A stretch of DNA of 64,000 nucleotides from the NCBI RefSeq assembly GCF_937863485.1, contig NZ_CALMFY010000215.1, positions 1 to 64,000 on the forward strand. The letters run 5' to 3'. A model generated the notes under the pieces. That model worked only from the letters and a program-made list of their open reading frames with translations, ran no database searches and was not told the origin of the DNA. The translations under genes and the position numbers were made by a program. The stretch's first letter is position 1. Each line of letters starts with the position of its first letter. Source of the stretch: an uncultured Nostoc sp. (lineage in GTDB: Bacteria; Cyanobacteriota; Cyanobacteriia; Cyanobacteriales; Nostocaceae). Positions 1 through 64,000 of this stretch are shown in pieces.

Positions 1-87
1 CTTTGGCATAACGCACCCTACGTATATTTCAAAAATCAAATATCAGTCCTATAGTAAGCGAGAATGCTTTGAGACATTACCTCGTTT

Positions 88-198
88 ACCTCGTTCCTAG
101 TTTCCGACTGGGAACGCCTATTTTGGGGCTGCCGCCTCCCTGACTCGCAGCAGAGCCGCAATTGATTTGCATTTCCAGCTTCTGGCTGGAAACGAGGT
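88..198. repeat. Palindromic interspersed repeat, copy 1
   Basis: The ends are inverted (ACCTCGTTCC... at the left, ...GGAAACGAGGT at the right), and the core contains GGGGCTGCCGCCTCC. A second copy at 4821-4930 has the same ends and the core in the opposite orientation. Length (about 110 bp) and terminal inverted repeats suggest a non-autonomous MITE-like element. Confidence 0.6.
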
Positions 199-849
199 TT
201 TATGGGGATTTTAGCTTAAGTTAACACGGATCAGCAATTGGTGTGCCCCTACCAACGTATTTATATGATTATTAAAGTGAAACAGTGTCATTTCTGTCCG
301 GTGAAAGTTTTATCATTAAAACCGTAGGGGGCAGAGGGAGTTTTGAATTATAGGTAATTAAGCCAACTTGATATTATCGGATGAAATTGTGTGAGTTATT
401 TAATCTACTTTCGTGACGAAATTTTTGAGCGTAAAAATAATAAATTTTGTTTTGGTTGTAAAACATTACTTTTAAATACTTTTCTAAAATACCCAAAAGT
501 ATCTAACTGCACATCTTGGCTATGATAAATAATTTCACTAATCGGTAACCTGTGAGCATGTAACTTATGACTATTAAAGATCCTAAGGATAATCTTCGGG
601 CAAGTAGATAAATAATTTGAGATTCAACAAATAAACTAGTGAGATGTATGTTATGGTTTTTATAGGAATCAAAAAAGTGAAAACACAAAAAGACTTCAAG
701 ACAAGTTTGAGGCAAGCTCAAGAAAGTTTTTTTGCTCTGGTAAGTCCGCTTCAATTCGCTACATCTTTTTGCCACAAAAATCTAAAACTAGATTGAGTAG
801 GATAGTAGCCTTTGTAACAACTTGAAGTCAATCGAAATTTATCTGGGTA

Positions 850-1476
850 TGAGCCAATAAGAGTTGGCTAACCTAGCTAGAGCATTACCCGCTAAAGGCA
901 ATTACTCTTGGAGTCTGGGAAGAAAGACTCTTAGTACAGCCTGACAAATCCATAGAAATACAGAATATTTACGAACTTAATCTTGCGGGAACAAACATTT
1001 GCAACCGCGAACTAAGTTGAAGCAGTTGCTGACTTTTGGAAGGAAAACTTCAAGCAGAATGGTGTAGTTCCAGAATTTTCAGGAATTTAAGCATACTGTC
1101 AAAAGTTACTAAGATATTGTCTAAGCCAGAGTGTTAGGGGTTGCCTGTGCAGGCTTTATAGTACTGCACCTGTAGCTACCACTTTTAGGCTGGAATTTAT
1201 CCTGCTGCATCAATCACGAAACGAGAAGCGCTATTGAAGTTCTTGGCGACTTCACATCAGCAAAATCATAGAAGTTGTAGCGACCATTTAAGAGTGGATT
1301 GCAATTTGGTTGGTTGTGTGGTTCAGAGAACAAATCTGCGTTCATTTGAATTCCTGCTGCAACCACTCTTGAGGCTTGAGCAACCATTTGGAATTCTGTT
1401 ACAACAACTGAACAATGCTGAAGTCAAAGTTTTAAAGGCTTTGTTATTAGGAAATAGAGATTTCTCTATCCCTTAA
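850..1476 (+). pseudogene. Decayed coding region, origin unknown
   Basis: Protein-like stretches in different + frames are separated by stops and frameshifts. Near 900-1010 the frame reads VWEERLLVQPDKSIEIQNIY and continues after a shift as EAVADFWKENFKQ (about 1018-1060). The last part (about 1190-1476) is open for 80+ codons and ends ...LLLGNRDFSIP before TAA at 1474. Codon-like composition and the broken frames suggest a degraded gene. I do not recognise the family. It is also possible that the last ORF is expressed alone. Confidence 0.35.
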
Positions 1477-1669
1477 GTGATGTCTGACGACAAGTCGCTC
1501 TGCGTCTACGCTTCGTGGGTAAATATGTTCTGATTTTAAATGTTTTTGTCAGGATGCGATGTGTAGCGACAAGTTCCTACACGTCTACGCCAACAGGCTC
1601 TACTTCCCAACACCACCAAGGGTGAATATCTCACATCAAGCTTGCGACCCATCAGCTAAATCATTTTAG

Positions 1670-2572
<903 letters not shown>

Positions 2573-2599
2573 AGTAGTATTAAGTAAATAATGGACTAG

Positions 2600-2625
2600 G
2601 GTGGGCTGCTTGCCCACCTTTTTTT
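2600..2625 (+). terminator. Rho-independent terminator of nifH
   Basis: A perfect 7-bp GC-rich stem, GGTGGGC/GCCCACC, with a TGCTT loop is followed by seven T residues, 28 bases after the nifH stop codon. The form is canonical and indicates that nifH is transcribed as a single gene. Confidence 0.9.
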
Positions 2626-2709
2626 GGTTAAAAATCAGCAAGAAAGCGATTAACTTTAGATAAATAATATTATTTTGATTCTTAATAGGGATTTTGATGA
2701 ATTGTAATC

Positions 2710-2843
2710 AGGACTTACGCACGGGTCATGAAAGAACGAACCACTCCAGACACAGAGAAGCCAGTGCGCCCTTGCGGTTCCCCGACTTGCAGCAACTGGC
2801 GCGACACGGAGGAATGATTTGAGAGGTTTTTTGCGTAAGTCCT
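2710..2843. repeat. MITE-like element with 12-bp terminal inverted repeats
   Basis: A 134-bp segment begins AGGACTTACGCA and ends with its exact reverse complement TGCGTAAGTCCT. The inside has no ORF. Related ends occur at 4969-5029 (a shorter, degenerate copy) and the half-site TTGCGTAAGTCCT at 19118-19130. It accounts for part of the nifH-der intergenic region. No clean target duplication is visible. Confidence 0.7.
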
Positions 2844-3301
2844 AGTAATCCAAAATTTCCATATTAGAATTACAAAAAATATGTTTCAATCCCTAATAAA
2901 AATTTTAATTAATTGCGATCGCAGGAGTCTGAAATCCAAGCTATATTTAATTGGTATGCAGGAACCTAGCTAGAAAGGGACTCAGCAAAGAAAATTGTTT
3001 CGTCCCGTGGCTATTCTTTGCTAATATTTTCGGCTTTTCGCTGACAACAGCCACAGAGAAAATAAAAGCGAACGCTGTCAGTGTCGGGTTTAATCAATAT
3101 TAGCTAAACGCGATCGCAGCTTTAATACTTAGTGGAAATGATATCGGACTTAAGGACTTGAGCGTGTCTGCTGAAGCGCTGAGTAGCACCGTAGTTCCCA
3201 TTGTTCAAATCCAAATACTGGGGAAATTATTAAAATTTCAAGTTTAAAGTGAGTAAAATGTAAGTACGTGATATACTACGTCTCTGACTTACCCTGGTTT
3301 T
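2844..3301. other. Intergenic region upstream of der
   Basis: It contains an imperfect inverted pair around 'ttctttgctaatattt...aatattagctaa' (about 3013-3110) and several GCGATCGC-like octamers, but no ORF with coding character. The promoter of der is presumably within the last 100 bases. I see no confident -10/-35 pair. Confidence 0.4.
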
Positions 3302-4672
3302 ATGGCACTGCCAATTGTTGCAATTATCGGACGCCCAAATGTGGGCAAATCCACCCTGGTTAATCGACTCGCCGGGGAACAAACGGCGATTGTCCATGAT
3401 GAACCGGGAGTGACACGCGATCGCACTTACATGCCAGCTTTCTGGAATGGTCGCGAATTTTTAGTCGTAGACACTGGTGGTTTAGTCTTTAATGATGATA
3501 CCGAATTTTTACCACTAATTCGCCAGCAAGCAATGACAGCGCTTGCAGAAGCATGTGCCGCTATTTTTGTAGTAGATGGTAAAACAGGCCCCACATTGGC
3601 AGATTTAGAAATCGCCGAATGGATGCGCCAACAACGCGTACCTGTGCTACTAACTGTAAATAAATGTGAATCCCCAGAACAAGGCTTAATCCAAGCTGCC
3701 GAATTTTGGGAATTGGGATTGGGCGAACCTTACGCCATTTCCGCGATTCATGGCAGTGGTACAGGAGAGTTACTTGATGAGTTAATTAATCACATACCTG
3801 CTATTGAGGACATCCCAGAAACGAATGAAATCAAAGTAGCAATTGTGGGACGCCCAAATGTGGGCAAATCTAGCTTACTCAATTCTTTTGTCGGGGAAGA
3901 GAGGGCAATTGTCAGCCCAATTTCCGGCACCACCCGCGATGCTATTGATACTTTCATTGAACGAGACGGGCAAAGCTACCGCTTAATTGACACCGCTGGC
4001 ATTCGCAAAAAGAAACACATAGAATACGGCACAGAATTCTTTAGTATTAACCGTGCTTTCAAAGCGATTCGCCGCGCTGACGTGGTTTTATTAGTACTAG
4101 ATGCTGTAGATGGAGTAACTGAGCAAGACCAAAAATTAGCTGGGCGGATTATCGAAGAAGGTCGAGCTTGCATCATCGTCGTTAATAAGTGGGATGCTGT
4201 CGAAAAAGATTCTTACACAATCTACGATTACGAAAAAACTCTGCAATCACGGTTACATTTTACCGAATGGGCAGAAACAATCTTTGTGAGTGCCTTGTCA
4301 GGACAACGGGTAGAAAAAATTCTAGAGTTGGTGAAAACGGCGGCTGAATCACACAAACGCCGTGTCAGCACATCAGTTATTAACGAAGTCTTAACAGATG
4401 CCGTCAGTTGGCATTCACCGCCAGCATCCCGTGGTGGGCGTCAAGGCAAGATTTATTATGGTACACAAGTAAGTAGCCAACCACCAACGATCGCCTTATT
4501 TGTCAATGATTCCAAACGCTTCAACGACAACTACCGCCGCTACATTGAACGTCAATTCCGGCAACAGCTAGGATTCAAGGGCACGCCAATGATTTTACTG
4601 TGGCGGAGTAAAAAAGTCCGTGATGCCGAAATTGGTAATGTTAATAGAGCAACTCGCGTTAAATTAAGTTAG
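3302..4672 (+). CDS. der: Ribosome biogenesis GTPase Der (EngA)
   Basis: Der is a tandem-GTPase factor that helps assemble the 50S ribosomal subunit. The 456-residue product has two G domains. The first has GRPNVGKS (10-17), DTGG and a variant G4 NKCE; the second has GRPNVGKSS (about 183), SGTTRDA, DTAG and NKWD. The C-terminal KH-like RNA-binding domain contains the family signatures FVNDSKRF and GTPMILLWR. Length is typical. It is followed by about 400 bp of repeats before the next gene, so it may be monocistronic although the downstream gene is on the same strand. Confidence 0.97.
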
Positions 4673-4673
4673 G

Positions 4674-4722
4674 AGACGCGATTAATCGCGTCTGTACAGG
4701 ATAGACGTGATTAATCGCGTCT
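4674..4722. repeat. Tandem pair of 20-bp palindromes (AGACGCG...CGCGTCT)
   Basis: A 20-bp palindrome, AGACGCGATTAATCGCGTCT, lies at 4674-4693, and a one-base variant at 4703-4722. Each is followed by GTACAGGAT. A third copy is at 62146-62165, upstream of ycf3. It starts two bases after the der stop and may act as a transcript-end hairpin, but its recurrence marks it as a dispersed repeat. Confidence 0.75.
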
Positions 4723-4820
4723 GTACAGGATGTTATGAGTTAAAGTCAGAATTGCTTCCTAACTATAGAACCCTATCGACTTGAGTTTGATAACGGTACA
4801 AGGTGAAAGTTATGAGAGTT

Positions 4821-4930
4821 CCTCGTTCCCATGCTCCGCGTGGGAATGCATTAATTGAGGCTCTGACTCAATTTCTGAGTGGAGGCAGCAGCCCCTAATT
4901 AGCCATTCCCATGCAGAGCATAGGAACGAG
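4821..4930. repeat. Palindromic interspersed repeat, copy 2
   Basis: The ends are CCTCGTTCCC at the left and GGAACGAG at the right, with inner arms GCTCCGCGTGGGAATG / CATTCCCATGCAGAGC. The core GGAGGCAGCAGCCCC is the reverse-orientation counterpart of the core in the copy at 88-198. Confidence 0.65.
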
Positions 4931-5070
4931 AGAATAATGGGAAATAAATCGAGCTTTTTTCGACTTGTGCGTACACCATAGCGTTTTTAAAGGAGGATTG
5001 AGGTTTCAGGTTTTCAATGCGTAAGTCCTGTTAAAGTCAAAACTGCTAACTCCTAACTCTTAACTTTAAA

Positions 5071-5991
5071 ATGGATTTATTGCGATCGCTGCCACTTGGA
5101 CTTTATTTAGAACAACCCCAAACTTGGCTGCATAAAATCGATCCGCGAGTCAAGTTCGCCTGGTTGATGAGCTTTTTAACAAGCTATATTTTGGCTAACA
5201 ACTTTTGGCGGGTGCTGCTAGTGGTAGTATTAATTATTGCCACCTTGATTGCCAGGATTCCTCGACGAGTATGGCAGCAGCAAATGGGTTGGCTGTTAAT
5301 GCTATCGTTTTTTGTTTTAGCGATCGGAGCCATCAGTCCTGATGGAATGGGTGTAGATTATCAGCCACGCCTGCCAATTAATGAACAAATATTAAGCCAG
5401 CCATCAAACTCCAATAATATTGTTCCAGAGCAAGTAATTGAGAAAAAAGAATACAGCTACGTGCTATTTCACAAAGGCCCGGTGAAAGTAACTCGCTATT
5501 CCTTGGATTTGGCAGTACGCCTGAGTACACTTATATTTACCGTGATTTACAGCACCAACCTGTATCTGCTGACAACCGCACCAGAAGAAATCACATCTGG
5601 CATAGAAAGCCTAATGCAACCCCTGCGACGCCTGAAGTTGCCTGTTACAGAAATTGCTTTAACTTTAACCTTGTCCTTGCGCTTTATTCCCCTGGTATTA
5701 GAAGAAGTACAAAACTTATTTCGCTCCGTGATGACAAGGGCAATTAATTGGAAAAAGTTGGGATTGAAAGGAGGATTCAAAGTTTGGATGACAGTTGCAG
5801 AGAGACTGTTAGAAAATCTGCTCTTACGAGCCGATCAAATGGCGAATGCAATGATGGTGAGGGGTTTTACCAGTCCCAATGAGCATCGAGTCCAGTGGCA
5901 CGACTTACGATTAAAAGGGCGTGACTGGTTTGCTATTGCAACTTTAATTTTATTTTGGGGAATACGGCTAGCTATAGGAACTCAGGTCTAA
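5071..5991 (+). CDS. EcfT/CbiQ-family energy-coupling transmembrane protein
   Basis: This 306-residue integral membrane protein belongs to the CbiQ/EcfT family, the T component that links ATPases to a substrate-binding S component in ECF vitamin and metal transporters. It has an N-terminal run of membrane helices (about 30-105), a polar insert (about 110-150), a further membrane region, and the cytoplasmic coupling helices with the X-R-G type signature in NAMMVRGF near residue 265. No ATPase or S component is adjacent, so the substrate cannot be deduced. Many cyanobacteria carry such a stand-alone copy. The ATG follows repeat-derived sequence closely, and no clear ribosome-binding site is seen. 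Confidence 0.88.
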   Translation: MDLLRSLPLGLYLEQPQTWLHKIDPRVKFAWLMSFLTSYILANNFWRVLLVVVLIIATLIARIPRRVWQQQMGWLLMLSFFVLAIGAISPDGMGVDYQPRLPINEQILSQPSNSNNIVPEQVIEKKEYSYVLFHKGPVKVTRYSLDLAVRLSTLIFTVIYSTNLYLLTTAPEEITSGIESLMQPLRRLKLPVTEIALTLTLSLRFIPLVLEEVQNLFRSVMTRAINWKKLGLKGGFKVWMTVAERLLENLLLRADQMANAMMVRGFTSPNEHRVQWHDLRLKGRDWFAIATLILFWGIRLAIGTQV

Positions 5992-6115
5992 TTTTGCGCT
6001 GAGAAAATGGTAATAGGTAATAAATAATTGCATTTTGTCAGTGGTCAGTAGTCGTAGTTATTTGTACTCACTGCTGAAAACTGTTAACTAACTATTGACA
6101 ACGCTTCTAAACAGT

Positions 6116-7618
6116 ATGACCAAGCCTTGGTATTGGCGATCGCTACCCTTAGAAAAGCGCACAGGTTCGGAAGTTTTTGCTGCTCTTTTTCGCCCCACCG
6201 CCGCACCGGGAATTGCTACCCTACTAGAAAGTCCCTACCCAACGCCAATCGATCATCCTCAACTCAACCGATATTCTATCTGTGCAGGCGCTCCTCGCCT
6301 AGTAGATGGCACCCCACAGATGTGGACACCAGAAGTAGGAGAGGTTTTTCCCTTCCTAGAAAAGTTGTTACAGCAAGGAGTAGCGGGACATGAGGAGGAA
6401 TTTACCTCCCCTGCTTCCCATCTCCCCTTTACTGGCGGTTGGTTGGGTTGGCTAGGCTACGATGTGGCATGGGAAATTGAACAGTTACCCCGTAATAAAA
6501 TTGATCCCCTACCCTTTCCCATAGTTTTTTGGTACGAACCAGATTGTTTTGCCGTTTTGGATCATGCACAACAAATTCTTTGGCTAGCCGCCAGTGATGC
6601 AAGTGGACTTGATGAGTTAGAAAAGAAGTTAGCAAAGAAAGACGCGGGGAAAGAATTCTCCGTGTCTCCCTGTCCCCGCATCCCCGTGTCCTCTTCACTC
6701 CCCCTGTTTTTGACATCTCAAGCAGATTATGAAACAGCTGTCAACCAGGTGAAAAAATACATTCAAGCTGGAGACATCTTTCAGGCAAATCTTTCATTGC
6801 GATTTCAAGCGTCTACATTGGCTTCTGGTTGGGAAATTTACCAAGCCTTGCAAAAAATCAATCCTTCTCCTTTTGCCAGCTATTGGCAAACGCCTTGGGG
6901 GGAACTGATCAGTTGTTCGCCGGAACGGTTAGTAATGTTGCAAAATCGGCAAGCCCAAACTAGACCGATCGCCGGAACGCGATCGCGTGGTGTCACTCCA
7001 GAACAAGATATGCAACTGGCCCAAGATTTACTCAGCAACACTAAAGAACGTGCAGAACACATCATGCTAGTGGATTTGGAACGCAATGATTTAGGGCGAG
7101 TTTGTGAATGGGGAACGGTTACTGTTGACGAATTGCTGACAATTGAGCGATATAGCCATGTGATGCATCTTGTCAGCAACATCAAAGGTACTTTAAAAGG
7201 CGAATGCACTACCATTGATTTGATTCGTGCCACGTTCCCAGGTGGCACAATTACAGGTTGTCCGAAAGTCCGTTGCATGGAAATTATTGAAGAATTAGAA
7301 CCTGTGCGGCGCAGCTTGTTCTACGGTTCTTGTGGCTATTTAGATTGGCGTGGTCATTTAGATTTAAATATCTTAATCCGCACCCTGCTATTAGCTCCCG
7401 CGTTTCAACAAGGTGGGGGAGCAGGAGAAGTAGGGGAAGTAAATTCTTCCTCATCTCCCCACTCAAGACTCATCCCCCAGCACTCAGCACTCAACATTGT
7501 CTGGGGACAAGTTGGTGCAGGAATTGTCGCAGACAGCGATCCTGAGAAAGAATGGTATGAATCTCTGCACAAAGCTCAGGCACAACTGGCAGCGCTGAAA
7601 ATGCTAGATAATCAATAG
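6116..7618 (+). CDS. Chorismate-binding enzyme, anthranilate/aminodeoxychorismate synthase component I
   Basis: A TrpE/PabB-family enzyme that aminates chorismate, giving anthranilate (tryptophan) or 4-amino-4-deoxychorismate (folate). The N-terminal half has GGWLGWLGYD. The catalytic half has GDIFQANLS, SPERL, PIAGTRSRG, VDLERNDLGR, FPGGTITGCPK and GAGIVADS. PabB usually has PIKGT with a lysine, whereas PIAGT here is TrpE-like; the domain layout is closer to PabB, so the pathway stays open. The start is put at ATG 6116, since the upstream TTG would add only seven residues. Two low-complexity inserts (residues about 175-200 and 432-459) look like intergenic repeats absorbed in frame. Confidence 0.9.
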   Translation: MTKPWYWRSLPLEKRTGSEVFAALFRPTAAPGIATLLESPYPTPIDHPQLNRYSICAGAPRLVDGTPQMWTPEVGEVFPFLEKLLQQGVAGHEEEFTSPASHLPFTGGWLGWLGYDVAWEIEQLPRNKIDPLPFPIVFWYEPDCFAVLDHAQQILWLAASDASGLDELEKKLAKKDAGKEFSVSPCPRIPVSSSLPLFLTSQADYETAVNQVKKYIQAGDIFQANLSLRFQASTLASGWEIYQALQKINPSPFASYWQTPWGELISCSPERLVMLQNRQAQTRPIAGTRSRGVTPEQDMQLAQDLLSNTKERAEHIMLVDLERNDLGRVCEWGTVTVDELLTIERYSHVMHLVSNIKGTLKGECTTIDLIRATFPGGTITGCPKVRCMEIIEELEPVRRSLFYGSCGYLDWRGHLDLNILIRTLLLAPAFQQGGGAGEVGEVNSSSSPHSRLIPQHSALNIVWGQVGAGIVADSDPEKEWYESLHKAQAQLAALKMLDNQ

Positions 7619-8075
7619 AAGATAGTTTTCTTTGCTGTCCCCACTCTCCACTCCCCTATTCTGTTAGCTATTTTGCGCCATTAGGCGACAGTTGTGGCAG
7701 TATAGAAAGAAGTTGAAAAGTTCACTGTTGCCGTTGGGAACTTCAAAGGGTGTTTTTCCTGGCAACGCCGAACTTTAACAACAGGATCAGGACTATTTTG
7801 TGCCTTGTCCCTACAGATTGGTAAATTGAAGTCACCAAAGCAGATGGTGATGTTTATCAACCAGCCTCTACTCTGTAAAATCTACGCTTTGCGGCTTCTG
7901 TTGTACCATTTCGCTTCACTACCACTAACTTCATCTGCCCATTAGGAACTAGATCAAGGTCTTCGTAACCGCAGTTTTGCATTTTAAGCAAATATTCAAG
8001 CGAATGTTGGTATTATCGTCTGAATGTTTGGAATTCACTGCGAAAAGATATACATACTCCCACCTTGACTCTTAA
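7619..8075. other. Intergenic region with possible decayed minus-strand coding
   Basis: On the minus strand a short ORF (7982 to 7857, 41 codons) would encode MQNCGYEDLDLVPNGQMKLV... and end in FYRVEAG. Further downstream (about 7767-7669) another minus frame reads PFEVPNGNSELFNFFLYCHN and ends in a Cys-x-x-Cys segment before a stop at 7669. Both look protein-like, but they are in different frames and have no visible ribosome-binding sites. They may be remnants of one small zinc-ribbon-like gene. I do not recognise them. Confidence 0.3.
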
Positions 8076-8354
8076 ATGAATTCAGAAAACGCAGAAACTT
8101 ACATAAACCATCCAACTTGGGGTTTACTCTACAAAATCTGTATGGTTGATGAGAACCAAGATTTGTTCACCACACTTTATGCCCAGCGCTTATTTTTTTT
8201 GGTAGCAAATGACGTTAAAGGTGTTAAATTCCAGTCTCTAGGACGGACTGAGGCTAGAATGATGTTGGAAAATCGCTTACGTACCCTGCGTCGCAGTGGA
8301 CAATCTCAGGAGTACGATCAGCTTCAGAGTGTTTTCCAACGCACCTTCCAATGA
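8076..8354 (+). CDS. pipX: PII-interacting protein PipX
   Basis: PipX is a small cyanobacterial regulator. It co-activates NtcA under nitrogen limitation and is sequestered by PII (GlnB) when 2-oxoglutarate is low. The 92-residue product matches the family in length and sequence: N-terminal Tudor-like fold (NHPTWGLLYKICMV, FFLVANDVKGVKF) and two C-terminal helices beginning at GRTEARMMLENRLR. It overlaps the next gene by 4 bp (ATGA), the conserved pipX-pipY arrangement of cyanobacteria, which implies translational coupling. Confidence 0.96.
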   Translation: MNSENAETYINHPTWGLLYKICMVDENQDLFTTLYAQRLFFLVANDVKGVKFQSLGRTEARMMLENRLRTLRRSGQSQEYDQLQSVFQRTFQ

Positions 8355-9019
8355 GCAGTTCGATTTCCGAACGTATTGTTTCCATTCGCTCCTCACTGCC
8401 AACTTCAGTCCGATTGATTGCTGTTAGCAAGCAAGTTTCTGCCCAGGCCATTCGGTCTGCCTATGCCGCAGGAATTCGTGATTTTGCGGAGAGTCGTATC
8501 CAAGAAGCCGCCAGCAAACAAGCCGAGTTGCAAGACTTACCGGATATTACCTGGCACTTTATTGGACATTTGCAAAGCAATAAAGCCAAAAAAGCCATCG
8601 AGCAATTCCCCTGGATTCACTCCGTCGATAACTTGAAGCTAGCACAGCGCTTAGATCAATTGGCGCAACAGCTAGGAGTGAGTCCCCAGGTTTGCCTGCA
8701 AGTGAAAATTCTCCCTGATCCCAACAAGTCCGGTTGGAGTGTGCCAGAACTTTTGGCTGATTTACCCACACTTAATCAATACAAAAGTTTACAAATTCAA
8801 GGTTTGATGACAATTCCGCCTTCAGGATTAAATGCTCCGGAAATTTTGAATGTATTTAATCTCAATCGTGAGCTAGCAAAGGAAATCCAGGAGCAAAACT
8901 GGTCACACATTAAAATGCAGCAACTATCTATGGGTATGTCAGGCGACTACGAACTGGCAGTGCAAGCAGGCGCAACGATGGTACGATTAGGAACAATATT
9001 GTTTGGCGATCGCTCTTAG
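8351..9019 (+). CDS. pipY: PLP-binding protein PipY (YggS/PLPBP family)
   Basis: This single-domain alanine-racemase-like TIM barrel binds pyridoxal 5'-phosphate and is involved in vitamin B6 and amino/keto-acid homeostasis. The PLP lysine is Lys27 in IAVSKQVS. Further family signatures are WHFIGHLQSNK, the IHSVD strand, GLMTIPP, and LSMGMSGDYELAVQAGATMVR, which holds the phosphate-binding end. At 222 residues it is full length. The start codon overlaps the pipX stop, and the pair is expected to form one transcript with pipX. Confidence 0.96.
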   Translation: MSSSISERIVSIRSSLPTSVRLIAVSKQVSAQAIRSAYAAGIRDFAESRIQEAASKQAELQDLPDITWHFIGHLQSNKAKKAIEQFPWIHSVDNLKLAQRLDQLAQQLGVSPQVCLQVKILPDPNKSGWSVPELLADLPTLNQYKSLQIQGLMTIPPSGLNAPEILNVFNLNRELAKEIQEQNWSHIKMQQLSMGMSGDYELAVQAGATMVRLGTILFGDRS

Positions 9020-9403
9020 CCTGTTGATCATCAGCCTTGGAGGTCAGTATTAATAGAGATCAGGATTTGATGACAAGAATTTTGTAACAGACTGGTGCAA
9101 TTGGAAACAAAGGATATAGTATTGACAAGAGCAATCGCCAAGGGAAAATGGGGTATAAAGAACTTACCTTCGGACAAACCTTAGGATATAATCTTGACTC
9201 ATTATTATGTTTAGGCGATGCACAGACCTTTCCAATAAGTGTCAGTTCATCGCCAAAACTCGTAGTATGGGCTACAAATAGCAAAACACTTGCTGAAATA
9301 TCCACCGATGTAGCGTAGTTTACCGCCGTAGGCATCGCTCCTTGTTCAATCAATCCTAACCCAAGTCAAAACAGGCTATTCGCATCAGGAGAGTACACAC
9401 ACA
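9020..9403. other. Intergenic region before sepF
   Basis: The pipY-sepF gap has no feature I can support. A 97-codon open stretch on the minus strand lacks coding character. The gap is AT-rich, and the sepF promoter should lie within it. Confidence 0.4.
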
Positions 9404-10009
9404 ATGAACAATATCTTTTCCAAACTCAGAGACTTTGTGGGTCTAAATGAGCAAGTGGAATACGAGTATTACGAAGAAGAACCAGAAACAGATAATAATA
9501 ATAATTACCAAAATCTGTATCAGCAAGAAAATCCCCAACCAGCACCACAAGAGAGCGCAACCGCTCAAAATCGACGCTGGCGGGAACCAGTGCCTACAAT
9601 GGGAGATGATATAGCAGCAGGTTCAAAGCCAATGGGGAATGTGATTGGTATGCCAGGAGCAATTAACGGAATTTCGGAAGTTTTAGTCCTCGAACCACGC
9701 ACCTTTGAAGAAATGCCCCAGGCAATTCAAGCGTTGCGAGAACGCAAGTCAGTAGTATTAAATCTGACAATAATGGACCCAGATCAAGCTCAACGAGCAG
9801 TAGATTTTGTTGCAGGTGGTACTTACGCACTAGATGGGCATCAAGAGCGCATCGGTGAGAGCATCTTCTTGTTTACGCCAAGCTGTGTCCAAGTTAGCAC
9901 CCAAGGTGGCGTTCTTCATGAAGTACCACAACCGCCAGCCCGTCCCTCTCGTCCTACAGGCTCTCCAAATCAAACCTGGGGCAACGAAACTAACCGGATG
10001 GCACAATAA
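9404..10009 (+). CDS. sepF: Cell division protein SepF (Cdv2)
   Basis: SepF tethers FtsZ to the membrane and bundles its filaments at the septum, and it is essential in cyanobacteria, which lack FtsA. The 201-residue product begins with the amphipathic membrane-binding helix [14 protein letters not shown]. An acidic, Asn/Gln-rich linker (residues 20-75) follows, then the conserved C-terminal domain (about 95-175) with [38 protein letters not shown], a [18 protein letters not shown] strand and FLFTPS. A short Pro-rich tail ends the protein. Its place after pipX-pipY and before proC is a conserved cyanobacterial order. Confidence 0.96.
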
Positions 10010-10402
10010 AGTTAAATTAGTTGTTAGTCCTTTGTCCTTTGTCATTTGTCGTGGGTTTTGATCATAATGACAAATGACAAACGACTAATGACTAATGACC
10101 CTTACAGGTGACGCTACCGCAACTCTTAGAGACGCTGCGTAGAACGCTAACGCCAGTCACTCATGGGGAGCGACTGCGGTGGACGGGTTCCCAAGGCACT
10201 CCGTTGGGCGGCTTTGCCGACTTGAAGGAAGTGCCGTCGCCATAAAAGAGGCAGTGCGCCCTTGCGCGTCTCCCCTTCTCCCATTCGTGAGAGGCTAGCG
10301 CCTGCCTTCTTGATGCCCAAAGGGCTGTAGGGAGAAGCAACTGCCGTCAAGTGGCGTGGAAACCCCCTGTAAAAGCGCTGGCTCACTAATGACTAATGAT
10401 CA
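10010..10402. repeat. Cluster of interspersed repeats between sepF and proC
   Basis: Copies of 'aatgactaatgac/gtcatttgtc' and stretches such as 'gcagtgcgcccttgcg' and 'gtgagaggctagcgcctgcc' fill this gap. 'gccagtgcgcccttgcg' also occurs inside the MITE at 2710-2843. No coding character is seen. The proC start lies directly against the last 'actaatgatca' unit. Confidence 0.6.
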
Positions 10403-11221
10403 ATGACTATAAAATTTGGCTTAATTGGTGGTGGGGTAATGGGAGAAGCGCTCTTATCCCGCCTAATCACGCGTGGAATTTATCAATCATCAGAAGTCAT
10501 AATTAGCGAACCGCTATCTTCACGCCTAGATTTTTTAAAACAGCAATACGATGTTGCTGTGACCAGAGATAATAGCCAGGTTTTCACCGCAGCAAAAGAA
10601 GTTGTCTTTTTGGCAGTGAAACCGCAGGTGTTTAGCGCGATCGCTCAAGAATTAGCAGATATTGATATTATTAATAGAGAACACTCACCCGTAATCATTT
10701 CCATCTTGGCGGGTGTGCCTTTAAGCCAGCTAGAAGCTGCATTTGTGCAATTGCCAGTTATTAGAGCAATGCCCAACACCCCAGCAACTGTGGGGGCGGG
10801 AGTTACTGCGATTTGTTTAGGTGCATACACCAGCCCCAAGCACCACCAAATAGCACAGCAAGTTTTTTCTGCTGTGGGGGAAGTGGTGGAAGTGTCAGAA
10901 GGGCTGATGGATGCTGTTACAGGGCTATCTGGTAGCGGCCCGGCTTACGTGGCGCTCTTGGTAGAAGCACTTGCTGATGGCGGAGTAGCCGCAGGTTTAC
11001 CTAGAACAATTGCCAATCAACTAGCCTTGCAAACCGTATTGGGAACAGCGAAACTGTTGGAGTCAACCAAACTGCACCCAGCAGAACTCAAAGATCGGGT
11101 TACCAGTCCTGGTGGTACAACCATTGCGGGGATTGCCAAGCTAGAACAGGCAGGATTTCGTTCAGCTTTAATTGAAGCAGTAAAAGCTGCCACAGAGCGA
11201 TCGCAAGAACTGGGAAAATAA
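10403..11221 (+). CDS. proC: Pyrroline-5-carboxylate reductase
   Basis: ProC reduces 1-pyrroline-5-carboxylate to proline with NAD(P)H, the last step of proline synthesis. The 272-residue product has the N-terminal Rossmann motif GLIGGGVMGEAL, the linker VFLAVKPQV, IISILAGVPL, the MPNTPA substrate segment, and the C-terminal dimerisation domain with TGLSGSGPAY and DRVTSPGGTTIAG. Length and motif order are typical. A hairpin made of 'taactcctaactcataac'-type inverted repeats (11224-11281) follows and may end the transcript. Confidence 0.97.
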   Translation: MTIKFGLIGGGVMGEALLSRLITRGIYQSSEVIISEPLSSRLDFLKQQYDVAVTRDNSQVFTAAKEVVFLAVKPQVFSAIAQELADIDIINREHSPVIISILAGVPLSQLEAAFVQLPVIRAMPNTPATVGAGVTAICLGAYTSPKHHQIAQQVFSAVGEVVEVSEGLMDAVTGLSGSGPAYVALLVEALADGGVAAGLPRTIANQLALQTVLGTAKLLESTKLHPAELKDRVTSPGGTTIAGIAKLEQAGFRSALIEAVKAATERSQELGK

Positions 11222-11339
11222 AGTTATGAGTTATGAGTCAGGAGTTATGAGTTTTAACTTCTAACTCCTAACTCATAACCTAACGAAGTTGACAAAGACT
11301 CGTTAGTATAGTAAACAATCTGGTTGCAAATGTGATTGA

Positions 11340-14015
11340 GTGAATTATCCTGCGCCGTCTCCAGAACTTGACTTAGGGTCTATATTTCCCTTTGAACTGG
11401 ATCAGTTTCAAAAAGAAGCGATCGCGTCCCTGAACGCCGGACGCTCCGTAGTCGTGTGTGCCCCCACAGGTTCGGGTAAAACATTAGTCGGGGAATACGC
11501 CATTTATCGCGCCCTGTCGCGAGGAAAACGTGTATTTTATACTACTCCCCTAAAGGCGCTGTCGAATCAAAAATTACGTGACTTTCGAGAAAAATTTGGG
11601 TTTGATCAAGTCGGACTGTTAACTGGAGATGCTTCCATTAATAGGGATGCACCGATTTTGGTGATGACTACAGAAATTTTCCGAAATATGCTCTATGGCA
11701 CACCCATTGGGCAAATTGGCATCTCATTAGTAGACGTTGACGCCGTGATCCTTGATGAGTGCCACTACATGAATGATCGCCAGCGCGGAACAGTTTGGGA
11801 AGAGTCAATTATCTATTGTCCTCGGGAAGTGCAACTGGCAGCCCTCTCAGCAACGGTTGCCAACAGCGATCAACTCACCGACTGGCTAAATCGCGTTCAC
11901 GGCCCAACAGACCTGATTTACTCCGATTTTCGCCCAGTCCCCTTAGAATTTCACTTTTGCAATCCCAAAGGGTTATTTCCCCTGCTGAATGATAGCAAAA
12001 CCAAAATTAACCCCCGCCTTCAGAAGAAGAAGGGGAGAGGGGGAGAAAGGGAGAAGGGGAGAAGTGGTAGACCGGAGGCTCCTGGCATCATTTATACCTT
12101 GAGCCAGTTAGAGCAACGAGATATGCTACCAGCGATTTACTTTATCTTCAGCCGCCGGGGATGTGATAAAGCGGTGGCAGAAGTGGGTGATTTATGGCTA
12201 GTAAATAATGAAGAGTCTCAGATTTTGCGCCAACAGATTGATGACTTTTTAGTCCGCAATCCCGAAGCAGGGCGTTCTGGACAAATTGCACCCCTATATC
12301 GAGGAATTGCCGCCCACCACGCCGGAATTTTGCCTGCTTGGAAAGCACTGGTAGAAGAACTATTTCAGCAGGGGCTGATTAAAGTAGTATTCGCCACCGA
12401 GACACTAGCAGCGGGAATTAATATGCCCGCCCGGACAACGGTTATTTCTACCCTTTCCAAGCGTACCGACACTGGACACCGCCTGTTGAACGCTTCCGAA
12501 TTCTTGCAAATGGCGGGACGGGCGGGCCGCCGGGGGATGGATAAACAAGGTCATGTGGTGACAGTCCAAACTCCCTTTGAAGGAGCCAAAGAAGCCGCGT
12601 ATTTGGGAACATCCAAGCCAGACCCCCTAGTAAGCCAGTTTACGCCCAGTTATGGCATGGTACTCAATTTGCTGCAAACCCACACCCTAGAGCAAACCAG
12701 GGAACTCATAGAACGCAGCTTTGGGCAGTACATGGCCACCTTGCATTTAAGACCAGAATACGATGAGATTGCCGAACTGCAAACACAATTAGCTCAACTT
12801 CATGAGCAAATCGCCGCAGTTGATGAAAATGAACTGGCTGTTTATGAGAAATTGCGGCAACGCCTGAAAGTGGAACGCCAGATATTGAAAACCCTGCAAG
12901 AGCAAGCGCAGGATGATAGACAACAAGAATTGGGGATGATGTTGGGCTTTGCAGTCTCAGGAACTCTGTTGAGTCTTAAAGGCAAAAATATCACAGTGCC
13001 TTCACCTGTAACCGCAATCTTAGTGGGAAAATCGCCTGGTTCTGGTCAAGCTCCTTACTTGGTATGCTTAGGGCACGATAACCGCTGGTATGTAGCAACA
13101 ACAGGGGATGTAGTCGATTTGTATGCTGAACTGCCGCGAGTTGAGGTGCCACCTGATGTACTACCACCGCCAGAGATGCCCTTGAAACCAGGACAGTCGC
13201 GCCGTGGTAGTCAAGAAACCTTTGCGATCGCCGGGCGTATTCCCAATCCGATAGAATCTTTGTATTTGGCACCAGAAGTAACAGAACAACTCAGTCGAAC
13301 TGCCGCCATCCAAGAGCAATTAGAAGCTCACCCCTTACATCAATCAGGCAATGCTGCCACGCTTTTCAAGCGTCGCGCCCGCTATGTGGAACTAGAAGCC
13401 GAACTCGAACAGTTGCAAGAGCAAGTAGAGCAACAGTCACAACGTCATTGGGAAGAATTTCTCAATTTAATTTCAATTCTGCAACACTTTGGCGCTTTAG
13501 ATAACTTAGTCCCTACACAATTAGGGCGAATCGCTGCCGCCATTCGAGGGGAGAATGAATTGTGGTTGGGTTTAGTATTCGCTAGTGGTGAATTGGACAA
13601 CTTAGATCCGCACCATTTAGCCGCCGCCGCCGCCGCTTTGGTGATGGAAACGCCCCGTCCAGATAGCAAGGTTAACTTTGAGCTTAGTAATGAAGTGGCA
13701 GAAGCCTTGAAAAAATTGCGGGGAATTCGCCACCAAATGTTCCACCGACAACGGCGGTATAACGTAGCGCTGCCTATATGGTTGGAATTTGAGTTAATTG
13801 CCATAGTGGAACAATGGGCGCTAGGAATGGAGTGGACAGAACTTTGCGAGAACACCACCTTGGATGAAGGCGATGTAGTAAGAATTTTACGGCGGACGTT
13901 GGATTTATTATCGCAAATACCCCACGTTCCCCATTTGCCACACTCTTTCCAGCGTAATGCCCATCGGGCGATGCAGTTGATTGATAGATTCCCTGTGAAT
14001 GAGGTCGTTGAATGA
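11340..14015 (+). CDS. Ski2-like DEAD/DEAH-box RNA helicase with C-terminal DSHCT-type region
   Basis: An 891-residue superfamily 2 helicase related to Ski2/Mtr4, which unwind RNA for degradation in eukaryotes. The cyanobacterial role is not settled. It has motif I APTGSGKT (about 41-48), motif II LDECH, motif III LSAT, motif VI QMAGRAGRRGMD, and a long C-terminal part with coiled-coil stretches (480-530 and 690-720) and a DSHCT-like helical end. The start is GTG at 11340; no better ATG precedes the Q-motif region. Residues about 225-245 (KKKGRGGEREKGRSG) are an in-frame low-complexity insert built from the 'ggggagagggggagaaaggg' type of intergenic repeat. Confidence 0.92.
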   Translation: MNYPAPSPELDLGSIFPFELDQFQKEAIASLNAGRSVVVCAPTGSGKTLVGEYAIYRALSRGKRVFYTTPLKALSNQKLRDFREKFGFDQVGLLTGDASINRDAPILVMTTEIFRNMLYGTPIGQIGISLVDVDAVILDECHYMNDRQRGTVWEESIIYCPREVQLAALSATVANSDQLTDWLNRVHGPTDLIYSDFRPVPLEFHFCNPKGLFPLLNDSKTKINPRLQKKKGRGGEREKGRSGRPEAPGIIYTLSQLEQRDMLPAIYFIFSRRGCDKAVAEVGDLWLVNNEESQILRQQIDDFLVRNPEAGRSGQIAPLYRGIAAHHAGILPAWKALVEELFQQGLIKVVFATETLAAGINMPARTTVISTLSKRTDTGHRLLNASEFLQMAGRAGRRGMDKQGHVVTVQTPFEGAKEAAYLGTSKPDPLVSQFTPSYGMVLNLLQTHTLEQTRELIERSFGQYMATLHLRPEYDEIAELQTQLAQLHEQIAAVDENELAVYEKLRQRLKVERQILKTLQEQAQDDRQQELGMMLGFAVSGTLLSLKGKNITVPSPVTAILVGKSPGSGQAPYLVCLGHDNRWYVATTGDVVDLYAELPRVEVPPDVLPPPEMPLKPGQSRRGSQETFAIAGRIPNPIESLYLAPEVTEQLSRTAAIQEQLEAHPLHQSGNAATLFKRRARYVELEAELEQLQEQVEQQSQRHWEEFLNLISILQHFGALDNLVPTQLGRIAAAIRGENELWLGLVFASGELDNLDPHHLAAAAAALVMETPRPDSKVNFELSNEVAEALKKLRGIRHQMFHRQRRYNVALPIWLEFELIAIVEQWALGMEWTELCENTTLDEGDVVRILRRTLDLLSQIPHVPHLPHSFQRNAHRAMQLIDRFPVNEVVE

Positions 14016-14293
14016 ACAGAACGCTCTTACGCACAAAGAGTATTTGATAATTTCTTTGCGTAAAAGCCTCTGTCCATCTTTGCCTCTTTTTCTCTCTGTG
14101 TGTCCTCTTCATCAACATTAATTTGAGGTCTTTGAAGTAATGCTACAAACTGCCCCAACAATGAATTTAAATTTGACCAAACAATAGTGGTGGTAAGTGG
14201 TTAAAAGTGCTTTTTTGGTTTCGTATATGTTTTATACGTGATTAATCACATGTATATAACAGAAGTTATAGTCCCTGTCAACGCTTTTCAATC

Positions 14294-14677
14294 CTAATAA
14301 ACCAGGTTTCCAGTACCCTGCAACTGACGCAAAGAATTTATACACAATGGACAATCGCATCCAAATAACTGAATTGCCCGATCGCTTTCCGCATCAGTAA
14401 AGTTCAACATGGCAATATTCTGATCTGATACTGATGTGACAATGGTTGAGGAACGTGTAGATGAGGTATATGGTTGCTTTCTCTCGGAATCTCGAATGCA
14501 CACAAAATCTTTTTGCCCATGTGGGTTAGTGATACAGGTACGACCGTCTTGTGTGTGCATTAATTTCTGTGTAATACTAGTACTAGCATGGGCAGGATGA
14601 AATACCGCCAGCGTAGACATCATCGATACAAAAATAGAGGAACAGGAAAGCAAATTCAGGAGAATTTTTTTGTTCAT
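14294..14677 (-). CDS. Hypothetical exported protein
   Basis: A 127-residue product with a clear signal peptide: basic MNKK, hydrophobic core, and a probable cut after AHA near residue 31. The mature part carries two cysteines in an early segment (TCITNPHGQKDFVC) and a CDCPLC motif near the C-terminus, which suggests disulfides or metal binding. I recognise no family. It is divergent from the following sequence and its neighbours give no functional clue, except that a metal ATPase lies next on the other strand. The start is supported by the signal peptide. Confidence 0.6.
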   Translation of the reverse strand: MNKKILLNLLSCSSIFVSMMSTLAVFHPAHASTSITQKLMHTQDGRTCITNPHGQKDFVCIRDSERKQPYTSSTRSSTIVTSVSDQNIAMLNFTDAESDRAIQLFGCDCPLCINSLRQLQGTGNLVY

Positions 14678-15541
14678 AGATTTCCTTGAGAAAATTGTCT
14701 ACTAGTTTAGGGTATTATATTCACTTTCAAACTTCAAGTGAATTTTCCCTAAGAATAGCTAGCTTGACACTTGTTACTCAAGAAAGTTCCATATCTACCC
14801 AGTTTGAGCACAAAGTAGTTGCTACAGCAGAATTCACAAGTCAAACAGGCTTTCTGTCTAAATTTGATACCTAACCTAAGTTGTGTACTTTACAAAATTT
14901 TAATCCGCTGTATATTCCTAACAGTTCTATTTCGTTATATACATAAACCGTCTAGAACTCAAGCTCCAGTCTAATAACTAAAGTCCGTTTTAACGGACTA
15001 TAACCTTTTCTCAGTCCTCTAAAGACGACTTTCACTATTAAACTGGTGAATTCATTCTGAAGTGAGCTAGATAAGAATGAAATAGCTCTGATATTCCCAA
15101 GATAGTGATTGTTTGCTTGATGTTAAGTATAAGGGCTTAATTAAATTAAAGCTCGTAGTCAGCGCCTCTAGTACAGCACGGCGTAAATAAGCAGACCATT
15201 GAAAAGCCCTAAAGAGCTTATTCCGTAATACTTTTGACTTTTGACTTTTGACTTTTGACTTCCGCCTTGCGGCTCTAGCCCTTTAAAATCTTAGGCAGAG
15301 CGATAAATCCCTGACTACGAACAAAAACTATATCTAATATTATTCTATACAATTACGAACTACTATCGCTATCTTTACAGATTAAAAATATTGATTTTAA
15401 CCAAAAGATAGGACAAATATTTAATAATAAATCTGATATAGATTCTCATTCTTAAATTATCAACTTGTAAAAACTTCTTTTTTTGATTACATTTGGAAAA
15501 AGGCTCATATATCAAGTAATTTACTAGCCTCTACAGAAAAA
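14678..15541. other. Intergenic region upstream of the Zn/Cd ATPase
   Basis: This gap holds the 110-bp MITE (15169-15278) but no gene I can support. A 62-codon + ORF at 14686 lacks coding character. The stretch 'gatatagattctcattctta' (15437-15456) resembles half of a Fur/Zur-type operator. That is only a weak suggestion of metal control of the ATPase gene that starts 86 bp downstream. Confidence 0.4.
15169..15278 (+). mobile_element. 110-bp MITE family, copy 1
   Basis: It begins TAGTACAGCACGGCGTAAAT and ends CCGCCTTGCGGCTCTA. Two further copies of exactly the same length lie at 40618-40727 and, inverted, 53308-53417. The right half contains the heptamer CTTTTGA repeated over four times (15231-15261), a short tandem repeat typical of Nostoc. 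The right terminus is slightly degenerate (CTCTA for GTACTA). Confidence 0.8.
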
Positions 15542-17536
15542 ATGAAACACAAAGTACATTTAGAATCATCAGGTTGTTCTAACTGTGAACATGACCATCA
15601 CGAGAATCATAACCATGTTCATAATCACAATCATGATGAGAATCATAACCATGACCACGATCATGACCACGGTGGAGAATTCAATCTGAAAAATGAGGTA
15701 TTGCCTTTGGTAGTGATTTTAAGTTTATATGCACCTGGTGTAATTTTTGAAAATCAATTACACAATACATTCTACTCAATAGGTGAATATCTACTTTTTA
15801 TCCCAGCTTATTTATTAAGTGGATGGAGTGTTTTAAAAACTGCTGGGCGCAATATACTCAGAGGTAGAGTATTTGATGAAACATTTTTGATGGCAGTAGC
15901 GACATTAGGGGCGATCGCAATTCATAAATTACCCGAAGCTGTCGGAGTCATGCTATTTTATAAAATTGGGGAATTGTTTCAAGATATTGCCGTTAGTCGT
16001 TCTCGTAATTCTATTAAAGCTTTATTAGAAGTCCGCGCAGACTATGCCAATATCAAAATAGAGGGAGAACTTAAGAAAGTATCGCCAGAAACGGTAAAGA
16101 TTGGGGATATTATCGTTGTCAAACCTGGAGAAAAAATTCCCTTAGATGGTGAGATTATAGATGGTAATTCGCAAGTTGATACATCTGCATTAACTGGAGA
16201 ATCTGTGCCGCGAACGGTGAAGCTGGGAGAGACAGTTTTGGCTGGGATGATCAATAAAATGGGTGTTCTCAGCATTAAAGTAACAAAACTTTTTGATGAA
16301 TCTTCCATTGCTAAGATTTTAGACTTGGTGCAAAATGCTAAAAGTAAAAAAGCAGAAACAGAGAAGTTTATTACTAAATTTGCCCGATATTATACGCCAA
16401 TAGTAGTTTTTACATCTCTAGCGGTTGCTTTGTTACCTCCTTTATTCATTTCTGGCGCAACTTCTTCAGAATGGGTTTATCGGGCCCTAATTTTGTTAGT
16501 TATTTCCTGTCCGTGTGGACTAGTTATCAGTATTCCATTAGGTTACTTTGGAGGTGTAGGAGGTGCTGCTAAACGTGGTATTTTGGTTAAAGGCTCTACA
16601 TTTTTAGATAGTTTAAATGCAGTCAATACAGTTGTTTTTGATAAAACCGGAACGTTAACTAAAGGAGTATTTAAAGTAGCAAGAATAGTACCACAAAATG
16701 GCTTTAATGAACAAGAACTGTTGCAATTGGCAGCCAAAGTAGAATCGCATTCAAATCATCCTATTGCCCAATCTATCCGCAATGCTTATGGTGAAAAAAT
16801 CGATGCATTAGATGTGAGAGATTATGAAGAAATAGCAGGTTATGGAATTAGAGCCAAGGTTAAAAATCAGGTAGTAATAGCGGGAAGCGATCGCCTATTG
16901 CATAGAGAGAAGATTGCTCATGATAATTGCCAGTTACAGGGAACAGTTATTCATCTAGCAGTGGATAATATTTACGCTGGGTATATTGTCATTGCTGATG
17001 AACTTAAAGAAGATGCGAGACACGCTATTCAAGCACTCAAGCGAATGGGTGTAGAGAAAACAGTCATGTTGACAGGAGATAATCAAGCGATCGCCTCCCA
17101 GATTGCTCAACAGCTTGGCATAGATACCTACGAAGCAGAGTTATTACCTGAAGAAAAAGTCAATGCCATTGAGAAGTTACTCAGCAGCGCCGGCAAGCAT
17201 GGTAAAGTTGCCTTCATTGGCGATGGTATTAATGATGCGCCAGTGATTGCTAGAGCAGATGTTGGCATGGCAATGGGTGGGTTAGGCTCAGATGCGGCGA
17301 TAGAAACTGCTGATATTGTGATCATGACAGATGCACCATCAAAAGTCGCAGAAGCAATACAAATTGCTAGAAAGACCCGCAAAATTGTTTGGCAAAATAT
17401 TGGGTTTGCTTTAGCAATTAAAGCTGTATTTATTGGATTGGGTATTTTCGGGATAGCGACAATGTGGGAAGCTGTCTTTGCTGATGTTGGAGTAGCAATG
17501 CTTGCAATTTTCAATGCAACTAGAGCGATGAAATAA
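15542..17536 (+). CDS. Zn/Cd/Pb-type heavy-metal P1B ATPase with His-rich N-terminus
   Basis: A 664-residue inner-membrane pump that exports soft divalent metals at the cost of ATP. The N-terminus (residues 10-46) is a run of His, Asp and Asn with a CSNC pair, and replaces the ferredoxin-like HMA domain found in most relatives. The core has ALTGESVPR (actuator), the metal-site motif SCPCGL in the Zn/Cd-type context followed by VISIP, DKTGT with the phosphorylated Asp, SNHPIA and GDGINDAPV. The copper-type MxxSS signature is absent at the C-terminus, which supports group P1B-2. No ArsR/SmtB repressor gene is adjacent. Start ATG follows an AT-rich leader. Confidence 0.93.
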   Translation: MKHKVHLESSGCSNCEHDHHENHNHVHNHNHDENHNHDHDHDHGGEFNLKNEVLPLVVILSLYAPGVIFENQLHNTFYSIGEYLLFIPAYLLSGWSVLKTAGRNILRGRVFDETFLMAVATLGAIAIHKLPEAVGVMLFYKIGELFQDIAVSRSRNSIKALLEVRADYANIKIEGELKKVSPETVKIGDIIVVKPGEKIPLDGEIIDGNSQVDTSALTGESVPRTVKLGETVLAGMINKMGVLSIKVTKLFDESSIAKILDLVQNAKSKKAETEKFITKFARYYTPIVVFTSLAVALLPPLFISGATSSEWVYRALILLVISCPCGLVISIPLGYFGGVGGAAKRGILVKGSTFLDSLNAVNTVVFDKTGTLTKGVFKVARIVPQNGFNEQELLQLAAKVESHSNHPIAQSIRNAYGEKIDALDVRDYEEIAGYGIRAKVKNQVVIAGSDRLLHREKIAHDNCQLQGTVIHLAVDNIYAGYIVIADELKEDARHAIQALKRMGVEKTVMLTGDNQAIASQIAQQLGIDTYEAELLPEEKVNAIEKLLSSAGKHGKVAFIGDGINDAPVIARADVGMAMGGLGSDAAIETADIVIMTDAPSKVAEAIQIARKTRKIVWQNIGFALAIKAVFIGLGIFGIATMWEAVFADVGVAMLAIFNATRAMK

Positions 17537-17629
17537 AATTATTGGGAAATTGTAGAAGTTAAAACTAAAGAGTAAGGAGTTATTTATTTAACGCTTCTCA
17601 CTCATATTCTGCTACCCAAAATAGAACCC

Positions 17630-18334
17630 ATGAATTCATCAATCAAAGGTATTGCTACAGCTACTTTAGCTTTACTACTAAACTATTCAGAAAACCCAGT
17701 CTTTGCACTACCCCAGAAAATCAATCATCCAGTGACTGTTGCTAAATCGCAACCATTAACAGACACCTTGATTGTTCCTGGGGAAAGAGTGGGGCCGATT
17801 ACACGCAAAACCATCAAGCAAGATTTAGTGAAGCTGTTTGGTGCATCCCATCTCATTGATAAAACCATTTCAGGCGCTGAAGGAATGGGTAGTTTTGCAG
17901 CTACGCAGGTAAACCTAAATCAGGGGCGATGTCTAACGACAAGCTGCTTTGCATCTACGCTCTTGGTAGTTTGGAGTGATAATACTCGTACTAAACCTTT
18001 AGATGTGCGTAACTTGGGTTCAGCTTGGAAAACCCGCGAAGGTATCGGTGTCGGAACCCCCTTGAGCGAGTTACGCAAGAAATTAGGTAACTTTAAACTT
18101 TATGGATTGGCGTGGGACTACGGCGGTACTATTTTGTTGGATAGTAGTAAATTATCTCGTTATCAAGGCAAACTGATTTTACGAGTAGACACGGCTCCTA
18201 ATGCTTACGAAAAGTTCCCTAATGACTACCAAGCTGTTTCCGGGGATGCTACTTTTTCCTCCAGCAATCCCCACTGGAAACCTCTGGGAATCAGGTTAGC
18301 AGAAATTATCGTTGTACTGAACCCAAGTGAGTAG
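17630..18334 (+). CDS. Hypothetical exported protein
   Basis: The 234-residue product has a probable signal peptide (MNSSIKGIATATLALLL, cleavage near ALP/residue 28). The mature part contains LIVPGERVGPITRKTIKQDL and later GIGVGTPLSELRKKLGNFKL, two segments that look like one repeated fold unit: a 'G..VG..T....L...FG' pattern, as seen in small periplasmic cyanobacterial proteins of unknown role. Residues about 98-112 (GRCLTTSCFASTL) match a DNA repeat type found in intergenic regions and appear to be an in-frame insertion. It lies 93 bp after the metal ATPase on the same strand, but a functional link is not shown. Confidence 0.72.
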   Translation: MNSSIKGIATATLALLLNYSENPVFALPQKINHPVTVAKSQPLTDTLIVPGERVGPITRKTIKQDLVKLFGASHLIDKTISGAEGMGSFAATQVNLNQGRCLTTSCFASTLLVVWSDNTRTKPLDVRNLGSAWKTREGIGVGTPLSELRKKLGNFKLYGLAWDYGGTILLDSSKLSRYQGKLILRVDTAPNAYEKFPNDYQAVSGDATFSSSNPHWKPLGIRLAEIIVVLNPSE

Positions 18335-18398
18335 TGGTATGCTAAACATCAGTTTGCTTGCTAGGGCGTAGAGAAACTATGGAGACAACGTTCTTAAT

Positions 18399-18760
18399 AC
18401 TAAGTACAGTTTTGCATAAAAGCGTAGCGTTTTTAATGCAGGAGGATGCATTAGTATTGCAGGGGAACGCATTAACTAATGCCACCGACGCATTAACATT
18501 GTATTGGGATGCATTGGCATTGCAAGGGGACGCATTAACAATGCAGCCGATGCATTAACATTGTATTGAGACGCATTAACAATGCAGCCGACGCATTAAC
18601 ATTGTATTGAGACGCATTAACAATGCAGCCGACGCATTAACATTGTATTGGGATGCATTGGTATTGCAGAGGAACGCATTAACAATGCCACCGACACATT
18701 AACATTGCAAGGTATTGCCAAATTTAATTCGTTACAAATTAATGAAATGCTGTACTAAGT
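18399..18760. mobile_element. MITE-like element containing a minisatellite
   Basis: The ends are near-inverted: ACTAAGTACAG at the left and CTGTACTAAGT at the right. The left arm (CAGTTTTGCATAAAAGCGTA) and right arm (TTAATGAAATGCTGTAC in register) match a compact relative at 61334-61455 that is only about 120 bp. The extra length here is a tandem array (18440-18712). The element lies in non-coding sequence between the exported protein and the histidine kinase. Confidence 0.7.
18440..18712. repeat. 41-bp tandem repeat (minisatellite) of 'acgcattaaca' units
   Basis: The 20/21-bp half units ACGCATTAACAATGCAGCCG and ACGCATTAACATTGTATTGAG alternate. Equivalent positions recur at 18530, 18571 and 18612, a period of 41. 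Outer copies are diverged (ACGCATTAACTAATGCCACC, ATGCATTGGCATTGCAAGGG). A 66-codon ORF across it only translates the repeat. Confidence 0.85.
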
Positions 18761-19216
18761 CTGGAACTTGTAAATTACTGATGCAAATTTAAGCGCGTCT
18801 AGTCTGTTTTTTACTACAAACCCCTTGTTTTCTCGCCTATCAATGCTCAATGGCAGAGAACAAAGGGCATAATAATGCCCAAAGCCTGTTTGGTGTGCAT
18901 CAGATTCCAAGCGATAACCGTATCCGAGATTTGCTCGACGAGGTAGAACCATCTCAGATATTTCCGATGTTTTGGGAGATTTTCAGAGTGTTGGAGCAAA
19001 CGGATCACTTATCAGGTTTTCGGTGATTCAAGATATAATTCAAAGTTAGATATCGAAAGGGTTTTACAGTTTTCTGTTATCTATTTTGCAGCACAGTTGC
19101 CGAAACCTTTGTGCCAGTTGCGTAAGTCCTGCTTCAGTTGCCAACATTACCTTAAACGGACTAAGCTAGCTTTAGCCAAAGGGACTTCCCGCTTAGTGTC
19201 TTGGATTGAGCATAAG

Positions 19217-20413
19217 ATGGATTTTAGTCAAACTCTAAGTCAGAAAAGTAATGCCATTGTTGAACAATGGGTAAAAGCAGTTTACCAGGATGAACAAATC
19301 GAAGCTACTAAAGAGCTAACTTTTAAAGCTGTACGAAATAGCTTGCCGCGCGTTTTGAAAGCATTAGCAACAGTACTTTCTGAATCAGCAACCAGCGATT
19401 TACAGACGGTAGTGGATGCAAGCCTGGAACACGGGACACTTCGCGCTGAACAAGGATTTGAGCCAGCAGAAATTGCACGAGAGTATCGTTTACTCAGACT
19501 TGTGATTTTTTCTTATTTAGAAGAAGATTTATTAAATGCGTCTCCGCAAGAGGTATTACGGGCGGTTCGCCTGATTGATATGATAATTGATGAAGCGATC
19601 GCCCGTTGTTTTCACAGTTACACCCAAGGGCGAATACAAGAGTTTAAACAACTGCAAAGTCAGTTGCGGTTGACTAATCAAGAACTAACTCGTTTAGTTC
19701 GTGCCAGTAAAGAAAATCTATCTCAGTTGGCTCACGAACTGAAAACGCCCCTAACTTCAATTATTGGTTACGCAGACTTATTTTTACGTCAGCAGCGTCA
19801 ACAACCAGAACTTAAGGATTCTTATACAAATCTTGAAAGTATCGAGCGAGTCCTCAAGAATGGTAGGCTTCTTGTCCGTTTAATCAACGATACTCTAGAA
19901 ATTTCGCGTTATGATACCGGGCAAATGATATTGCAGCCAAGTCTCACTGATGTACATGATTTAATCAACTTAGTTATAGAGATGATTGAACCGTTAGCGC
20001 AGGCCAAAGAATTATCTTTAGTAGTTGATTGTGATCACGCTCCCAAGCAAGTTACTACAGATCCACTCCGGCTTCAGCAAATTGTTACCAATTTGCTGAG
20101 TAATGCAATTCGCTATACACAAACAGGTTCAATTCTTTTAAAGTGCTGGATGGAATCTCAACAGCAGTGGGCTATCTCTGTTACTGATAGTGGTATTGGT
20201 ATTTCCCCAGAGGCTCAAACACAAATCTTCAATCCCTATTTTCGTGCCGTAACTTATCCCCAAGTACAAAATATTGATGGTACAGGATTAGGTTTAGCAA
20301 TAGTCTCTCAATTTGTCCAGTTAATGCATGGCGAGATTAAAGTAAATTCACAGCTAGGAAAAGGTTCTACATTTACAGTAATTTTACCATCAGAACTGAG
20401 CGCTCAGATATAA
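19217..20413 (+). CDS. Sensor histidine kinase with RsbRD-type N-terminal domain
   Basis: A soluble histidine kinase of 398 residues from the preferred start. The N-terminal all-helical domain (about 1-150), with HGTLRAEQGFEPAEIAREYRLLR, resembles the RsbRD N-terminal sensor domain. A coiled coil is followed by HisKA with the phospho-accepting His in LAHELKTPLTSIIGYADLF and a HATPase domain (NLLSNAIRY, DSGIGIS, GTGLGLAIV). The open frame extends upstream to a TTG at 19097, but that extension runs through the mobile half-site TTGCGTAAGTCCT, so ATG 19217 (MDFSQTLSQK) is preferred. No partner regulator is adjacent. Confidence 0.9.
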   Translation: MDFSQTLSQKSNAIVEQWVKAVYQDEQIEATKELTFKAVRNSLPRVLKALATVLSESATSDLQTVVDASLEHGTLRAEQGFEPAEIAREYRLLRLVIFSYLEEDLLNASPQEVLRAVRLIDMIIDEAIARCFHSYTQGRIQEFKQLQSQLRLTNQELTRLVRASKENLSQLAHELKTPLTSIIGYADLFLRQQRQQPELKDSYTNLESIERVLKNGRLLVRLINDTLEISRYDTGQMILQPSLTDVHDLINLVIEMIEPLAQAKELSLVVDCDHAPKQVTTDPLRLQQIVTNLLSNAIRYTQTGSILLKCWMESQQQWAISVTDSGIGISPEAQTQIFNPYFRAVTYPQVQNIDGTGLGLAIVSQFVQLMHGEIKVNSQLGKGSTFTVILPSELSAQI

Positions 20414-20461
20414 TATTAATTCGTAATTCGTAATTAAGATTTAGCACTAACTTGTTTCTCT

Positions 20462-20659
20462 TTGCCAGAGGTTGCTGTCCCTTTCCTAATTGAAGGATTG
20501 AAAGATTCAGATCCAGATGTTCGTCAGAATGCTGACTCTGGTTTAAAGCGTATCACTTATTATATCAAAATAGACCAACTCGGTCAAAGGGGATGCGATC
20601 GCACCTCTCCACAAGTTATAGAGTATAAAAGGCGATCGCATTCCTCACCCACCGTATGA
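20462..20659 (+). pseudogene. HEAT-repeat protein remnant
   Basis: Only one recognisable repeat is left: PEVAVPFLIEGLKDSDPDVR followed by an Ala/Leu-rich helix, typical of PBS-lyase HEAT-like repeats. After it the frame runs through GCGATCGC-containing repeat sequence and ends at 20659. No initiation signal or upstream repeats are present, so it is most likely a fragment of a larger gene. Its last bases overlap the start of the caspase-like gene. Confidence 0.5.
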
Positions 20660-21699
20660 CAAACCAAACTTTTACCAACGGTTATGCATTACTCATTGGC
20701 GTAGGTGCTGATTTACCAGTCACAGTCCTCGATGCAACAGCTATACGAGATATACTGATTGATGGCGATCGCGCTGCCTATGCATCAGAACAAGTCACAC
20801 TGCTAACCGAAACCTCTGCAACTCGGCAAAATATCCTCGCAGCTTTTGACCAAATCATCGCCCAGGTAAATCAAAATCCTGATGCAACAGTGATCATTTA
20901 CTACTCTGGTCACGGTGGACGCATCCAGCGTACCAATGAATACTTCCTTGTACCGTTCGGTTATAACCCCAGCCAACGCGCAGACACAGCTATCTCAGGT
21001 GTAGAATTTACCCAAAAGATTGAAGCAATTACAGCGCGTAAACTTGTAGTTTTATTAGATTGCTGTCATGCTGGTGGCGTTCCAGCTTTAAAGGAACCAG
21101 GGGAAACCTTTGTAAAATCGCCCTTACCGCCGGAACTGTTAAATGTGCTAGGAACCGGAAGCGGTCGAGTTGTGGTTGCTTCTTCGCGGGAAGACGAATA
21201 TTCCTACACGGGTCAACCCTACAGTGCTTTCACAGATTGCTTATTGTCAGCCTTGCAAGGGAAAGCAGCAGTGAATAAGGATGGCTATGCACGTATTCTT
21301 GATATTTTAGTTTACTTGTTTGACCAAGTGCCAAAAAGAGCATCAGGGCCGCAACACCCGTTTGTAAATAAAGTGCTGGATTTGGGCGATAATTTTCCCC
21401 TTTGCTATTACGCAGGTGGAAGTAAATTTTTGCCTGGTGAAGCAGCAACTATTGAAACTAGCCCATCTGCTACTAGCTTAACTCCTGGAGGGCGACGGCG
21501 ATCGCAGCAAAAACTAGACGCACTTCAGGCAGAATTTGACATCCGCAGCGAGAAGTTTAAGCAGATGAAAAAAGCTGTAGCAATTGAGGCTGGTACCGCC
21601 GTTAAGTTTCAATTAGAACAGCAGCTTCTTGATGAAGAGGCAAAACTGGCACATCTTGGCGATGAACTGGATAAAATTGAGTCTGCATTGCAATCATGA
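20656..21699 (+). CDS. Caspase-like (peptidase C14) protease with C-terminal coiled-coil module
   Basis: A 347-residue orthocaspase/metacaspase-type cysteine protease. The catalytic dyad is intact: His86 in IIYYSGHGG and Cys137 in LLDCCHAGG. The p20-like domain covers residues 1-240, with YALLIGV at the N-terminus and VVASSREDE after the cysteine. The C-terminal 70 residues (from about 278) form a charged coiled coil with YxxRSEKxKxxKKAxAIEAG character. Similar short modules are attached to effector proteins in cyanobacteria and resemble effector-associated domains; that link is an inference. There is no signal peptide. Such proteases are discussed as triggers of cell death or stress responses. 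Confidence 0.92.
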   Translation: MTNQTFTNGYALLIGVGADLPVTVLDATAIRDILIDGDRAAYASEQVTLLTETSATRQNILAAFDQIIAQVNQNPDATVIIYYSGHGGRIQRTNEYFLVPFGYNPSQRADTAISGVEFTQKIEAITARKLVVLLDCCHAGGVPALKEPGETFVKSPLPPELLNVLGTGSGRVVVASSREDEYSYTGQPYSAFTDCLLSALQGKAAVNKDGYARILDILVYLFDQVPKRASGPQHPFVNKVLDLGDNFPLCYYAGGSKFLPGEAATIETSPSATSLTPGGRRRSQQKLDALQAEFDIRSEKFKQMKKAVAIEAGTAVKFQLEQQLLDEEAKLAHLGDELDKIESALQS

Positions 21700-22060
21700 G
21701 ACTTATGTAAATATACAGTTATTTGGCAAATGAAAATCAGGATTTCCCCACCTAGAAAACAAGGAAAATAGAGATATTCAGTTAATTGGTGTTTGTTTAT
21801 ACTATTTCAATTTTTTGTAGTGGTTATACTCATGACTTAGGTTCTACCTGGGAATTAGGAAGTGGCTTTGCCACTTCTTTTTATTGATCTGGTACCCCAG
21901 GAAAAATAAATTAAAAGTTAAAAGTAATTTGTTGAACTTTTAACTTTTATTAGTTGTTATATCATGTCCGTTTAATTGACCATAAAATAATTAGCCTGTT
22001 AAACTACAGTTTTGTACTCTCTAGGCAGTCTGACAAAATTCTGGTCATATAGACATGATA
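21700..22060. other. Intergenic region between convergent caspase-like and Rieske genes
   Basis: It contains one good terminator hairpin (21859-21882) and a short palindrome of the 'taaaagttaaaag...cttttaactttta' type near 21909-21953. No coding character is seen. Confidence 0.5.
21859..21882 (+). terminator. Rho-independent terminator
   Basis: An 8-bp stem GAAGTGGC/GCCACTTC with a TTT loop is followed by a T run. It lies 160 bp after the caspase-like gene and is the likely end of that transcript. Confidence 0.8.
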
Positions 22061-23149
22061 TTAGTCATTACTCATTGTATCTTGCCATCTCTCACGCTTG
22101 GGCTTGCTCTCCACATCACGCGATCGCGCTTCTTGCCAAGTCCCCCACATTAGGGATTGCTGTTTTTCAACATAGTTAATAAACTGCATAACTGACTGAT
22201 CTGCTTTGATGGGAGTTTTTAAATCAAACTGAATTGTTTGGACAATCTTAATGTCACCCATGAGAAAGTACTTGCCTACAATGTTAGTCAGCCATAGCGC
22301 AACTTGATTGTATAACCAACCAAAAATTCCCTTACCTTTCTTAGTAATTAACAGGATCTGACCTTCAGCTTTTCCTCCTTCGAGGAGGCGTAAGGTAAAC
22401 ATACTGTGGACATGGAAAAAATCTGGCCCAATTGTTACTATGCCAGTGCTGCCGTACCAATAGCAAACACTATAAGTTATGGCCTTTTTGTAAAATGGAC
22501 GGATGAGCTTGATAAAAAAGAAATTTTCGTTGATTGGTGTAGTGTTACTAAAGATAACAGCATTTTCATTCAGTTCCTGCCTTTCAAAGATAATTTCTAT
22601 TGGCAGTTTGTGAACTGCATTGAGATGTTGAGCATCGATTGCATTAATCATTACCACATTTGGGTGACAGTTCATCACAAAATGGGAAGTAATAGCAACA
22701 TCACACTCTTTTTCTTCTAACTCTGGAACAAAAGGTAGAGGTTGCTGTGGTATTTCTCCAGTCCAAACCCAAATCATCCCGTACTTTTCAGCAGTGGGCC
22801 AAGTTTGTAACTTTAAGGAAAATGGCGTATCTAAACATGGGATATCAATACACATCCCTTCAGCATCAAACTTCCAGTGGTGGAAAAAACAACGTAGTGC
22901 ATTACCCTCAACTTTGCCTTCAGCAAGGTGAGCGCCCATATGCGGACAGTAGGCATCAAAGGTAACTACTCTTTTGTCTTTACCACGGTAAATCGCTAAT
23001 TCTCTGCCCAAAATCGTGACAGGTTTTACTTCACCTACCCGCAGATTTTGAGAGGGTATTACCCAATACCATCCCTCAATAAAACGCTCTGGATTATTGA
23101 AATTTTTAGGTTTACGGGTTGAGCTAAAAGTCTGCGAGTTGAGATTCAT
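22061..23149 (-). CDS. Rieske [2Fe-2S] non-heme iron oxygenase
   Basis: A 362-residue oxygenase-type protein. The N-terminal Rieske domain binds a 2Fe-2S cluster through CPHMGAH (about residues 68-74) and CFFHHW (about 88-93). The C-terminal catalytic domain has the mononuclear iron site pattern NAIDAQHLNAVH (D-x2-H-x4-H-like) near residue 170. A short hydrophobic stretch near 280 could lie at a membrane. The layout resembles single-component Rieske oxygenases such as KshA/Neverland-like sterol and pheophorbide oxygenases, but no substrate can be assigned. It is divergent from the MerR gene, so shared control of the 306-bp gap is possible. Confidence 0.9.
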   Translation of the reverse strand: MNLNSQTFSSTRKPKNFNNPERFIEGWYWVIPSQNLRVGEVKPVTILGRELAIYRGKDKRVVTFDAYCPHMGAHLAEGKVEGNALRCFFHHWKFDAEGMCIDIPCLDTPFSLKLQTWPTAEKYGMIWVWTGEIPQQPLPFVPELEEKECDVAITSHFVMNCHPNVVMINAIDAQHLNAVHKLPIEIIFERQELNENAVIFSNTTPINENFFFIKLIRPFYKKAITYSVCYWYGSTGIVTIGPDFFHVHSMFTLRLLEGGKAEGQILLITKKGKGIFGWLYNQVALWLTNIVGKYFLMGDIKIVQTIQFDLKTPIKADQSVMQFINYVEKQQSLMWGTWQEARSRDVESKPKRERWQDTMSND

Positions 23150-23455
23150 TTTTATAGTTTCACTTGAGGTGAAGCAGTTGATCTAGAAATAACATACAAA
23201 CTAAAAAAAAACAGTTACTTTCAGTACCATGACAAACAGTTACCCTATCAATGGATAAAATTAGAGATGTAAAATATGGAGTTAAATTTATTCACTAAAA
23301 ATGTTAAAGTTAAGTAAATCAGCGGAAATTATTAAAGGTATGTAGTGACTTAATAAAATCTTTAATTAGATAAAAGTTTAAATTACTGATGCCAATATTT
23401 TGCTAAATAAAATGAGTTAATAAATTAGAAAAGTATGTAATAATAATTACAATAT
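23150..23455. promoter_or_regulatory. Divergent promoter region between Rieske and MerR genes
   Basis: A small dyad, TTCAC(N5)GTGAA, lies at 23159-23173, 10 bp before the Rieske start. Two direct copies of AACAGTTAC lie at about 23209 and 23234. Either could be a regulator site; MerR proteins use dyads of this size. This is inference from position and symmetry only. Confidence 0.3.
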
Positions 23456-23896
23456 TTGGGAAAATATGCGGTGTTAACTCAGGAGACAAAACTGCTTTTG
23501 ATTGGTCAGGTAACAGATATAAGCGGAATCTCCATCAGGACAATTCGCTATTACGAGAGTTTAGGCTTACTCAAATCATCAAGACGAACAGAGGGAGGCT
23601 TCCGCCAGTTTTCATTGGATGTGCTGACTCGTCTAGCTTTTATTAAAAGGGCACAAAATCTTGGTCTTAGCTTAGAGGAGATTGGAAATATTCTTCAGGT
23701 TTATGACCAAGGACAAGCTCCCTGTGGTGAAATTAAAGAAAAGCTCGAAAACAAGCTCTTACAAATTGATCAGCAAATCGATCAGTTGTTAACTTTACGG
23801 TCTGAAATAGATGGATTACTATCAGGCTGGAAGAATAATGGCAGACAGCATAAAGACACAATTTGTCCCATTATCCAAAACACCCCTCAGTGCTGA
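23456..23896 (+). CDS. MerR-family metal-responsive transcription regulator
   Basis: A MerR-type activator/repressor with an N-terminal winged helix (GISIRTIRYYESLGLL, then GFRQFS), a KRAQNLGLSLEEI hinge and a long dimer helix. Cysteines in APCGEI and TICPII align with two of the three metal ligands of MerR/ZntR. The middle ligand position (the Cys-x-Cys/CC region of those proteins) is LLSGW, so the specificity may differ. The frame opens at TTG 23456. GTG 23471 or a TTG at 23498, 12 bases after AGGAG, are alternative starts. It ends 288 bp before the end of the convergent copper operon, whose promoter has a MerR-type dyad. Confidence 0.88.
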   Translation: MGKYAVLTQETKLLLIGQVTDISGISIRTIRYYESLGLLKSSRRTEGGFRQFSLDVLTRLAFIKRAQNLGLSLEEIGNILQVYDQGQAPCGEIKEKLENKLLQIDQQIDQLLTLRSEIDGLLSGWKNNGRQHKDTICPIIQNTPQC

Positions 23897-24183
23897 TATT
23901 AATTTTTTGTGAAACTGCACAAAATCAAGCTTGGTCAGACTTGGGGCAAAATCCCCAAGTTCTGGAGCAACGACAGCATCTCAATTTCCTATCAAAGAAT
24001 GATTAATAAAAGCCTGAAACCTTACTTCCCTTGCAGGGAAGCGGTTGGGGGTTAGGTCTGTATTCCATGCAATTGAGAAGCGCTATATTCAGAACTTTGA
24101 ACTCCGGTTCCCCCCTTTTTTAGGAGGGCTAGGGGGGATCTAAAAGTTTTTGATACATCACTAACGACTTTTAAGAAATCCTT

Positions 24184-24411
24184 TCACGACTCAGAATTTT
24201 TATAGACAAGGAACCACCACAACTCTAATCCAATTAAGGCTAAACCACCGATCGCAACACCAACTTTCAAGCCTAAAGGTTGCTCAATGCGGTGAAATTG
24301 GCTGGTTTGCTCTGACGAGTGGGCTGGCATTTCTGCTAATGTTACATCTGATGTTCCAGTGAGCAGCACTAAAGCTGTAAGGCTTCCCCAAAGCATTTTT
24401 TTACTGAACAT
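24184..24411 (-). CDS. Small exported or membrane protein of the copper operon
   Basis: A 75-residue product with an N-terminal signal segment (MFSKKMLWGSLTALVLLTG), a short His-containing linker (PAHSSEQTSQFHRIEQP) and one C-terminal membrane helix (VGVAIGGLALIGLELWWFLV). It starts 20 bp after the copA stop on the same strand, so it is probably the third gene of the operon. I recognise no named family. The histidines and position suggest a role at the membrane in copper handling, which is inference. Confidence 0.8.
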   Translation of the reverse strand: MFSKKMLWGSLTALVLLTGTSDVTLAEMPAHSSEQTSQFHRIEQPLGLKVGVAIGGLALIGLELWWFLVYKNSES

Positions 24412-24430
24412 TTCCTAAATTATCCTGAAA

Positions 24431-26752
24431 TTATGAAGTAGCTTTTGGTTGAAAGTTACGCAATCGTAGAGCGTTGCTAACAACAGAGAGCGAAGAAAGA
24501 GCCATCGCAGCTCCGGCGATAATTGGATTGAGTAAGCAACCAAAGATGGGGAACAGAATTCCAGCCGCAATAGGAATACCAATGACGTTGTAAATAAAGG
24601 CAAAGAAGAGATTTTGCCTGATATTATTGATGGTGGCGCGGCTAAGTTGAATTGCTGTGACAATTCCTTGCAAATCTCCAGAAATTAGGGTGATATCGCT
24701 AGCAGCGATCGCCACATCTGTTCCCGTACCAATAGCAATTCCCACATCAGCTTGTGCTAGGGCTGGCGCATCATTTATGCCATCACCGACCATTGCAACA
24801 ATTTTAGATTTTAGACTTCGGCTACGCTCAGTCGAACGATTTGGGATTTTGGATTTGGGAAATCTCTTTATCTCCCCTTGCAGAGATTGAATAATCGCTG
24901 CCTTTTGATCTGGACGCACTTCGGCAAAGATTCGCTGGATGCCAACTTGTAGAGCGATCGCATCAGCAGTTTTACGATTGTCTCCGGTGAGCATTACTAC
25001 TTCTAAACCTAACTTCTGTAAAGCTTTCACTACTGCTGCTGATGAAGGTTTGAGGGCATCAGCAATACCCATTATTCCTTGTAGTTCGCCATCTACAGCA
25101 ATCAAAATGACTGTTTTACCAACCGCTTCCCATGCATCTTTATACTGCTGAAGACTCATGGTGTTAATTCCAAGTTCTGTTAACCAGCGTTGTGTACCAA
25201 TTTGCACTAGCTGATTTGAAACAACTGCTTGCACACCACTACCTGCGATCGCCTGAAAGTTCTTTGCCTCTGTTAAACTCACTTTTTGAGACTGGGCATA
25301 TTTCACCACTGCTGATGCTAAAGGATGCTCAGAATTGCGTTCCACCGTTGCTGCTAACTGTAAAAGCTTGATTTCATTACCATTAGCTGTACCGTTGACA
25401 GTCACAAAGTCTGTAACTGTAGGTTTCCCCTGAGTCAAAGTGCCAGTTTTATCTAAAACAATGGTTTGAATTTTGTGTGCTAGTTCTAAGCTGTCTGCAC
25501 CCTTAATCAAAATGCCATTTTCTGCACCTTTGCCCGTCCCCACCATTACAGAAGTGGGGGTAGCTAAACCCAAAGCACAAGGACAAGCGATAATCAGTAC
25601 ACCCACCGTTGTCATTGTTGCTAGGGTGAGGTTACCTGTGAAGTTAAACCAAATGATGAAAGTGGCGATCGCGATCGCAATCACAGCTGGGACAAACCAT
25701 CCTGTCACCTGATCTGCCAAACGCTGAATTGGGGCTTTAGAACCTTGGGCTTGTTGCACTAGTTTGACGATTTGAGCCAAAAACGTATCATTTCCGACTC
25801 GTGTCACCCGAAATTCAAATGCACCCGCACCATTAATCGTCGCCCCAATTACCTCATCTCCTGGCTGCTTTTTAACTGGCAAACTTTCACCCGTCACCAT
25901 CGCTTCATCTACCGTCGAAGCGCCTGTAATCACTTCGCCATCTACCGGAATCTTTTCCCCAGGACGCACCAAAATCACATCGTTGATTCTGACTTCGGTG
26001 ATGGGAACATCAATTTCCCTACCATCGCGGATAACTCTGGCATCTCTAGCTTGCAGTCCAATAAGTTTGCGGATGGCTTCAGAAGTTTGTCCCCTAGCAC
26101 GATTTTCCAACAACCGCCCTAACAAAATTAAGGTAATGACAATCGCGGCAACTTCATAATAAATATGAGGTATCAAGCCCTGAGCAATAAAAAATTTCGG
26201 GAAAACAGTGACAAACAAAGAATATAAATACGCTGCACTTGTACCCAAAGCAATCAGCGTGTCCATTGTCGCCGTATGGCGCTTCAGGGTTTTCCAGCCA
26301 TTCCGGTAAAAAGATCCACCACACCAGAACACGACGGGTGTTGTCAGCACTAACTCTACCCAAGGATTTTGCAGGAAGCTTGGAATTAAGGGCAAGTTCA
26401 GCCCAGTCATCATGGGCAACGACCCCAAAAGTAGGAAAATGCTGATTACACCTCCCATCACTACCTTGAGGGAGAGTTGGCGTTGTAATGCTTGCCTACT
26501 GGCTTTCTCGGCATCATCTTCTTCAGAGAGCATTTCTTCCTGGAGTGAGTAGGAAGAGTATCCCGCAGCATCTATAGCAGCTTGGATTTTCTCCAAATTG
26601 GCTAGAGAGCGATCGTAATTGATAGCGGCTTGTTCGGCTCCAAAGTTAACGTTGCAGTCAATCACCCCAGGAACAGAGCGAATTGCCTTTTCGATGTTGT
26701 TGGCGCAAGCGGCGCAACTCATGCCTCGAAGTTTGAGTGTGAGAGTATCCAT
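24431..26752 (-). CDS. copA: Copper-exporting P1B ATPase
   Basis: A 773-residue Cu(I) efflux pump. One N-terminal HMA domain carries GMSCAACA (residues 9-16). The core has TGESLPV, the membrane metal site CPC in [23 protein letters not shown] and GDGINDAPA. The C-terminal membrane helices have the copper-type signatures YNVIGIP and [16 protein letters not shown] (MxxSS). Residues about 629-651 ([20 protein letters not shown]) are an insert in the nucleotide-binding domain just before the hinge motif, and are made of the gttcgactgagcg-type repeat. It lies between the chaperone gene (43 bp upstream) and a small membrane protein gene. Confidence 0.95.
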
Positions 26753-26795
26753 AACTAGATGAACCGCCGTGATTGATGTGGGAGGATCTTAAAGA

Positions 26796-26990
26796 TTAAG
26801 CAACTGGATAGCCAGCAGCAGCCAACGCTTCCTTAATTGCTGTTTCTGATGCTTGAGTTTCTACACTGACAAGCTTGGTTGTAGGATCAGCCTGAATGCT
26901 GGCGTTAGCATCGACTGCCTGAAGTGCTTTGGTAATGGTGCCTGCACAAGCAGAACAAGCCATATTGGGAACTGTGAGTTGGAGAGTCAT
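26796..26990 (-). CDS. Copper chaperone (HMA domain protein, CopZ/Atx1-like)
   Basis: A 64-residue single HMA domain with the metal site MACSACAG near the N-terminus. It would carry Cu(I) to the adjacent CopA. ATG 26990 (MTLQLTVPNM) matches the usual family start; the frame is open to an ATG at 27014, which would add eight residues. It is the first gene of the unit chaperone-copA-small membrane protein. A MerR-type dyad lies 107 bp upstream. Confidence 0.92.
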   Translation of the reverse strand: MTLQLTVPNMACSACAGTITKALQAVDANASIQADPTTKLVSVETQASETAIKEALAAAGYPVA

Positions 26991-27096
26991 AGATTTACGG
27001 GATAAAATGAACAACCTAGCCAGATCAAACTAGATGACTGAGGGACAACCATCAACAGTCAGAAATAACTGGAAAGAAAGTCGCCTTGAATTCATC

Positions 27097-27126
27097 CTAG
27101 ACTCTCTAGCCGGCTGGAGAGTCTAG
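27097..27126 (-). promoter_or_regulatory. MerR-type operator/promoter dyad for the copper operon
   Basis: A 30-bp dyad has perfect 10-bp arms CTAGACTCTC / GAGAGTCTAG around TAGCCGGCTG, with one mismatched pair. On the minus strand a -35-like TAGACT and a -10-like TAGGAT flank it at about 20 bp, the over-long spacing typical of MerR-controlled promoters. It lies 107 bp before the chaperone gene. The likely regulator is the MerR protein encoded at 23456. Confidence 0.6.
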
Positions 27127-27380
27127 AGAATTTTAAAAGTTTTTAGCTAAACTTCAAATTTCTTTACAGACGTAGTACATAAATTGCAAAAAATACAAGA
27201 TACTACAAAACACTTGTCTTCCGATGCAAGTATGTGTTATTAAGGCTATATAACCTGTTGTTTTCCCCACAGTTCTGGGAAAATGACCCTCCGCACCACT
27301 TGAGACGCGGCTGCTGAACCCAAGTCTCCTAAATCTCTTCACAACAAAGAGTCTTTTTTAAGGCTCTATTTGGAGTTTTT

Positions 27381-28994
27381 ATGCAGCCAAAAAATCTGAA
27401 ACGTCTCCTGCGTGCTTTAGAGCGGCAGGGTTTGGATGTAACTTACAATAATCGCACTTATTCAGTTCGTTTAGTTAATTCTCCTGATGCCCCTGTAGCA
27501 GAAGTGCTACTGCCAGAAGGCTTCCCCGTAGAAGCAAAGGCACTGAAGCAGTTAGCGAATTTGGCAAGCGTTCGCCACCCGTCAGGTGGATGCGTGTGTC
27601 GTGCCTGTGCTACGCCTGACTTTCACCCAGGTGATGCGGGTGTTGCCATTGGTTCAGTTGTGGAAACTGTGGGTCAGATCATCCCTGGCGCTGTCGGTTC
27701 TGATATTAACTGTGGGATGCGCCTGCATGTTGTTGATTTGACAATCGAGGAATTTCTGGCAAAACGTGACCAATTCGTAGAACGGATGAAGGGGGATTAC
27801 TTCTTCGGTACACGTGATGTGACGATGACTGCTGACGCAATGCGATCGCTATTTCAGTACGGAGTTCCCGGTTGGCTGGATGCCATGCTAGATCAGCCTA
27901 CGGGGAGTGTAGTCAAGTCTGATTTGCAACAACTTGCCCAAGAGAGCGATCGCATCTTTTTAGGTGGTTCAATGGATGGTGATTGGAAACTTGCGCCTGA
28001 AGAATTGGTTCCCGATGCTGGACTAGTACGCGATGGTGGACTAGCAACCATTGGCGGCGGCAACCATTTTGTAGAAGTGCAACGGGTTGATAAAGTCGAA
28101 AATCGCCCACTTGCCCACGCCTGGGGAGTGCGCGAGGGACAGCTAGCTTTTATGATTCACTCTGGTTCTCGAAACGTGGGTAAGTATATTGGGGGAATGT
28201 GGCGAGATAAAGCTAAAGCGACTTGGCAAAAAGGTCTAAAGTACCCTGATTCGCAGATTTTTCCTCTCTCTACTTATTCTCACCCCGAACTAGTCACTAG
28301 TTACCTGCAAGCTGAGGCTACTGCTGCTAACTATGCCTTTGTGAATCGCCTGTTGCTAGCGGAACTGCTGCGTCTGCGTTTACGGGAAGTATACAAAGAT
28401 GTGGAAGCACCTCTAGTTTATGACTTGCCGCATAACATCACCTTGCCACAACTTGAAGATGTAGAGACATTGGGTACAACGTCTCTACAATCCAAAATCC
28501 AAAATCCCTTCGGGTTCGGCAGTCCCCCAGACGCTCGTTCCTCGCTACCGCTAGCGCTAACGACGGGAACCGCCTTCGCGGAGCGTCTCGTAGAGAAGAC
28601 GGGGGCTACCTCACCAAAATCCAAAATTGAGAAGTGGGTAACACGCAAGGGCGCAAGTCCAGCCCATGTAGGGCAACCAGTGATTATCCCTGGTTCAATG
28701 GGTGCTTATTCTTATCTGATGGTGGGTAGAGGCAATCCAGCATTTTGTAATTCAGCCTCACATGGGGCGGGAAGAATTTATTCTCGCTTTGACCTCAACC
28801 GCAAAGGTGCATCCCAAAGTCAGGCAGAACTGGGATTAACTGGGATAGACTGCATCACTTTGCGTGAAGAACGCCGAATTGAAGAAGCACCCGTCGCCTA
28901 CAAACCGATTCAGTCTGTGATTGATGTGCAGGTTGAGGCAGAAATGGTGGATGTTGTGGCGCGATTGAGTCCAGTGTTAACGTTTAAGGCGTAA
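27381..28994 (+). CDS. rtcB: RtcB-family RNA-splicing ligase
   Basis: RtcB joins RNA 2',3'-cyclic-phosphate or 3'-phosphate ends to 5'-OH ends with GTP and Mn. This 537-residue member has the motifs ACATPDFHPGD, GSDINCGMR (metal-binding Asp and Cys), GGGNHFVE, HSGSRNVG, GSMGAYSYL and ASHGAGR, which includes the guanylylated His. Residues about 366-420 are a foreign-looking insert (KIQNPFGFGSPPDARSSLPL and onwards) whose DNA is a chain of the 'ccaaaatccaaaatt' and 'gcgctaacgacgggaa' intergenic repeats. It lies in a variable region and keeps the frame. It is divergent from the copper operon. Confidence 0.93.
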   Translation: MQPKNLKRLLRALERQGLDVTYNNRTYSVRLVNSPDAPVAEVLLPEGFPVEAKALKQLANLASVRHPSGGCVCRACATPDFHPGDAGVAIGSVVETVGQIIPGAVGSDINCGMRLHVVDLTIEEFLAKRDQFVERMKGDYFFGTRDVTMTADAMRSLFQYGVPGWLDAMLDQPTGSVVKSDLQQLAQESDRIFLGGSMDGDWKLAPEELVPDAGLVRDGGLATIGGGNHFVEVQRVDKVENRPLAHAWGVREGQLAFMIHSGSRNVGKYIGGMWRDKAKATWQKGLKYPDSQIFPLSTYSHPELVTSYLQAEATAANYAFVNRLLLAELLRLRLREVYKDVEAPLVYDLPHNITLPQLEDVETLGTTSLQSKIQNPFGFGSPPDARSSLPLALTTGTAFAERLVEKTGATSPKSKIEKWVTRKGASPAHVGQPVIIPGSMGAYSYLMVGRGNPAFCNSASHGAGRIYSRFDLNRKGASQSQAELGLTGIDCITLREERRIEEAPVAYKPIQSVIDVQVEAEMVDVVARLSPVLTFKA

Positions 28995-29281
28995 AAGATT
29001 ATGAATTAGTCAAAGGCAATGAATTATTGCAGCTAGATTTATCTAAATGTAGTTCCAGACTTTTTTGCCACCTGATTGAACGATAAAGTGTAATTAGGGG
29101 AGTAAAAGAAATTTCAGCTTTTACAACCCTATCTCTTCAAATAAGGATAGGTACTCATGAGCAAATCAACTTGCTTTTAGATTTAGATAAGCTTTAGCTT
29201 TAGCTATTCGTAGACATCGCTGTTTACCTTTGTGGGAGATAATATTTAATTTTTAATTATTATAAAAATGAAGGAGAAAAC

Positions 29282-30406
29282 TTAAGTGTTTTTAGGTAGT
29301 TGCACAGTGAACAAACTACCTTTACCTACTTCAGAGGTGACCTGGATAGTTCCTGCGTGCGCTTCTACAATCCGATGGGATAGATGTAGTCCTAAGCCAC
29401 TACCTGAGCGTTTATGTTTACCTTGGCGAAATCGCTTGAAAATTGTTGCCTGATCTTCTGGCGCAATCCCATATCCTGTATCTTGGATCTCGATTGTTAC
29501 CGAATCTTGATTTCCTGGATGAGGTGATTTTTCAAAAATGCGGATTGTGATGCCTCCTGTATCTGTAAATTTGATCGCATTTGCGATCAAGTTATTTAGC
29601 ACCCGGCGTAGTTCCAAGCGATCGCCCATAATAATACCAGCGTTTTTTCCCTGTGAGTCTAATTCACGGCTGTCTATTTCCAGAGTCAAACCTTTTTCAC
29701 CAGTTAGAGGACTTAGTTCGCTCACTACTTCTTGAGATATCTCACGTAAATCGCATATTTCCCAATTCAACGTTTTTTTACCTGCCTCGAAGCGATAGAC
29801 TTCTAGGAGAGTGTTCACCATTTCCATCAAATTTTGGTTACTGCGAATCATGACTGCGATCGCCTGTTTCATTTCCGGCGAGATTTTGCAGAATGTTTCC
29901 ATCTCAAACAAATTCAACATGCGATCGGCGGCTACTAGAGGAGTTCGCAAATCATGAGTCAGACGCGAAACAAAGTCTTCCCGTTGGCGGGCCATTTTTT
30001 GTTGTTCATCCAGACTGTGCTTGAGACGCAACAGCGATCGCACCCTTGCCAGTAGTTCATCGGTATCAAATGGTTTACGAATAAAGTCGTCAGCACCAGC
30101 ATCTAAACCTTCGACAACGCTAGATTCGTGAAAGGCAGTAATTAACAAAATTGGAATATAACTAATTGCTGGGTTATTCCGAATCCGACGTGTGACTTCA
30201 TAACCATCGATTCCCGGCATCATCACATCTAACAGAATCAGATCAGGTGGAGATTCTTCAACTTGCCGCAAAGCCTTTATTCCATCTGAAACCAAATCAA
30301 TTTCATAGCCCTCACTTTCTAAAATTGCTTGAACCAAAATGAGATTATCTAGAGTATCATCAACTGCGAGGATACGAGAAATTTTATTATTTTCAACTAC
30401 AGACAT
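29282..30406 (-). CDS. Hybrid response regulator-histidine kinase
   Basis: The 374-residue soluble protein starts with a receiver domain (RILAVDDTLDN, phospho-acceptor Asp in LILLDVMMPG, Lys in IRKPFD), then HisKA with the His in SRLTHDLRTPLVAADR and a HATPase (NLIANAIKF, DTGYGIAP, GSGLGLHLSH). The receiver-first order is common in cyanobacteria. The neighbouring gene upstream on the same strand is another receiver-first kinase (gap 68 bp), so the two may be co-transcribed and take part in one relay. Confidence 0.94.
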   Translation of the reverse strand: MSVVENNKISRILAVDDTLDNLILVQAILESEGYEIDLVSDGIKALRQVEESPPDLILLDVMMPGIDGYEVTRRIRNNPAISYIPILLITAFHESSVVEGLDAGADDFIRKPFDTDELLARVRSLLRLKHSLDEQQKMARQREDFVSRLTHDLRTPLVAADRMLNLFEMETFCKISPEMKQAIAVMIRSNQNLMEMVNTLLEVYRFEAGKKTLNWEICDLREISQEVVSELSPLTGEKGLTLEIDSRELDSQGKNAGIIMGDRLELRRVLNNLIANAIKFTDTGGITIRIFEKSPHPGNQDSVTIEIQDTGYGIAPEDQATIFKRFRQGKHKRSGSGLGLHLSHRIVEAHAGTIQVTSEVGKGSLFTVQLPKNT

Positions 30407-30474
30407 AATTTATCAACTTTTATCAGTTTTTTGAAAGTAATTTATAGTTTAAATTTCGGATATCCTATTGCTGC

Positions 30475-31776
30475 TTACCTAGTTTGAGAAGATGAATGAT
30501 GCGGATTTTTAGCTCTGCTAAAAATATCATCGCCATTTAACTGTACATCTGGAGCATCGGCTGCTTCAGTGGATAATGTGATTTGACGCGGCAATTCAAT
30601 TTTAAACATTGAACCGCTCCCCAATTTGCTATCAAGAAAAATTTTGCCGCCCATAATTCGCACTAGCGAATCTATAATTGCCAAACCCAAACCTGTACCT
30701 GGATATTTGCGAGTGATAGTTTGATCGACTTGCCGAAATGCTTCAAAAATACGTTTAAAATCTCTGGGCGCTATGCCAATACCTGTATCCCGAACAACAA
30801 TTGTCACTCGACTTGCAGGTAGTTCCTTAACCTCAACCCAAATTTCCCCAGACTCTGTGAACTTAATGGCGTTGGAAAGCAGGTTAATTAAAATCTGTTT
30901 GATCCGAACCGGATCATTAAATACCAAAGTGTTTTGCAAATCGGTTTGCACTAACAATGATAGATTTTTGGCATCAGCAAGGGAACGCATTTCACCTACA
31001 GCGAGATTTATTACCTTTGATACATCAAATATTTCCGCCTTTAAGTCTAATCGTCCTGCCTCCAACTTGGAAAAGTCAAGAACTTCATTGACTAGCATCA
31101 GCAAATGCTTCCCATTATTCAAGATCCGCTCAACCATATCTGCTTGCTGGTGCGATAGTTGACCGAACTTAGAACGGAACAGTATTTGCGAAAAACCAAT
31201 AATCGCATTCATCGGCGTTCTGAGTTCGTGGGACATGGTTGCCAAAAAATGTGATTTTAGCTGTGATACCTCCAATAGCTTGAAGTTTTGCATTTGAATC
31301 TGTTGCTGTTGTCTTTCCAATTCTTGGTTCTTACGAATGAGTTGTTCATGACTTTCTCTGAGCTGCTGGTTTACCAAAGCTGCTTGCGTTTCAGCCCAAT
31401 AAATCCGAATCGCACTCCGCAAAACCTGTACCAACATTTCTGGAGATATCTTAGACTTAGATAGATATTCTGTAGCACCAGCTTTGATTAATTGCACAGC
31501 AATTTGTTCATCTCCTTGAGCAGTTAGGACTACTGAAGGAACTTTAATTTTTGAAGAACGTAGCTGTTGAATAAAGGTTAGTCCATGCTGATCTGGTAAG
31601 CGATAGTCGAAGAAAACACAATCATAGGCAGTAGTGTTTAAGGCAGAAAGCGCATCATTGCCATCGCTTACTTCAAACAGTTCCATTTGAACACCTGCTT
31701 TAGTCAGCGCATCACGGACTGCCATCCGGTCAACTTCGTTATCGTCTACAACCAAAATTTTCAGCGTCTGTTTCAT
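30475..31776 (-). CDS. Hybrid response regulator-histidine kinase
   Basis: 433 residues: receiver domain (KILVVDDNEVDR, Asp in CVFFDYRLPD), a coiled-coil linker (about 125-175, rich in Gln and Glu), HisKA with FLATMSHELRTPMNAIIGFS, and HATPase (NLLSNAIKF, DTGIGIAP, GTGLGLAIID). It is the first gene of a likely two-gene unit with the kinase at 29282. A decayed kinase fragment and a NarL-type regulator lie upstream, so the locus is a signalling cluster. Confidence 0.94.
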   Translation of the reverse strand: MKQTLKILVVDDNEVDRMAVRDALTKAGVQMELFEVSDGNDALSALNTTAYDCVFFDYRLPDQHGLTFIQQLRSSKIKVPSVVLTAQGDEQIAVQLIKAGATEYLSKSKISPEMLVQVLRSAIRIYWAETQAALVNQQLRESHEQLIRKNQELERQQQQIQMQNFKLLEVSQLKSHFLATMSHELRTPMNAIIGFSQILFRSKFGQLSHQQADMVERILNNGKHLLMLVNEVLDFSKLEAGRLDLKAEIFDVSKVINLAVGEMRSLADAKNLSLLVQTDLQNTLVFNDPVRIKQILINLLSNAIKFTESGEIWVEVKELPASRVTIVVRDTGIGIAPRDFKRIFEAFRQVDQTITRKYPGTGLGLAIIDSLVRIMGGKIFLDSKLGSGSMFKIELPRQITLSTEAADAPDVQLNGDDIFSRAKNPHHSSSQTR

Positions 31777-33111
31777 CAGTTTTTATTTTTGCCGCCAAAG
31801 ATAGATTGATGTATAATGTTTCTTTTTTGAGATTATCCAACTAAAGAATATAAGATTTTCGGACATCTAAAATTTCTCACTTACTTGATTAACTAAGGCA
31901 TTTTGTATAATATCCAATACTTCTCTTTAGGTTGAATTCAGTCTGTTGTCTTCTCAATCTGGTTAATTTACCCGAATATTGGAATTCAACTCCTAGTTAA
32001 TGACTAATAGTTTTAAAACAATTAGCAATTAATAAACTGAAAACTATTGCTCTGAAGACAACAGTTAGAGCTGATATAAAGTAAAATAAAATACTTTACT
32101 AAGCTTAAAACAATTGTAAATGAGTCAGCAAGCGACCGTCGTCACCCATTGGTCAGAGTTGCATACCATTTATCGTCTACCATAAGCCTGAGTAATTTTA
32201 CTCATCAAATTGCTTAAACCAGGTAGATGAGACAGTACTGCCTATATTTATTTGTGAATCCGAAGTAATCCTACCTGCTGGAATTTTGACAATTTTCTCA
32301 ACGATCGCCAGTCCTGTGTTAGTATTTCTTTGGTGATCGCGGACTTCCACTGTTTGGAAAATTCCCCAGACTTTCTAGTGAACTTTGGGAAGAATACCAA
32401 GTGCTTCCAAGCCTTTTAGCATTAAAAAAATTACTTGTCCACCTTGATTGCTGAAGGGTTTAACTTGTCAGCCGTAAGTCTCCCACCATATGGATGCACG
32501 AGTGATTACCTTTGGTAGTTGTGCTTGAATTCTTTTGAAATTGTCCACCAGTGAGCCTGATAATTCAGGTCATGTGGATAAGAAGAGGGCGAAATCTTAA
32601 CCCCCCAGTCCCAAACCTACAAGGGTTGGGGGAAAATTCAAAGCCTCTCAAAAGCAGGAGAGATGAATGAAAGTAAGGTTTTTCAGAACCCGGGAAAAGT
32701 CAGAAGTTCGATCTGTTGTAATTTGTCCATTTTTGTCAGCTTTTTTCAAAGCTTTATACTAGATAATAGTAATTAACTGATGGAAAGCAACTAAGCGGAT
32801 GGGTGTAAATAAATCTAATATGGACTTTCATTGCGTTTAATTATGCCTGCCTACTTAAAAGCTGAATTCTGAGCAAACGGGGCAATTTTGCACTATTCTC
32901 AATATTTCATACTTTTTGTGTAAGTATCTATATATCTCCAGCTAGATATGTCCTCTATCTAAATACTAAAAGATCGGATGTTTCTTATTTCTATCGGTGG
33001 ATGCAGACTGTATGAAAAATCATCTATCTTTAGTTTGGGAAAATAGATAGATAGCGCTTATAAAAGGTAATACTTTGAAAGATTGCAAACAGCGTAAGAG
33101 TAAGTGTAGCT
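31777..33111. other. Long region without intact gene, with remnants and repeats
   Basis: It contains a degraded histidine kinase end (32198-32569). At 32120-32185 a 21-codon ORF (MSQQATVVTHWSELHTIYRL) looks like the start of a lost gene. At 32590-32690 there is a hairpin-forming 'aacccccc...ggggg'-type repeat. The last 230 bp before the NarL-type regulator are AT-rich and probably hold its promoter. Confidence 0.5.
32198..32569 (-). pseudogene. Decayed histidine kinase C-terminus
   Basis: Reading the minus strand, one frame gives SLVDNFKRIQAQLPKVIT, a TGA, GGQVIFLMLKGLEAL, a TAG, then WGIFQTVEV, NTNTGLAIVEKIVK and a GSTVSSTW end before TAA at 32198. This matches the last part of a HATPase domain (F-x-F, GxGLAIVKKIVE, GSTF-x-F). 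Two in-frame stops and the missing N-terminal part show it is not functional. It lies between the receiver-kinase genes and a NarL-type regulator. Confidence 0.65.
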
Positions 33112-33834
33112 ATGAATGAAATTAGTATTATTTTAATTGAAGATCACGACTTAACGCGAATGGGGCTACGAGCGGCATTACAATCTCACAGCGCATTGAA
33201 AGTAATTGGCGAAGCGGCAAATGCTACCCAAGGATTAAAACTTTTAGAAACGGCAAAGCCAGATGTAGCTGTTGTAGATATCGGCTTGCCTGACATGGAT
33301 GGCATCGAACTCACCCGTAAATTCAAACGCTACCAAGCTGAAACTGGGCAAGGCACAACGAAGATTCTGATCCTGACAATGGATCATACAGAGGATGCTG
33401 TACTTGCAGCTTTCGCAGCGGGTGCTGATTCTTATTATATGAAAGAAACAAGTATCAGTAAATTAACGGAGGCAATCCAAGCAACTCACGGCGGTAACTC
33501 TTGGATTGATCCGGCAATTGCCAACGTGGTATTGCGGAAGATGCGGCAAGGTATTCCTGGAGAGAGCCAAAACTCTGACAAGCCGAAGACTGTAAAAATT
33601 GAGGCGCTGGCGTCAGAATATGAACAAGTTTTGGAAACATACCCCCTGACTCAACGTGAACTGGAAATCCTAGAGTTGATTGTAGCTGGGTGTAGCAATG
33701 GGCAAATTGCCGAGAAACTTTATATTACAGTTGGTACTGTGAAGACCCATGTTCGTAATATTCTAAATAAATTATGTGCCGATGACCGTACTCAAGCTGC
33801 TGTTAGGGCCCTACGTTCTGGGTTGGTGGCGTAA
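33112..33834 (+). CDS. NarL/LuxR-family response regulator
   Basis: A 240-residue DNA-binding response regulator: receiver domain (IILIEDHDLTRMGLR, Asp in VAVVDIGLPDMDG, Lys in YYMKETS), a linker of about 45 residues, and a LuxR-type HTH (LTQRELEILELIVAG, IAEKLYITVGTVKTHVRNI). It is the only DNA-binding output in the 29-34 kb signalling cluster and is the natural candidate partner of the kinases, including the decayed one. No target operator can be named. Confidence 0.94.
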   Translation: MNEISIILIEDHDLTRMGLRAALQSHSALKVIGEAANATQGLKLLETAKPDVAVVDIGLPDMDGIELTRKFKRYQAETGQGTTKILILTMDHTEDAVLAAFAAGADSYYMKETSISKLTEAIQATHGGNSWIDPAIANVVLRKMRQGIPGESQNSDKPKTVKIEALASEYEQVLETYPLTQRELEILELIVAGCSNGQIAEKLYITVGTVKTHVRNILNKLCADDRTQAAVRALRSGLVA

Positions 33835-33884
33835 GGGATGAGGGAGATCAGGGGACAAGGGCAATAACCATGCCCAATGCCTCT

Positions 33885-35249
33885 TTAATTCAATCGTTCC
33901 TGTAAACATTCCGCAATGCGTAATGCGGCTCCTGGTTTACCCATGCGTCGTAGACCATTTTCGGCAATAATTTGCAAAATATCAGGATTTTTGAATAGGG
34001 ACTGGACTATTTGGGCAACTTCTACTGGCTGCTCGACTAAAATCAAAGATGAGCCTAAATGACGACTTTGAGCTTCAGCAAAGCCCCGGTTAAATTGGGG
34101 CCCATTACCGGGAATCGCGATCGCAGGTTTCCCTAAACCGATAAACTGTTCTGTAGCTGTACCTGCCATTGCGATCGCTAAATCTCCCAAATGCAGACAG
34201 TCATTATAGGCTTGTTGTGTTAGCAATAAATATGCATTGCTTTGTTTAAATGTCAAGACATTTGGATCAGAGATTTTGAGAGGAGATGCCGATTGAGTGC
34301 GCCAGCCTTGGGATTGCACACTTTGGGATAAAATATTAGAGTCCAAACCAGGAGCGATCGCACCTAAAAACACTACTGTGCCAGAAGTATAGAACACTGA
34401 ATCTCGCTCCTGGAAACTTGCCATCAACGCAGATACAGCAATCATAATTGTTTCCCAGTTAGTGTATGCCTCTGGTAGACGGGAACCAGGAAGAAGAGTC
34501 ACCATTAAAGGTCGAACTGTCTCTTGCTGTTGACTATTTTGACTATAAAATTGTTGGCGTGAAAAGGTCGGTTGCAGACCATCCATCATCGGATTACCCA
34601 AATTAAAAGCTGGAATTGGCCATTGTTTTAATGTTTCCGTCGTCAGTGCATCTCTAGGGAACACTGCCTTACAACGGCGACGACTCATTAACCAACGTTC
34701 CCAAGGATGGTAAACTGAACCAGAAAAGTTTTCCCAACGCGCATCTTTGGATTTGCGTGGTAATAATCCAGCTTCATCCCGCACATAATATTCAGATTTC
34801 GCCGTACCTACAAAAGCATAATTAGCGCCACTGAAAGTTGCAAACAATAGCGGGACAATATCTCCTACAGCTAAAATTGCTCTTTTATTACCTAATTTTT
34901 TTTGAGAACTCACCCAACGGCGGACAGCTTTAATCTGGCTGAGGGTAAGTTGCAATAAACCACCGCGTACATCCCGCACTAATTGGCGTCCATCCATATA
35001 AATAAAGCCGCCAGAAGGCATAGTGCGGACTGAACCGATCAGAGGGATATTCAGCTGTTGATAAGCATGTCCCTCGCCCACCAGAGATAAAGCAAATATC
35101 TCTGGTGGGTTTGATTGTCGTTGGAGTTCTTGCAAAATCCGAACTGCAATTACATCTTCTCCATGACCATTACTTAATACAAGTAACCGCAAAGGAGAAG
35201 TTGCAGCTTGGGAGTTAGAGGCTAGGGATAAGCGAGATACATTACTCAT
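33885..35249 (-). CDS. LpxB-related glycosyltransferase-like protein
   Basis: A 454-residue protein of the cyanobacterial family named 'lipid-A-disaccharide synthase related'. It has a GT-B type layout with LLVLSNGHGEDVIAVRIL at the N-terminus, GSVRTMPSGGFIYMDGR, ILAVGDIVPLL, LLPGSRLPEAY, and a C-terminal donor-site-like region (LAIAMAGTATEQFIGLGKPA, AIPGNGPQFN). Its substrate is unknown; it is not LpxB itself. The frame is open to 35408, but the extra 53 residues are Phe/Tyr/Ile-rich and lack family similarity, so ATG 35249 is chosen. Confidence 0.9.
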   Translation of the reverse strand: MSNVSRLSLASNSQAATSPLRLLVLSNGHGEDVIAVRILQELQRQSNPPEIFALSLVGEGHAYQQLNIPLIGSVRTMPSGGFIYMDGRQLVRDVRGGLLQLTLSQIKAVRRWVSSQKKLGNKRAILAVGDIVPLLFATFSGANYAFVGTAKSEYYVRDEAGLLPRKSKDARWENFSGSVYHPWERWLMSRRRCKAVFPRDALTTETLKQWPIPAFNLGNPMMDGLQPTFSRQQFYSQNSQQQETVRPLMVTLLPGSRLPEAYTNWETIMIAVSALMASFQERDSVFYTSGTVVFLGAIAPGLDSNILSQSVQSQGWRTQSASPLKISDPNVLTFKQSNAYLLLTQQAYNDCLHLGDLAIAMAGTATEQFIGLGKPAIAIPGNGPQFNRGFAEAQSRHLGSSLILVEQPVEVAQIVQSLFKNPDILQIIAENGLRRMGKPGAALRIAECLQERLN

Positions 35250-35797
35250 AAGAAACAAAACATCAATATTAACTGTCTGTTTGGATAAGAGGTATAAATA
35301 GGGAAATCGGCGGATGAAAATTTTAAAATAACAGATAAAAGAAACAAAATCTTTATTAAAAAAGTAACAAAAATCACCAGCGAAAAGTTCAGGTGCAACT
35401 ATAAACAAAAGTAAAAGTAGTATATCTCCTAAATTCTATGTAATTTTAAAGATTACTGAATTGGTGTTTTAAAGTCGAGCCAGTGAATTGCTGTTTGGCA
35501 TTGTAGCAACTAGTGTGTCGAGTCGTGGTTCCTCCCTGACATCACGGATCGTGCAGACAGCTTTATCATAGTTTCCTACTTCAGGATTTCTCGACTCCCG
35601 CGTTATCCTATGAAAAAGATAAAACTGTTGTGATCGTGGAGAGGTTTTTCCCGCTTAGGGAGTTCCAACAACTAAATCATCCTGTAGGATAGACAGGCAA
35701 TAACCCTGCCCTATATAAAATATGGGAAAATTTTTTGGAAATCCCTCAAGACTCAGGACTCGCTGGTTATCTGCTCACTCAAGACTCAGGATTTTCT
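35250..35797. other. Divergent intergenic region before the Ser/Thr kinase
   Basis: No gene is seen. Near the kinase start there are two direct copies of CTCAAGACTCAGGA (about 35744 and 35778). The frame of the kinase is open through them from a TTG at 35735. The promoters of the LpxB-related and kinase genes should both lie here. Confidence 0.4.
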
Positions 35798-37396
35798 ATG
35801 TTAGCAGGCACAATTTTGCAGGATGGAAAATATACCCTAATTCAAGAAATAGGGCGGGGTGGCTTTGGCATTACGTTTAAAGCTACCCATCGCTACTTGG
35901 GTCAGGAGGTGGTAATGAAAACCATCAATGAACGGCTGCGACAACATCCTGATTTCGCGAAATTTGAGCGCCAATTCCAAGATGAAGCCAGACGATTAGC
36001 TACGTGTATCCACCCAAATATAGTTCGAGTCAGTGACTTTTTTGTTGAAGCTGGACTGCCTTACATGGTGATGGAATACATTCCTGGCGAAACCTTGACA
36101 GACGCATTTGTATTACCAGGGATACCAATGCCTGAAGCCACAGCAATTCATTACATTCGGCAAATTGGGGCAGCTTTGCAGGTAGTACACAATAATGGTT
36201 TGCTGCACCGAGATGTCAAACCAGATAATATCATCCAACGTCTTGGAACACAGGAAGTAGTGCTAATTGATTTTGGCATTGCTAGAGAATTTAATGGCAG
36301 TGTCAGGCAGACTCACACGGGTATGGTTTCTGAGGGTTATTCTCCAATTGAGCAGTACTTAACGCAAGCGCCGCGCACACCCGCCACGGATGTTTATGGT
36401 TTAGCCGCAACCTTGTATACCCTGTTGACTGCTCAAGTTCCCATGCCAGCATTATTGCGCGATCGCGAGCAAATGCCTTCCCCCCGCGAACTGCAACCAC
36501 ACTTGAGTGCTGCTCTCAATCAGGCAGTAATGCGCGGTATGGCGGTGGAGTCTCGTTTTCGGCCAGCGACAGTTGCTGAGTGGTTACAACTGCTACCTGG
36601 AGATGGGGTGAATATGACACCGGAAGCGTTAACCACTTACGCAGTGCCAACTGTCAATTTATCTGCCCAACAGGCGGCATTAATTGGGAAAACTACCCAA
36701 AATCGCCTTCATAGACCACCTGTGTTAGTGCAGCCCAACCCAGGCATCGCCAAGGAGACTGTAGTGGCGAAAAAACTGGGGTCATCTAAAATATTCATTG
36801 GTATAGGTGTTGCCTTGGTTGCCGCTACAGCAGGTTTTGGCATCACTAGAATCTTACCTAAATCTCAGCCGCAGCCAACCGCAAAACCGCTTTTTGAACA
36901 GCCAACTCAAAAGCCAGCTGCGAAAGTACCTAGCTTCGAGAATGGTGAACAGACTAACACCACCTCAAGAACCGAATCAGCACCTGTTTCTAATTCCAAG
37001 CAGCGGCGGCGTAATCGTCGTTTTTCCCCACCAGAAACTCCCAGCAACCCTACAGGAGAATCACAACGGCGTGATTCGGAACAATCTGCACCTTTACCTA
37101 AGGTTTCACCTACACCCTCACTAGTAGAGAAACTACGGGCGATCCGGTCATCTCGTAATGCTTCCCCGATACCATTGCCACAAAATAACTCACCTGTTTT
37201 TAAGCAAAATTCTGCTTCCCCTCAGCCTCTAAATCGACCATATCCTGTGATTATACCAACAGCACCGTCAACCGAATCCAAACAGTCAAATCCTTCTGGT
37301 GTAATAGTACCAACACAGGAAACGCCAAATTCACCGATTCAGAGTCAACCTCAAAATGATAAATTTCCGCAAAAATTGGGAGATGATAACAATTAA
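35798..37396 (+). CDS. Membrane-anchored Ser/Thr protein kinase (PknB/SpkA type)
   Basis: A Hanks-type kinase of 532 residues from ATG 35798 ([19 protein letters not shown]). The kinase domain has the Gly-rich loop IGRGGFG, the catalytic Lys in [21 protein letters not shown], and a [18 protein letters not shown] segment in place of a classical APE. One membrane helix ([19 protein letters not shown]) lies near residue 335, followed by a Pro/Ser/Asn-rich tail without a known domain. The frame runs further upstream to a TTG, but that part is made of direct repeats. It converges on the CapA-like gene with an 8-bp gap. Confidence 0.93.
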
Positions 37397-37404
37397 AAAG
37401 TTCT

Positions 37405-38583
37405 TTATTTGTATTTGATATTGCCTACAACAATTTCCCCCTTCTTATTAATTTTCACCGGATTCTTGGGAAAAGCTTGATTATTCAAATAACGCATAAG
37501 TCTTACAGTCTGAAAACGCGGATCAATATGAGGGATTCCCTGCCGATCCATCCGAATAGGAATAATTTTACTTGATACCAAATTTCCCGCTGGGTTGAGT
37601 TTAACTTCTAAAATCATTGAGTCACCCGTTTGGGCATTTGTAGATAAAGTCCGGTATCCGAGAAAGTTTCCTAAAGAATAGGCAATGATTTTTCCTTTAT
37701 ATATTTCCATCGCTCTCGGAACATGAGGGCCATGTCCAAGTACTAAGTCTGCTCCCGCATCAATCATGTTTCGAGCAAACTTGATCGAATTACCTCGATT
37801 TTCTCCATAAAAAAACTCTGTCTGATTCTTAACTTGTAGTGCCCCCGTTCCTTCGGCTCCAGCGTGCATCGATATTACTATAATGTTGGCTTTCTTTTTG
37901 GCTTCTGCTATGAGTGCTTGGGCTACTCCTAAATTATGGATGGAATTATATATTTCATAAGGAGAAAACCCGATCATTGCCACAGAGATATTGTTAGCTT
38001 CCAAATAGAGAATTTGATTTTTATGACCTAATGTTGCAATGCCCACAGCCTCAAGATTTTTCTTTGTATCTTTGAACCCTACTGGGCCAAAGTCCATTGC
38101 ATGGTTATTCGCCATATTAAACACATTAAAACCAGTTTCAGCAAATAACTGGGCATATGCAGGTGGGGAGCGAAAGGCAAATACTTGTCCACGACTAATA
38201 TCTTTGGCAGTGTAGGGATAATTAGTTAAGCTACTTTCAAAGTTACCAAATAAGATATCAGATCCTTGCAACTGAGTTCTCACTGACTTTGGTAATAATT
38301 GATCTCGAAAACGGGGTAATCTATAATTAGGGAAATTAGTGCCGGGAATAATATCTCCAACGGCTTTGATGGTAATAGTGTCTGGAAAGGTTTGTTGTTT
38401 TGTTGTTGATGGTGTAAGTTCAGGGATAGGTAATGGAAATTGCACAGGCTCGGTAGGTGTAGTAGCAGCGTTTAATCGCTGTGATTGCCCAAGCCGGATA
38501 ATGACTCCTATACTAATACCCAGATATAAACAGACGCTAATAAAACTAAATGAGAGCACTCTCCCCATGCTGTGATTTGCCAT
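37405..38583 (-). CDS. CapA-family metallophosphatase-like protein
   Basis: The 392-residue product has an N-terminal membrane anchor (VLSFSFISVCLYLGISIGVII) and a calcineurin-like fold of the CapA/PgsA family: AVGDIIPG, LFGNFESSLT, MANNHAMDFG, ISMHAGAE, LGHGPHVPRA and YSLGNFLG. Family members act in poly-gamma-glutamate or capsule export in some bacteria, but no capB/capC genes lie nearby, so a cell-envelope phosphoesterase role is the safer reading. It probably faces the periplasm. Confidence 0.92.
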   Translation of the reverse strand: MANHSMGRVLSFSFISVCLYLGISIGVIIRLGQSQRLNAATTPTEPVQFPLPIPELTPSTTKQQTFPDTITIKAVGDIIPGTNFPNYRLPRFRDQLLPKSVRTQLQGSDILFGNFESSLTNYPYTAKDISRGQVFAFRSPPAYAQLFAETGFNVFNMANNHAMDFGPVGFKDTKKNLEAVGIATLGHKNQILYLEANNISVAMIGFSPYEIYNSIHNLGVAQALIAEAKKKANIIVISMHAGAEGTGALQVKNQTEFFYGENRGNSIKFARNMIDAGADLVLGHGPHVPRAMEIYKGKIIAYSLGNFLGYRTLSTNAQTGDSMILEVKLNPAGNLVSSKIIPIRMDRQGIPHIDPRFQTVRLMRYLNNQAFPKNPVKINKKGEIVVGNIKYK

Positions 38584-38659
38584 TGTTCACTCCTCACACA
38601 GATGGCATTAGTTTATCCCAAAAAAACTCAAAGTTCTAATGCCTTAGATCAATATCTGA

Positions 38660-38831
38660 GAGGATGTTTGAAAAGTCATGATTGATGTATCAAATATTTT
38701 TTTACCCTACCCTAACCCTCCCCGATGTATTGGGGAGGGAACTTGATTTTCTGGTTTACCCCTTTCTAAGGCGGGATTAAGGGGGTAATAATTCAATTAA
38801 AATCACAGCCAATCACTTTTCAAACAACCTC
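38660..38831. mobile_element. MITE with IS5-like ends, copy A (172 bp)
   Basis: The left end GAGGATGTTTGAAAAGT and right end ACTTTTCAAACAACCTC form a 17-bp inverted repeat with one mismatch. It is flanked by a 3-bp duplication, TGA (38657-38659 and 38832-38834). No ORF lies inside. The TNA-type 3-bp target resembles that of IS5-group elements; this relationship is inferred. Confidence 0.75.
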
Positions 38832-39024
38832 TGAGTTTGCAAAGGAATTAACTGAAGAATTACGCAATCGCCCAGAAGTGAAAGTCTGTTTTGGTGTAGA
38901 TGAAAATATTAGCGCCCACGAATTAGTAAACGAAATTTTTCTAGATTTGTTGACTAAAACTTATAACAAAATTAGCGAAAAATATCAAAGCAATCTGATT
39001 ATTCAGCCCAATAAGATTGAATAA
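38832..39024 (+). pseudogene. Truncated C-terminal coding fragment
   Basis: A + frame reads TSEFAKELTEELRNRPEVKV, then FGVDENISAHELVNEIFLDL and ends QPNKIE before TAA at 39022. It has no start codon in register: its 5' side is the right end of the MITE at 38660-38831. The charged, helical composition looks genuinely coding. I do not recognise the family. It may be the stump of a gene lost at or near the MITE insertion. Confidence 0.45.
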
Positions 39025-39192
39025 ACTAATATTTATAATAGTTCGGAATTTATAGAATATTTTAAATCTTGTGGCAATAATGAATATGATGTTATGTATA
39101 CTTATGATTTAACTATAGTTACATAACTTAAACTAATTAAATTAGATAATTTCAAGCTTAAATAATTGAAATGCTTACAGAATAGGGAAAAA

Positions 39193-39277
39193 CGGAGAGG
39201 GGGGGATTCGAACCCCCGTTGGGTTTCCCCAAAACGCATTTCGAGTGCGTCACCATCAACCACTCGGACACCTCTCC
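39193..39277 (-). tRNA. tRNA-Ser (anticodon CGA)
   Basis: 85 nt on the minus strand. The acceptor stem GGAGAGG/CCTCTCC is followed by discriminator G. The anticodon stem ACGCA/TGCGT encloses the loop CTCGAAA with anticodon CGA. A long variable arm (TTGGGG...CCCAAC type) is typical of tRNA-Ser, and the T arm has GGGGGTTCGAATCCCCC. CCA is not encoded. Confidence 0.96.
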
Positions 39278-39646
39278 AGCTATTTATTTACAGATTTGAG
39301 TATCTATTCTATACTCATATCCTATGAAGTAAGGGAAATTTTAGCAGATTTCCTATACTACTATAACATTATCGCTTTTTTTGTGTAACGGAATGCTCCG
39401 GCAACACCCAAGCCCAAGACATTTCCGATCATCGTGGTTGGCGCAATTACCTAGCGAGTCAATGACACCCAGAGATATTTTTCTGGTGGTGTTGGTGCAG
39501 CGTCTCGTAGAGAAGGCTGATCCTCAGATTGAGGTCAATTTTTTACACCAACTAAAAATTACCTACCCGATTGCAACGAACAAGTTTGCAAACGTTGGTC
39601 AGAATTTCAACCAAGTCTAATACCCTAAAACTTACTTTATTCATCA
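39278..39646. other. Intergenic region before the methyltransferase gene
   Basis: It contains a 'gcagcgtctcgtagagaaggc'-type interspersed repeat (about 39495-39520) and no convincing gene. A 79-codon + ORF runs through that repeat and is not credible. Confidence 0.4.
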
Positions 39647-40513
39647 ATGCTGAAGTCAAAATCAATCAACATTCCCAAACCAACTCGCTATCAAAATGCG
39701 GCAATAGATTATTACATGGGAATCACAGATTCCTCCTATCTCCATTACGGCTATTGGGAGCCACTACCTACTGCGGGTGAAGAATTGACTGTAAGTCGCC
39801 TGCGTGCGGCGCAAGTTGCTTATGCAGCCAAGCTTTTGAGTTTTATTCCAGAGGATACAAAAACTGTGCTTGACGTAGGTTGTGGTATCGGGGGGAACGC
39901 AGCATATTTGTGCTCACGCGGTTTCACTGTTGAGGGATTAGCACCCGATGTAATCCAACAAGAGAAGTTTATCAAGAATACCAACTCTCAAGTACCTTTC
40001 TACTTAACGAGATTTGAAGATTTTCACACTTCACACTCCTACGACCTAGTTTTGTTCAGTGAAAGCAGCCAATATATTGCTGCTGACGATTTGGCTCAAG
40101 GTGCATCTCGTTTATTGAGCAGTGGTGGCTATCTATTACTTGCGGATATGATGCGCTCTGATGCTGGATATCGAAAGGGCATTTTTTCTAATTGTCATGT
40201 CGTTAGCGAGCTTCAGGCGGCGTTGATAAAAGCTGGATTCAAGTTAATTAAGACTGAAGACATTTCCAGCCAAATTGCACCGACGATTGACTTGGGTGTT
40301 GATAACTTCCGGACTTTTGGGCTGACTACCATCAAATATATTGCGGATATTGTAGCGATCGCACTCCCACCATTACACGCGATCGGTCGTTTAGCGTTCA
40401 AACGCTGGCTGGAAAAGCCGATTGTCGAGGGGTTAGCAGCACGCACCATTTTTGATAAGCATCTCTGTTATGAAATTCAACTATGGCAGTTAGCAATTCA
40501 TCAGGTTAACTAA
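39647..40513 (+). CDS. SAM-dependent class I methyltransferase
   Basis: A 288-residue methyltransferase. The N-terminal part contains DYYMGITDSSYLHYGYWEP, a signature shared with small-molecule methyltransferases such as sterol, tocopherol and cyclopropane-type enzymes. SAM motif I is VLDVGCGIGGNAAYL near residue 67, and motif IV-like VLFSESSQYI and GGYLLLADMM follow. The C-terminal 80 residues are hydrophobic and may contact membrane lipids. The product is not identifiable from sequence alone. A nested MITE begins immediately at the stop codon (the TAA that ends the gene serves as its target duplication). Confidence 0.9.
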   Translation: MLKSKSINIPKPTRYQNAAIDYYMGITDSSYLHYGYWEPLPTAGEELTVSRLRAAQVAYAAKLLSFIPEDTKTVLDVGCGIGGNAAYLCSRGFTVEGLAPDVIQQEKFIKNTNSQVPFYLTRFEDFHTSHSYDLVLFSESSQYIAADDLAQGASRLLSSGGYLLLADMMRSDAGYRKGIFSNCHVVSELQAALIKAGFKLIKTEDISSQIAPTIDLGVDNFRTFGLTTIKYIADIVAIALPPLHAIGRLAFKRWLEKPIVEGLAARTIFDKHLCYEIQLWQLAIHQVN

Positions 40514-40773
40514 GAGGATGTTTGAAAAGTCCTAAAGTATACTAAAAACCCCACTCCCATTCCTCTCCCTCACTCCTGAGAGGCTTTGAAATCCCCATTC
40601 TCTTGTAGGGAAGGGGCTAGTACAGGTCGGCGGAAATAAACCTACCATTCAAAACAGCCAGAAAGCCCAAAATTAAAACCTTTTGACTTTTGAATGAGTG
40701 ACTTTTGACTTCCGCCTTGCGGTACTAAGGGGGTTAGGTTTTAGAGTACCAGAAATACTTTTCAAACATCCTT
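40514..40773. mobile_element. MITE with IS5-like ends, copy B, carrying a nested 110-bp MITE
   Basis: The left end GAGGATGTTTGAAAAGT and right end ACTTTTCAAACATCCTT are the same inverted repeat as in the element at 38660, and the flanks carry the 3-bp duplication TAA (40511-40513 and 40774-40776). Inside it sits a complete 110-bp MITE (40618-40727), so the outer element alone is about 150 bp. The left TAA is also the methyltransferase stop codon. Confidence 0.78.
40618..40727 (+). mobile_element. 110-bp MITE family, copy 2 (nested)
   Basis: It begins TAGTACAGGTCGGCGGAAAT and ends CCGCCTTGCGGTACTA, and contains the CTTTTGACTTTTGA heptamers. Its terminal hexamers TAGTAC/GTACTA are perfect inverted repeats; with TA as the duplicated target the core would be GTAC...GTAC. 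It interrupts the element at 40514-40773. Confidence 0.82.
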
Positions 40774-41216
40774 TAAGATGACCTCTGAAACAAACACCCA
40801 ACTTGTTGCAAATAAATCTCCTGTAGAATTTTTATAACAGTGATAAAATCCTCAAAAGTCAATGAGCATTAGTCGTTTTGTAGTTTTCAGTTTCCGTTTT
40901 TTAATTGGTTCCACTGCAAGTGCTTTTTTCATCCCTCTTGCCATGTATAAATCATTGCTAGCGAAATTAAAACAGTAATCATAATCTATTAATATTTGTA
41001 TAAATACATAATTAATTGATGTTATCTATGCATATTTTATATACTCAACTTTGTGCTTTTTTGTCACAATTCTTGTTTTCAATATTCTAGGTAATGTGTT
41101 ATTAATCTCTCTTGACATGGGATATTTTAGGGATTACTATGTCAATCAATCCGGATTTGACTAACTTCTTTGGAAAATCTCTGTAAATAAATCCAACACT
41201 ATCCTCACAGCACTGC
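40774..41216. other. Intergenic region before the beta-lactamase-like gene
   Basis: It contains one possible small membrane-protein ORF (40862-40978) and otherwise AT-rich sequence with no recognisable signal. Confidence 0.4.
40862..40978 (+). CDS. Possible small membrane protein (38 residues)
   Basis: ATG 40862 opens MSISRFVVFSFRFLIGSTAS followed by AFFIPLAMYKSLLAKLKQ and TAA. The layout is a hydrophobic helix with a basic C-terminus, which is typical of small membrane proteins. No strong ribosome-binding site is visible upstream. It could be chance; no family is recognised. Confidence 0.3.
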   Translation: MSISRFVVFSFRFLIGSTASAFFIPLAMYKSLLAKLKQ

Positions 41217-42239
41217 ATGAAACTACGCTGGTTCTTATTGAGCCTTACAAGTATTCTTTTACTATCGTCCCCAGTAAAAGCTAATCCCAACACGAATCAA
41301 GTTAACAACGTAAATGACTGGAGTGCAAATCAATATAATTTACAACTACCAAAACTTAAATTTATTCCTCCGGTTCCTTTAAGCGAACCTGTCAACCCAA
41401 TAAATACTTCTAAATTCACTGGTGTAGTTCCTGTGGGACGCGAGATATCAGAACTAAAAACTCCTATTAAAGCATTAATGGAGCACTATAGATTCCTCAC
41501 TCCCGGAATGTTTTTTATGGATTTACAAACTGGGGATTATTTTAGTTTTAATGGTGATAAAGCTTTTTCTGCCGCTAGCACAATTAAATATCCTATTTTG
41601 ATTGCATTGTTTCAGGAAGTAGATGCTGGGAGAATCAAACTAGGTGAAACTTTAGTGATGCGACGCAAACATGTCACTGGCGGTTCTGGAGATATGCAGT
41701 ATCAACGAGTAGGAACTAAGCTTAGTCTCTTGCAAACTGCAACTAAGATGATGACTATTAGTGATAACACTGCTACAAATATGATTATTGACCGTTTAGG
41801 TGGTGTATCTAAATTAAATCAAAAGTTTCACCGTTGGGGATTGCAAAGCACTGTAATTCACAGTCTGCTAGGGGACTTTAAAGGAACTAATAAAACTAGT
41901 GCAAAAGACTTGGTACGACTGTCAGCTTTGATTACAAATAATCAGTTAATTTCGATGACAAGTCAATCCCAAGTTTTAAGTATTATGATTCGTTGTCACA
42001 ATAGAACATTGCTCCCATCTGGCTTAGGTTATGGTGCAAATATTGCTCATAAAACAGGTACTCTGCGGTTTGTACTAGGCGATGCGGGTATCATTGAAAC
42101 GCCATCAGGTAAGCGTTATTTAGCAGGAATTTTTGTCCGAAGACCGAATAATGACAATAGAGCTAAGGATTTTATTCGTCAAGTTTCTCAGGTGATGTAT
42201 GGCTACTTCGAGCAGCCAAAAGTTAGTCATCTACCTTAA
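41217..42239 (+). CDS. Class A beta-lactamase-like serine hydrolase, exported
   Basis: A 340-residue periplasmic protein with a signal peptide (MKLRWFLLSLTSILLLSSPV, cleavage near KA/residue 23) and a Pro-rich linker. The fold carries all three penicillin-interactive motifs: S121-T-I-K124 (nucleophile and base), S182-D-N184 and K279-T-G281. The Glu166 region typical of true class A enzymes is not obvious, so it may act as a carboxypeptidase or esterase. Cyanobacteria carry several such proteins of unclear substrate. No ampR-type regulator is adjacent. Confidence 0.9.
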   Translation: MKLRWFLLSLTSILLLSSPVKANPNTNQVNNVNDWSANQYNLQLPKLKFIPPVPLSEPVNPINTSKFTGVVPVGREISELKTPIKALMEHYRFLTPGMFFMDLQTGDYFSFNGDKAFSAASTIKYPILIALFQEVDAGRIKLGETLVMRRKHVTGGSGDMQYQRVGTKLSLLQTATKMMTISDNTATNMIIDRLGGVSKLNQKFHRWGLQSTVIHSLLGDFKGTNKTSAKDLVRLSALITNNQLISMTSQSQVLSIMIRCHNRTLLPSGLGYGANIAHKTGTLRFVLGDAGIIETPSGKRYLAGIFVRRPNNDNRAKDFIRQVSQVMYGYFEQPKVSHLP

Positions 42240-42459
42240 TTATTTATTGGGTATGAAGCATAATTAACACTTAATTTTCCAGCGAAACGTCTGAGTTTAG
42301 TACTCACCGAGAAAATTGAATCGCTTACACTAATAGCAATCCTGAAGACTGGCAATGTTGAAAGCTGTGATGCCGAATAGCCCATCATAGACATCGCTTC
42401 TCTAACTGCCAAGGTATTATGTAGTCGAATACCATGCAGCATACAGCTTGAGGTTTTGC

Positions 42460-43464
42460 ATGAAAGTAGCAGTCTTCAGTACAAAAGTCTATGATCGGCA
42501 TTTTTTGTCAGCTGCAAATTCTCTCCCCCAACACGAATTAGTCTTTTTTGAACCCCGTTTAAATCGGGATACTGCTATCCTCGCCGCCGGATTTCCGACG
42601 GTTTGCGTATTTGTGCATGACCAAGTTGATGCCCCAACTTTAGAGCTTCTCGCCTCATGGGGAACTCGGCTGGTTGTCCTTCGCTGTGCAGGGTTTAACA
42701 ATGTAGACTTACAAGCCGCAGCGGATTCAGGAATTACTGTTATGCGTGTTCCCGCTTATTCACCCTACGGAGTAGCAGAACATGCTGTAGGATTGATTTT
42801 AAGCTTGAATCGCAAAATTCATCGTGCCTATAACCGTGTCCGAGAAGGCAATTTTTCCCTAGATGGACTGTTAGGATTTAATTTGCATGAGCGCACAGTG
42901 GGGATTGTAGGCACTGGCAAAATCGGTCTGATTTTAGGACAGATTATGAAGGGGTTTGGCTGTAACCTACTCGCCTATGACGTTTATCACAATCCAGAAT
43001 TGGAGGCGCTAGGTGGAAAGTATGTAGAACTACCTGAGCTATTTGCCAACTCCGATATTATCTCTCTGCATTGCCCCCTGATTCCCGAAACGCATCACTT
43101 GATTAACGCTGAGGCTATAAAACAGATTAAGTCAGGCGTGATGCTAATTAACACTAGCCGAGGAGCGCTGATTGATACCCAAGCAGTGATTGAGGGATTG
43201 AAGTCTGGTAAGATTGGCTATCTCGGTGTGGATGTCTACGAACAAGAATCGGAATTGTTCTTTGAAGATTTGTCTGGCGAAATTATTCAAGATGATATTT
43301 TCCAACGTCTGACAACGTTCCCCAATGTGCTTATTACCGGACATCAAGCCTTTTTTACAGTAGAAGCTCTCTACAATATTGCCGAAACAACTTTTGCTAA
43401 TATTGCTGATCTTGAACAGGGTCGTCCTTGTGTAAATGAAATTCGCGCTCAACCTTCAGTTTAA
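42460..43464 (+). CDS. D-2-hydroxyacid dehydrogenase (D-lactate dehydrogenase type)
   Basis: A 334-residue NAD-dependent dehydrogenase that interconverts 2-oxo and D-2-hydroxy acids, most like D-lactate dehydrogenase (pyruvate/D-lactate). Motifs are LRCAGFNNVD and PAYSPYGVAEHAVGL in the catalytic domain, the Rossmann GIVGTGKIG, the catalytic Arg in INTSRGALID, Glu in GVDVYEQE, and His in ITGHQAFFT. The start is ATG 42460 (MKVAVFSTK), the usual family start; a TTG four codons upstream is in frame. Soluble and cytoplasmic. Confidence 0.93.
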   Translation: MKVAVFSTKVYDRHFLSAANSLPQHELVFFEPRLNRDTAILAAGFPTVCVFVHDQVDAPTLELLASWGTRLVVLRCAGFNNVDLQAAADSGITVMRVPAYSPYGVAEHAVGLILSLNRKIHRAYNRVREGNFSLDGLLGFNLHERTVGIVGTGKIGLILGQIMKGFGCNLLAYDVYHNPELEALGGKYVELPELFANSDIISLHCPLIPETHHLINAEAIKQIKSGVMLINTSRGALIDTQAVIEGLKSGKIGYLGVDVYEQESELFFEDLSGEIIQDDIFQRLTTFPNVLITGHQAFFTVEALYNIAETTFANIADLEQGRPCVNEIRAQPSV

Positions 43465-43495
43465 GTAATGCTTGACGATCGCTAAGGGAGCATAT

Positions 43496-44239
43496 TCATT
43501 TTGAACGATAGGCAACGCGGAGACTTTGGACTAAAATCACCAGAGATGCGATCGCCATCAAACCGCCCCAAAACCAGTAAGGTAAAAGCAAATACCGCTG
43601 CATTTGCGCTGTATCAGAGAGTCCAAGGGGGCCAGCAGAACTACTAAATAGATAATCAAGTTGATGGTACGTACTCACACAAGCTTGTACACCCAGCAAT
43701 TGAATGGCAAACCCTTGGGCCCAGCGAGGTGCTTTCAGGGCGATACCCAAGATTATTAAACCCAGCAAGGGAATTGCCACCAATCCAAACCAGGAACGTA
43801 TCCAAATTAATGTGGAAAATAGCAAAAAACTCCCTAATATTTTTAAACTCAGGGTTGCTGCTCTAAAACTGCGGGAAGCCAGAATCAAAACTGCACCGGC
43901 GACAGGCGGCCCCATTGGCCCTGCTGCTGCGACCATTGCCGGGCCAATTGGCCCCAATGCCGACCGGATGCCATAAGTTGCGACACCGGAACCATTGCTA
44001 AAAATCTGCAACTTCTGAAACTGTCCCCCTAATAGGAGGGCCATTAAGCCGTGACCCATTTCATGAAACCAAGTTGCCAAAATTGTAAATGGGTATAAGA
44101 TATAATCCCCTCCTGGTATTTGCCACAGGAAAGCAGTTGCGATCGCTGCTGCAATTAACCAGGTTAGCCCCATACGTTCAACAACTAGCGGGGCTTCTTT
44201 GGTGAGCAAGGGTTTAAAATTTTTGCTTGGTTCCCTCAT
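43496..44239 (-). CDS. M50-like membrane metalloprotease
   Basis: 247 residues with about five membrane helices. The zinc-binding HExxH motif is HEMGHG, in TILATWFHEMGHGLMALLLG near residue 58, as in M50B-like families. A Gly/Pro-rich stretch GPIGPAMVAAAGPMGPPVAG follows and probably replaces the third-ligand region. The substrate is unknown; this family is often found as a single gene in cyanobacteria. It lies downstream of the small ORF at 44322 and the FHA gene on the same strand. Confidence 0.85.
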   Translation of the reverse strand: MREPSKNFKPLLTKEAPLVVERMGLTWLIAAAIATAFLWQIPGGDYILYPFTILATWFHEMGHGLMALLLGGQFQKLQIFSNGSGVATYGIRSALGPIGPAMVAAAGPMGPPVAGAVLILASRSFRAATLSLKILGSFLLFSTLIWIRSWFGLVAIPLLGLIILGIALKAPRWAQGFAIQLLGVQACVSTYHQLDYLFSSSAGPLGLSDTAQMQRYLLLPYWFWGGLMAIASLVILVQSLRVAYRSK

Positions 44240-44321
44240 AGGTCACTCGATTTTGGATTTTAGATTTTAGATTTTAGATTTTCCAGAAAATTCAAAATCT
44301 AAAACTGACAGTGTATTTTCT

Positions 44322-44453
44322 CTATCCTAGTGTAATTATTAAGGTAGTGGGGTTGCTGGGCAATGCAACAATTCGCACATCAAAGCGACGGCTGTAAACT
44401 ATGGCGCTATCAAGAACAACATAGTTATCCGTCGCTTGTCTGATGCGGTTCAT
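44322..44453 (-). CDS. Small conserved-looking protein (43 residues)
   Basis: ATG at 44453 is preceded at the right distance by a strong ribosome-binding site (GGAGGATAAACAA). It opens MNRIRQATDNYVVLDSAIVY and continues SRRFDVRIVALPSNPTTLII to a TAG at 44322. The composition is normal for a protein and there is no repeat sequence within it. It sits between the FHA protein gene and the M50-like gene, all on the minus strand. I do not recognise the family. Confidence 0.5.
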   Translation of the reverse strand: MNRIRQATDNYVVLDSAIVYSRRFDVRIVALPSNPTTLIITLG

Positions 44454-44530
44454 TTGTTTATCCTCCAAAAGGAATGCCGGAGGATGGGCAGAAAATGCCT
44501 AGACTGATGTCACAATTGATCGAGAATCAG

Positions 44531-45409
44531 TTAAGCAAGTTGAAACAGGAATGTCATTAAGTCTCCTTTACCCAAGCTGATGCGATCGCCTGGTCGCAAG
44601 CGGTGACGATTCCCCGGTAAGAGCGGCAAATTATTAATGTAGGTGCCATTGGAACTTCCCACATCCTCTACATAGTGAGCGTCTCCCTCGACGCGAATAT
44701 CTGCATGAATCCGCGAGACAATTTCTGAATTGGGAAATCCTGAAACATCTATATCTGGGGGAATCCGGTCATTGAGCTTGCCGATATGAATCACAGAGAG
44801 ATTTTGCGGCAATTCAATTAACCGATCACTTTGAACGTGGATTAACCGCGCTGTAACCTGCTGCAATTGCGTTCTGGCAGCAGTTGCAGTTGGTGCTGCT
44901 GCTGGTGGCGGGGGTAGTTCGGCTTCAGAGGCTGGCGTTGGTTCCAAAGGTGGTGGAGTCGGAATAGTTTGTCCAGAAACTACGGGTTGAGCTACAACGG
45001 TTGGCGGTGCTTCTGGGAGGCTGCTTTCTGTAACAGATACCTGTGGCGGAGCTACTGGGGTAACTGCTACCTCTGTTGGTGGTAAAGATGAGCCGGAGGG
45101 ATGGGAATTAGTAGAACCGCTTATTCCCAAAGCATCTGGTTGTAAAAGTTCTAACAGTGGATCGGGTGGATCTAACGGCGGAACTTCCACAGGAATATTG
45201 GGAGTAACTGTTGCAGCTACCGCAGTATGAACATGTGGAACTCCTGCGGAGTGAAGGTTATAGCCACACTGACCGCAGAATGCAGCATCTGCCTGCACAG
45301 TTGCTCCACAACTGGGACAGTTAGTAGTCGCGGGTAAGGGTGTATAGCAAGCTTCACACTGGACAGCGCCGTCAGGGTTAGGATGATTGCAATTAGGGCA
45401 GACGATCAT
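44531..45409 (-). CDS. FHA-domain protein with N-terminal zinc ribbons
   Basis: 292 residues. Two CxxC...CxxC zinc-ribbon units at the N-terminus (CPNCNHPNPDGAVQCEAC and CPSCGATVQADAAFCGQCGY) are followed by a Pro/Val/Thr-rich linker (about 60-180) and a C-terminal FHA domain (about 205-290) with the phosphothreonine-binding pattern SEIVSRIHADI and DVGSSNGTYINN. It should read Ser/Thr-kinase signals. The Hanks-type kinase at 35.8 kb is one candidate partner, without evidence of a direct link. No membrane segment is seen. Confidence 0.93.
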   Translation of the reverse strand: MIVCPNCNHPNPDGAVQCEACYTPLPATTNCPSCGATVQADAAFCGQCGYNLHSAGVPHVHTAVAATVTPNIPVEVPPLDPPDPLLELLQPDALGISGSTNSHPSGSSLPPTEVAVTPVAPPQVSVTESSLPEAPPTVVAQPVVSGQTIPTPPPLEPTPASEAELPPPPAAAPTATAARTQLQQVTARLIHVQSDRLIELPQNLSVIHIGKLNDRIPPDIDVSGFPNSEIVSRIHADIRVEGDAHYVEDVGSSNGTYINNLPLLPGNRHRLRPGDRISLGKGDLMTFLFQLA

Positions 45410-45617
45410 CGATATTTAGCCTTTGTTCAAGATCATCATAAATACAGGTAGGACTGGCAAGCAGAGAGCGGCCCTAGCTTTAGATTCTAGCAATTACTGC
45501 TGATGGAACAATGAATTGGACGCTCTGACGCGAGGAAAGGAGCAGGGGGGCAGAGGGGAAGTTACAGTAAGTCTTTCTGCCCCTTTGCACTGCTTCTTGT
45601 GCCCAATGCCCCATTGT

Positions 45618-46340
45618 TCAATGTTGGAGTTCCAAACCTGCTGCCGCATCCAGCAGCCACCAAAGTTCACCTTGGGGCTGAATTAAGCGGGATGGGTAAG
45701 TGAAGTCATCCGCTACAGGTGCAAAGACTTGCGCCAAAGCTGGTCGTTTATTAGCACCAGCAACCAGAAAAATCACGCTGCGAGCAGAGTTGATAAAGGG
45801 GTATGTGAAACTTATCCTGAGGTTTCCGTTTTTGTTACCCACAGTCAGCAGGCGATCGCGTACTTTGAGAGCCTCTGTGTGGGGAAACAAAGATGCGGTA
45901 TGTGCATCATCACCCATTCCTAGTAATACTACATCCAATGAGGGAAACTCGACCCCAGGAGAATTGAAAAATTCTTTGAGTTGTTGTTCATACTTAGCAG
46001 CAGCCAGTTCTGGATTGGCTTCTAAAGTTGGTACGGGATGAATGTTAGCCGCTGGGATGTCAACACGATCTAGCCACGCACGACGCGTCATCAGTTCATT
46101 GCTATCGGGGTGATCTGGTGGTACGTAACGCTCATCCCCCCAGAATATATGAATTTTATCCCAAGGCAGTTTTTGATTAGCGATCGCTTCGTATAACGGT
46201 TTAGGTGTACTACCACCAGATAAGGCGATGGTAAACCGTCCCCGCTGCTCAATGGCAGTTTCTAATTTGGACAGAATTAATTCTAGCGCTCGTGCAACCA
46301 GTGCTGGCTGATCCGGTAGAACTTCAACGGTTTTGTTCAT
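45618..46340 (-). CDS. pgl: 6-phosphogluconolactonase
   Basis: Pgl hydrolyses 6-phosphogluconolactone in the oxidative pentose phosphate pathway, the main source of NADPH in the dark and in heterocysts. The 240-residue product has FTIALSGGSTPKPLYEAI, IHIFWGDERYVPPDH, VVLLGMGDDAHTASLFP and the C-terminal FLVAGANKRPA. Length is typical. It is not next to zwf here. A repeat-rich gap separates it from the FHA gene. Confidence 0.96.
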   Translation of the reverse strand: MNKTVEVLPDQPALVARALELILSKLETAIEQRGRFTIALSGGSTPKPLYEAIANQKLPWDKIHIFWGDERYVPPDHPDSNELMTRRAWLDRVDIPAANIHPVPTLEANPELAAAKYEQQLKEFFNSPGVEFPSLDVVLLGMGDDAHTASLFPHTEALKVRDRLLTVGNKNGNLRISFTYPFINSARSVIFLVAGANKRPALAQVFAPVADDFTYPSRLIQPQGELWWLLDAAAGLELQH

Positions 46341-46610
46341 GGCTTCATCATATTGCTGGCTTCCAGCAATACAATACCGAACTTATTACAATCCTCCTTT
46401 TTAACTTTTGAAACATTTAACATCGTGGATTAAGTAGGCTGGAAAAATATAGACGCTCATTATCATTTTTAACGGTGAGTTGTCAGTAGTCAGTCGTACT
46501 AACTACTAATTACTTTCATGATTATTTTTATTTACACCCAGTTACTTGATACTTTGTTGAGTAACGCTATAGAGGATACATTTATTAATTCTTATTAAAA
46601 ATTAATAAAA

Positions 46611-47354
46611 CTAATTAATTAGAAACAATGCTTCCCAGTCAGCGATCGCTTCGCGTTGGGCGATTAACAATTGCTTAATTCCTTTTTGAGCGACATCTAG
46701 GAGTTGATCCAACTGAGTCCGGCTAAAGCTGCCTTCTTCGGCTGTTCCCTGGACTTCAATAATTCCCAGGTGTTGATTCATCACCACGTTAAAATCTACT
46801 GTTGCAGCCACATCTTCAATATAATTTAGATCCAAAAATGGCTCTTGCTCCAGTAATCCTACGGAAACTGCTGCTACCTGTCCACACAGAGGCGATCGCT
46901 CCAACCCGCCCGACTGCAACAATTTAGAAATCGCATGAGCCAAGGCGACAAAAGACCCTGTAATCGCTGTTGTCCGAGTTCCAGCGTCTGCTTGCAAGAC
47001 ATCCGCATCTACAGTCAGCGTGCGTTCTCCCAGAGCCTCAAAATCCACTGCTGCGCGTAAGCTACGCCCAATTAGACGTTGAATTTCTTGCGTCCGTCCA
47101 GATAATTTCAATAATTCCCTTTCTTGCCGTTTTTGAGTAGCAGATGGTAACATCCGGTACTCAGCAGTTAACCAGCCTTTACCAGTTCCTTCAAGAAACT
47201 TCGGAACTCCTTTAGTAACGCTAACGGTACAAAGTACCTGAGTGTCACCGCATCTGGTGAGAACAGAACCGGGAGCAAAGCGGGTGAAATTGGGGTAAAA
47301 GCTGATTGGACGTAGTTCGTAGGGAAGACGGCCGTCTGGACGCTGCCAAGCCAT
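46611..47354 (-). CDS. rph: Ribonuclease PH
   Basis: Phosphorolytic 3'-5' exoribonuclease that trims tRNA 3' ends. The 247-residue product starts with [14 protein letters not shown], the family N-terminus, and has [67 protein letters not shown] and the [16 protein letters not shown] end. It is full length. The gene stands between pgl and the adenylate kinase gene, all on the minus strand, with gaps of 270 and 160 bp. Confidence 0.97.
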
Positions 47355-47514
47355 TAGAGTTGCCTCAAGTTTTACAATACTGCCTTAAGGTTACCTTAGT
47401 GTTGTAAATCATCTGATTGAGAGGCATTAGGCAATTCAATTTTAGATTTTGGATTATATTTCAATCTAAAATCCAAAATCTAAAATCTAAAATTCTTACT
47501 CCCCTGCTTCTTTT

Positions 47515-48138
47515 CTAAGGAACTGAAAGCAGAGTCAAAATATTTTGCTGCACCATATCTGGTGACTGGTCGCCGTTGATGGTCAATAGGCGGCGACGAC
47601 GGTCGTAATATTCTAGGATCGGAATCGTGTGATCGTAGAATAATTCTACATGGCGTTGCACGATTTCCGGTTGGTCATCTGGTAGCGATCGCCCCAAGGA
47701 TCGGCTAACCATGACTGCTTCTGAGACTTGGAGATAAATTGCCCAATCTAGCTTTTGTCCTGAATTATCCAATAAAGAATCTAATTCTTTAGCTTGGAAG
47801 GCAGTACGGGGATAGCCTTCTAACACCCAAGCACAGTCAATATCTGGTTGTCTGAGGCGAATTTTGATCAATTCAATGATCATTTCGTCTGGAACTAACT
47901 CCCCTTTTTGCATGTAGGGCCGTGCGTGGTAACCTAGTTCACTCAAGCTAGCGTAAACCGAAAGAGAAGTCCGGGGATCGGCTTGTGACCATTGAAATTC
48001 CGGGAGGGGCTGATCGCCAGATATTGCTTCCCGTAAAATCTCTCCTGTAGAAATCAGAGGAATATCAAAGTATCTGCAAAGCCTTTGTCCTTGAGTGCTT
48101 TTCCCCGATCCTGAACCTCCCACAATCACCAATCTCAC
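47515..48138 (-). CDS. Adenylate kinase family protein
   Basis: The 207-residue nucleoside monophosphate kinase has the P-loop GGSGSGKST (7-15), LISTGEILREAI in the NMP-binding region, LVPDEMIIELI, and WVLEGYPRTAFQA, the adenylate-kinase signature with Gly-Tyr-Pro-Arg in place of Gly-Phe-Pro-Arg. The LID is short. It is not in the ribosomal operon where the main adk usually lies, so it is probably a second, divergent copy. AMP preference is inferred. Confidence 0.9.
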   Translation of the reverse strand: MRLVIVGGSGSGKSTQGQRLCRYFDIPLISTGEILREAISGDQPLPEFQWSQADPRTSLSVYASLSELGYHARPYMQKGELVPDEMIIELIKIRLRQPDIDCAWVLEGYPRTAFQAKELDSLLDNSGQKLDWAIYLQVSEAVMVSRSLGRSLPDDQPEIVQRHVELFYDHTIPILEYYDRRRRLLTINGDQSPDMVQQNILTLLSVP

Positions 48139-48719
48139 AACAATTAACTCCTCATCCTGTCAAATTCACTACTTGTTAAGTCTGTTTTGCCCAAACAACT
48201 GGGAAATCTAACATTTAGCGATTTTCAGCCGTTATGCCCAGCTTTTTTAAATAATTGGAACTCTAACTCATGTGTTTTCATTTTTACAACTACTTTCAGA
48301 GAAAAAACGAAAATAACTCTTGACTTCAGCACAAATGTAGTGTTTGACTAAGAATGCAATTTGCCAAATCTATCACACGTGTGAAAAACAGATTGATTAT
48401 ACAGGCAGATTTGTAATAATTACTGTCAACAAGAGGACTTTTGGGACAAGAGTCCTCTTGGGACTCTTGGGATAGAGGGACTTTGGGGTTACCCCATAGA
48501 TAAATCTATTTGCTCTGAAAACTTGGACACCTAATACCTCGTTGCAAGCAATCTCGGAAGAAATTTTTCTTTTTCTGCATAAATGAATTCACTCTTCTTG
48601 AAAAGAAAGTAGAAAAGGGGTTTTTTCTTTTTTCCCCAAGTTCCCAGATCTGCCTTCCCAAGAGTCCTCTTCGGTCAGCAGAAAGCCTTAATTTATTGTA
48701 TCTTTTTGAACTTAACCCT
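48139..48719. other. Divergent intergenic region before the CobO-like gene
   Basis: It contains a tandem of 'agtcctcttgggactcttggga' (about 48430-48475) that recurs at 48660 ('agagtcctctt'). The rest is AT-rich with no gene. Confidence 0.4.
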
Positions 48720-49256
48720 ATGGTTGCCCAGCTAGAAACTCCAAGTATCAATTCAACCCTTCCCTTACCATATCCAGTTGAAGGACTAGTGCAAGTTTTC
48801 ACTAGCTCCCATCGCAACTTTTTTACGAGCGTTATGGCTCAATCACTGAGAATAGCTGGACAAGGAACGCCAGTATTAATAGTGCAGTTCCTCAAAGGAG
48901 GTATTCGTCAAGGACATGATCGACCCATACAATTAGGGCAAAATTTAGATTGGATTCGCTGTGATTTGCCTCGTTGTATCGATACACCGCATTTAGAAGA
49001 TACGGAAAACCAAGCCTTACAAAAGCTGTGGCAGTATACACAACAGATAGTGTGTGAGAGTAAATATTCTCTCGTTGTCTTAGATGAGTTAAGTTTAGCG
49101 ATTAACTTTGGTTTAATTCCTGAAACTGAAGTTTTAGCGTTTCTGGTAAAACGCCCTCCCCAGGTCGATATCATTCTCACAGGGCCAGAGATGCCAAAAT
49201 CTCTCTTGGATGTAGCAGATCAAATTACAGAGATTCGCCGGAGTTATCGGCCCTAA
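48720..49256 (+). CDS. CobO-like P-loop-fold protein lacking the Walker A motif
   Basis: 178 residues from ATG 48720. The fold of ATP:cob(I)alamin adenosyltransferase CobO/BtuR is recognisable: VLIVQFLKGG, LVVLDELSLAINFGLI (Walker B region) and VDIILTGPEMPKSLLDVADQ with ITEIR. The Walker A position, normally GxGKGKTTAA, reads FTSSHRNFF, so it cannot bind ATP in the usual way. It may have a non-catalytic role or a new ligand. It lies 57 bp upstream of dcd on the same strand. The frame is open to a TTG at 48696. Confidence 0.82.
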   Translation: MVAQLETPSINSTLPLPYPVEGLVQVFTSSHRNFFTSVMAQSLRIAGQGTPVLIVQFLKGGIRQGHDRPIQLGQNLDWIRCDLPRCIDTPHLEDTENQALQKLWQYTQQIVCESKYSLVVLDELSLAINFGLIPETEVLAFLVKRPPQVDIILTGPEMPKSLLDVADQITEIRRSYRP

Positions 49257-49312
49257 ACAAAATACTCAGTTCACGATATTCTAGTAATTCGGTTTGAATT
49301 AGCTGTGAACTT

Positions 49313-49912
49313 GTGATTAAAAACGATATCTGGATTACTGAAATGGCTCAACAGGGTCTAATTTCGCCCTTTGAGCCAAGTTTAATCCGAAAAGTACAAA
49401 AAGATGAGTCTGTAGCGGTTCAACCTGTAATTAGCTACGGTTTGTCTTCTTATGGCTACGATATACGCCTTTCCTCGGCTGAGTTCCGCATTTTTCGTCA
49501 CATTCCCGGAACTGTAGTTGATCCCAAAAACTTTAATCCTCAGAATCTGGAGCCAACAGTACTGCATACAGATGCCAATGGCAGTTATTTTATTTTGCCT
49601 GCTCATTCCTATGGACTTGGGGTCGCTCTAGAAAAACTGGAGGTTCCTGAGAATATTACAGTAATTTGTATAGGTAAATCTACATATGCAAGGTGTGGTA
49701 TCATTGCAAATCTAACACCTGCTGAAGCTGCATGGCGGGGTCATCTAACTTTAGAATTTTCCAATTCTTCCAGCGCAGACTGTCGCATCTACGCTAATGA
49801 AGGCGTGGTGCAATTGCTATTTTTAGAAGGTGAACCTTGTGCTATCAGTTACGAAGCTCGTCAAGGTAAATATCAAGATCAACTAGAGATTGTAACGTTG
49901 GCTCGTGTTTAG
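49313..49912 (+). CDS. dcd: dCTP deaminase
   Basis: Dcd converts dCTP to dUTP, the main route to dUMP for thymidylate synthesis. The 199-residue product begins MIKNDIWITEMAQQGLISPF (GTG start, 49313) as the family does. It has ISYGLSSYGYDIRLS, YGLGVALEKLEVPENI, CIGKSTYARCG, and the catalytic Glu in RGHLTLEFSN. It lies 1.5 kb from thyX, the next enzyme but one of the pathway, on the opposite strand. Confidence 0.95.
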   Translation: MIKNDIWITEMAQQGLISPFEPSLIRKVQKDESVAVQPVISYGLSSYGYDIRLSSAEFRIFRHIPGTVVDPKNFNPQNLEPTVLHTDANGSYFILPAHSYGLGVALEKLEVPENITVICIGKSTYARCGIIANLTPAEAAWRGHLTLEFSNSSSADCRIYANEGVVQLLFLEGEPCAISYEARQGKYQDQLEIVTLARV

Positions 49913-49935
49913 ACTGAATGATATCTAAAAAAACT

Positions 49936-50328
49936 TTATACAAAAATAGAACTTAAATCTATTTTGGCAAGTCCGAGTCGGTTTGCAATTTGGGCGTACT
50001 CATTAACTAAATAGTAGAGATCAATAGTGAGAAGATCGTTTGATACATAGTTTATTTCAGAAAGAGTAAAGCTTTTCTTAATCAAAGTTTTGGGAGGTAA
50101 ACCAGGAAGCGAGAAAAAAAGACTTAAATTGTAAAAAGATCCGTCTAAAGAGTCAGAAACAGAACCGAGAAAGGAATAAATGCTCTTAAGTCCAGTACCG
50201 CCCTCAAACTGATAATTATTAATTCCTAGCTGATTACAGCTCTTTAACAGATCAATAATTTCACTTTTGTTTGAAAGTAAAAACTTCTGCTCTACACTGA
50301 TATTCATAAAATTTTGCGATTTCATCAA
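49936..50328 (-). CDS. Hypothetical protein
   Basis: 130 residues with normal protein composition: FLLSNKSEIIDLLKSCNQLG, an aromatic middle (GSFYNLSLFFSLPGLPPK) and the helical end VNEYAQIANRLGLAKIDLSS. Three ATG codons at the 5' end make the exact start uncertain. It is convergent with dcd and stands just downstream of the cassette repeat at 50390. No family recognised. Confidence 0.5.
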   Translation of the reverse strand: MMKSQNFMNISVEQKFLLSNKSEIIDLLKSCNQLGINNYQFEGGTGLKSIYSFLGSVSDSLDGSFYNLSLFFSLPGLPPKTLIKKSFTLSEINYVSNDLLTIDLYYLVNEYAQIANRLGLAKIDLSSIFV

Positions 50329-50389
50329 ATTTTGTCTTGATTGTAGCTTAAAAAATTTTAAAGTTTTAAACTTTAAATACTCAATTTGC

Positions 50390-50441
50390 TTAAGGTGCTA
50401 ATCTTGCCTTTCCTAGACGCTGCTTTTCATACCATTGTGCG
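50390..50441 (-). repeat. 52-bp direct repeat, duplicate of the thyX 3' end
   Basis: Identical in 51 of 52 positions to 51439-51490, the last 16 codons and stop of thyX. On the minus strand it would encode QWYEKQRLGKARLAP plus stop. It bounds the xisI-xisH block on the distal side. Confidence 0.92.
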
Positions 50442-50471
50442 TAGGCATAGACATCGCACAATCTCCAAAGC

Positions 50472-50804
50472 TCAATTGATCGCAAACTCTGTAAATTGGC
50501 GCATATAAGGAGAGTGAAACGCCAAAACGATATCTTCTTTTGGTATACCCAGTTCGAGGAGTTGTGTCGCAATGCCGACTTCGGTTCCATCATGCTGTAT
50601 CCAGATTTTACCATCTTTGATATCGAGATGTAGGCTGCATCCATGTGTTCGACGATTCCCGCGCCAGCCTGTATGTAGCAAGAGGTAGTGGTCACGTTCC
50701 GTATCTAGAATGGCTTGTGTTTCCATTTCCTCTGGTGATAAGCCTCTTTTTGCTCGTTCTAAAATTAACTGTTGAATGATTTGACGATACTGCTCTACAG
50801 CCAT
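50472..50804 (-). CDS. xisI: XisI family protein
   Basis: The 110-residue product matches XisI, one of two accessory factors needed with the XisF recombinase for excision of the fdxN element in Anabaena. Typical segments are YRQIIQQLILERAK, DTERDHYLLLHTGWRG, HLDIKDGKIWIQHDGTE and GIPKEDIVLAFH. It overlaps xisH by 10 bp. No XisF-type serine recombinase gene is in the window. XisH/XisI pairs are widespread in cyanobacteria away from any fdxN element, so the general role is not settled. Confidence 0.94.
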   Translation of the reverse strand: MAVEQYRQIIQQLILERAKRGLSPEEMETQAILDTERDHYLLLHTGWRGNRRTHGCSLHLDIKDGKIWIQHDGTEVGIATQLLELGIPKEDIVLAFHSPYMRQFTEFAIN

Positions 50805-51202
50805 TGGACAATAACCTCCTGTTTTTCATCGTAAACCAATAGCCGAATTTGAGTTCGTAAAATCACTGACCGGATAAAACGACGCTGAAAAAATGAGTTA
50901 TGAATTGATTCAGGCACTGCAAGATAAAGTTTGCGTTCCGGTTCCAATTCTTCGAGAGCAAATTGATAATTGATAAATTGTCCAAGAGCGGTGTGGAATT
51001 CTGATACACTTGATCGCCCAATAAAACTCTTAATTTCAACTGCAATTTTTTCGCCTGCTCGTTCGGCAGCTAACATTTCTGCTGCCAAATCTATTTCAAA
51101 ATCTACATCTCCAACGCTGATTTCGTAGGGATCGGCAGTAATTCTCCATCCTTCTTTCTCCAGAGCCATTCTAACTGCATCGTGAAAGCGGTCTTTAGCC
51201 AT
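50795..51202 (-). CDS. xisH: XisH family protein (PD-(D/E)XK-like)
   Basis: 135 residues: AKDRFHDAVRMALEKEGW, the central VDFEIDLAAE, then IAVEIKSFIG, FHTALGQFINYQFALEE and LYLAVPE. The Asp...Glu-x-Lys spacing (DFEID ... VEIKS) is that of PD-(D/E)XK nuclease-fold proteins, so a DNA-directed activity is possible. It is the first gene of the xisH-xisI unit. About 240 bp of non-coding or remnant sequence separate it from thyX. Confidence 0.94.
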   Translation of the reverse strand: MAKDRFHDAVRMALEKEGWRITADPYEISVGDVDFEIDLAAEMLAAERAGEKIAVEIKSFIGRSSVSEFHTALGQFINYQFALEELEPERKLYLAVPESIHNSFFQRRFIRSVILRTQIRLLVYDEKQEVIVQWL

Positions 51203-51438
51203 TCAGCTTTTTCTGAAAATTTATTAGGACACTTGACTGGTATCTCAATTTTATCCTCAGTCATTGGATCGCTCCTCACTCCTGCTACTGTTCCACTTCT
51301 GTCACTGCCAAACCCGTTTTCGGAGGGATTGTTTCCTTATCTAATATATTCAGCAGCGATCGCCCGAAATCAAACCCAAATTTCGGAACGCCTAAACACG
51401 AGGGGATAACAGTATAAAAAGGCTTATAAGCCAATATT
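51203..51438. other. Remnant sequence between xisH and thyX
   Basis: On the minus strand a short frame starts MTEDKIEIPVKCPNKFSEKA at about 51264 and runs out of frame into xisH. Before it another frame reads KFGFDFGRSLLNILDKETIP. They look like broken coding pieces carried within the cassette. No intact gene is present. Confidence 0.35.
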
Positions 51439-51490
51439 TTAAGGTGCTAATCTTGCCTTACCTAGACGCTGCTTTTCATACCATTGTGCG
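51439..51490 (-). repeat. 52-bp direct repeat at the thyX 3' end
   Basis: This copy is part of thyX (stop codon plus the last 16 codons). The partner lies at 50390-50441 with a single mismatch (51460 A versus 50411 T). The homology stops sharply at 51490/51491. Confidence 0.92.
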
Positions 51491-52161
51491 ATCGCAGGTG
51501 CCCAATCTTCAAAATGAGGCCACATCATTTCACATAACTTTTGAATTTCAAGTTGAGCATCTTTCTTATTTCTCAGGTCACAAAAATGCAAGAAAGACCT
51601 TAAATTGAAACTAACTACAAAATGCTGGCGATAATCAAAAGGTACTTTACCCCTTGCATGTTCTTCAGACATTCCAGCCTCAAAATCAGCTTTATATCGT
51701 TTAGCTGCTTCTAGACACCATTGCAAATCTGCTGTTCGTGCTAAGAGTGAATAGTGGTACTTTTTGCCTTGTCTATCAGTGTAATAACCAACGGGACGCA
51801 GGTAAAAAACATCTTCTATGTCTTTCTTACCTTCTACAACATCGGTAAATTGGTTGCCTGTATATCTAAAAGACTGGACATCAAATGATACGCCCACACG
51901 ATGAGTACGCGCCTGCTGCATCACACTGTGGGGAAAGTAGCCACAGTTGAAAACAATTTGGGGATGCTCTAGAGGCCCATAGTGTCCCCTCTCACCGGCT
52001 AAAAGTCGCTTAACAATAACTTCGCCGCTTTGTGACTCCGAGGGCCAAGAGTCACGCTCATCAAACACGAACCCATCAGTATAGTCCTGGTGCATCGCGG
52101 CATAAATCACCTGCTGCGGGTTTGGTGTTTTGGCAATAACCTCTACTCGAAATCGATGCAT
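51439..52161 (-). CDS. thyX: Flavin-dependent thymidylate synthase
   Basis: ThyX makes dTMP from dUMP with FAD, NADPH and methylene-tetrahydrofolate. The 240-residue product has the ThyX motif in ARTHRVGVSFDVQSFRYTG (R-x-H-R-x(3)-S), VKRLLAGERGHYGPLEHPQI, and FNLRSFLHFCDLR with the flavin-binding region. It is full length and ends AQWYEKQRLGKARLAP. Its last 52 bp are repeated 1,049 bp downstream, beyond xisH-xisI. dcd nearby supplies the same pathway. Confidence 0.96.
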   Translation of the reverse strand: MHRFRVEVIAKTPNPQQVIYAAMHQDYTDGFVFDERDSWPSESQSGEVIVKRLLAGERGHYGPLEHPQIVFNCGYFPHSVMQQARTHRVGVSFDVQSFRYTGNQFTDVVEGKKDIEDVFYLRPVGYYTDRQGKKYHYSLLARTADLQWCLEAAKRYKADFEAGMSEEHARGKVPFDYRQHFVVSFNLRSFLHFCDLRNKKDAQLEIQKLCEMMWPHFEDWAPAIAQWYEKQRLGKARLAP

Positions 52162-52317
52162 TAGTTTTTGGGAATGGATTTGTGACTAGAAAGTGCTTAC
52201 ACACAAGGAGCAGAGCCTGTTCGTTAAACATGGCTTTGAACTCGATTCATTATCATTATCTCTGGCTTGGACTTCTACTTGAGCAGATTCAGATACTTTA
52301 CAAATATTAATCTTCTT

Positions 52318-52335
52318 GTTACAGTTATTTACATA
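52318..52335 (+). promoter_or_regulatory. HLR1-like RpaB binding site upstream of the hli gene
   Basis: GTTACAGTTATTTACATA fits the cyanobacterial high-light regulatory element (two T/G-TTACA-WW direct repeats, 10 bp apart) with one mismatch. It ends 22 bp before the hli ATG. RpaB uses such sites to repress or activate light-stress genes. Confidence 0.6.
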
Positions 52336-52357
52336 AAGAGAAGACAGGGAAAAATCC

Positions 52358-52573
52358 ATGCGTACAAACACTGCTATAATTGACGACCAAGGCAAACTGA
52401 ACAACTTTGCGATCGAGCCAAGGGTTTATATAGATGAGCAAGGCGATCGCACAGGCTTCACTCCTTTTGCAGAACTGCTCAACGGTCGTTTAGCAATGAT
52501 TGGTTTTGTCTCTCTAATAGCATTAGAAGTATTCACAGGACACGGTATCGTTGGTGTTTTGACAAGCCTGTAA
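52358..52573 (+). CDS. High-light-inducible (HLIP/CAB-ELIP) protein
   Basis: A 71-residue thylakoid protein with one membrane helix carrying the chlorophyll-binding motif [20 protein letters not shown]. Members bind chlorophyll and carotenoid and protect photosystem assembly and nascent chlorophyll proteins. The N-terminal part (1-35) is polar and stromal. It stands alone, between thyX (divergent) and a strong palindromic terminator. The HLR1-like site upstream suggests light-stress control. Confidence 0.93.
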
Positions 52574-52602
52574 AAACTGATTCCTGTAATATAACTCTCA
52601 AC

Positions 52603-52642
52603 ATAAATTAAGAGACGGTAAATTTACCGTCTCTTAATTTAT
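52603..52642. terminator. Perfect 40-bp palindrome after the hli gene
   Basis: Each 20-base half is the exact reverse complement of the other, with AAATTAAGAGACGGTAAA in the left arm. It lies 30 bp after the hli stop and can fold into a long stem with T-rich flanks on either strand, so it can serve as a bidirectional terminator. The perfect symmetry is unusual. Confidence 0.75.
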
Positions 52643-52718
52643 GGAAAACTTAGTGGTAGAGTAAAATATACTGATAGCAAAAGCCGTTAGTTATCAGCGT
52701 AAAGTTATCAGGTAAATT

Positions 52719-53300
52719 ATGGCTTTAACTGCTTCAACTATGTTGCCGCTAGGCACAAAAGCACCAGATTTTGATCTACCGGAAGTAGTATCTGGAAAGG
52801 CAACTTCACTTTCCACCTTTGCAGATAAAAAAGTGCTGTTGGTAATGTTTATTTGTCGGCATTGCCCGTTTGTAAAGCACGTCCAAAAAGAATTAGCGCA
52901 GTTAGGAAAAGATTATTTTACAGGTGATTTAGCGATCGTTGCCATCAGTGCTAACGATGCAAAAAATTACCCAGATGATGCGCCAGAGTCGTTACAAGCA
53001 TTTGTTACAGAACAAGGGTTTAATTTTACATTATGCTACGACGAGAGCCAGGAAACGGCAAAGGCTTATACAGCAGCTTGCACACCAGACTTTTTTGTAT
53101 TTGATGACCAACGCCAACTTGTTTATCGGGGGCAATTAGACGATAGCCGTCCGAGTAATGGTAAACCTGTAACAGGCGCAGATTTACGCGCAGCCATTGA
53201 AGCAGCGCTGGCGGGTAAACCTGTTACAAGCGAGCAAAAGCCGAGTGTTGGTTGCAATATAAAATGGAAATCTGGAAACCAACCCAGTTATTTTGGTTGA
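52719..53300 (+). CDS. Thioredoxin-fold (AhpC/TSA-like) protein
   Basis: 193 residues with the peroxiredoxin-like start LGTKAPDFDLPEV and the active-site segment VMFICRHCPFVKHVQKELAQ, which keeps a CxxC pair as in thioredoxins (CRHC). The strands GDLAIVAISAND and PDFFVFDDQRQLVYRG complete the fold. A C-terminal Cys (PSVGCNIKW) is typical of this cyanobacterial family. It may be a thiol reductase or a peroxide-related redoxin; substrate unknown. It is soluble. Confidence 0.9.
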   Translation: MALTASTMLPLGTKAPDFDLPEVVSGKATSLSTFADKKVLLVMFICRHCPFVKHVQKELAQLGKDYFTGDLAIVAISANDAKNYPDDAPESLQAFVTEQGFNFTLCYDESQETAKAYTAACTPDFFVFDDQRQLVYRGQLDDSRPSNGKPVTGADLRAAIEAALAGKPVTSEQKPSVGCNIKWKSGNQPSYFG

Positions 53301-53307
53301 AAGAAAC

Positions 53308-53417
53308 TAGTACCGCAAGGCGGAAGTCATGCGTTCAAAAGTCAAAAGTCAAAATAAATACAGCGTGAGCGTTTCGTTGATTTGGAATGGGTAGCTTATT
53401 TATGCCGTACTGTACTA
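53308..53417 (-). mobile_element. 110-bp MITE family, copy 3 (inverted)
   Basis: On the minus strand it begins TAGTACAGTACGGCATAAAT and ends CCGCCTTGCGGTACTA. Its length equals that of the copies at 15169 and 40618. It starts seven bases after the thioredoxin-fold gene's stop. Two CTTTTGA units are retained. Confidence 0.82.
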
Positions 53418-53471
53418 GGTATTGGGTACTGGAAAATGTTTTTAGTCCCCAATCCCCAGTCCCCCTAACTA

Positions 53472-53984
53472 TCAGTGTTTAATTTCCAAATTAAGTATGT
53501 AGCATCCTAGTTGGACTTTTTCTGCCCACAATTCATATTCCAGACGCAAATGTTCTGGCAAGGGATGTCCGTTGAGAGTTAGGCTATTAGTAAAATTTCG
53601 TAAACGAATCGGATTGTTAGGTTGGAATGACTCAGTTGGCAACCAATAGCGACTAATGCCATAAACGCCCTGTTCCCAAAAGTGACGGTAACTCACTTGA
53701 GCGTTACCTTGCATAGTCATGATCACCCGGTAAGGGGAAATCTCCAGCCACAAAATTCTGGGACTGTTAGGGGCATAAGCTTTGCTCTTAGTTTGGGTAA
53801 GTGTGTCCTCTGGACTTACGACACTCTCTACTTCGCAGCTAATTAGGGGCGGTGCAGTTAATAGCAAATGGAATCTATTAGTATCCTTTTGATACAATGT
53901 CGCGGCAGTTTCCACAACAGACCAGATTGGTAGGTCAGTGGAAATAAGTGATAAGCACACGGGCTTGCGGTGATGGGTGAGCAT
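53472..53984 (-). CDS. Conserved-type hypothetical protein
   Basis: 170 residues of normal composition with Trp/Tyr-rich segments (RILWLEISPYRVIMTMQGNA, HFWEQGVYGISRYWLP) and an acidic end (RLEYELWAEKVQLGCYILNL). No signal peptide, membrane helix or known motif is visible. It is convergent with the thioredoxin-fold gene across the 110-bp MITE. I do not recognise the family. Confidence 0.68.
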   Translation of the reverse strand: MLTHHRKPVCLSLISTDLPIWSVVETAATLYQKDTNRFHLLLTAPPLISCEVESVVSPEDTLTQTKSKAYAPNSPRILWLEISPYRVIMTMQGNAQVSYRHFWEQGVYGISRYWLPTESFQPNNPIRLRNFTNSLTLNGHPLPEHLRLEYELWAEKVQLGCYILNLEIKH

Positions 53985-54400
53985 GGGAGCGATATAGGGC
54001 TAAAAGCTATTGAACAAAGTAAAATGAACACTCTAACTGTTTAATAGGTCACGGGTAAGAAACTAAATAGTAAAACAGGCTTAATATTAATGAATCAGCT
54101 GATTTGTCAAGCTACAAAAATTTGGATAGAAACAGGTAGAATGTCAGCTTAGATAGCAAAAACGGTATTTTTCTAGAGAAAGCTAATTCGTAAGTAAAGC
54201 TTGTAAATATTCTAAAGCTATAGCCTCAAAACAGTGGGAGTCGTTTTAGATGCTAAGAAACCTTATTGAGGGAGACTTACCGTAGATCGGAGTAAGTTTC
54301 ATACAGCAAAAAGCGATGGGACACTAGGCAGAAAGTCACTAACAGCGACAAATAAAGTCACTGATAAACTTTCGGTGTATTCAAAAGCCAGTGTATCCTA
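53985..54400. other. Intergenic region, AT-rich
   Basis: No gene, repeat or hairpin stands out in these 416 bp. It presumably holds the promoter of the divergent hypothetical gene at 53472-53984. Confidence 0.35.
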
Positions 54401-54748
54401 ATGTCGGCTTCTGTTATAACCGTAGAAGCTCACAAAGACCTTTCTCACAAGTTAATTATTCAGCAGCCCTTTTATTGGGCTATCCTTATAGGCTCGCATC
54501 TGGGGAGCATCCGAATGCAAAAATTTACTAAAATCGTTAAAAGTCAATTGCGAATGAAGCATACTCCAACTCTACAAGACGCTCTTGGGTTCGTGCAGCG
54601 TTGCGAAGAAAAGAATCGTAAAGTGTGTGTAATAGAACCCGCGAGCAGTAAAAAAACTAGAGCTAAATTTCCTTCCAAGAAACTGATACACAAAGGAATG
54701 GGAGCCAAAATTGAAACACTCATCTTCTCTGTACTCAATACTGCTTAA
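54401..54748 (+). CDS. Hypothetical protein, possibly shorter than the open frame
   Basis: The frame is open for 115 codons. The later part (from ATG 54554: MKHTPTLQDALGFVQRCEEK) is hydrophilic and basic with a plausible fold end ETLIFSVLNTA. The first 50 residues are less convincing. ATG 54515 or 54554 are alternative starts. No domain is recognised. Confidence 0.38.
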   Translation: MSASVITVEAHKDLSHKLIIQQPFYWAILIGSHLGSIRMQKFTKIVKSQLRMKHTPTLQDALGFVQRCEEKNRKVCVIEPASSKKTRAKFPSKKLIHKGMGAKIETLIFSVLNTA

Positions 54749-55095
54749 AGCTTAACCGAACCGGATTGACCCAACACCTGTTTGTTTAATGTTAAGAAAT
54801 ATTTCGTTAATAGCATCTATGACTAGTGACATGGATCACAAAGGAGAAAACGCGTTACATTTATTTACGATATCTTCAGTAGACCTTTATATATCTAACT
54901 CTGTTTCATCACTTTAGAAAACGAGAAATCAGATGCCATTTTTAATACAAGACAAGAAATGGGTTTGAGTTTTTATTTTCTAATACAATGCACAAAATTG
55001 TGGCTTTTTGACAAAAGCCACTTGTAAGAAGGATTCTAAATTATTCTCTCGCAATAGTGATGATAGAGCGCTAAACCTATCTAAAAGGAAATTGC
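54749..55095. other. Intergenic region upstream of the RND operon
   Basis: It is AT-rich, with no repeats and no gene. It should contain the promoter of the efflux pump genes; no TetR-type operator palindrome is evident. Confidence 0.35.
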
Positions 55096-58000
55096 ATGTG
55101 GATCGTCAAAATTGCTTTACGTCTTCCGTATACATTCGCGATCGCTGCCTTAATGATTGTGATCTTGGGTGTAGTAACGATATTTGGCACAGCGGTTGAC
55201 ATTTTTCCCGCAATCAACATTCCGGTTGTCAGTATAGTTTGGACTTATACTGGTACTACATCTGAGGAAATGGCACAGCGAATCGTAACAATTAGCGAAC
55301 GTGCCATGACAACAACTGTTGGGGACATCGAACACATTGAGTCTCAATCTTTAAGTGGTGTTAGTGTCGTCAAGGTTTTCTTCCAACCGAGCGTTAATAT
55401 AGCCTCAGCCGTCGCTCAAATCACCTCTGTCAGCCAAACAATTCTCCGTCCTTTGCCACCCGGGATCACGCCGCCATTCATCATTCAGTACAACGCTTCT
55501 AGCGTACCGATTATCCAGATGAGTGTCAGCAGCAAAAACTTGCCGGAACAAGCGCTCAACGACTATGCTACCAACTTTGTTCGCACTCAGTTAGCAACAG
55601 TGCAAGGGGCGAGTGTACCTTTGCCCTATGGTGGTAAACCTCGGCAAATTATGGTTGATATCGATCCCCAAGCGATGTTGGCTAAAGGCGTTTCTGCCCA
55701 AGATGTGACTAATGCTGTCAGTGTTCAAAATCTGGTCTTGCCCGCGGGCAATATGAAGATAGGCGCTCGCGACTTCGCCGTACAAATCAATAATAGTCCA
55801 GATGTAGTGTCAGCCCTCAACGACTTGCCAATTAAGCAAGTTAATGGTAACATAACTTACATTCGCGATGTTGCCCAGGTACGAGATGGCTTTGCTGTAC
55901 AAGCAAACATAGTACGTGAAAATGGCAGGCGATCAAGCTTACTGAGTATTCTCAAAAGTGGCAATGCCTCAACTATTGATGTGATTGATCGGGTAAAAAA
56001 AGCTTTGCCTCGCATCCAATCCACCTTGCCCCCAGGACTGAATTTAGCGTTTTTGTTCGATCAATCTGTATTTGTTAAGGCTTCGATTCAAGGCGTTCTC
56101 AAAGAAGGATTGATTGCAGGATGTCTCACCGCGCTGATGATTTTGGTTTTCTTAGGAAGTTGGCGCAGCACTGTAATTGTAGCCGTATCGATTCCCCTCT
56201 CGATGCTGGTTTCGATTATTGTGATGAGTCGTTTGGGACAAACTTTCAACATTATGACTTTGGGGGGTTTGTCCTTAGCTGTCGGTATTCTTGTAGATGA
56301 TGCCACAGTCGAGATTGAAAATATCCACCGAAATCTTGGACAAGGTAAACCAATCAAGCGAGCAATCTTGGATGGAGCGCAGCAAATCGCAACTCCAGCA
56401 CTTGTAGCAACATTATGTATTTGTATTGTCTTTGTGCCGGTGGTGTTTCTGAGTGGAGTGGCAAAGTACCTGTTTGTCCCGCTAGCGATGGCGGTAGTAT
56501 TTGCCATGCTTGCTTCTTATGTGCTGTCTCGGACTGTAGTACCGACGATGGCAAATTATTTCCTACCACATGAAGCGCACTTGCATAGAGAAAGCGAGAA
56601 TCATAATGGTCATAGCGATCGCCATCATATAGATTCGCCAGTTCAAAACAATAATGGTCGTGACAACCATCATATAGATTCGCCAGTCCAAAACAATAAT
56701 GGATATGGCGATCGCCACACCCATTCACCAGTCGAAATCTATGATAGTCGCGACAACCACCATAGCCATTCGCCAGTCCAAAATAATAATGGTCATGGCG
56801 ATCGTCACCAAACAGAAGAAGCAACAACCAAAACTGCCGAACCTGTTAAGAAAGATTGGATATGGCGGCTACACGAAAAGTTTAACCGGCAATTTGAGAA
56901 ATTTCGCAGTTGGTACTACGATGTCCTAACCTCAGCATTAAATCACCGCCGCATAGTCTTTGTGCTGTTTGGTGCTTTTATAGTAAGTGCAGGAGTTTTA
57001 TTGCCGTTCGTCGGTCAAGACTTTTTCCCTGAAGTCGATGGTGGTCAGTTTAGCCTGCATGTTCGAGCCTTACCTGGTACTCGTTTGGAAGAGACAGAAA
57101 GAATTGTCAGCCAAGTCGAAGGCGTTATCCGCCAGACTGTACCGAAAGAAAATCTCTCGAAGATTCTGGATAATATCGGTTTACCCAACAGTGGTATTAA
57201 CCTTACCTATGGCTACAACGGTGCTACAATTGGCCCGGCTGATGCTGATATTCTTGTGTCCCTCAAAGAATCTGGTTCAACTTTTTCTTATGTCAAGCAA
57301 CTCCGCCAGAAATTGAAAGCGACATTTCCCAATTACACCTTCTTTTTTGAGCCGGCTGATATTGTTACTCAAATTCTGAATTTCGGTTTGCCTGCTGCTG
57401 TTGACGTGCAAATATCTGGCCCTCTGCAAAACTCAAAAGCAAACTTTAAAATTGCCAAAGAAATCGAAGCAAAGATGACGCTCATTCCTGGTGCTGTAGA
57501 TGTACACATGCAGCAAGTTGTCGATGCCCCAGAGTTACGTCTTAATGTAGATCGCACTGAGGCTCAACAACTGGGTATGACTCAGCGTGATGTTGCCAAT
57601 AGCGTTCTCACTTCTTTAAGTTCAAGCGGTCAAGCCGCAATTAACCAATGGCTCGATCCCAAAAAAGGTGTAAGTTACACCCTTGCTGTACAAGTTCCCC
57701 AGTACAAGATTGACTCTATTGACAGCCTGAAAAATACGCCAGTTGGCAACGGTCAAACCGCACCCCAACTTTTAGGTAATTTAGCTAGTGTCAAACGCGA
57801 CACAGTGATGCAAGTTGTGAATCACTACAACATTCAGCCAGTCTTCGATATTTACGCTAACTCTTCTGATCGCGATCTAGGGGGAGTTGCCCGCGATGTA
57901 GATCGAATCATCGCTGATTATAAGAAAAAATTGCCTCACGGTAGTCAGATTAATGTCCGCGGGCAAGTGCAAACGATGAACTCTTCTTTTTTGGGACTTG

Positions 58001-58566
58001 GTTTCGGACTTGTGTTTGCAATTGTGCTGGTTTACTGCTTAATGGTGGTGAACTTCCAATCTTGGCTTGATCCCCTGATTATTATGATGGCATTGCCGAG
58101 TGCTTTAGCTGGTATTGTCTGGATGCTGTTTGTCACCCGCACTACTTTTAGCGTTCCTTCGTTAATGGGTGCAATTATGAGTATAGGTGTGGCGACATCA
58201 AACAGTATTCTACTGATCACTTTTGCTAATGACCAGCGTCAAGAAGGGCAAAATGCCTATAAAGCAGCGCAAGCGGCGGGTCACACGCGGTTGCGTCCTG
58301 TATTAATGACTGCCTTAGCCATGCTCATTGGTATGGTGCCAATGTCCCTCGGTTTTGGTGAAGGTGGTGAGCAGAATGCACCCTTGGGTCGCGCTGTAAT
58401 TGGCGGCTTGTCAGCTGCAACAGTTGCAACTCTCATCTTTGTACCTGTTGTATACAGCATGTTACGGCGTCAACAACCTCGTCCTATTGATCAGGATGAT
58501 GAAGATTTAAATTTCTCAGATCTACAGACTGCATATTCCTTGTCATCATCCCAAGGCAAGGAGTAA
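55096..58566 (+). CDS. RND-family efflux transporter (HAE1/AcrB type)
   Basis: A 1,156-residue inner-membrane proton-driven pump with two copies of the RND fold. TM4 carries the proton-relay pair in LAVGILVDDATVEIENIHRN, and TM6 and TM12 blocks are clear (VFVPVVFLSGVAKYLFVPLA; MLIGMVPMSLGFGEGGEQNA). Residues about 491-578, in the loop joining the halves, are a His/Asn/Asp-rich insert with a repeated SPVQNNNG unit. The start region MWIVKIALRLPYTFAIAALM is typical. It is followed 94 bp later by its membrane-fusion partner; no outer-membrane channel gene is present. Confidence 0.94.
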   Translation: MWIVKIALRLPYTFAIAALMIVILGVVTIFGTAVDIFPAINIPVVSIVWTYTGTTSEEMAQRIVTISERAMTTTVGDIEHIESQSLSGVSVVKVFFQPSVNIASAVAQITSVSQTILRPLPPGITPPFIIQYNASSVPIIQMSVSSKNLPEQALNDYATNFVRTQLATVQGASVPLPYGGKPRQIMVDIDPQAMLAKGVSAQDVTNAVSVQNLVLPAGNMKIGARDFAVQINNSPDVVSALNDLPIKQVNGNITYIRDVAQVRDGFAVQANIVRENGRRSSLLSILKSGNASTIDVIDRVKKALPRIQSTLPPGLNLAFLFDQSVFVKASIQGVLKEGLIAGCLTALMILVFLGSWRSTVIVAVSIPLSMLVSIIVMSRLGQTFNIMTLGGLSLAVGILVDDATVEIENIHRNLGQGKPIKRAILDGAQQIATPALVATLCICIVFVPVVFLSGVAKYLFVPLAMAVVFAMLASYVLSRTVVPTMANYFLPHEAHLHRESENHNGHSDRHHIDSPVQNNNGRDNHHIDSPVQNNNGYGDRHTHSPVEIYDSRDNHHSHSPVQNNNGHGDRHQTEEATTKTAEPVKKDWIWRLHEKFNRQFEKFRSWYYDVLTSALNHRRIVFVLFGAFIVSAGVLLPFVGQDFFPEVDGGQFSLHVRALPGTRLEETERIVSQVEGVIRQTVPKENLSKILDNIGLPNSGINLTYGYNGATIGPADADILVSLKESGSTFSYVKQLRQKLKATFPNYTFFFEPADIVTQILNFGLPAAVDVQISGPLQNSKANFKIAKEIEAKMTLIPGAVDVHMQQVVDAPELRLNVDRTEAQQLGMTQRDVANSVLTSLSSSGQAAINQWLDPKKGVSYTLAVQVPQYKIDSIDSLKNTPVGNGQTAPQLLGNLASVKRDTVMQVVNHYNIQPVFDIYANSSDRDLGGVARDVDRIIADYKKKLPHGSQINVRGQVQTMNSSFLGLGFGLVFAIVLVYCLMVVNFQSWLDPLIIMMALPSALAGIVWMLFVTRTTFSVPSLMGAIMSIGVATSNSILLITFANDQRQEGQNAYKAAQAAGHTRLRPVLMTALAMLIGMVPMSLGFGEGGEQNAPLGRAVIGGLSAATVATLIFVPVVYSMLRRQQPRPIDQDDEDLNFSDLQTAYSLSSSQGKE
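56570..56830 (+). repeat. In-gene tandem repeat encoding a His/Asn-rich loop of the RND pump
   Basis: Units close to 'gattcgccagtccaaaacaataatgg' recur about four times (at 56630, 56677, 56725 and 56767), each encoding S-P-V-Q-N-N-N-G followed by D/H-rich residues. The frame is preserved. Confidence 0.8.
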
Positions 58567-58660
58567 GCAATTTCATTGTTCAATAATTGCCAAAGCCAAT
58601 GATGGTAATGACTCTAGCTGCTGAATTTCTGCAAATTAGATAATATGGGACAGCTTACCT

Positions 58661-60022
58661 ATGGATTCTCAGCCTCCATCTCCTGATTTAGAACAACAAA
58701 CGACTTCTAGAAAACAAAGGCGCGGCATCGGTCGAATTGGTTGGGCTGTAATTGGTGCTGTTTTTTTTGGTAGCCTACTAGCCATAGGTATTCTGCCTCG
58801 GTTAAGCCAAAGGTCAGAATTACAAGCAGCAGTCAAGGAAGCAAGCACCTTAACCTCAGTCAACATTATCACTGCTCGTCGCGCTGCTGCTACTACCAAT
58901 TTGGAACTACCTGGGAGTGTTGTAGCCCTTAACCAAACGACCATCTACGCTCGCAGTACTGGGTATTTGCGGCGGTGGTATGCAGACATTGGCGATCGCG
59001 TGCAGGCTGGTCAGTTATTAGCAGAGATTGATTCACCAGACATAGATCAGCAAGTTTTGCAAGCAAAGGCAGAGTTAGCACAAGCACAAGCTAACGTCCT
59101 TCAAAGTCGTGCTAGTTTAGCTAAAGGTGCTTCTGATTTGAAGCAAGCCCAGGCTAATCTATTGATCGCACGTCAGAGTTGGCAGCGCTGGAGTGTTCTT
59201 GTCAAGCAAGGTGCAGTGCCTCAACAAGATGCAGATACAAGATATGCCACATATCAAGCTAATCTTGCCAACGTTGAGGCAGCAAAAAATACTATCAATT
59301 CTGACTCTGCTAACGTCAAAGCAGCACAAGCTAACGTTTATGCAAGTCAAGCAAACTTCCAGCGTAATACCGTATTGCAGTCTTACAAGAAAGTCACTGC
59401 TCCCTTTGCAGGGGTGATTACCGCACGTAATGTAAATACAGGTGTTTTAATTTCAGCAGGTAGTGGCAACAGCAATACTAGTAGTAACACCAATACTAGC
59501 AATACCAGCACTAGCAATACCAGCCTTTATACTATTGCTGCTTATGACAAGCTAGATGTGAATGTGAATGTTCCACAGAGTTTATCACCGTCATTTGAGA
59601 CTGGTCAAACAGCAGAAATTACAGTTAAAGAGTTACCACAACGAGTGTTTACGGGTAAAGTAGTGCGTACTAGCAACGCTATAGATCCAAATACTCGCAC
59701 TTTGCTAACACAATTAGAAGTGGAGAATTACAACGCGACGCTGCGACCTGGGATGTATGCCACTGTTAAATTCGCCATTAATCGCACTAATACTCCGTTT
59801 GTTGTGCCAGATAGTGCTTTAGTCAATAACGCCGGAGGTACGCAGGTAGCAACTCTAACCAAAGATCAAACAGTGCATTATCAAAAAGTTGTCGTTGGGC
59901 GAGATTATGGTACTGAAGTCGAAATTACATCAGGTTTGACAGGAAATGAATCGTTAATTGCCACTCCTACGGTTGATGAGACAGAGGGTTTGCGCGTGCA
60001 GCCAGTTGCACAAAAAAAGTAG
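58661..60022 (+). CDS. RND efflux membrane-fusion protein
   Basis: A 453-residue periplasmic adaptor. The N-terminal membrane anchor (IGWAVIGAVFFGSLLAIGIL, about 26-45) is followed by a lipoyl-like half with GSVVALNQTTIYARSTGYL and VQAGQLLAEIDSPD, a coiled-coil hairpin (125-230, rich in Ala and Gln), and beta-barrel strands. Residues about 267-288 are a Ser/Asn/Thr-only stretch (SGNSNTSSNTNTSNTS) after the lipoyl segment. It should link the RND pump to a TolC-type channel. It lies 94 bp after the pump gene, likely in one operon. Confidence 0.93.
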   Translation: MDSQPPSPDLEQQTTSRKQRRGIGRIGWAVIGAVFFGSLLAIGILPRLSQRSELQAAVKEASTLTSVNIITARRAAATTNLELPGSVVALNQTTIYARSTGYLRRWYADIGDRVQAGQLLAEIDSPDIDQQVLQAKAELAQAQANVLQSRASLAKGASDLKQAQANLLIARQSWQRWSVLVKQGAVPQQDADTRYATYQANLANVEAAKNTINSDSANVKAAQANVYASQANFQRNTVLQSYKKVTAPFAGVITARNVNTGVLISAGSGNSNTSSNTNTSNTSTSNTSLYTIAAYDKLDVNVNVPQSLSPSFETGQTAEITVKELPQRVFTGKVVRTSNAIDPNTRTLLTQLEVENYNATLRPGMYATVKFAINRTNTPFVVPDSALVNNAGGTQVATLTKDQTVHYQKVVVGRDYGTEVEITSGLTGNESLIATPTVDETEGLRVQPVAQKK

Positions 60023-60353
60023 ACTCAATGTTGTCAATTTACAGCGCTTTTCATCTAAGTGAGGTACATTAACCCACCCTCCCCGATACCTTGGGGAAGG
60101 GAGGGTGTACTCCATTAACTTCTAATTTGCTGCTTGCCAAAGGCATCGCTTCTTCAATTGCCCCTTTGTCCCCTGACTTCTTGTACTAGAAGCTAAAAGT
60201 AGTACAAAGTACACCTGTAACTGCTGTATCATTGGCGCTAATTCCTTCAGGATTGAGGAGAAAATATACATCAATATAGTTAGGACTATTAATACTAAAA
60301 ATGAAGCGATGACATGACAAGCGAACAAAATATTTAAAGGTCAGCAGTGTTAA
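60023..60353. other. Intergenic region between convergent genes
   Basis: A hairpin 'accctccccgataccttggggaagggagggt' type (about 60076-60106) lies near the end of the fusion-protein gene and may be its terminator. No gene is seen in the rest. Confidence 0.45.
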
Positions 60354-61322
60354 TCAAGCAAATACTTTATCGCGGTTATGGGGTGCATCAAAATCAATCA
60401 GTGGCCCTTTTGGGACGATGCGAGTTGGATTAACCTGGGGATGGCTCTTATAATAATGCCGTTTGATGTGGTCAAGATTGCAAGTCTCTTTGACTCCCGG
60501 CAGTTGGTAAAGTTCTTTGAGATAATTCCACAGATTCGGATAATCTACAATCCTACGTAAGTTGCATTTGAAATGCACATAATAAACTACATCGAAACGA
60601 AACAGAGTAGTGAACATACACCAGTCCGCCTCAGTAATTTCCTTTCCGCAAAGATAGCGTTGATTTCCCAATATTTTTTCCCAGTAATCGAGAGCCGTGA
60701 ATAATTCCGTTACTGCTTTATCATAAGCCGATTGAGTGGTAGCAAATCCCGCCCGGTAGACACCGTTATTTATTGGTTGATAAATTGTATCAATCGTCTC
60801 GTCAATTATTTTTTGTAAATGTTCTGGATAAAAGTTAATATTTTGTTTAGCGAAAGCATTGAATTCTGTATCAAACATGCGGATGATTTCACGGGATTCA
60901 TTATTGACAATTGTCCCATTTTGGATATCCCATAAAACTGGAACTGTCACCCGGCCGCTATAGTTAGGGTCAGCCTTCAGATAAAGTTGCCAAAGATATT
61001 GAGTACCGTTGACTGTATCGGGAATGCACCCCGGTTCATCGCCAAATTCCCAGCTATTTTGAGCAATTTCTGCTGCAACGACCGATAACCCAATGACATC
61101 TTGGAGTCCTTTTAATTGGCGGATAATGGCGGTGCGACACGCCCAAGGGCAAGCCCAAGAAATATATAGATGATAGCGCCCTGCTTCAGCTTTCAAACCA
61201 TTAGAACCATCAGATGTAATGTGGTTACGGAAAGTTGTTGATGGACGGATAAATTTACCTTCTGAGTCTTCTTGATCTCTTTGAGATACCCACTGACCAT
61301 TCTTAAGAATTCCCAAACCCAT
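60354..61322 (-). CDS. Xi-class glutathione transferase (glutathionyl-hydroquinone reductase type)
   Basis: 322 residues. The thioredoxin-like N-terminal domain has the catalytic Cys58 in YISWACPWACRTAIIRQLKG, the family's CPWA motif; GRVTVPVLWD and VNNESREIIRMFD bind glutathione. The helical C-terminal domain has LCGKEITEADWCMFTTLFRFD and VYYVHFKCNLR. Members remove glutathione from glutathionyl-hydroquinones. The start MGLGILKNGQW is typical. A MITE-like element (61334-61455) starts just upstream of the start codon. Confidence 0.95.
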   Translation of the reverse strand: MGLGILKNGQWVSQRDQEDSEGKFIRPSTTFRNHITSDGSNGLKAEAGRYHLYISWACPWACRTAIIRQLKGLQDVIGLSVVAAEIAQNSWEFGDEPGCIPDTVNGTQYLWQLYLKADPNYSGRVTVPVLWDIQNGTIVNNESREIIRMFDTEFNAFAKQNINFYPEHLQKIIDETIDTIYQPINNGVYRAGFATTQSAYDKAVTELFTALDYWEKILGNQRYLCGKEITEADWCMFTTLFRFDVVYYVHFKCNLRRIVDYPNLWNYLKELYQLPGVKETCNLDHIKRHYYKSHPQVNPTRIVPKGPLIDFDAPHNRDKVFA

Positions 61323-61333
61323 AATTATCTCCT

Positions 61334-61455
61334 TAGTACAGTTTTGCGTAAAAACGTAATGTTTTTAAATGCAGAAGGACGCAAAGTAAACGCAAAGTGA
61401 CACAGAGTTTTGCCTAATTTATTTCGCTACGAATTAATGAAATGTTGTATTTAGT
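61334..61455. mobile_element. Compact relative of the 18399 MITE
   Basis: It opens TTAGTACAGTTTTGCGTAAA, and its right end 'attaatgaaatgttgtattta' matches the right end of the element at 18399-18760, with degenerate terminal bases. It is about 120 bp long and holds a short ACGCAAAGTAA duplication where the other copy has its minisatellite. It lies 12 bp upstream of the glutathione transferase start. Confidence 0.6.
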
Positions 61456-61831
61456 TATTAGTCAAGAGTGAAGAATCTAAAACTCTGGACTTTTGACTTT
61501 TGACCAAATTTTAGATTTTTAATTTTGGAAAATGGAATTGTTGGCGGAGCCTCTCGTAGAGAAGATTCTTGCGTTCGATTATTTAATGCATGTTTGAGAC
61601 TTGCGAATTAGAACGCGAGAATAATTATATTTTTCCATTCTCCAAACATTTTATGCCTTGCAAGTGACTTAATTGCTGGGGTCAATCTAAAATCTAAAAT
61701 CGTTCGACTGAACGACTCGCCTTGAGCGTACCCCTACGGGGATCTTGCTAGCAAGAGCGTCTCCAAGAGTTGCCGAAAGGAGCCGTTCGCGTAGCGTTCC
61801 GCAGGAAAGTCCAAAATCCAAAATTGCTTGA
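61456..61831. other. Repeat-rich gap between the GST and gatC
   Basis: It is made of 'ctaaaatctaaaat', 'ggagcctctcgtagagaag', 'gttcgactgaacgac', 'gccgttcgcgtagcgttccg' and similar interspersed repeats, the same family of sequences found inside the copA and rtcB reading frames. No gene seen. Confidence 0.5.
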
Positions 61832-62122
61832 CTATTGAGCGTTGAGGATTTTTGGCACTTTGAAAAACTCCCCTTCTTGTTCAGGCGCACTTTTAAGAAT
61901 GCTTTCCCGGTCTGGATAGGGTTGCAATTCATCCTCTCGTGTGATGTTGCTGACATCAATTGCCCGTGTTGTTGGGGGCACATTACTAACATCAAGTTCA
62001 TTCAACTGTTCAATATAATCCAAAATATTTCCTAACTGGGTAGTGAATTGTTCCTCTTCTTCTGGAGTCAATTCTAAACGAGCAAGATTAGCTACTTTAT
62101 GAACTTGTTCTTGGTCAATCAT
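61832..62122 (-). CDS. gatC: Aspartyl/glutamyl-tRNA amidotransferase subunit C
   Basis: GatC is the small subunit of the GatCAB amidotransferase that converts Glu-tRNA(Gln) to Gln-tRNA(Gln). The 96-residue product has the family start [44 protein letters not shown], and the end [10 protein letters not shown]. It is complete; gatA and gatB are not in the window, the usual separated arrangement in cyanobacteria. Confidence 0.96.
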
Positions 62123-62145
62123 ATTTTTTTGTTAGGAGTTAGAAG

Positions 62146-62165
62146 AGACGCGATTAATCGCGTCT
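62146..62165. repeat. 20-bp palindrome, third copy
   Basis: AGACGCGATTAATCGCGTCT followed by GTACA, identical to the copy at 4674-4693. It lies between gatC and ycf3. Confidence 0.8.
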
Positions 62166-62212
62166 GTACAAGAGTTAGGAGTGAATGATTCATAATTCCT
62201 AACTCATCACTT

Positions 62213-62734
62213 TTAGAAGAATACGTCAATTTGCGATCGCTTAGTGGTTTTCAGCCAGTTTTGGGCTTCGATGTAGTTATTGGGAGCCATGCGAATAGCT
62301 CGAATCCAATAGTCTGCTGCTTGGTCAAACAGTGCTTCGCCAGCCTCGTTATCTCCAGCTTCTTTCTCCCTTTCACCTTGGTAGTGATAAATCACAGCGA
62401 TGTTGTTCAAGGCTTGGGGCATACGTGGGTTTAACTCAATTGCCTGGTGATACAGTTCTAAAGCTTTTTTGTGGTCGCCGTTGCTGGCATAGATTAGCCC
62501 CATATTGTAAAGAATATAGCCGCGATCGTTTGTATCTTCCTCTAGTGTTAAAGCTTCTTCATAGTATTCCAATGCTTCAGCATATTCCCCTTCTGCTTGG
62601 GCTGACATGCCATCTCGATAATAAACAAACGCTTCTTTAGCTTTTTTGTTGGTTGGCAGGATTTTCAGGATGATATCCGCCATTACTGTAAAGGATTTGT
62701 CAACAAAATTATCGTTTTTTTGTGTTCTTGGCAT
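62213..62734 (-). CDS. ycf3: Photosystem I assembly protein Ycf3
   Basis: Ycf3 is a thylakoid-associated chaperone needed for PSI complex assembly. The 173-residue product (from ATG 62734, [20 protein letters not shown]) has three TPR motifs between about 33 and 150: [40 protein letters not shown] and [18 protein letters not shown]. The frame is open upstream, but that 37-residue extension is translated from tandem 'ggggattgggga' repeats and is not part of the protein. It is on the minus strand with SRAP upstream. Confidence 0.96.
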
Positions 62735-62913
62735 ATTTGTCTCTGGGGATTGGGGATTGGAGAACTCGGGGTCCCCTCTGGGGATAAGGGGTAATGGGGA
62801 TTGGGGAACTTGGGGTTCCCTCTGGGGATAAGAGGTAATGGGCATGGGGCAATAATCAATAGTTTTTCTTCCCCTGCTCCCTCATCTCCCCAATCCCCTA
62901 GTACACTCAATAG
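62735..62913. repeat. Tandem low-complexity repeats upstream of ycf3
   Basis: Repeats of 'ctggggataagg(g/a)gtaatggg' and 'ggggattggggaa' occur over about 62747-62900, in two similar blocks of about 57 bp (62755-62805 and 62812-62850). They keep an open frame into ycf3 but are non-coding in origin. Confidence 0.6.
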
Positions 62914-63639
62914 CTAATTTAACTGATTTGCGGTGGCATTCTTCTTACTGAGTGGGATGATGCACTCTTGACTATTATGGCGAGAGTTGTTTACCAAGGT
63001 GCTAACTTGATAGGCAGTCATTGCTGACGCTGGATAGGGACGCAATAACTGCTGTAGGGTTTGGGGCGTTTGCACTTGTAAATCTAGCCATAAATCGTAA
63101 TCTTGTGGCTCTAAAATCACTGGCATCCGCTCGTGGATCGGTTGGAGTAATTCGTTAGCTGCCGTTGTCAAAATTGTACAAGAGATTATTTCCTCGTTAG
63201 CAGGCGTTCCCGCTTCGGGTTGCCGTGGGCATCGCCATTTCTCCCACAAACCTGCAAAGCCGAAGGGTTGCCCATCTTGAAGATGAAAATAAAACGGCTG
63301 TTTTTTGCCTTGTTGCCGTTGCCACTCATAAAAGCCATCAGCTAGCACTAAACAGCGTCTGTGCTTAAAAGCCGAACGAAAAGCGGGTTTTTCGGCAACA
63401 GTTTCTGCCCTAGCGTTAATTAGCTTTGCCCCCATTCCTGCATCTTTCGCCCATGACGGAATTAAGCCCCAATGCAACTGCTTAAATTCACGCTTTTCGC
63501 TTTCGGGATTTTGTAACACTGTTGCCACCATTTGCGTAGGTGCAATGTTATATTCGGCTGCTAAATCGGGAACTGACTCCACATGGAAAACTTGAGATAA
63601 TCCTGCTGCTGACTGCTTTAGAGTAAATCTTCCACACAT
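62914..63639 (-). CDS. SRAP (HMCES/YedK) abasic-site processing protein
   Basis: 241 residues. The catalytic Cys2 (MCGRFTLKQ), which forms a thiazolidine crosslink with abasic sites in single-stranded DNA after Met removal, is present. So are PTQMVATVL, HWGLIPSWAKD, INARAETV, LADGFYEW and the His in HERMPVIL. Residues about 133-146 (RCPRQPEAGTPANE) are an insert whose DNA (63196-63238) matches the 'gcgatgcccacggcaacccg' interspersed repeat. The rest is normal. It protects replication forks; no partner gene is adjacent. Confidence 0.94.
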   Translation of the reverse strand: MCGRFTLKQSAAGLSQVFHVESVPDLAAEYNIAPTQMVATVLQNPESEKREFKQLHWGLIPSWAKDAGMGAKLINARAETVAEKPAFRSAFKHRRCLVLADGFYEWQRQQGKKQPFYFHLQDGQPFGFAGLWEKWRCPRQPEAGTPANEEIISCTILTTAANELLQPIHERMPVILEPQDYDLWLDLQVQTPQTLQQLLRPYPASAMTAYQVSTLVNNSRHNSQECIIPLSKKNATANQLN

Positions 63640-63839
63640 ACTTTTATTCTCGATCCCTAACTAAATTAAACATCTCAATCTAGAAATAAATAATATTTTT
63701 TTTTATTTTTTCGGATAATTTTATGTAGTACGCTCAGATGCTAAATCTAAAAAAAATTATCCGGTTTTTGGAAAATCTTTTGGTAAGATATTGTATTTTG
63801 AACCTTCAATTATCAACATATTACTAACTGTATTTTAAC

Positions 63840-64000
63840 ATGGAACTACTGCGTCTGTACGATTTTTTACCATCTGGCAATGGTTATAAGATACGTCTTT
63901 TATTGACACAACTAGGTATGCCTTTTGAGAGAATAGAGCTTAACATCTTGAAAGGCGAGACCCAAACACCAGAATTTTTAAGTAAAAATCCTAACGGTAA
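63840..64000 (+). CDS. Glutathione S-transferase, N-terminal part (runs off the window)
   Basis: From ATG 63840, MELLRLYDFLPSGNGYKIRL opens a thioredoxin-like GST domain (LLTQLGMPFERIELNIL, KGETQTPEFLSKNPNGK). The window ends at codon 53, so the class cannot be decided. The start follows an AT-rich gap of 200 bp after the SRAP gene. Confidence 0.85.
   Translation, partial: MELLRLYDFLPSGNGYKIRLLLTQLGMPFERIELNILKGETQTPEFLSKNPNG

What the first reader, a model, noticed from the sequence alone, without database searches (positions are those of the whole stretch)
50390..51490. xisH-xisI cassette flanked by 52-bp direct repeats copied from the thyX 3' end
Sequence: 50390-50441 and 51439-51490 are identical in 51 of 52 positions. 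The second is the true 3' end of thyX (16 codons plus stop), and the 997 bp between the two hold xisH, xisI and broken coding pieces. Inference: a small cassette entered at the end of thyX and regenerated or duplicated that end, as integrative elements do at tRNA or gene ends. This gives XisHI a possible mobility context independent of the fdxN element. Alternatively the duplicate came with a segmental duplication.
Basis: partly seen in the sequence, partly recalled or inferred. Interest (0 to 1): 0.8.

Follow-up and report, generated by a model that had tools for sequence, protein, structure and literature searches.

The report
Nuclease cassette that replaces gene ends
In this Nostoc-like cyanobacterium a small two-gene cassette (xisH-xisI) sits behind the gene thyX between two copies of the end of thyX, and related genomes suggest that such cassettes insert next to conserved genes together with a substitute gene end, so that the gene survives while its old end is pushed aside and decays.

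Summary
In detail: 50390-50441 and 51439-51490 agree at 51 of 52 bases, with intact xisH and xisI in the 997 bp between. It is not a one-off. In the genus, second thyX tails lie in the thyX-dcd gap in 9 of 41 loci, and three outgroup loci have an empty 20-23 bp gap. Of 113 distinct xisHI units, 23 (about ten loci, not independent) are flanked by strong direct repeats, mostly copies of a neighbouring gene (control 1 of 400). The clearest locus is shikimate kinase (aroK). Empty: aroK, about 15 bp, Uma2. Filled: aroK, xisHI, a second copy of the aroK end, about 15 bp, the same Uma2. At five cassette-linked positions near the end of aroK the distal copies carry mostly the empty-site alleles, the working copy others. 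So the distal copy looks like the old end and the working end like the newcomer; a simple staggered-cut duplication fits poorly. I read xisHI as a passenger cassette that inserts with a replacement gene end, at two genes joined at HIP1 (GCGATCGC), independent of the fdxN element. How it moves is unproven, and the window's own locus is more tangled. Closest known kind: insertion with long target duplication.

The parts
51439..52161 (-). thyX (thymidylate synthase ThyX), working copy
   Evidence: Pfam Thy1 E 1.3e-41; full-length copies of 93-98% identity in 39 other genus genomes, one of them with one stop inside
51439..51495 (-). proximal copy (T) of the thyX 3' end, from HIP1 (51488-51495) to the stop
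51356..51380 (-). boundary motif TTTGGGTWTGATTTAGAGCGATCGC (2 mismatches); in relatives it lies at the right end of xisHI-type cassettes
   Evidence: 17 of 18 genus-wide hits (up to 2 mismatches) lie in thyX loci, the other in G038 beside sequence that also flanks the window-type xisHI
50795..51202 (-). xisH, nuclease-family protein; D38, E56, K58 kept in 99-100% of 112 homologues
   Evidence: Pfam XisH; PDB 2inb, 2okf
50472..50804 (-). xisI, partner gene of xisH
   Evidence: Pfam XisI; PDB 2nlv, 3d7q, 2nwv, 2nvm
50442..50452 (-). 11-nt stretch GTCTATGCCTA that seems to split the HIP1 octamer (GCGAT 50453-50457, CGC 50439-50441) of the distal copy
   Evidence: inference from comparison
50390..50441 (-). 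distal copy (D) of the thyX 3' end, 51 of 52 identical
49936..50328 (-). 130-codon frame of unknown family behind the distal copy; in L058 its last 108 residues (88% identical) follow a truncated Rpn-type gene before dcd
   Evidence: no Pfam hit
49313..49912 (+). dcd (dCTP deaminase-like), the convergent neighbour that marks the empty site in outgroups
   Evidence: Pfam DCD; 20-23 bp from thyX in L196, L201, L202

Best explanation
xisHI is a small passenger cassette that enters next to conserved genes together with a replacement for the gene end it lands on. Incoming DNA carries [gene end + xisHI]. It recombines with the resident gene end, so the gene now finishes in the cassette-borne end (T), xisHI follows, and the old end (D) is pushed downstream, where it keeps its original neighbour and decays. 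At thyX and aroK the far junction lies at the HIP1 octamer in the gene. The product is what one crossover between the gene end and a circle carrying [gene end + xisHI] would give, or what homology on one side plus joining at HIP1 on the other would give. Shown by sequence: empty and filled sites, the neighbour behind D, allele types of T and D at aroK, recurrence at several genes, an intact conserved nuclease-type XisH. Inferred: the circle or linear intermediate, that XisH takes part, and that the same process made the window's locus.
For: aroK (30 loci examined). Empty: full Uma2 on the other strand 11-15 bp behind aroK and one tail only, 8 loci, including the window's own genome (L371). Second tail: 13 loci; in 10 of these 13 the Uma2 frame begins 15-16 bp behind the copy, and in L379 the copy is followed by the flank that follows the single aroK end in L390. 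In L381 the copy of the last 146 bp starts directly after the xisI stop. Genus-wide, 21 of 53 genomes have a second partial aroK copy, 19 of them starting at the same base, at HIP1 (one 28-nt match in G010 not counted). Columns whose allele frequency differs by more than 0.5 between filled and empty aroK: 7 in the last 31 nt, 0 in the other 515 (16 against 13 loci). At five of them D shows the empty-site allele in 12/12, 8/11, 10/11, 10/11 and 10/10. thyX: D copies in 9 of 41 loci, starting at HIP1 or its remains, behind different contents; D 9-20 bp from dcd in L035, L046, L064, L140. chlH end and a methyltransferase start: second copies in 6 and 8 of 53 genomes. Flank test: 23 of 113 units, 14 with the right copy within 110 nt of the xisI stop; control 1 and 0 of 400; GNAT 0 of 28.
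Against: Units and genomes are not independent: about ten loci, and at aroK one old event with later loss or exchange may explain most of the pattern (6 changes of state among 23 labelled rows of a weakly supported tree). At a sixth aroK column (-1) D shows the allele of the filled loci in 8 of 8 readable copies; the seventh column was not read in D. Of the 13 loci with D, 12 have the foreign end type and L364 the empty type; the three loci with only a cassette-like left spacer (L374, L378, L382) all have the empty type. 90 of 113 xisHI units show no such repeat, among the thyX loci 7 with a related xisH or xisI have no second tail. PIN loci gave 4 of 25 flanking repeats (184-255 nt) and Uma2 loci 2 of 29, against 4 of 28 for XisH loci in the same test, so the habit is not confined to xisHI. 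Looser controls were 8 of 500 and 7 of 428. HIP1 does not start the copies at chlH, the methyltransferase gene or the PIN-gene locus. L048 has a tail copy without the window's xisHI.
Confidence: 0.7

Rival explanations
1. Target-site duplication: a nuclease (perhaps XisH) makes two nicks 50-230 bp apart, xisHI is inserted and gap filling copies the target on both sides, as for a transposon but with a very long duplication.
For: Direct repeats of about 50-230 bp flank xisHI at several genes, host genes stay intact, XisH keeps D38, E56 and K58 in 99-100% of 112 homologues. At the last base of aroK both copies share one allele.
Against: At five other aroK columns the two copies differ in allele type, the working one cassette-linked, the distal one like the empty sites; a gap-fill duplication would make both native. 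Lengths vary widely and two genes share the HIP1 start.
Confidence: 0.12
2. Segmental or tandem duplication by unequal crossing-over between HIP1 sites (one at the cassette end, one in the gene), followed by decay of the second unit; no horizontal arrival is needed.
For: HIP1 lies at the junction in thyX and aroK loci; motifs ending in HIP1 occur at the right end of xisHI units and near a non-thyX gene in G038.
Against: In 10 of 13 aroK loci the sequence behind D is the Uma2 neighbour of empty genomes, not a second xisHI; T and D differ in allele type. Behind the thyX D copies of L047, L048, L053 and L056 stand frames similar to dCTP deaminase, not a second copy of the Rpn-type gene that follows T in L047 and L053. 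Other junctions do not start at HIP1.
Confidence: 0.1
3. Site-specific integration by a recombinase acting in trans (XisF-, XisA- or XisC-like), the gene end being the attachment site and XisHI the excision helpers.
For: Gene-end regeneration is typical of integrases (recalled); XisH and XisI are required for fdxN excision with XisF (passages read of PMC4853749 and PMC4874684); the thyX copies start at one base behind different contents.
Against: No common core: copies start and end differently at different genes, and HIP1 starts them only at thyX and aroK (right copy only at G000:C28). No integrase in the ORFs scanned; transposases of IS type in L045 and L056. I did not search these genomes for xisF.
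Confidence: 0.1
4. Homing: XisH cuts cassette-free gene ends and repair copies the cassette with a recoded, resistant end.
For: Nuclease-type gene; cassette-linked alleles confined to the last 31 nt of aroK; another nuclease family, Rpn (RpnA type), in the gap behind thyX in 20 of 41 loci.
Against: Distal copies in genomes that hold xisHI keep mostly empty-site alleles, so native-type sequence sits uncut in the same chromosome, if the target lies there; nothing shows cutting.
Confidence: 0.08

Closest known systems
Insertion with long target duplication, described for restriction-modification genes of Helicobacter pylori (Nobusato et al. 2000; not read, known here only through passages of PMC1643837, PMC3031569 and PMC4978471)
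   Same: A small gene unit with a nuclease lies between long, variable direct repeats of the target, against an empty site in a related strain.
   Different: Here the unit is xisHI in cyanobacteria, the repeats are mostly gene ends, the working end is of foreign allele type at aroK, and two genes join at HIP1.
Displacement of type VI effector-immunity modules, proposed to occur by homology-facilitated illegitimate recombination in Vibrio (PMC5361080, passages read)
   Same: A new module arrives anchored in conserved upstream sequence and shifts the old 3' part downstream, where it stays as an orphan or remnant.
   Different: There immunity genes or effector ends are displaced; here it is a decaying end of a housekeeping gene, and the added genes are unrelated to that gene.
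XisH and XisI of the Anabaena fdxN element
   Same: Same Pfam families; solved homologues.
   Different: The window cassette is xisH and xisI alone (about 0.73 kb) between gene-end copies; no xisF among its frames.
Integrative elements that regenerate a tRNA or gene 3' end (recalled)
   Same: Gene end restored by incoming DNA, old end left at the far side.
   Different: No integrase in the cassette, no constant core seen, very small.

Membership tests
XisH/XisI family | Match over the curated cut-off of PF08814 and PF08869 | tested here: met
   184.1 and 153.7 bits against a cut-off of 25
XisH/XisI family | PD-(D/E)XK-type catalytic residues conserved in XisH | tested here: met
   D38, E56, K58 in 99-100% of 112 rows; that these are the catalytic residues is recalled, not tested
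XisH/XisI family | Acts on excision of an element with XisF | not testable with these tools
   needs bench work; xisF was not searched for
Insertion with long target duplication | Empty site in relatives with a single copy of the target | tested here: met
   aroK, 8 loci such as L362, L370, L371; thyX outgroups L196, L201, L202
Insertion with long target duplication | Both copies derive from the recipient's own target | tested here: not met
   aroK only: five columns say that the working copy is cassette-linked and the distal copy native, one column (-1) does not; not testable for the window's thyX. Whether the known cases meet this feature I did not see
Integrase-type integrative element | Recombinase gene in the element | tested here: not met
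   Between the window repeats only xisH and xisI gave convincing Pfam hits; in relatives only part of the ORFs was scanned, giving IS-type transposases in L045 and L056 and no integrase
Integrase-type integrative element | Constant attachment core at all sites | tested here: not met
   Copies start at HIP1 at thyX and aroK, not at chlH, the methyltransferase gene and the PIN locus
Homing endonuclease cassette | Native target absent from cells that carry the cassette | tested here: inconclusive
   Distal aroK copies keep mostly empty-site alleles in cassette-bearing genomes, but the target is unknown

The most novel reading that the evidence does not exclude
XisHI, and with it other nuclease families expanded in cyanobacteria (Rpn, Uma2), are the engines of minimal integrase-free mobile cassettes: the nuclease stimulates recombination at the end of a core gene, and each cassette pays for its insertion by carrying a replacement gene end. 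This would explain why such families fill Nostoc genomes (2-22 XisH matches per genome; at least 42 Uma2 matches in each of 53 genomes, the scoring being capped at about 53 candidates) and why XisHI turned up as helpers of fdxN excision.
Probability: 0.25. Interest if true: 0.85.

Novelty: new variant of a known kind. Interest (0 to 1): 0.67.

Why it matters
XisH and XisI are known for one act, the excision of the fdxN element, yet all 53 genus genomes searched carry XisH matches. A repeatable signature, an old gene end stranded beyond the cassette, shows that xisHI units move and tells old from new ends, so gains, losses and donors can be read from sequence. It also makes the role of XisHI in recombination testable at natural filled and empty sites of Nostoc strains. 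If the pattern extends to Rpn and Uma2, it would explain part of the large nuclease families of cyanobacteria.

Tried and rejected
An extended alignment of the window's distal copy upstream of HIP1 to thyX (TTTGRAGATTG) was dropped: similar sequence lies beside a remnant of the window-type xisHI at G038, away from thyX, so it belongs to the cassette. The repeats at +10..+38 in L033, L051 and L059 were read as an xisI 3' remnant and not counted as thyX tails. HIP1 as the general junction fails outside thyX, aroK and, by the right copy only, G000:C28. In a draft I took the frames behind the thyX D copies, and the window's 49936-50328, for Rpn-type genes because of a cluster label; one search shows that label to be mixed: the frames are dCTP-deaminase-like in L047, L048, L053 and L056 and of unknown family in the window. 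This took one support from the tandem-duplication rival; I lowered it from 0.12 to 0.10. I raised the staggered-cut rival from 0.10 to 0.12 and lowered the best explanation from 0.72 to 0.70 and the novel case from 0.27 to 0.25 because of the -1 column. The second Rpn-like family (RpnB, a hit in 12 of 41 thyX loci) has only a weak hit to TIGR01784 (18.8 bits, cut-off 52.1) and no Pfam hit. One search was a first version of the flank test on 49 units, superseded. The mismatched-pair control (8 of 500) may include orthologous pairs and its random segments (7 of 428) include thyX loci; the 400 segments are overlapping draws from 43 genomes. The PIN hits were not followed up. L372 was out of register by one base and was left out. 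L070 (thyX with an insert) was left out of the tree, and nine loci without dcd in reach were left out of the D and xisHI counts there (11 and 9 changes; no shuffles run). No search listing showed a paper on xisHI between gene-end repeats, but most subscription papers are missing, and Hwang et al. 2014 and PMC2853133 are not held.

Full report
1. What is in the window. The two 52-base repeats are as described: 51 of 52 identical, 997 bp between them, one of them the last 52 nt of thyX. xisH and xisI in the gap are intact and match their Pfam families strongly, with solved homologues. Against the homologous pair behind thyX in another genus (G084) dN/dS is about 0.10 and 0.045, so both proteins seem kept by selection. 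Behind the distal copy lies a 130-codon frame of unknown family (no Pfam hit; in L058 its last 108 residues follow a truncated Rpn-type gene) and then dcd. The HIP1+tail pattern (up to 3 mismatches) was found in 43 of 53 genomes; in 6 of them it occurs a second time, within 3 kb of thyX and on the same strand, and it was found nowhere else. In relatives the duplicated stretch begins at the HIP1 octamer 57 nt before the thyX stop; in the window's distal copy that octamer seems split by 11 nt. A passage of PMC4390886 mentions a small repeat module that inserts into HIP1; that the 11 nt are such a module is a guess.

2. The thyX-dcd gap in relatives. Of 53 genus genomes 44 have a thyX match. I fetched 40 loci with up to 10 kb behind thyX and compared them with the window, 41 in all. 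Ten of 41 have xisH and/or xisI homologues there; nine of these are of a type 52-60% identical in protein, the tenth is the window. The window's type stands at thyX also in G084 and, with a decayed xisH, in G080, both of other genera. An Rpn-type gene (RpnA; Pfam DUF2887 and NCBIfam TIGR01784) gives a hit in 20 of 41 loci and a weakly Rpn-like one (RpnB) in 12. Nine of 41 have a second thyX tail in the gap, beginning at HIP1 or its remains and in thyX orientation; weaker, decayed tails were seen by eye in L064, L140 and L193. In seven of the nine the tail is directly preceded by a conserved motif ending in HIP1, in L049 by a weak form, in the window not. Genus-wide that motif (up to 2 mismatches) has 18 hits in 15 of 53 genomes, 17 of them at thyX; the 18th, in G038, lies next to sequence that also flanks the window-type xisHI, so I read the motif as the right end of an xisHI cassette.

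3. Empty sites. In three outgroup loci thyX and dcd converge with 20-23 bp between them and no cassette (L196 Tolypothrix sp. FACHB-123, L201 Calothrix membranacea FACHB-236, L202 Nostoc linckia FACHB-104); others have 59-134 bp, some more. In L035, L046, L064 and L140 the decayed distal tail sits about 9-20 bp from dcd, as the real thyX end does in those outgroups. The distal copy there is in the place of the original end.

4. The pattern recurs at other xisHI. I compared 900 nt left of xisH with 1300 nt right of the xisI stop in 117 units (25 with a score of 25 or more); without duplicates 23 of 113, 14 of them with the right copy starting within 110 nt of the xisI stop, against 1 and 0 of 400 random segments upstream of thyX. 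The hits fall into about ten loci, so they are not independent. Among them: the end of aroK, the 3' end of a CobN/magnesium-chelatase gene (called chlH here), the 5' end of a methyltransferase gene, the upstream region of a small gene before a PIN gene, Uma2 genes and thyX; for three loci (G133, G000:C28, L250/L289) the repeat is not clearly a piece of a neighbouring gene. Domain-centred controls gave 4 of 28 for XisH, 2 of 29 for Uma2, 4 of 25 for PIN (copies of 184-255 nt) and 0 of 28 for GNAT, so xisHI is not the only kind of unit with such flanks.

5. aroK is the clearest case. Of 30 aroK loci eight have a full Uma2 on the other strand 11-15 bp behind aroK and one tail only, including the window's own genome. 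Thirteen have a second tail; in ten of these a Uma2 frame begins 15-16 bp behind it. In L381 the order is aroK, about 21 bp, xisH, xisI, directly the last 146 bp of aroK from HIP1 to the stop, 15 bp, Uma2. L367 keeps only a scar of the copy. L379 has the flank of another empty form (L390) behind its copy. Genus-wide 21 of 53 genomes have a second partial copy, 19 of them starting at the same base. Filled and empty aroK genes do not differ consistently over 515 nt but do in the last 31 nt (7 columns with an allele-frequency difference above 0.5; 13 loci with D and 3 with a cassette-like spacer against 13 empty). At five of these the distal copies carry the empty-site allele (12/12, 8/11, 10/11, 10/11, 10/10); at a sixth, the last base of the stop codon, they carry the filled allele in 8 of 8. 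Of the 13 loci with D, 12 have the foreign end type in the working gene and L364 does not; the three with only the spacer have the empty type. On balance the distal copy is the resident's old end and the working end came with the cassette.

6. chlH and the methyltransferase gene. A second chlH end occurs in 6 of 53 genomes on the same contig within 7 kb; in G012 behind xisHI, in G037 behind Uma2, and in G030 the coordinates give chlH, xisH, chlH end, Uma2. Several loci with xisHI behind chlH have no second end. A second methyltransferase start occurs in 8 of 53 genomes, upstream of xisH or its remains where I had the locus; the right copy belongs to the intact gene and the left copy ends 0-11 nt before the xisH start. 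In the window's own genome a decayed xisI lies next to this gene (G000:C75).

7. Mechanism. The simplest process that gives this is recombination of incoming DNA carrying [gene end + xisHI] with the resident gene end: a crossover inside the tail makes the working end part resident, part incoming, and leaves the old end beyond the cassette. Whether the DNA is a circle (one crossover) or a linear fragment joined at HIP1 on its far side cannot be told; both are inference. A staggered-cut duplication is disfavoured by five of the six columns read in the allele test, a homing scheme is not supported, and an integrase is disfavoured by the missing common core and its absence from the ORFs scanned. 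XisH keeps its presumed catalytic residues in 112 homologues, which fits but does not show a part in the movement.

8. The window itself. The window has the boundary motif first, then xisHI, then the tail. In G080 the motif also precedes the window-type xisHI. So the window's gap probably holds the remains of at least two events, and which of them made the repeat is open. On the thyX-body tree the window sits, weakly supported, among genomes whose thyX ends CCATAA, while both its copies end CCTTAA; the allele test made at aroK cannot be made here.

9. Known and new. Restriction-modification genes inserted with long target duplications are reported for H. pylori (passages in PMC1643837, PMC3031569, PMC4978471), and modules that push old gene parts downstream for Vibrio (passages in PMC5361080). 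That XisH is likely an endonuclease and XisI a directionality factor is cited in a passage of PMC4853749. I found no paper on xisHI cassettes between gene-end copies (listings). I rate it a new variant of a known kind.

Noticed in passing
G042:C11:11068-13146, G014:C209:39710-41788, G024:C61:47665-49245 (L070, L139, L140): thyX matches are split near residue 96-101 by about 0.8-1.3 kb inside one long open frame (539-705 aa), which looks like an intein.
   Followed up: no
L141 (G084) 5699-7444 and L205: dcd is split at residue 128 with about 1.1 kb between the parts in L141; L205 also shows two dcd pieces.
   Followed up: no
L053 +2517..+3749 behind thyX, and L198: Two adjacent dcd copies.
   Followed up: no
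L059, L031, L039, L070 behind thyX: A 497-498-aa frame, in L059 hitting Thymidylat_synt and PterinBD-DUF4346, with a deaminase-type frame, stands behind thyX, i.e. apparently a second thymidylate synthase.
   Followed up: partly
L047, L048, L053, L056 behind the distal thyX copy: A dCTP-deaminase-like frame (30-36% identical to the L059 frame that hits Pfam DCD) stands between the copy and dcd.
   Followed up: partly
G000:C28 (L095/L102): Another xisHI of the window's genome is flanked by a 90-bp repeat (68 of 90), the right copy starting with HIP1 and lying before a gene that looks like Uma2.
   Followed up: partly
L432, L437, L438, L441: Four of 25 PIN loci have flanking direct repeats of 184-255 nt.
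   Followed up: no
window 52602-52643: Overlapping 23-nt arms of a perfect palindrome behind the small gene 52358-52573, perhaps a terminator.
   Followed up: no
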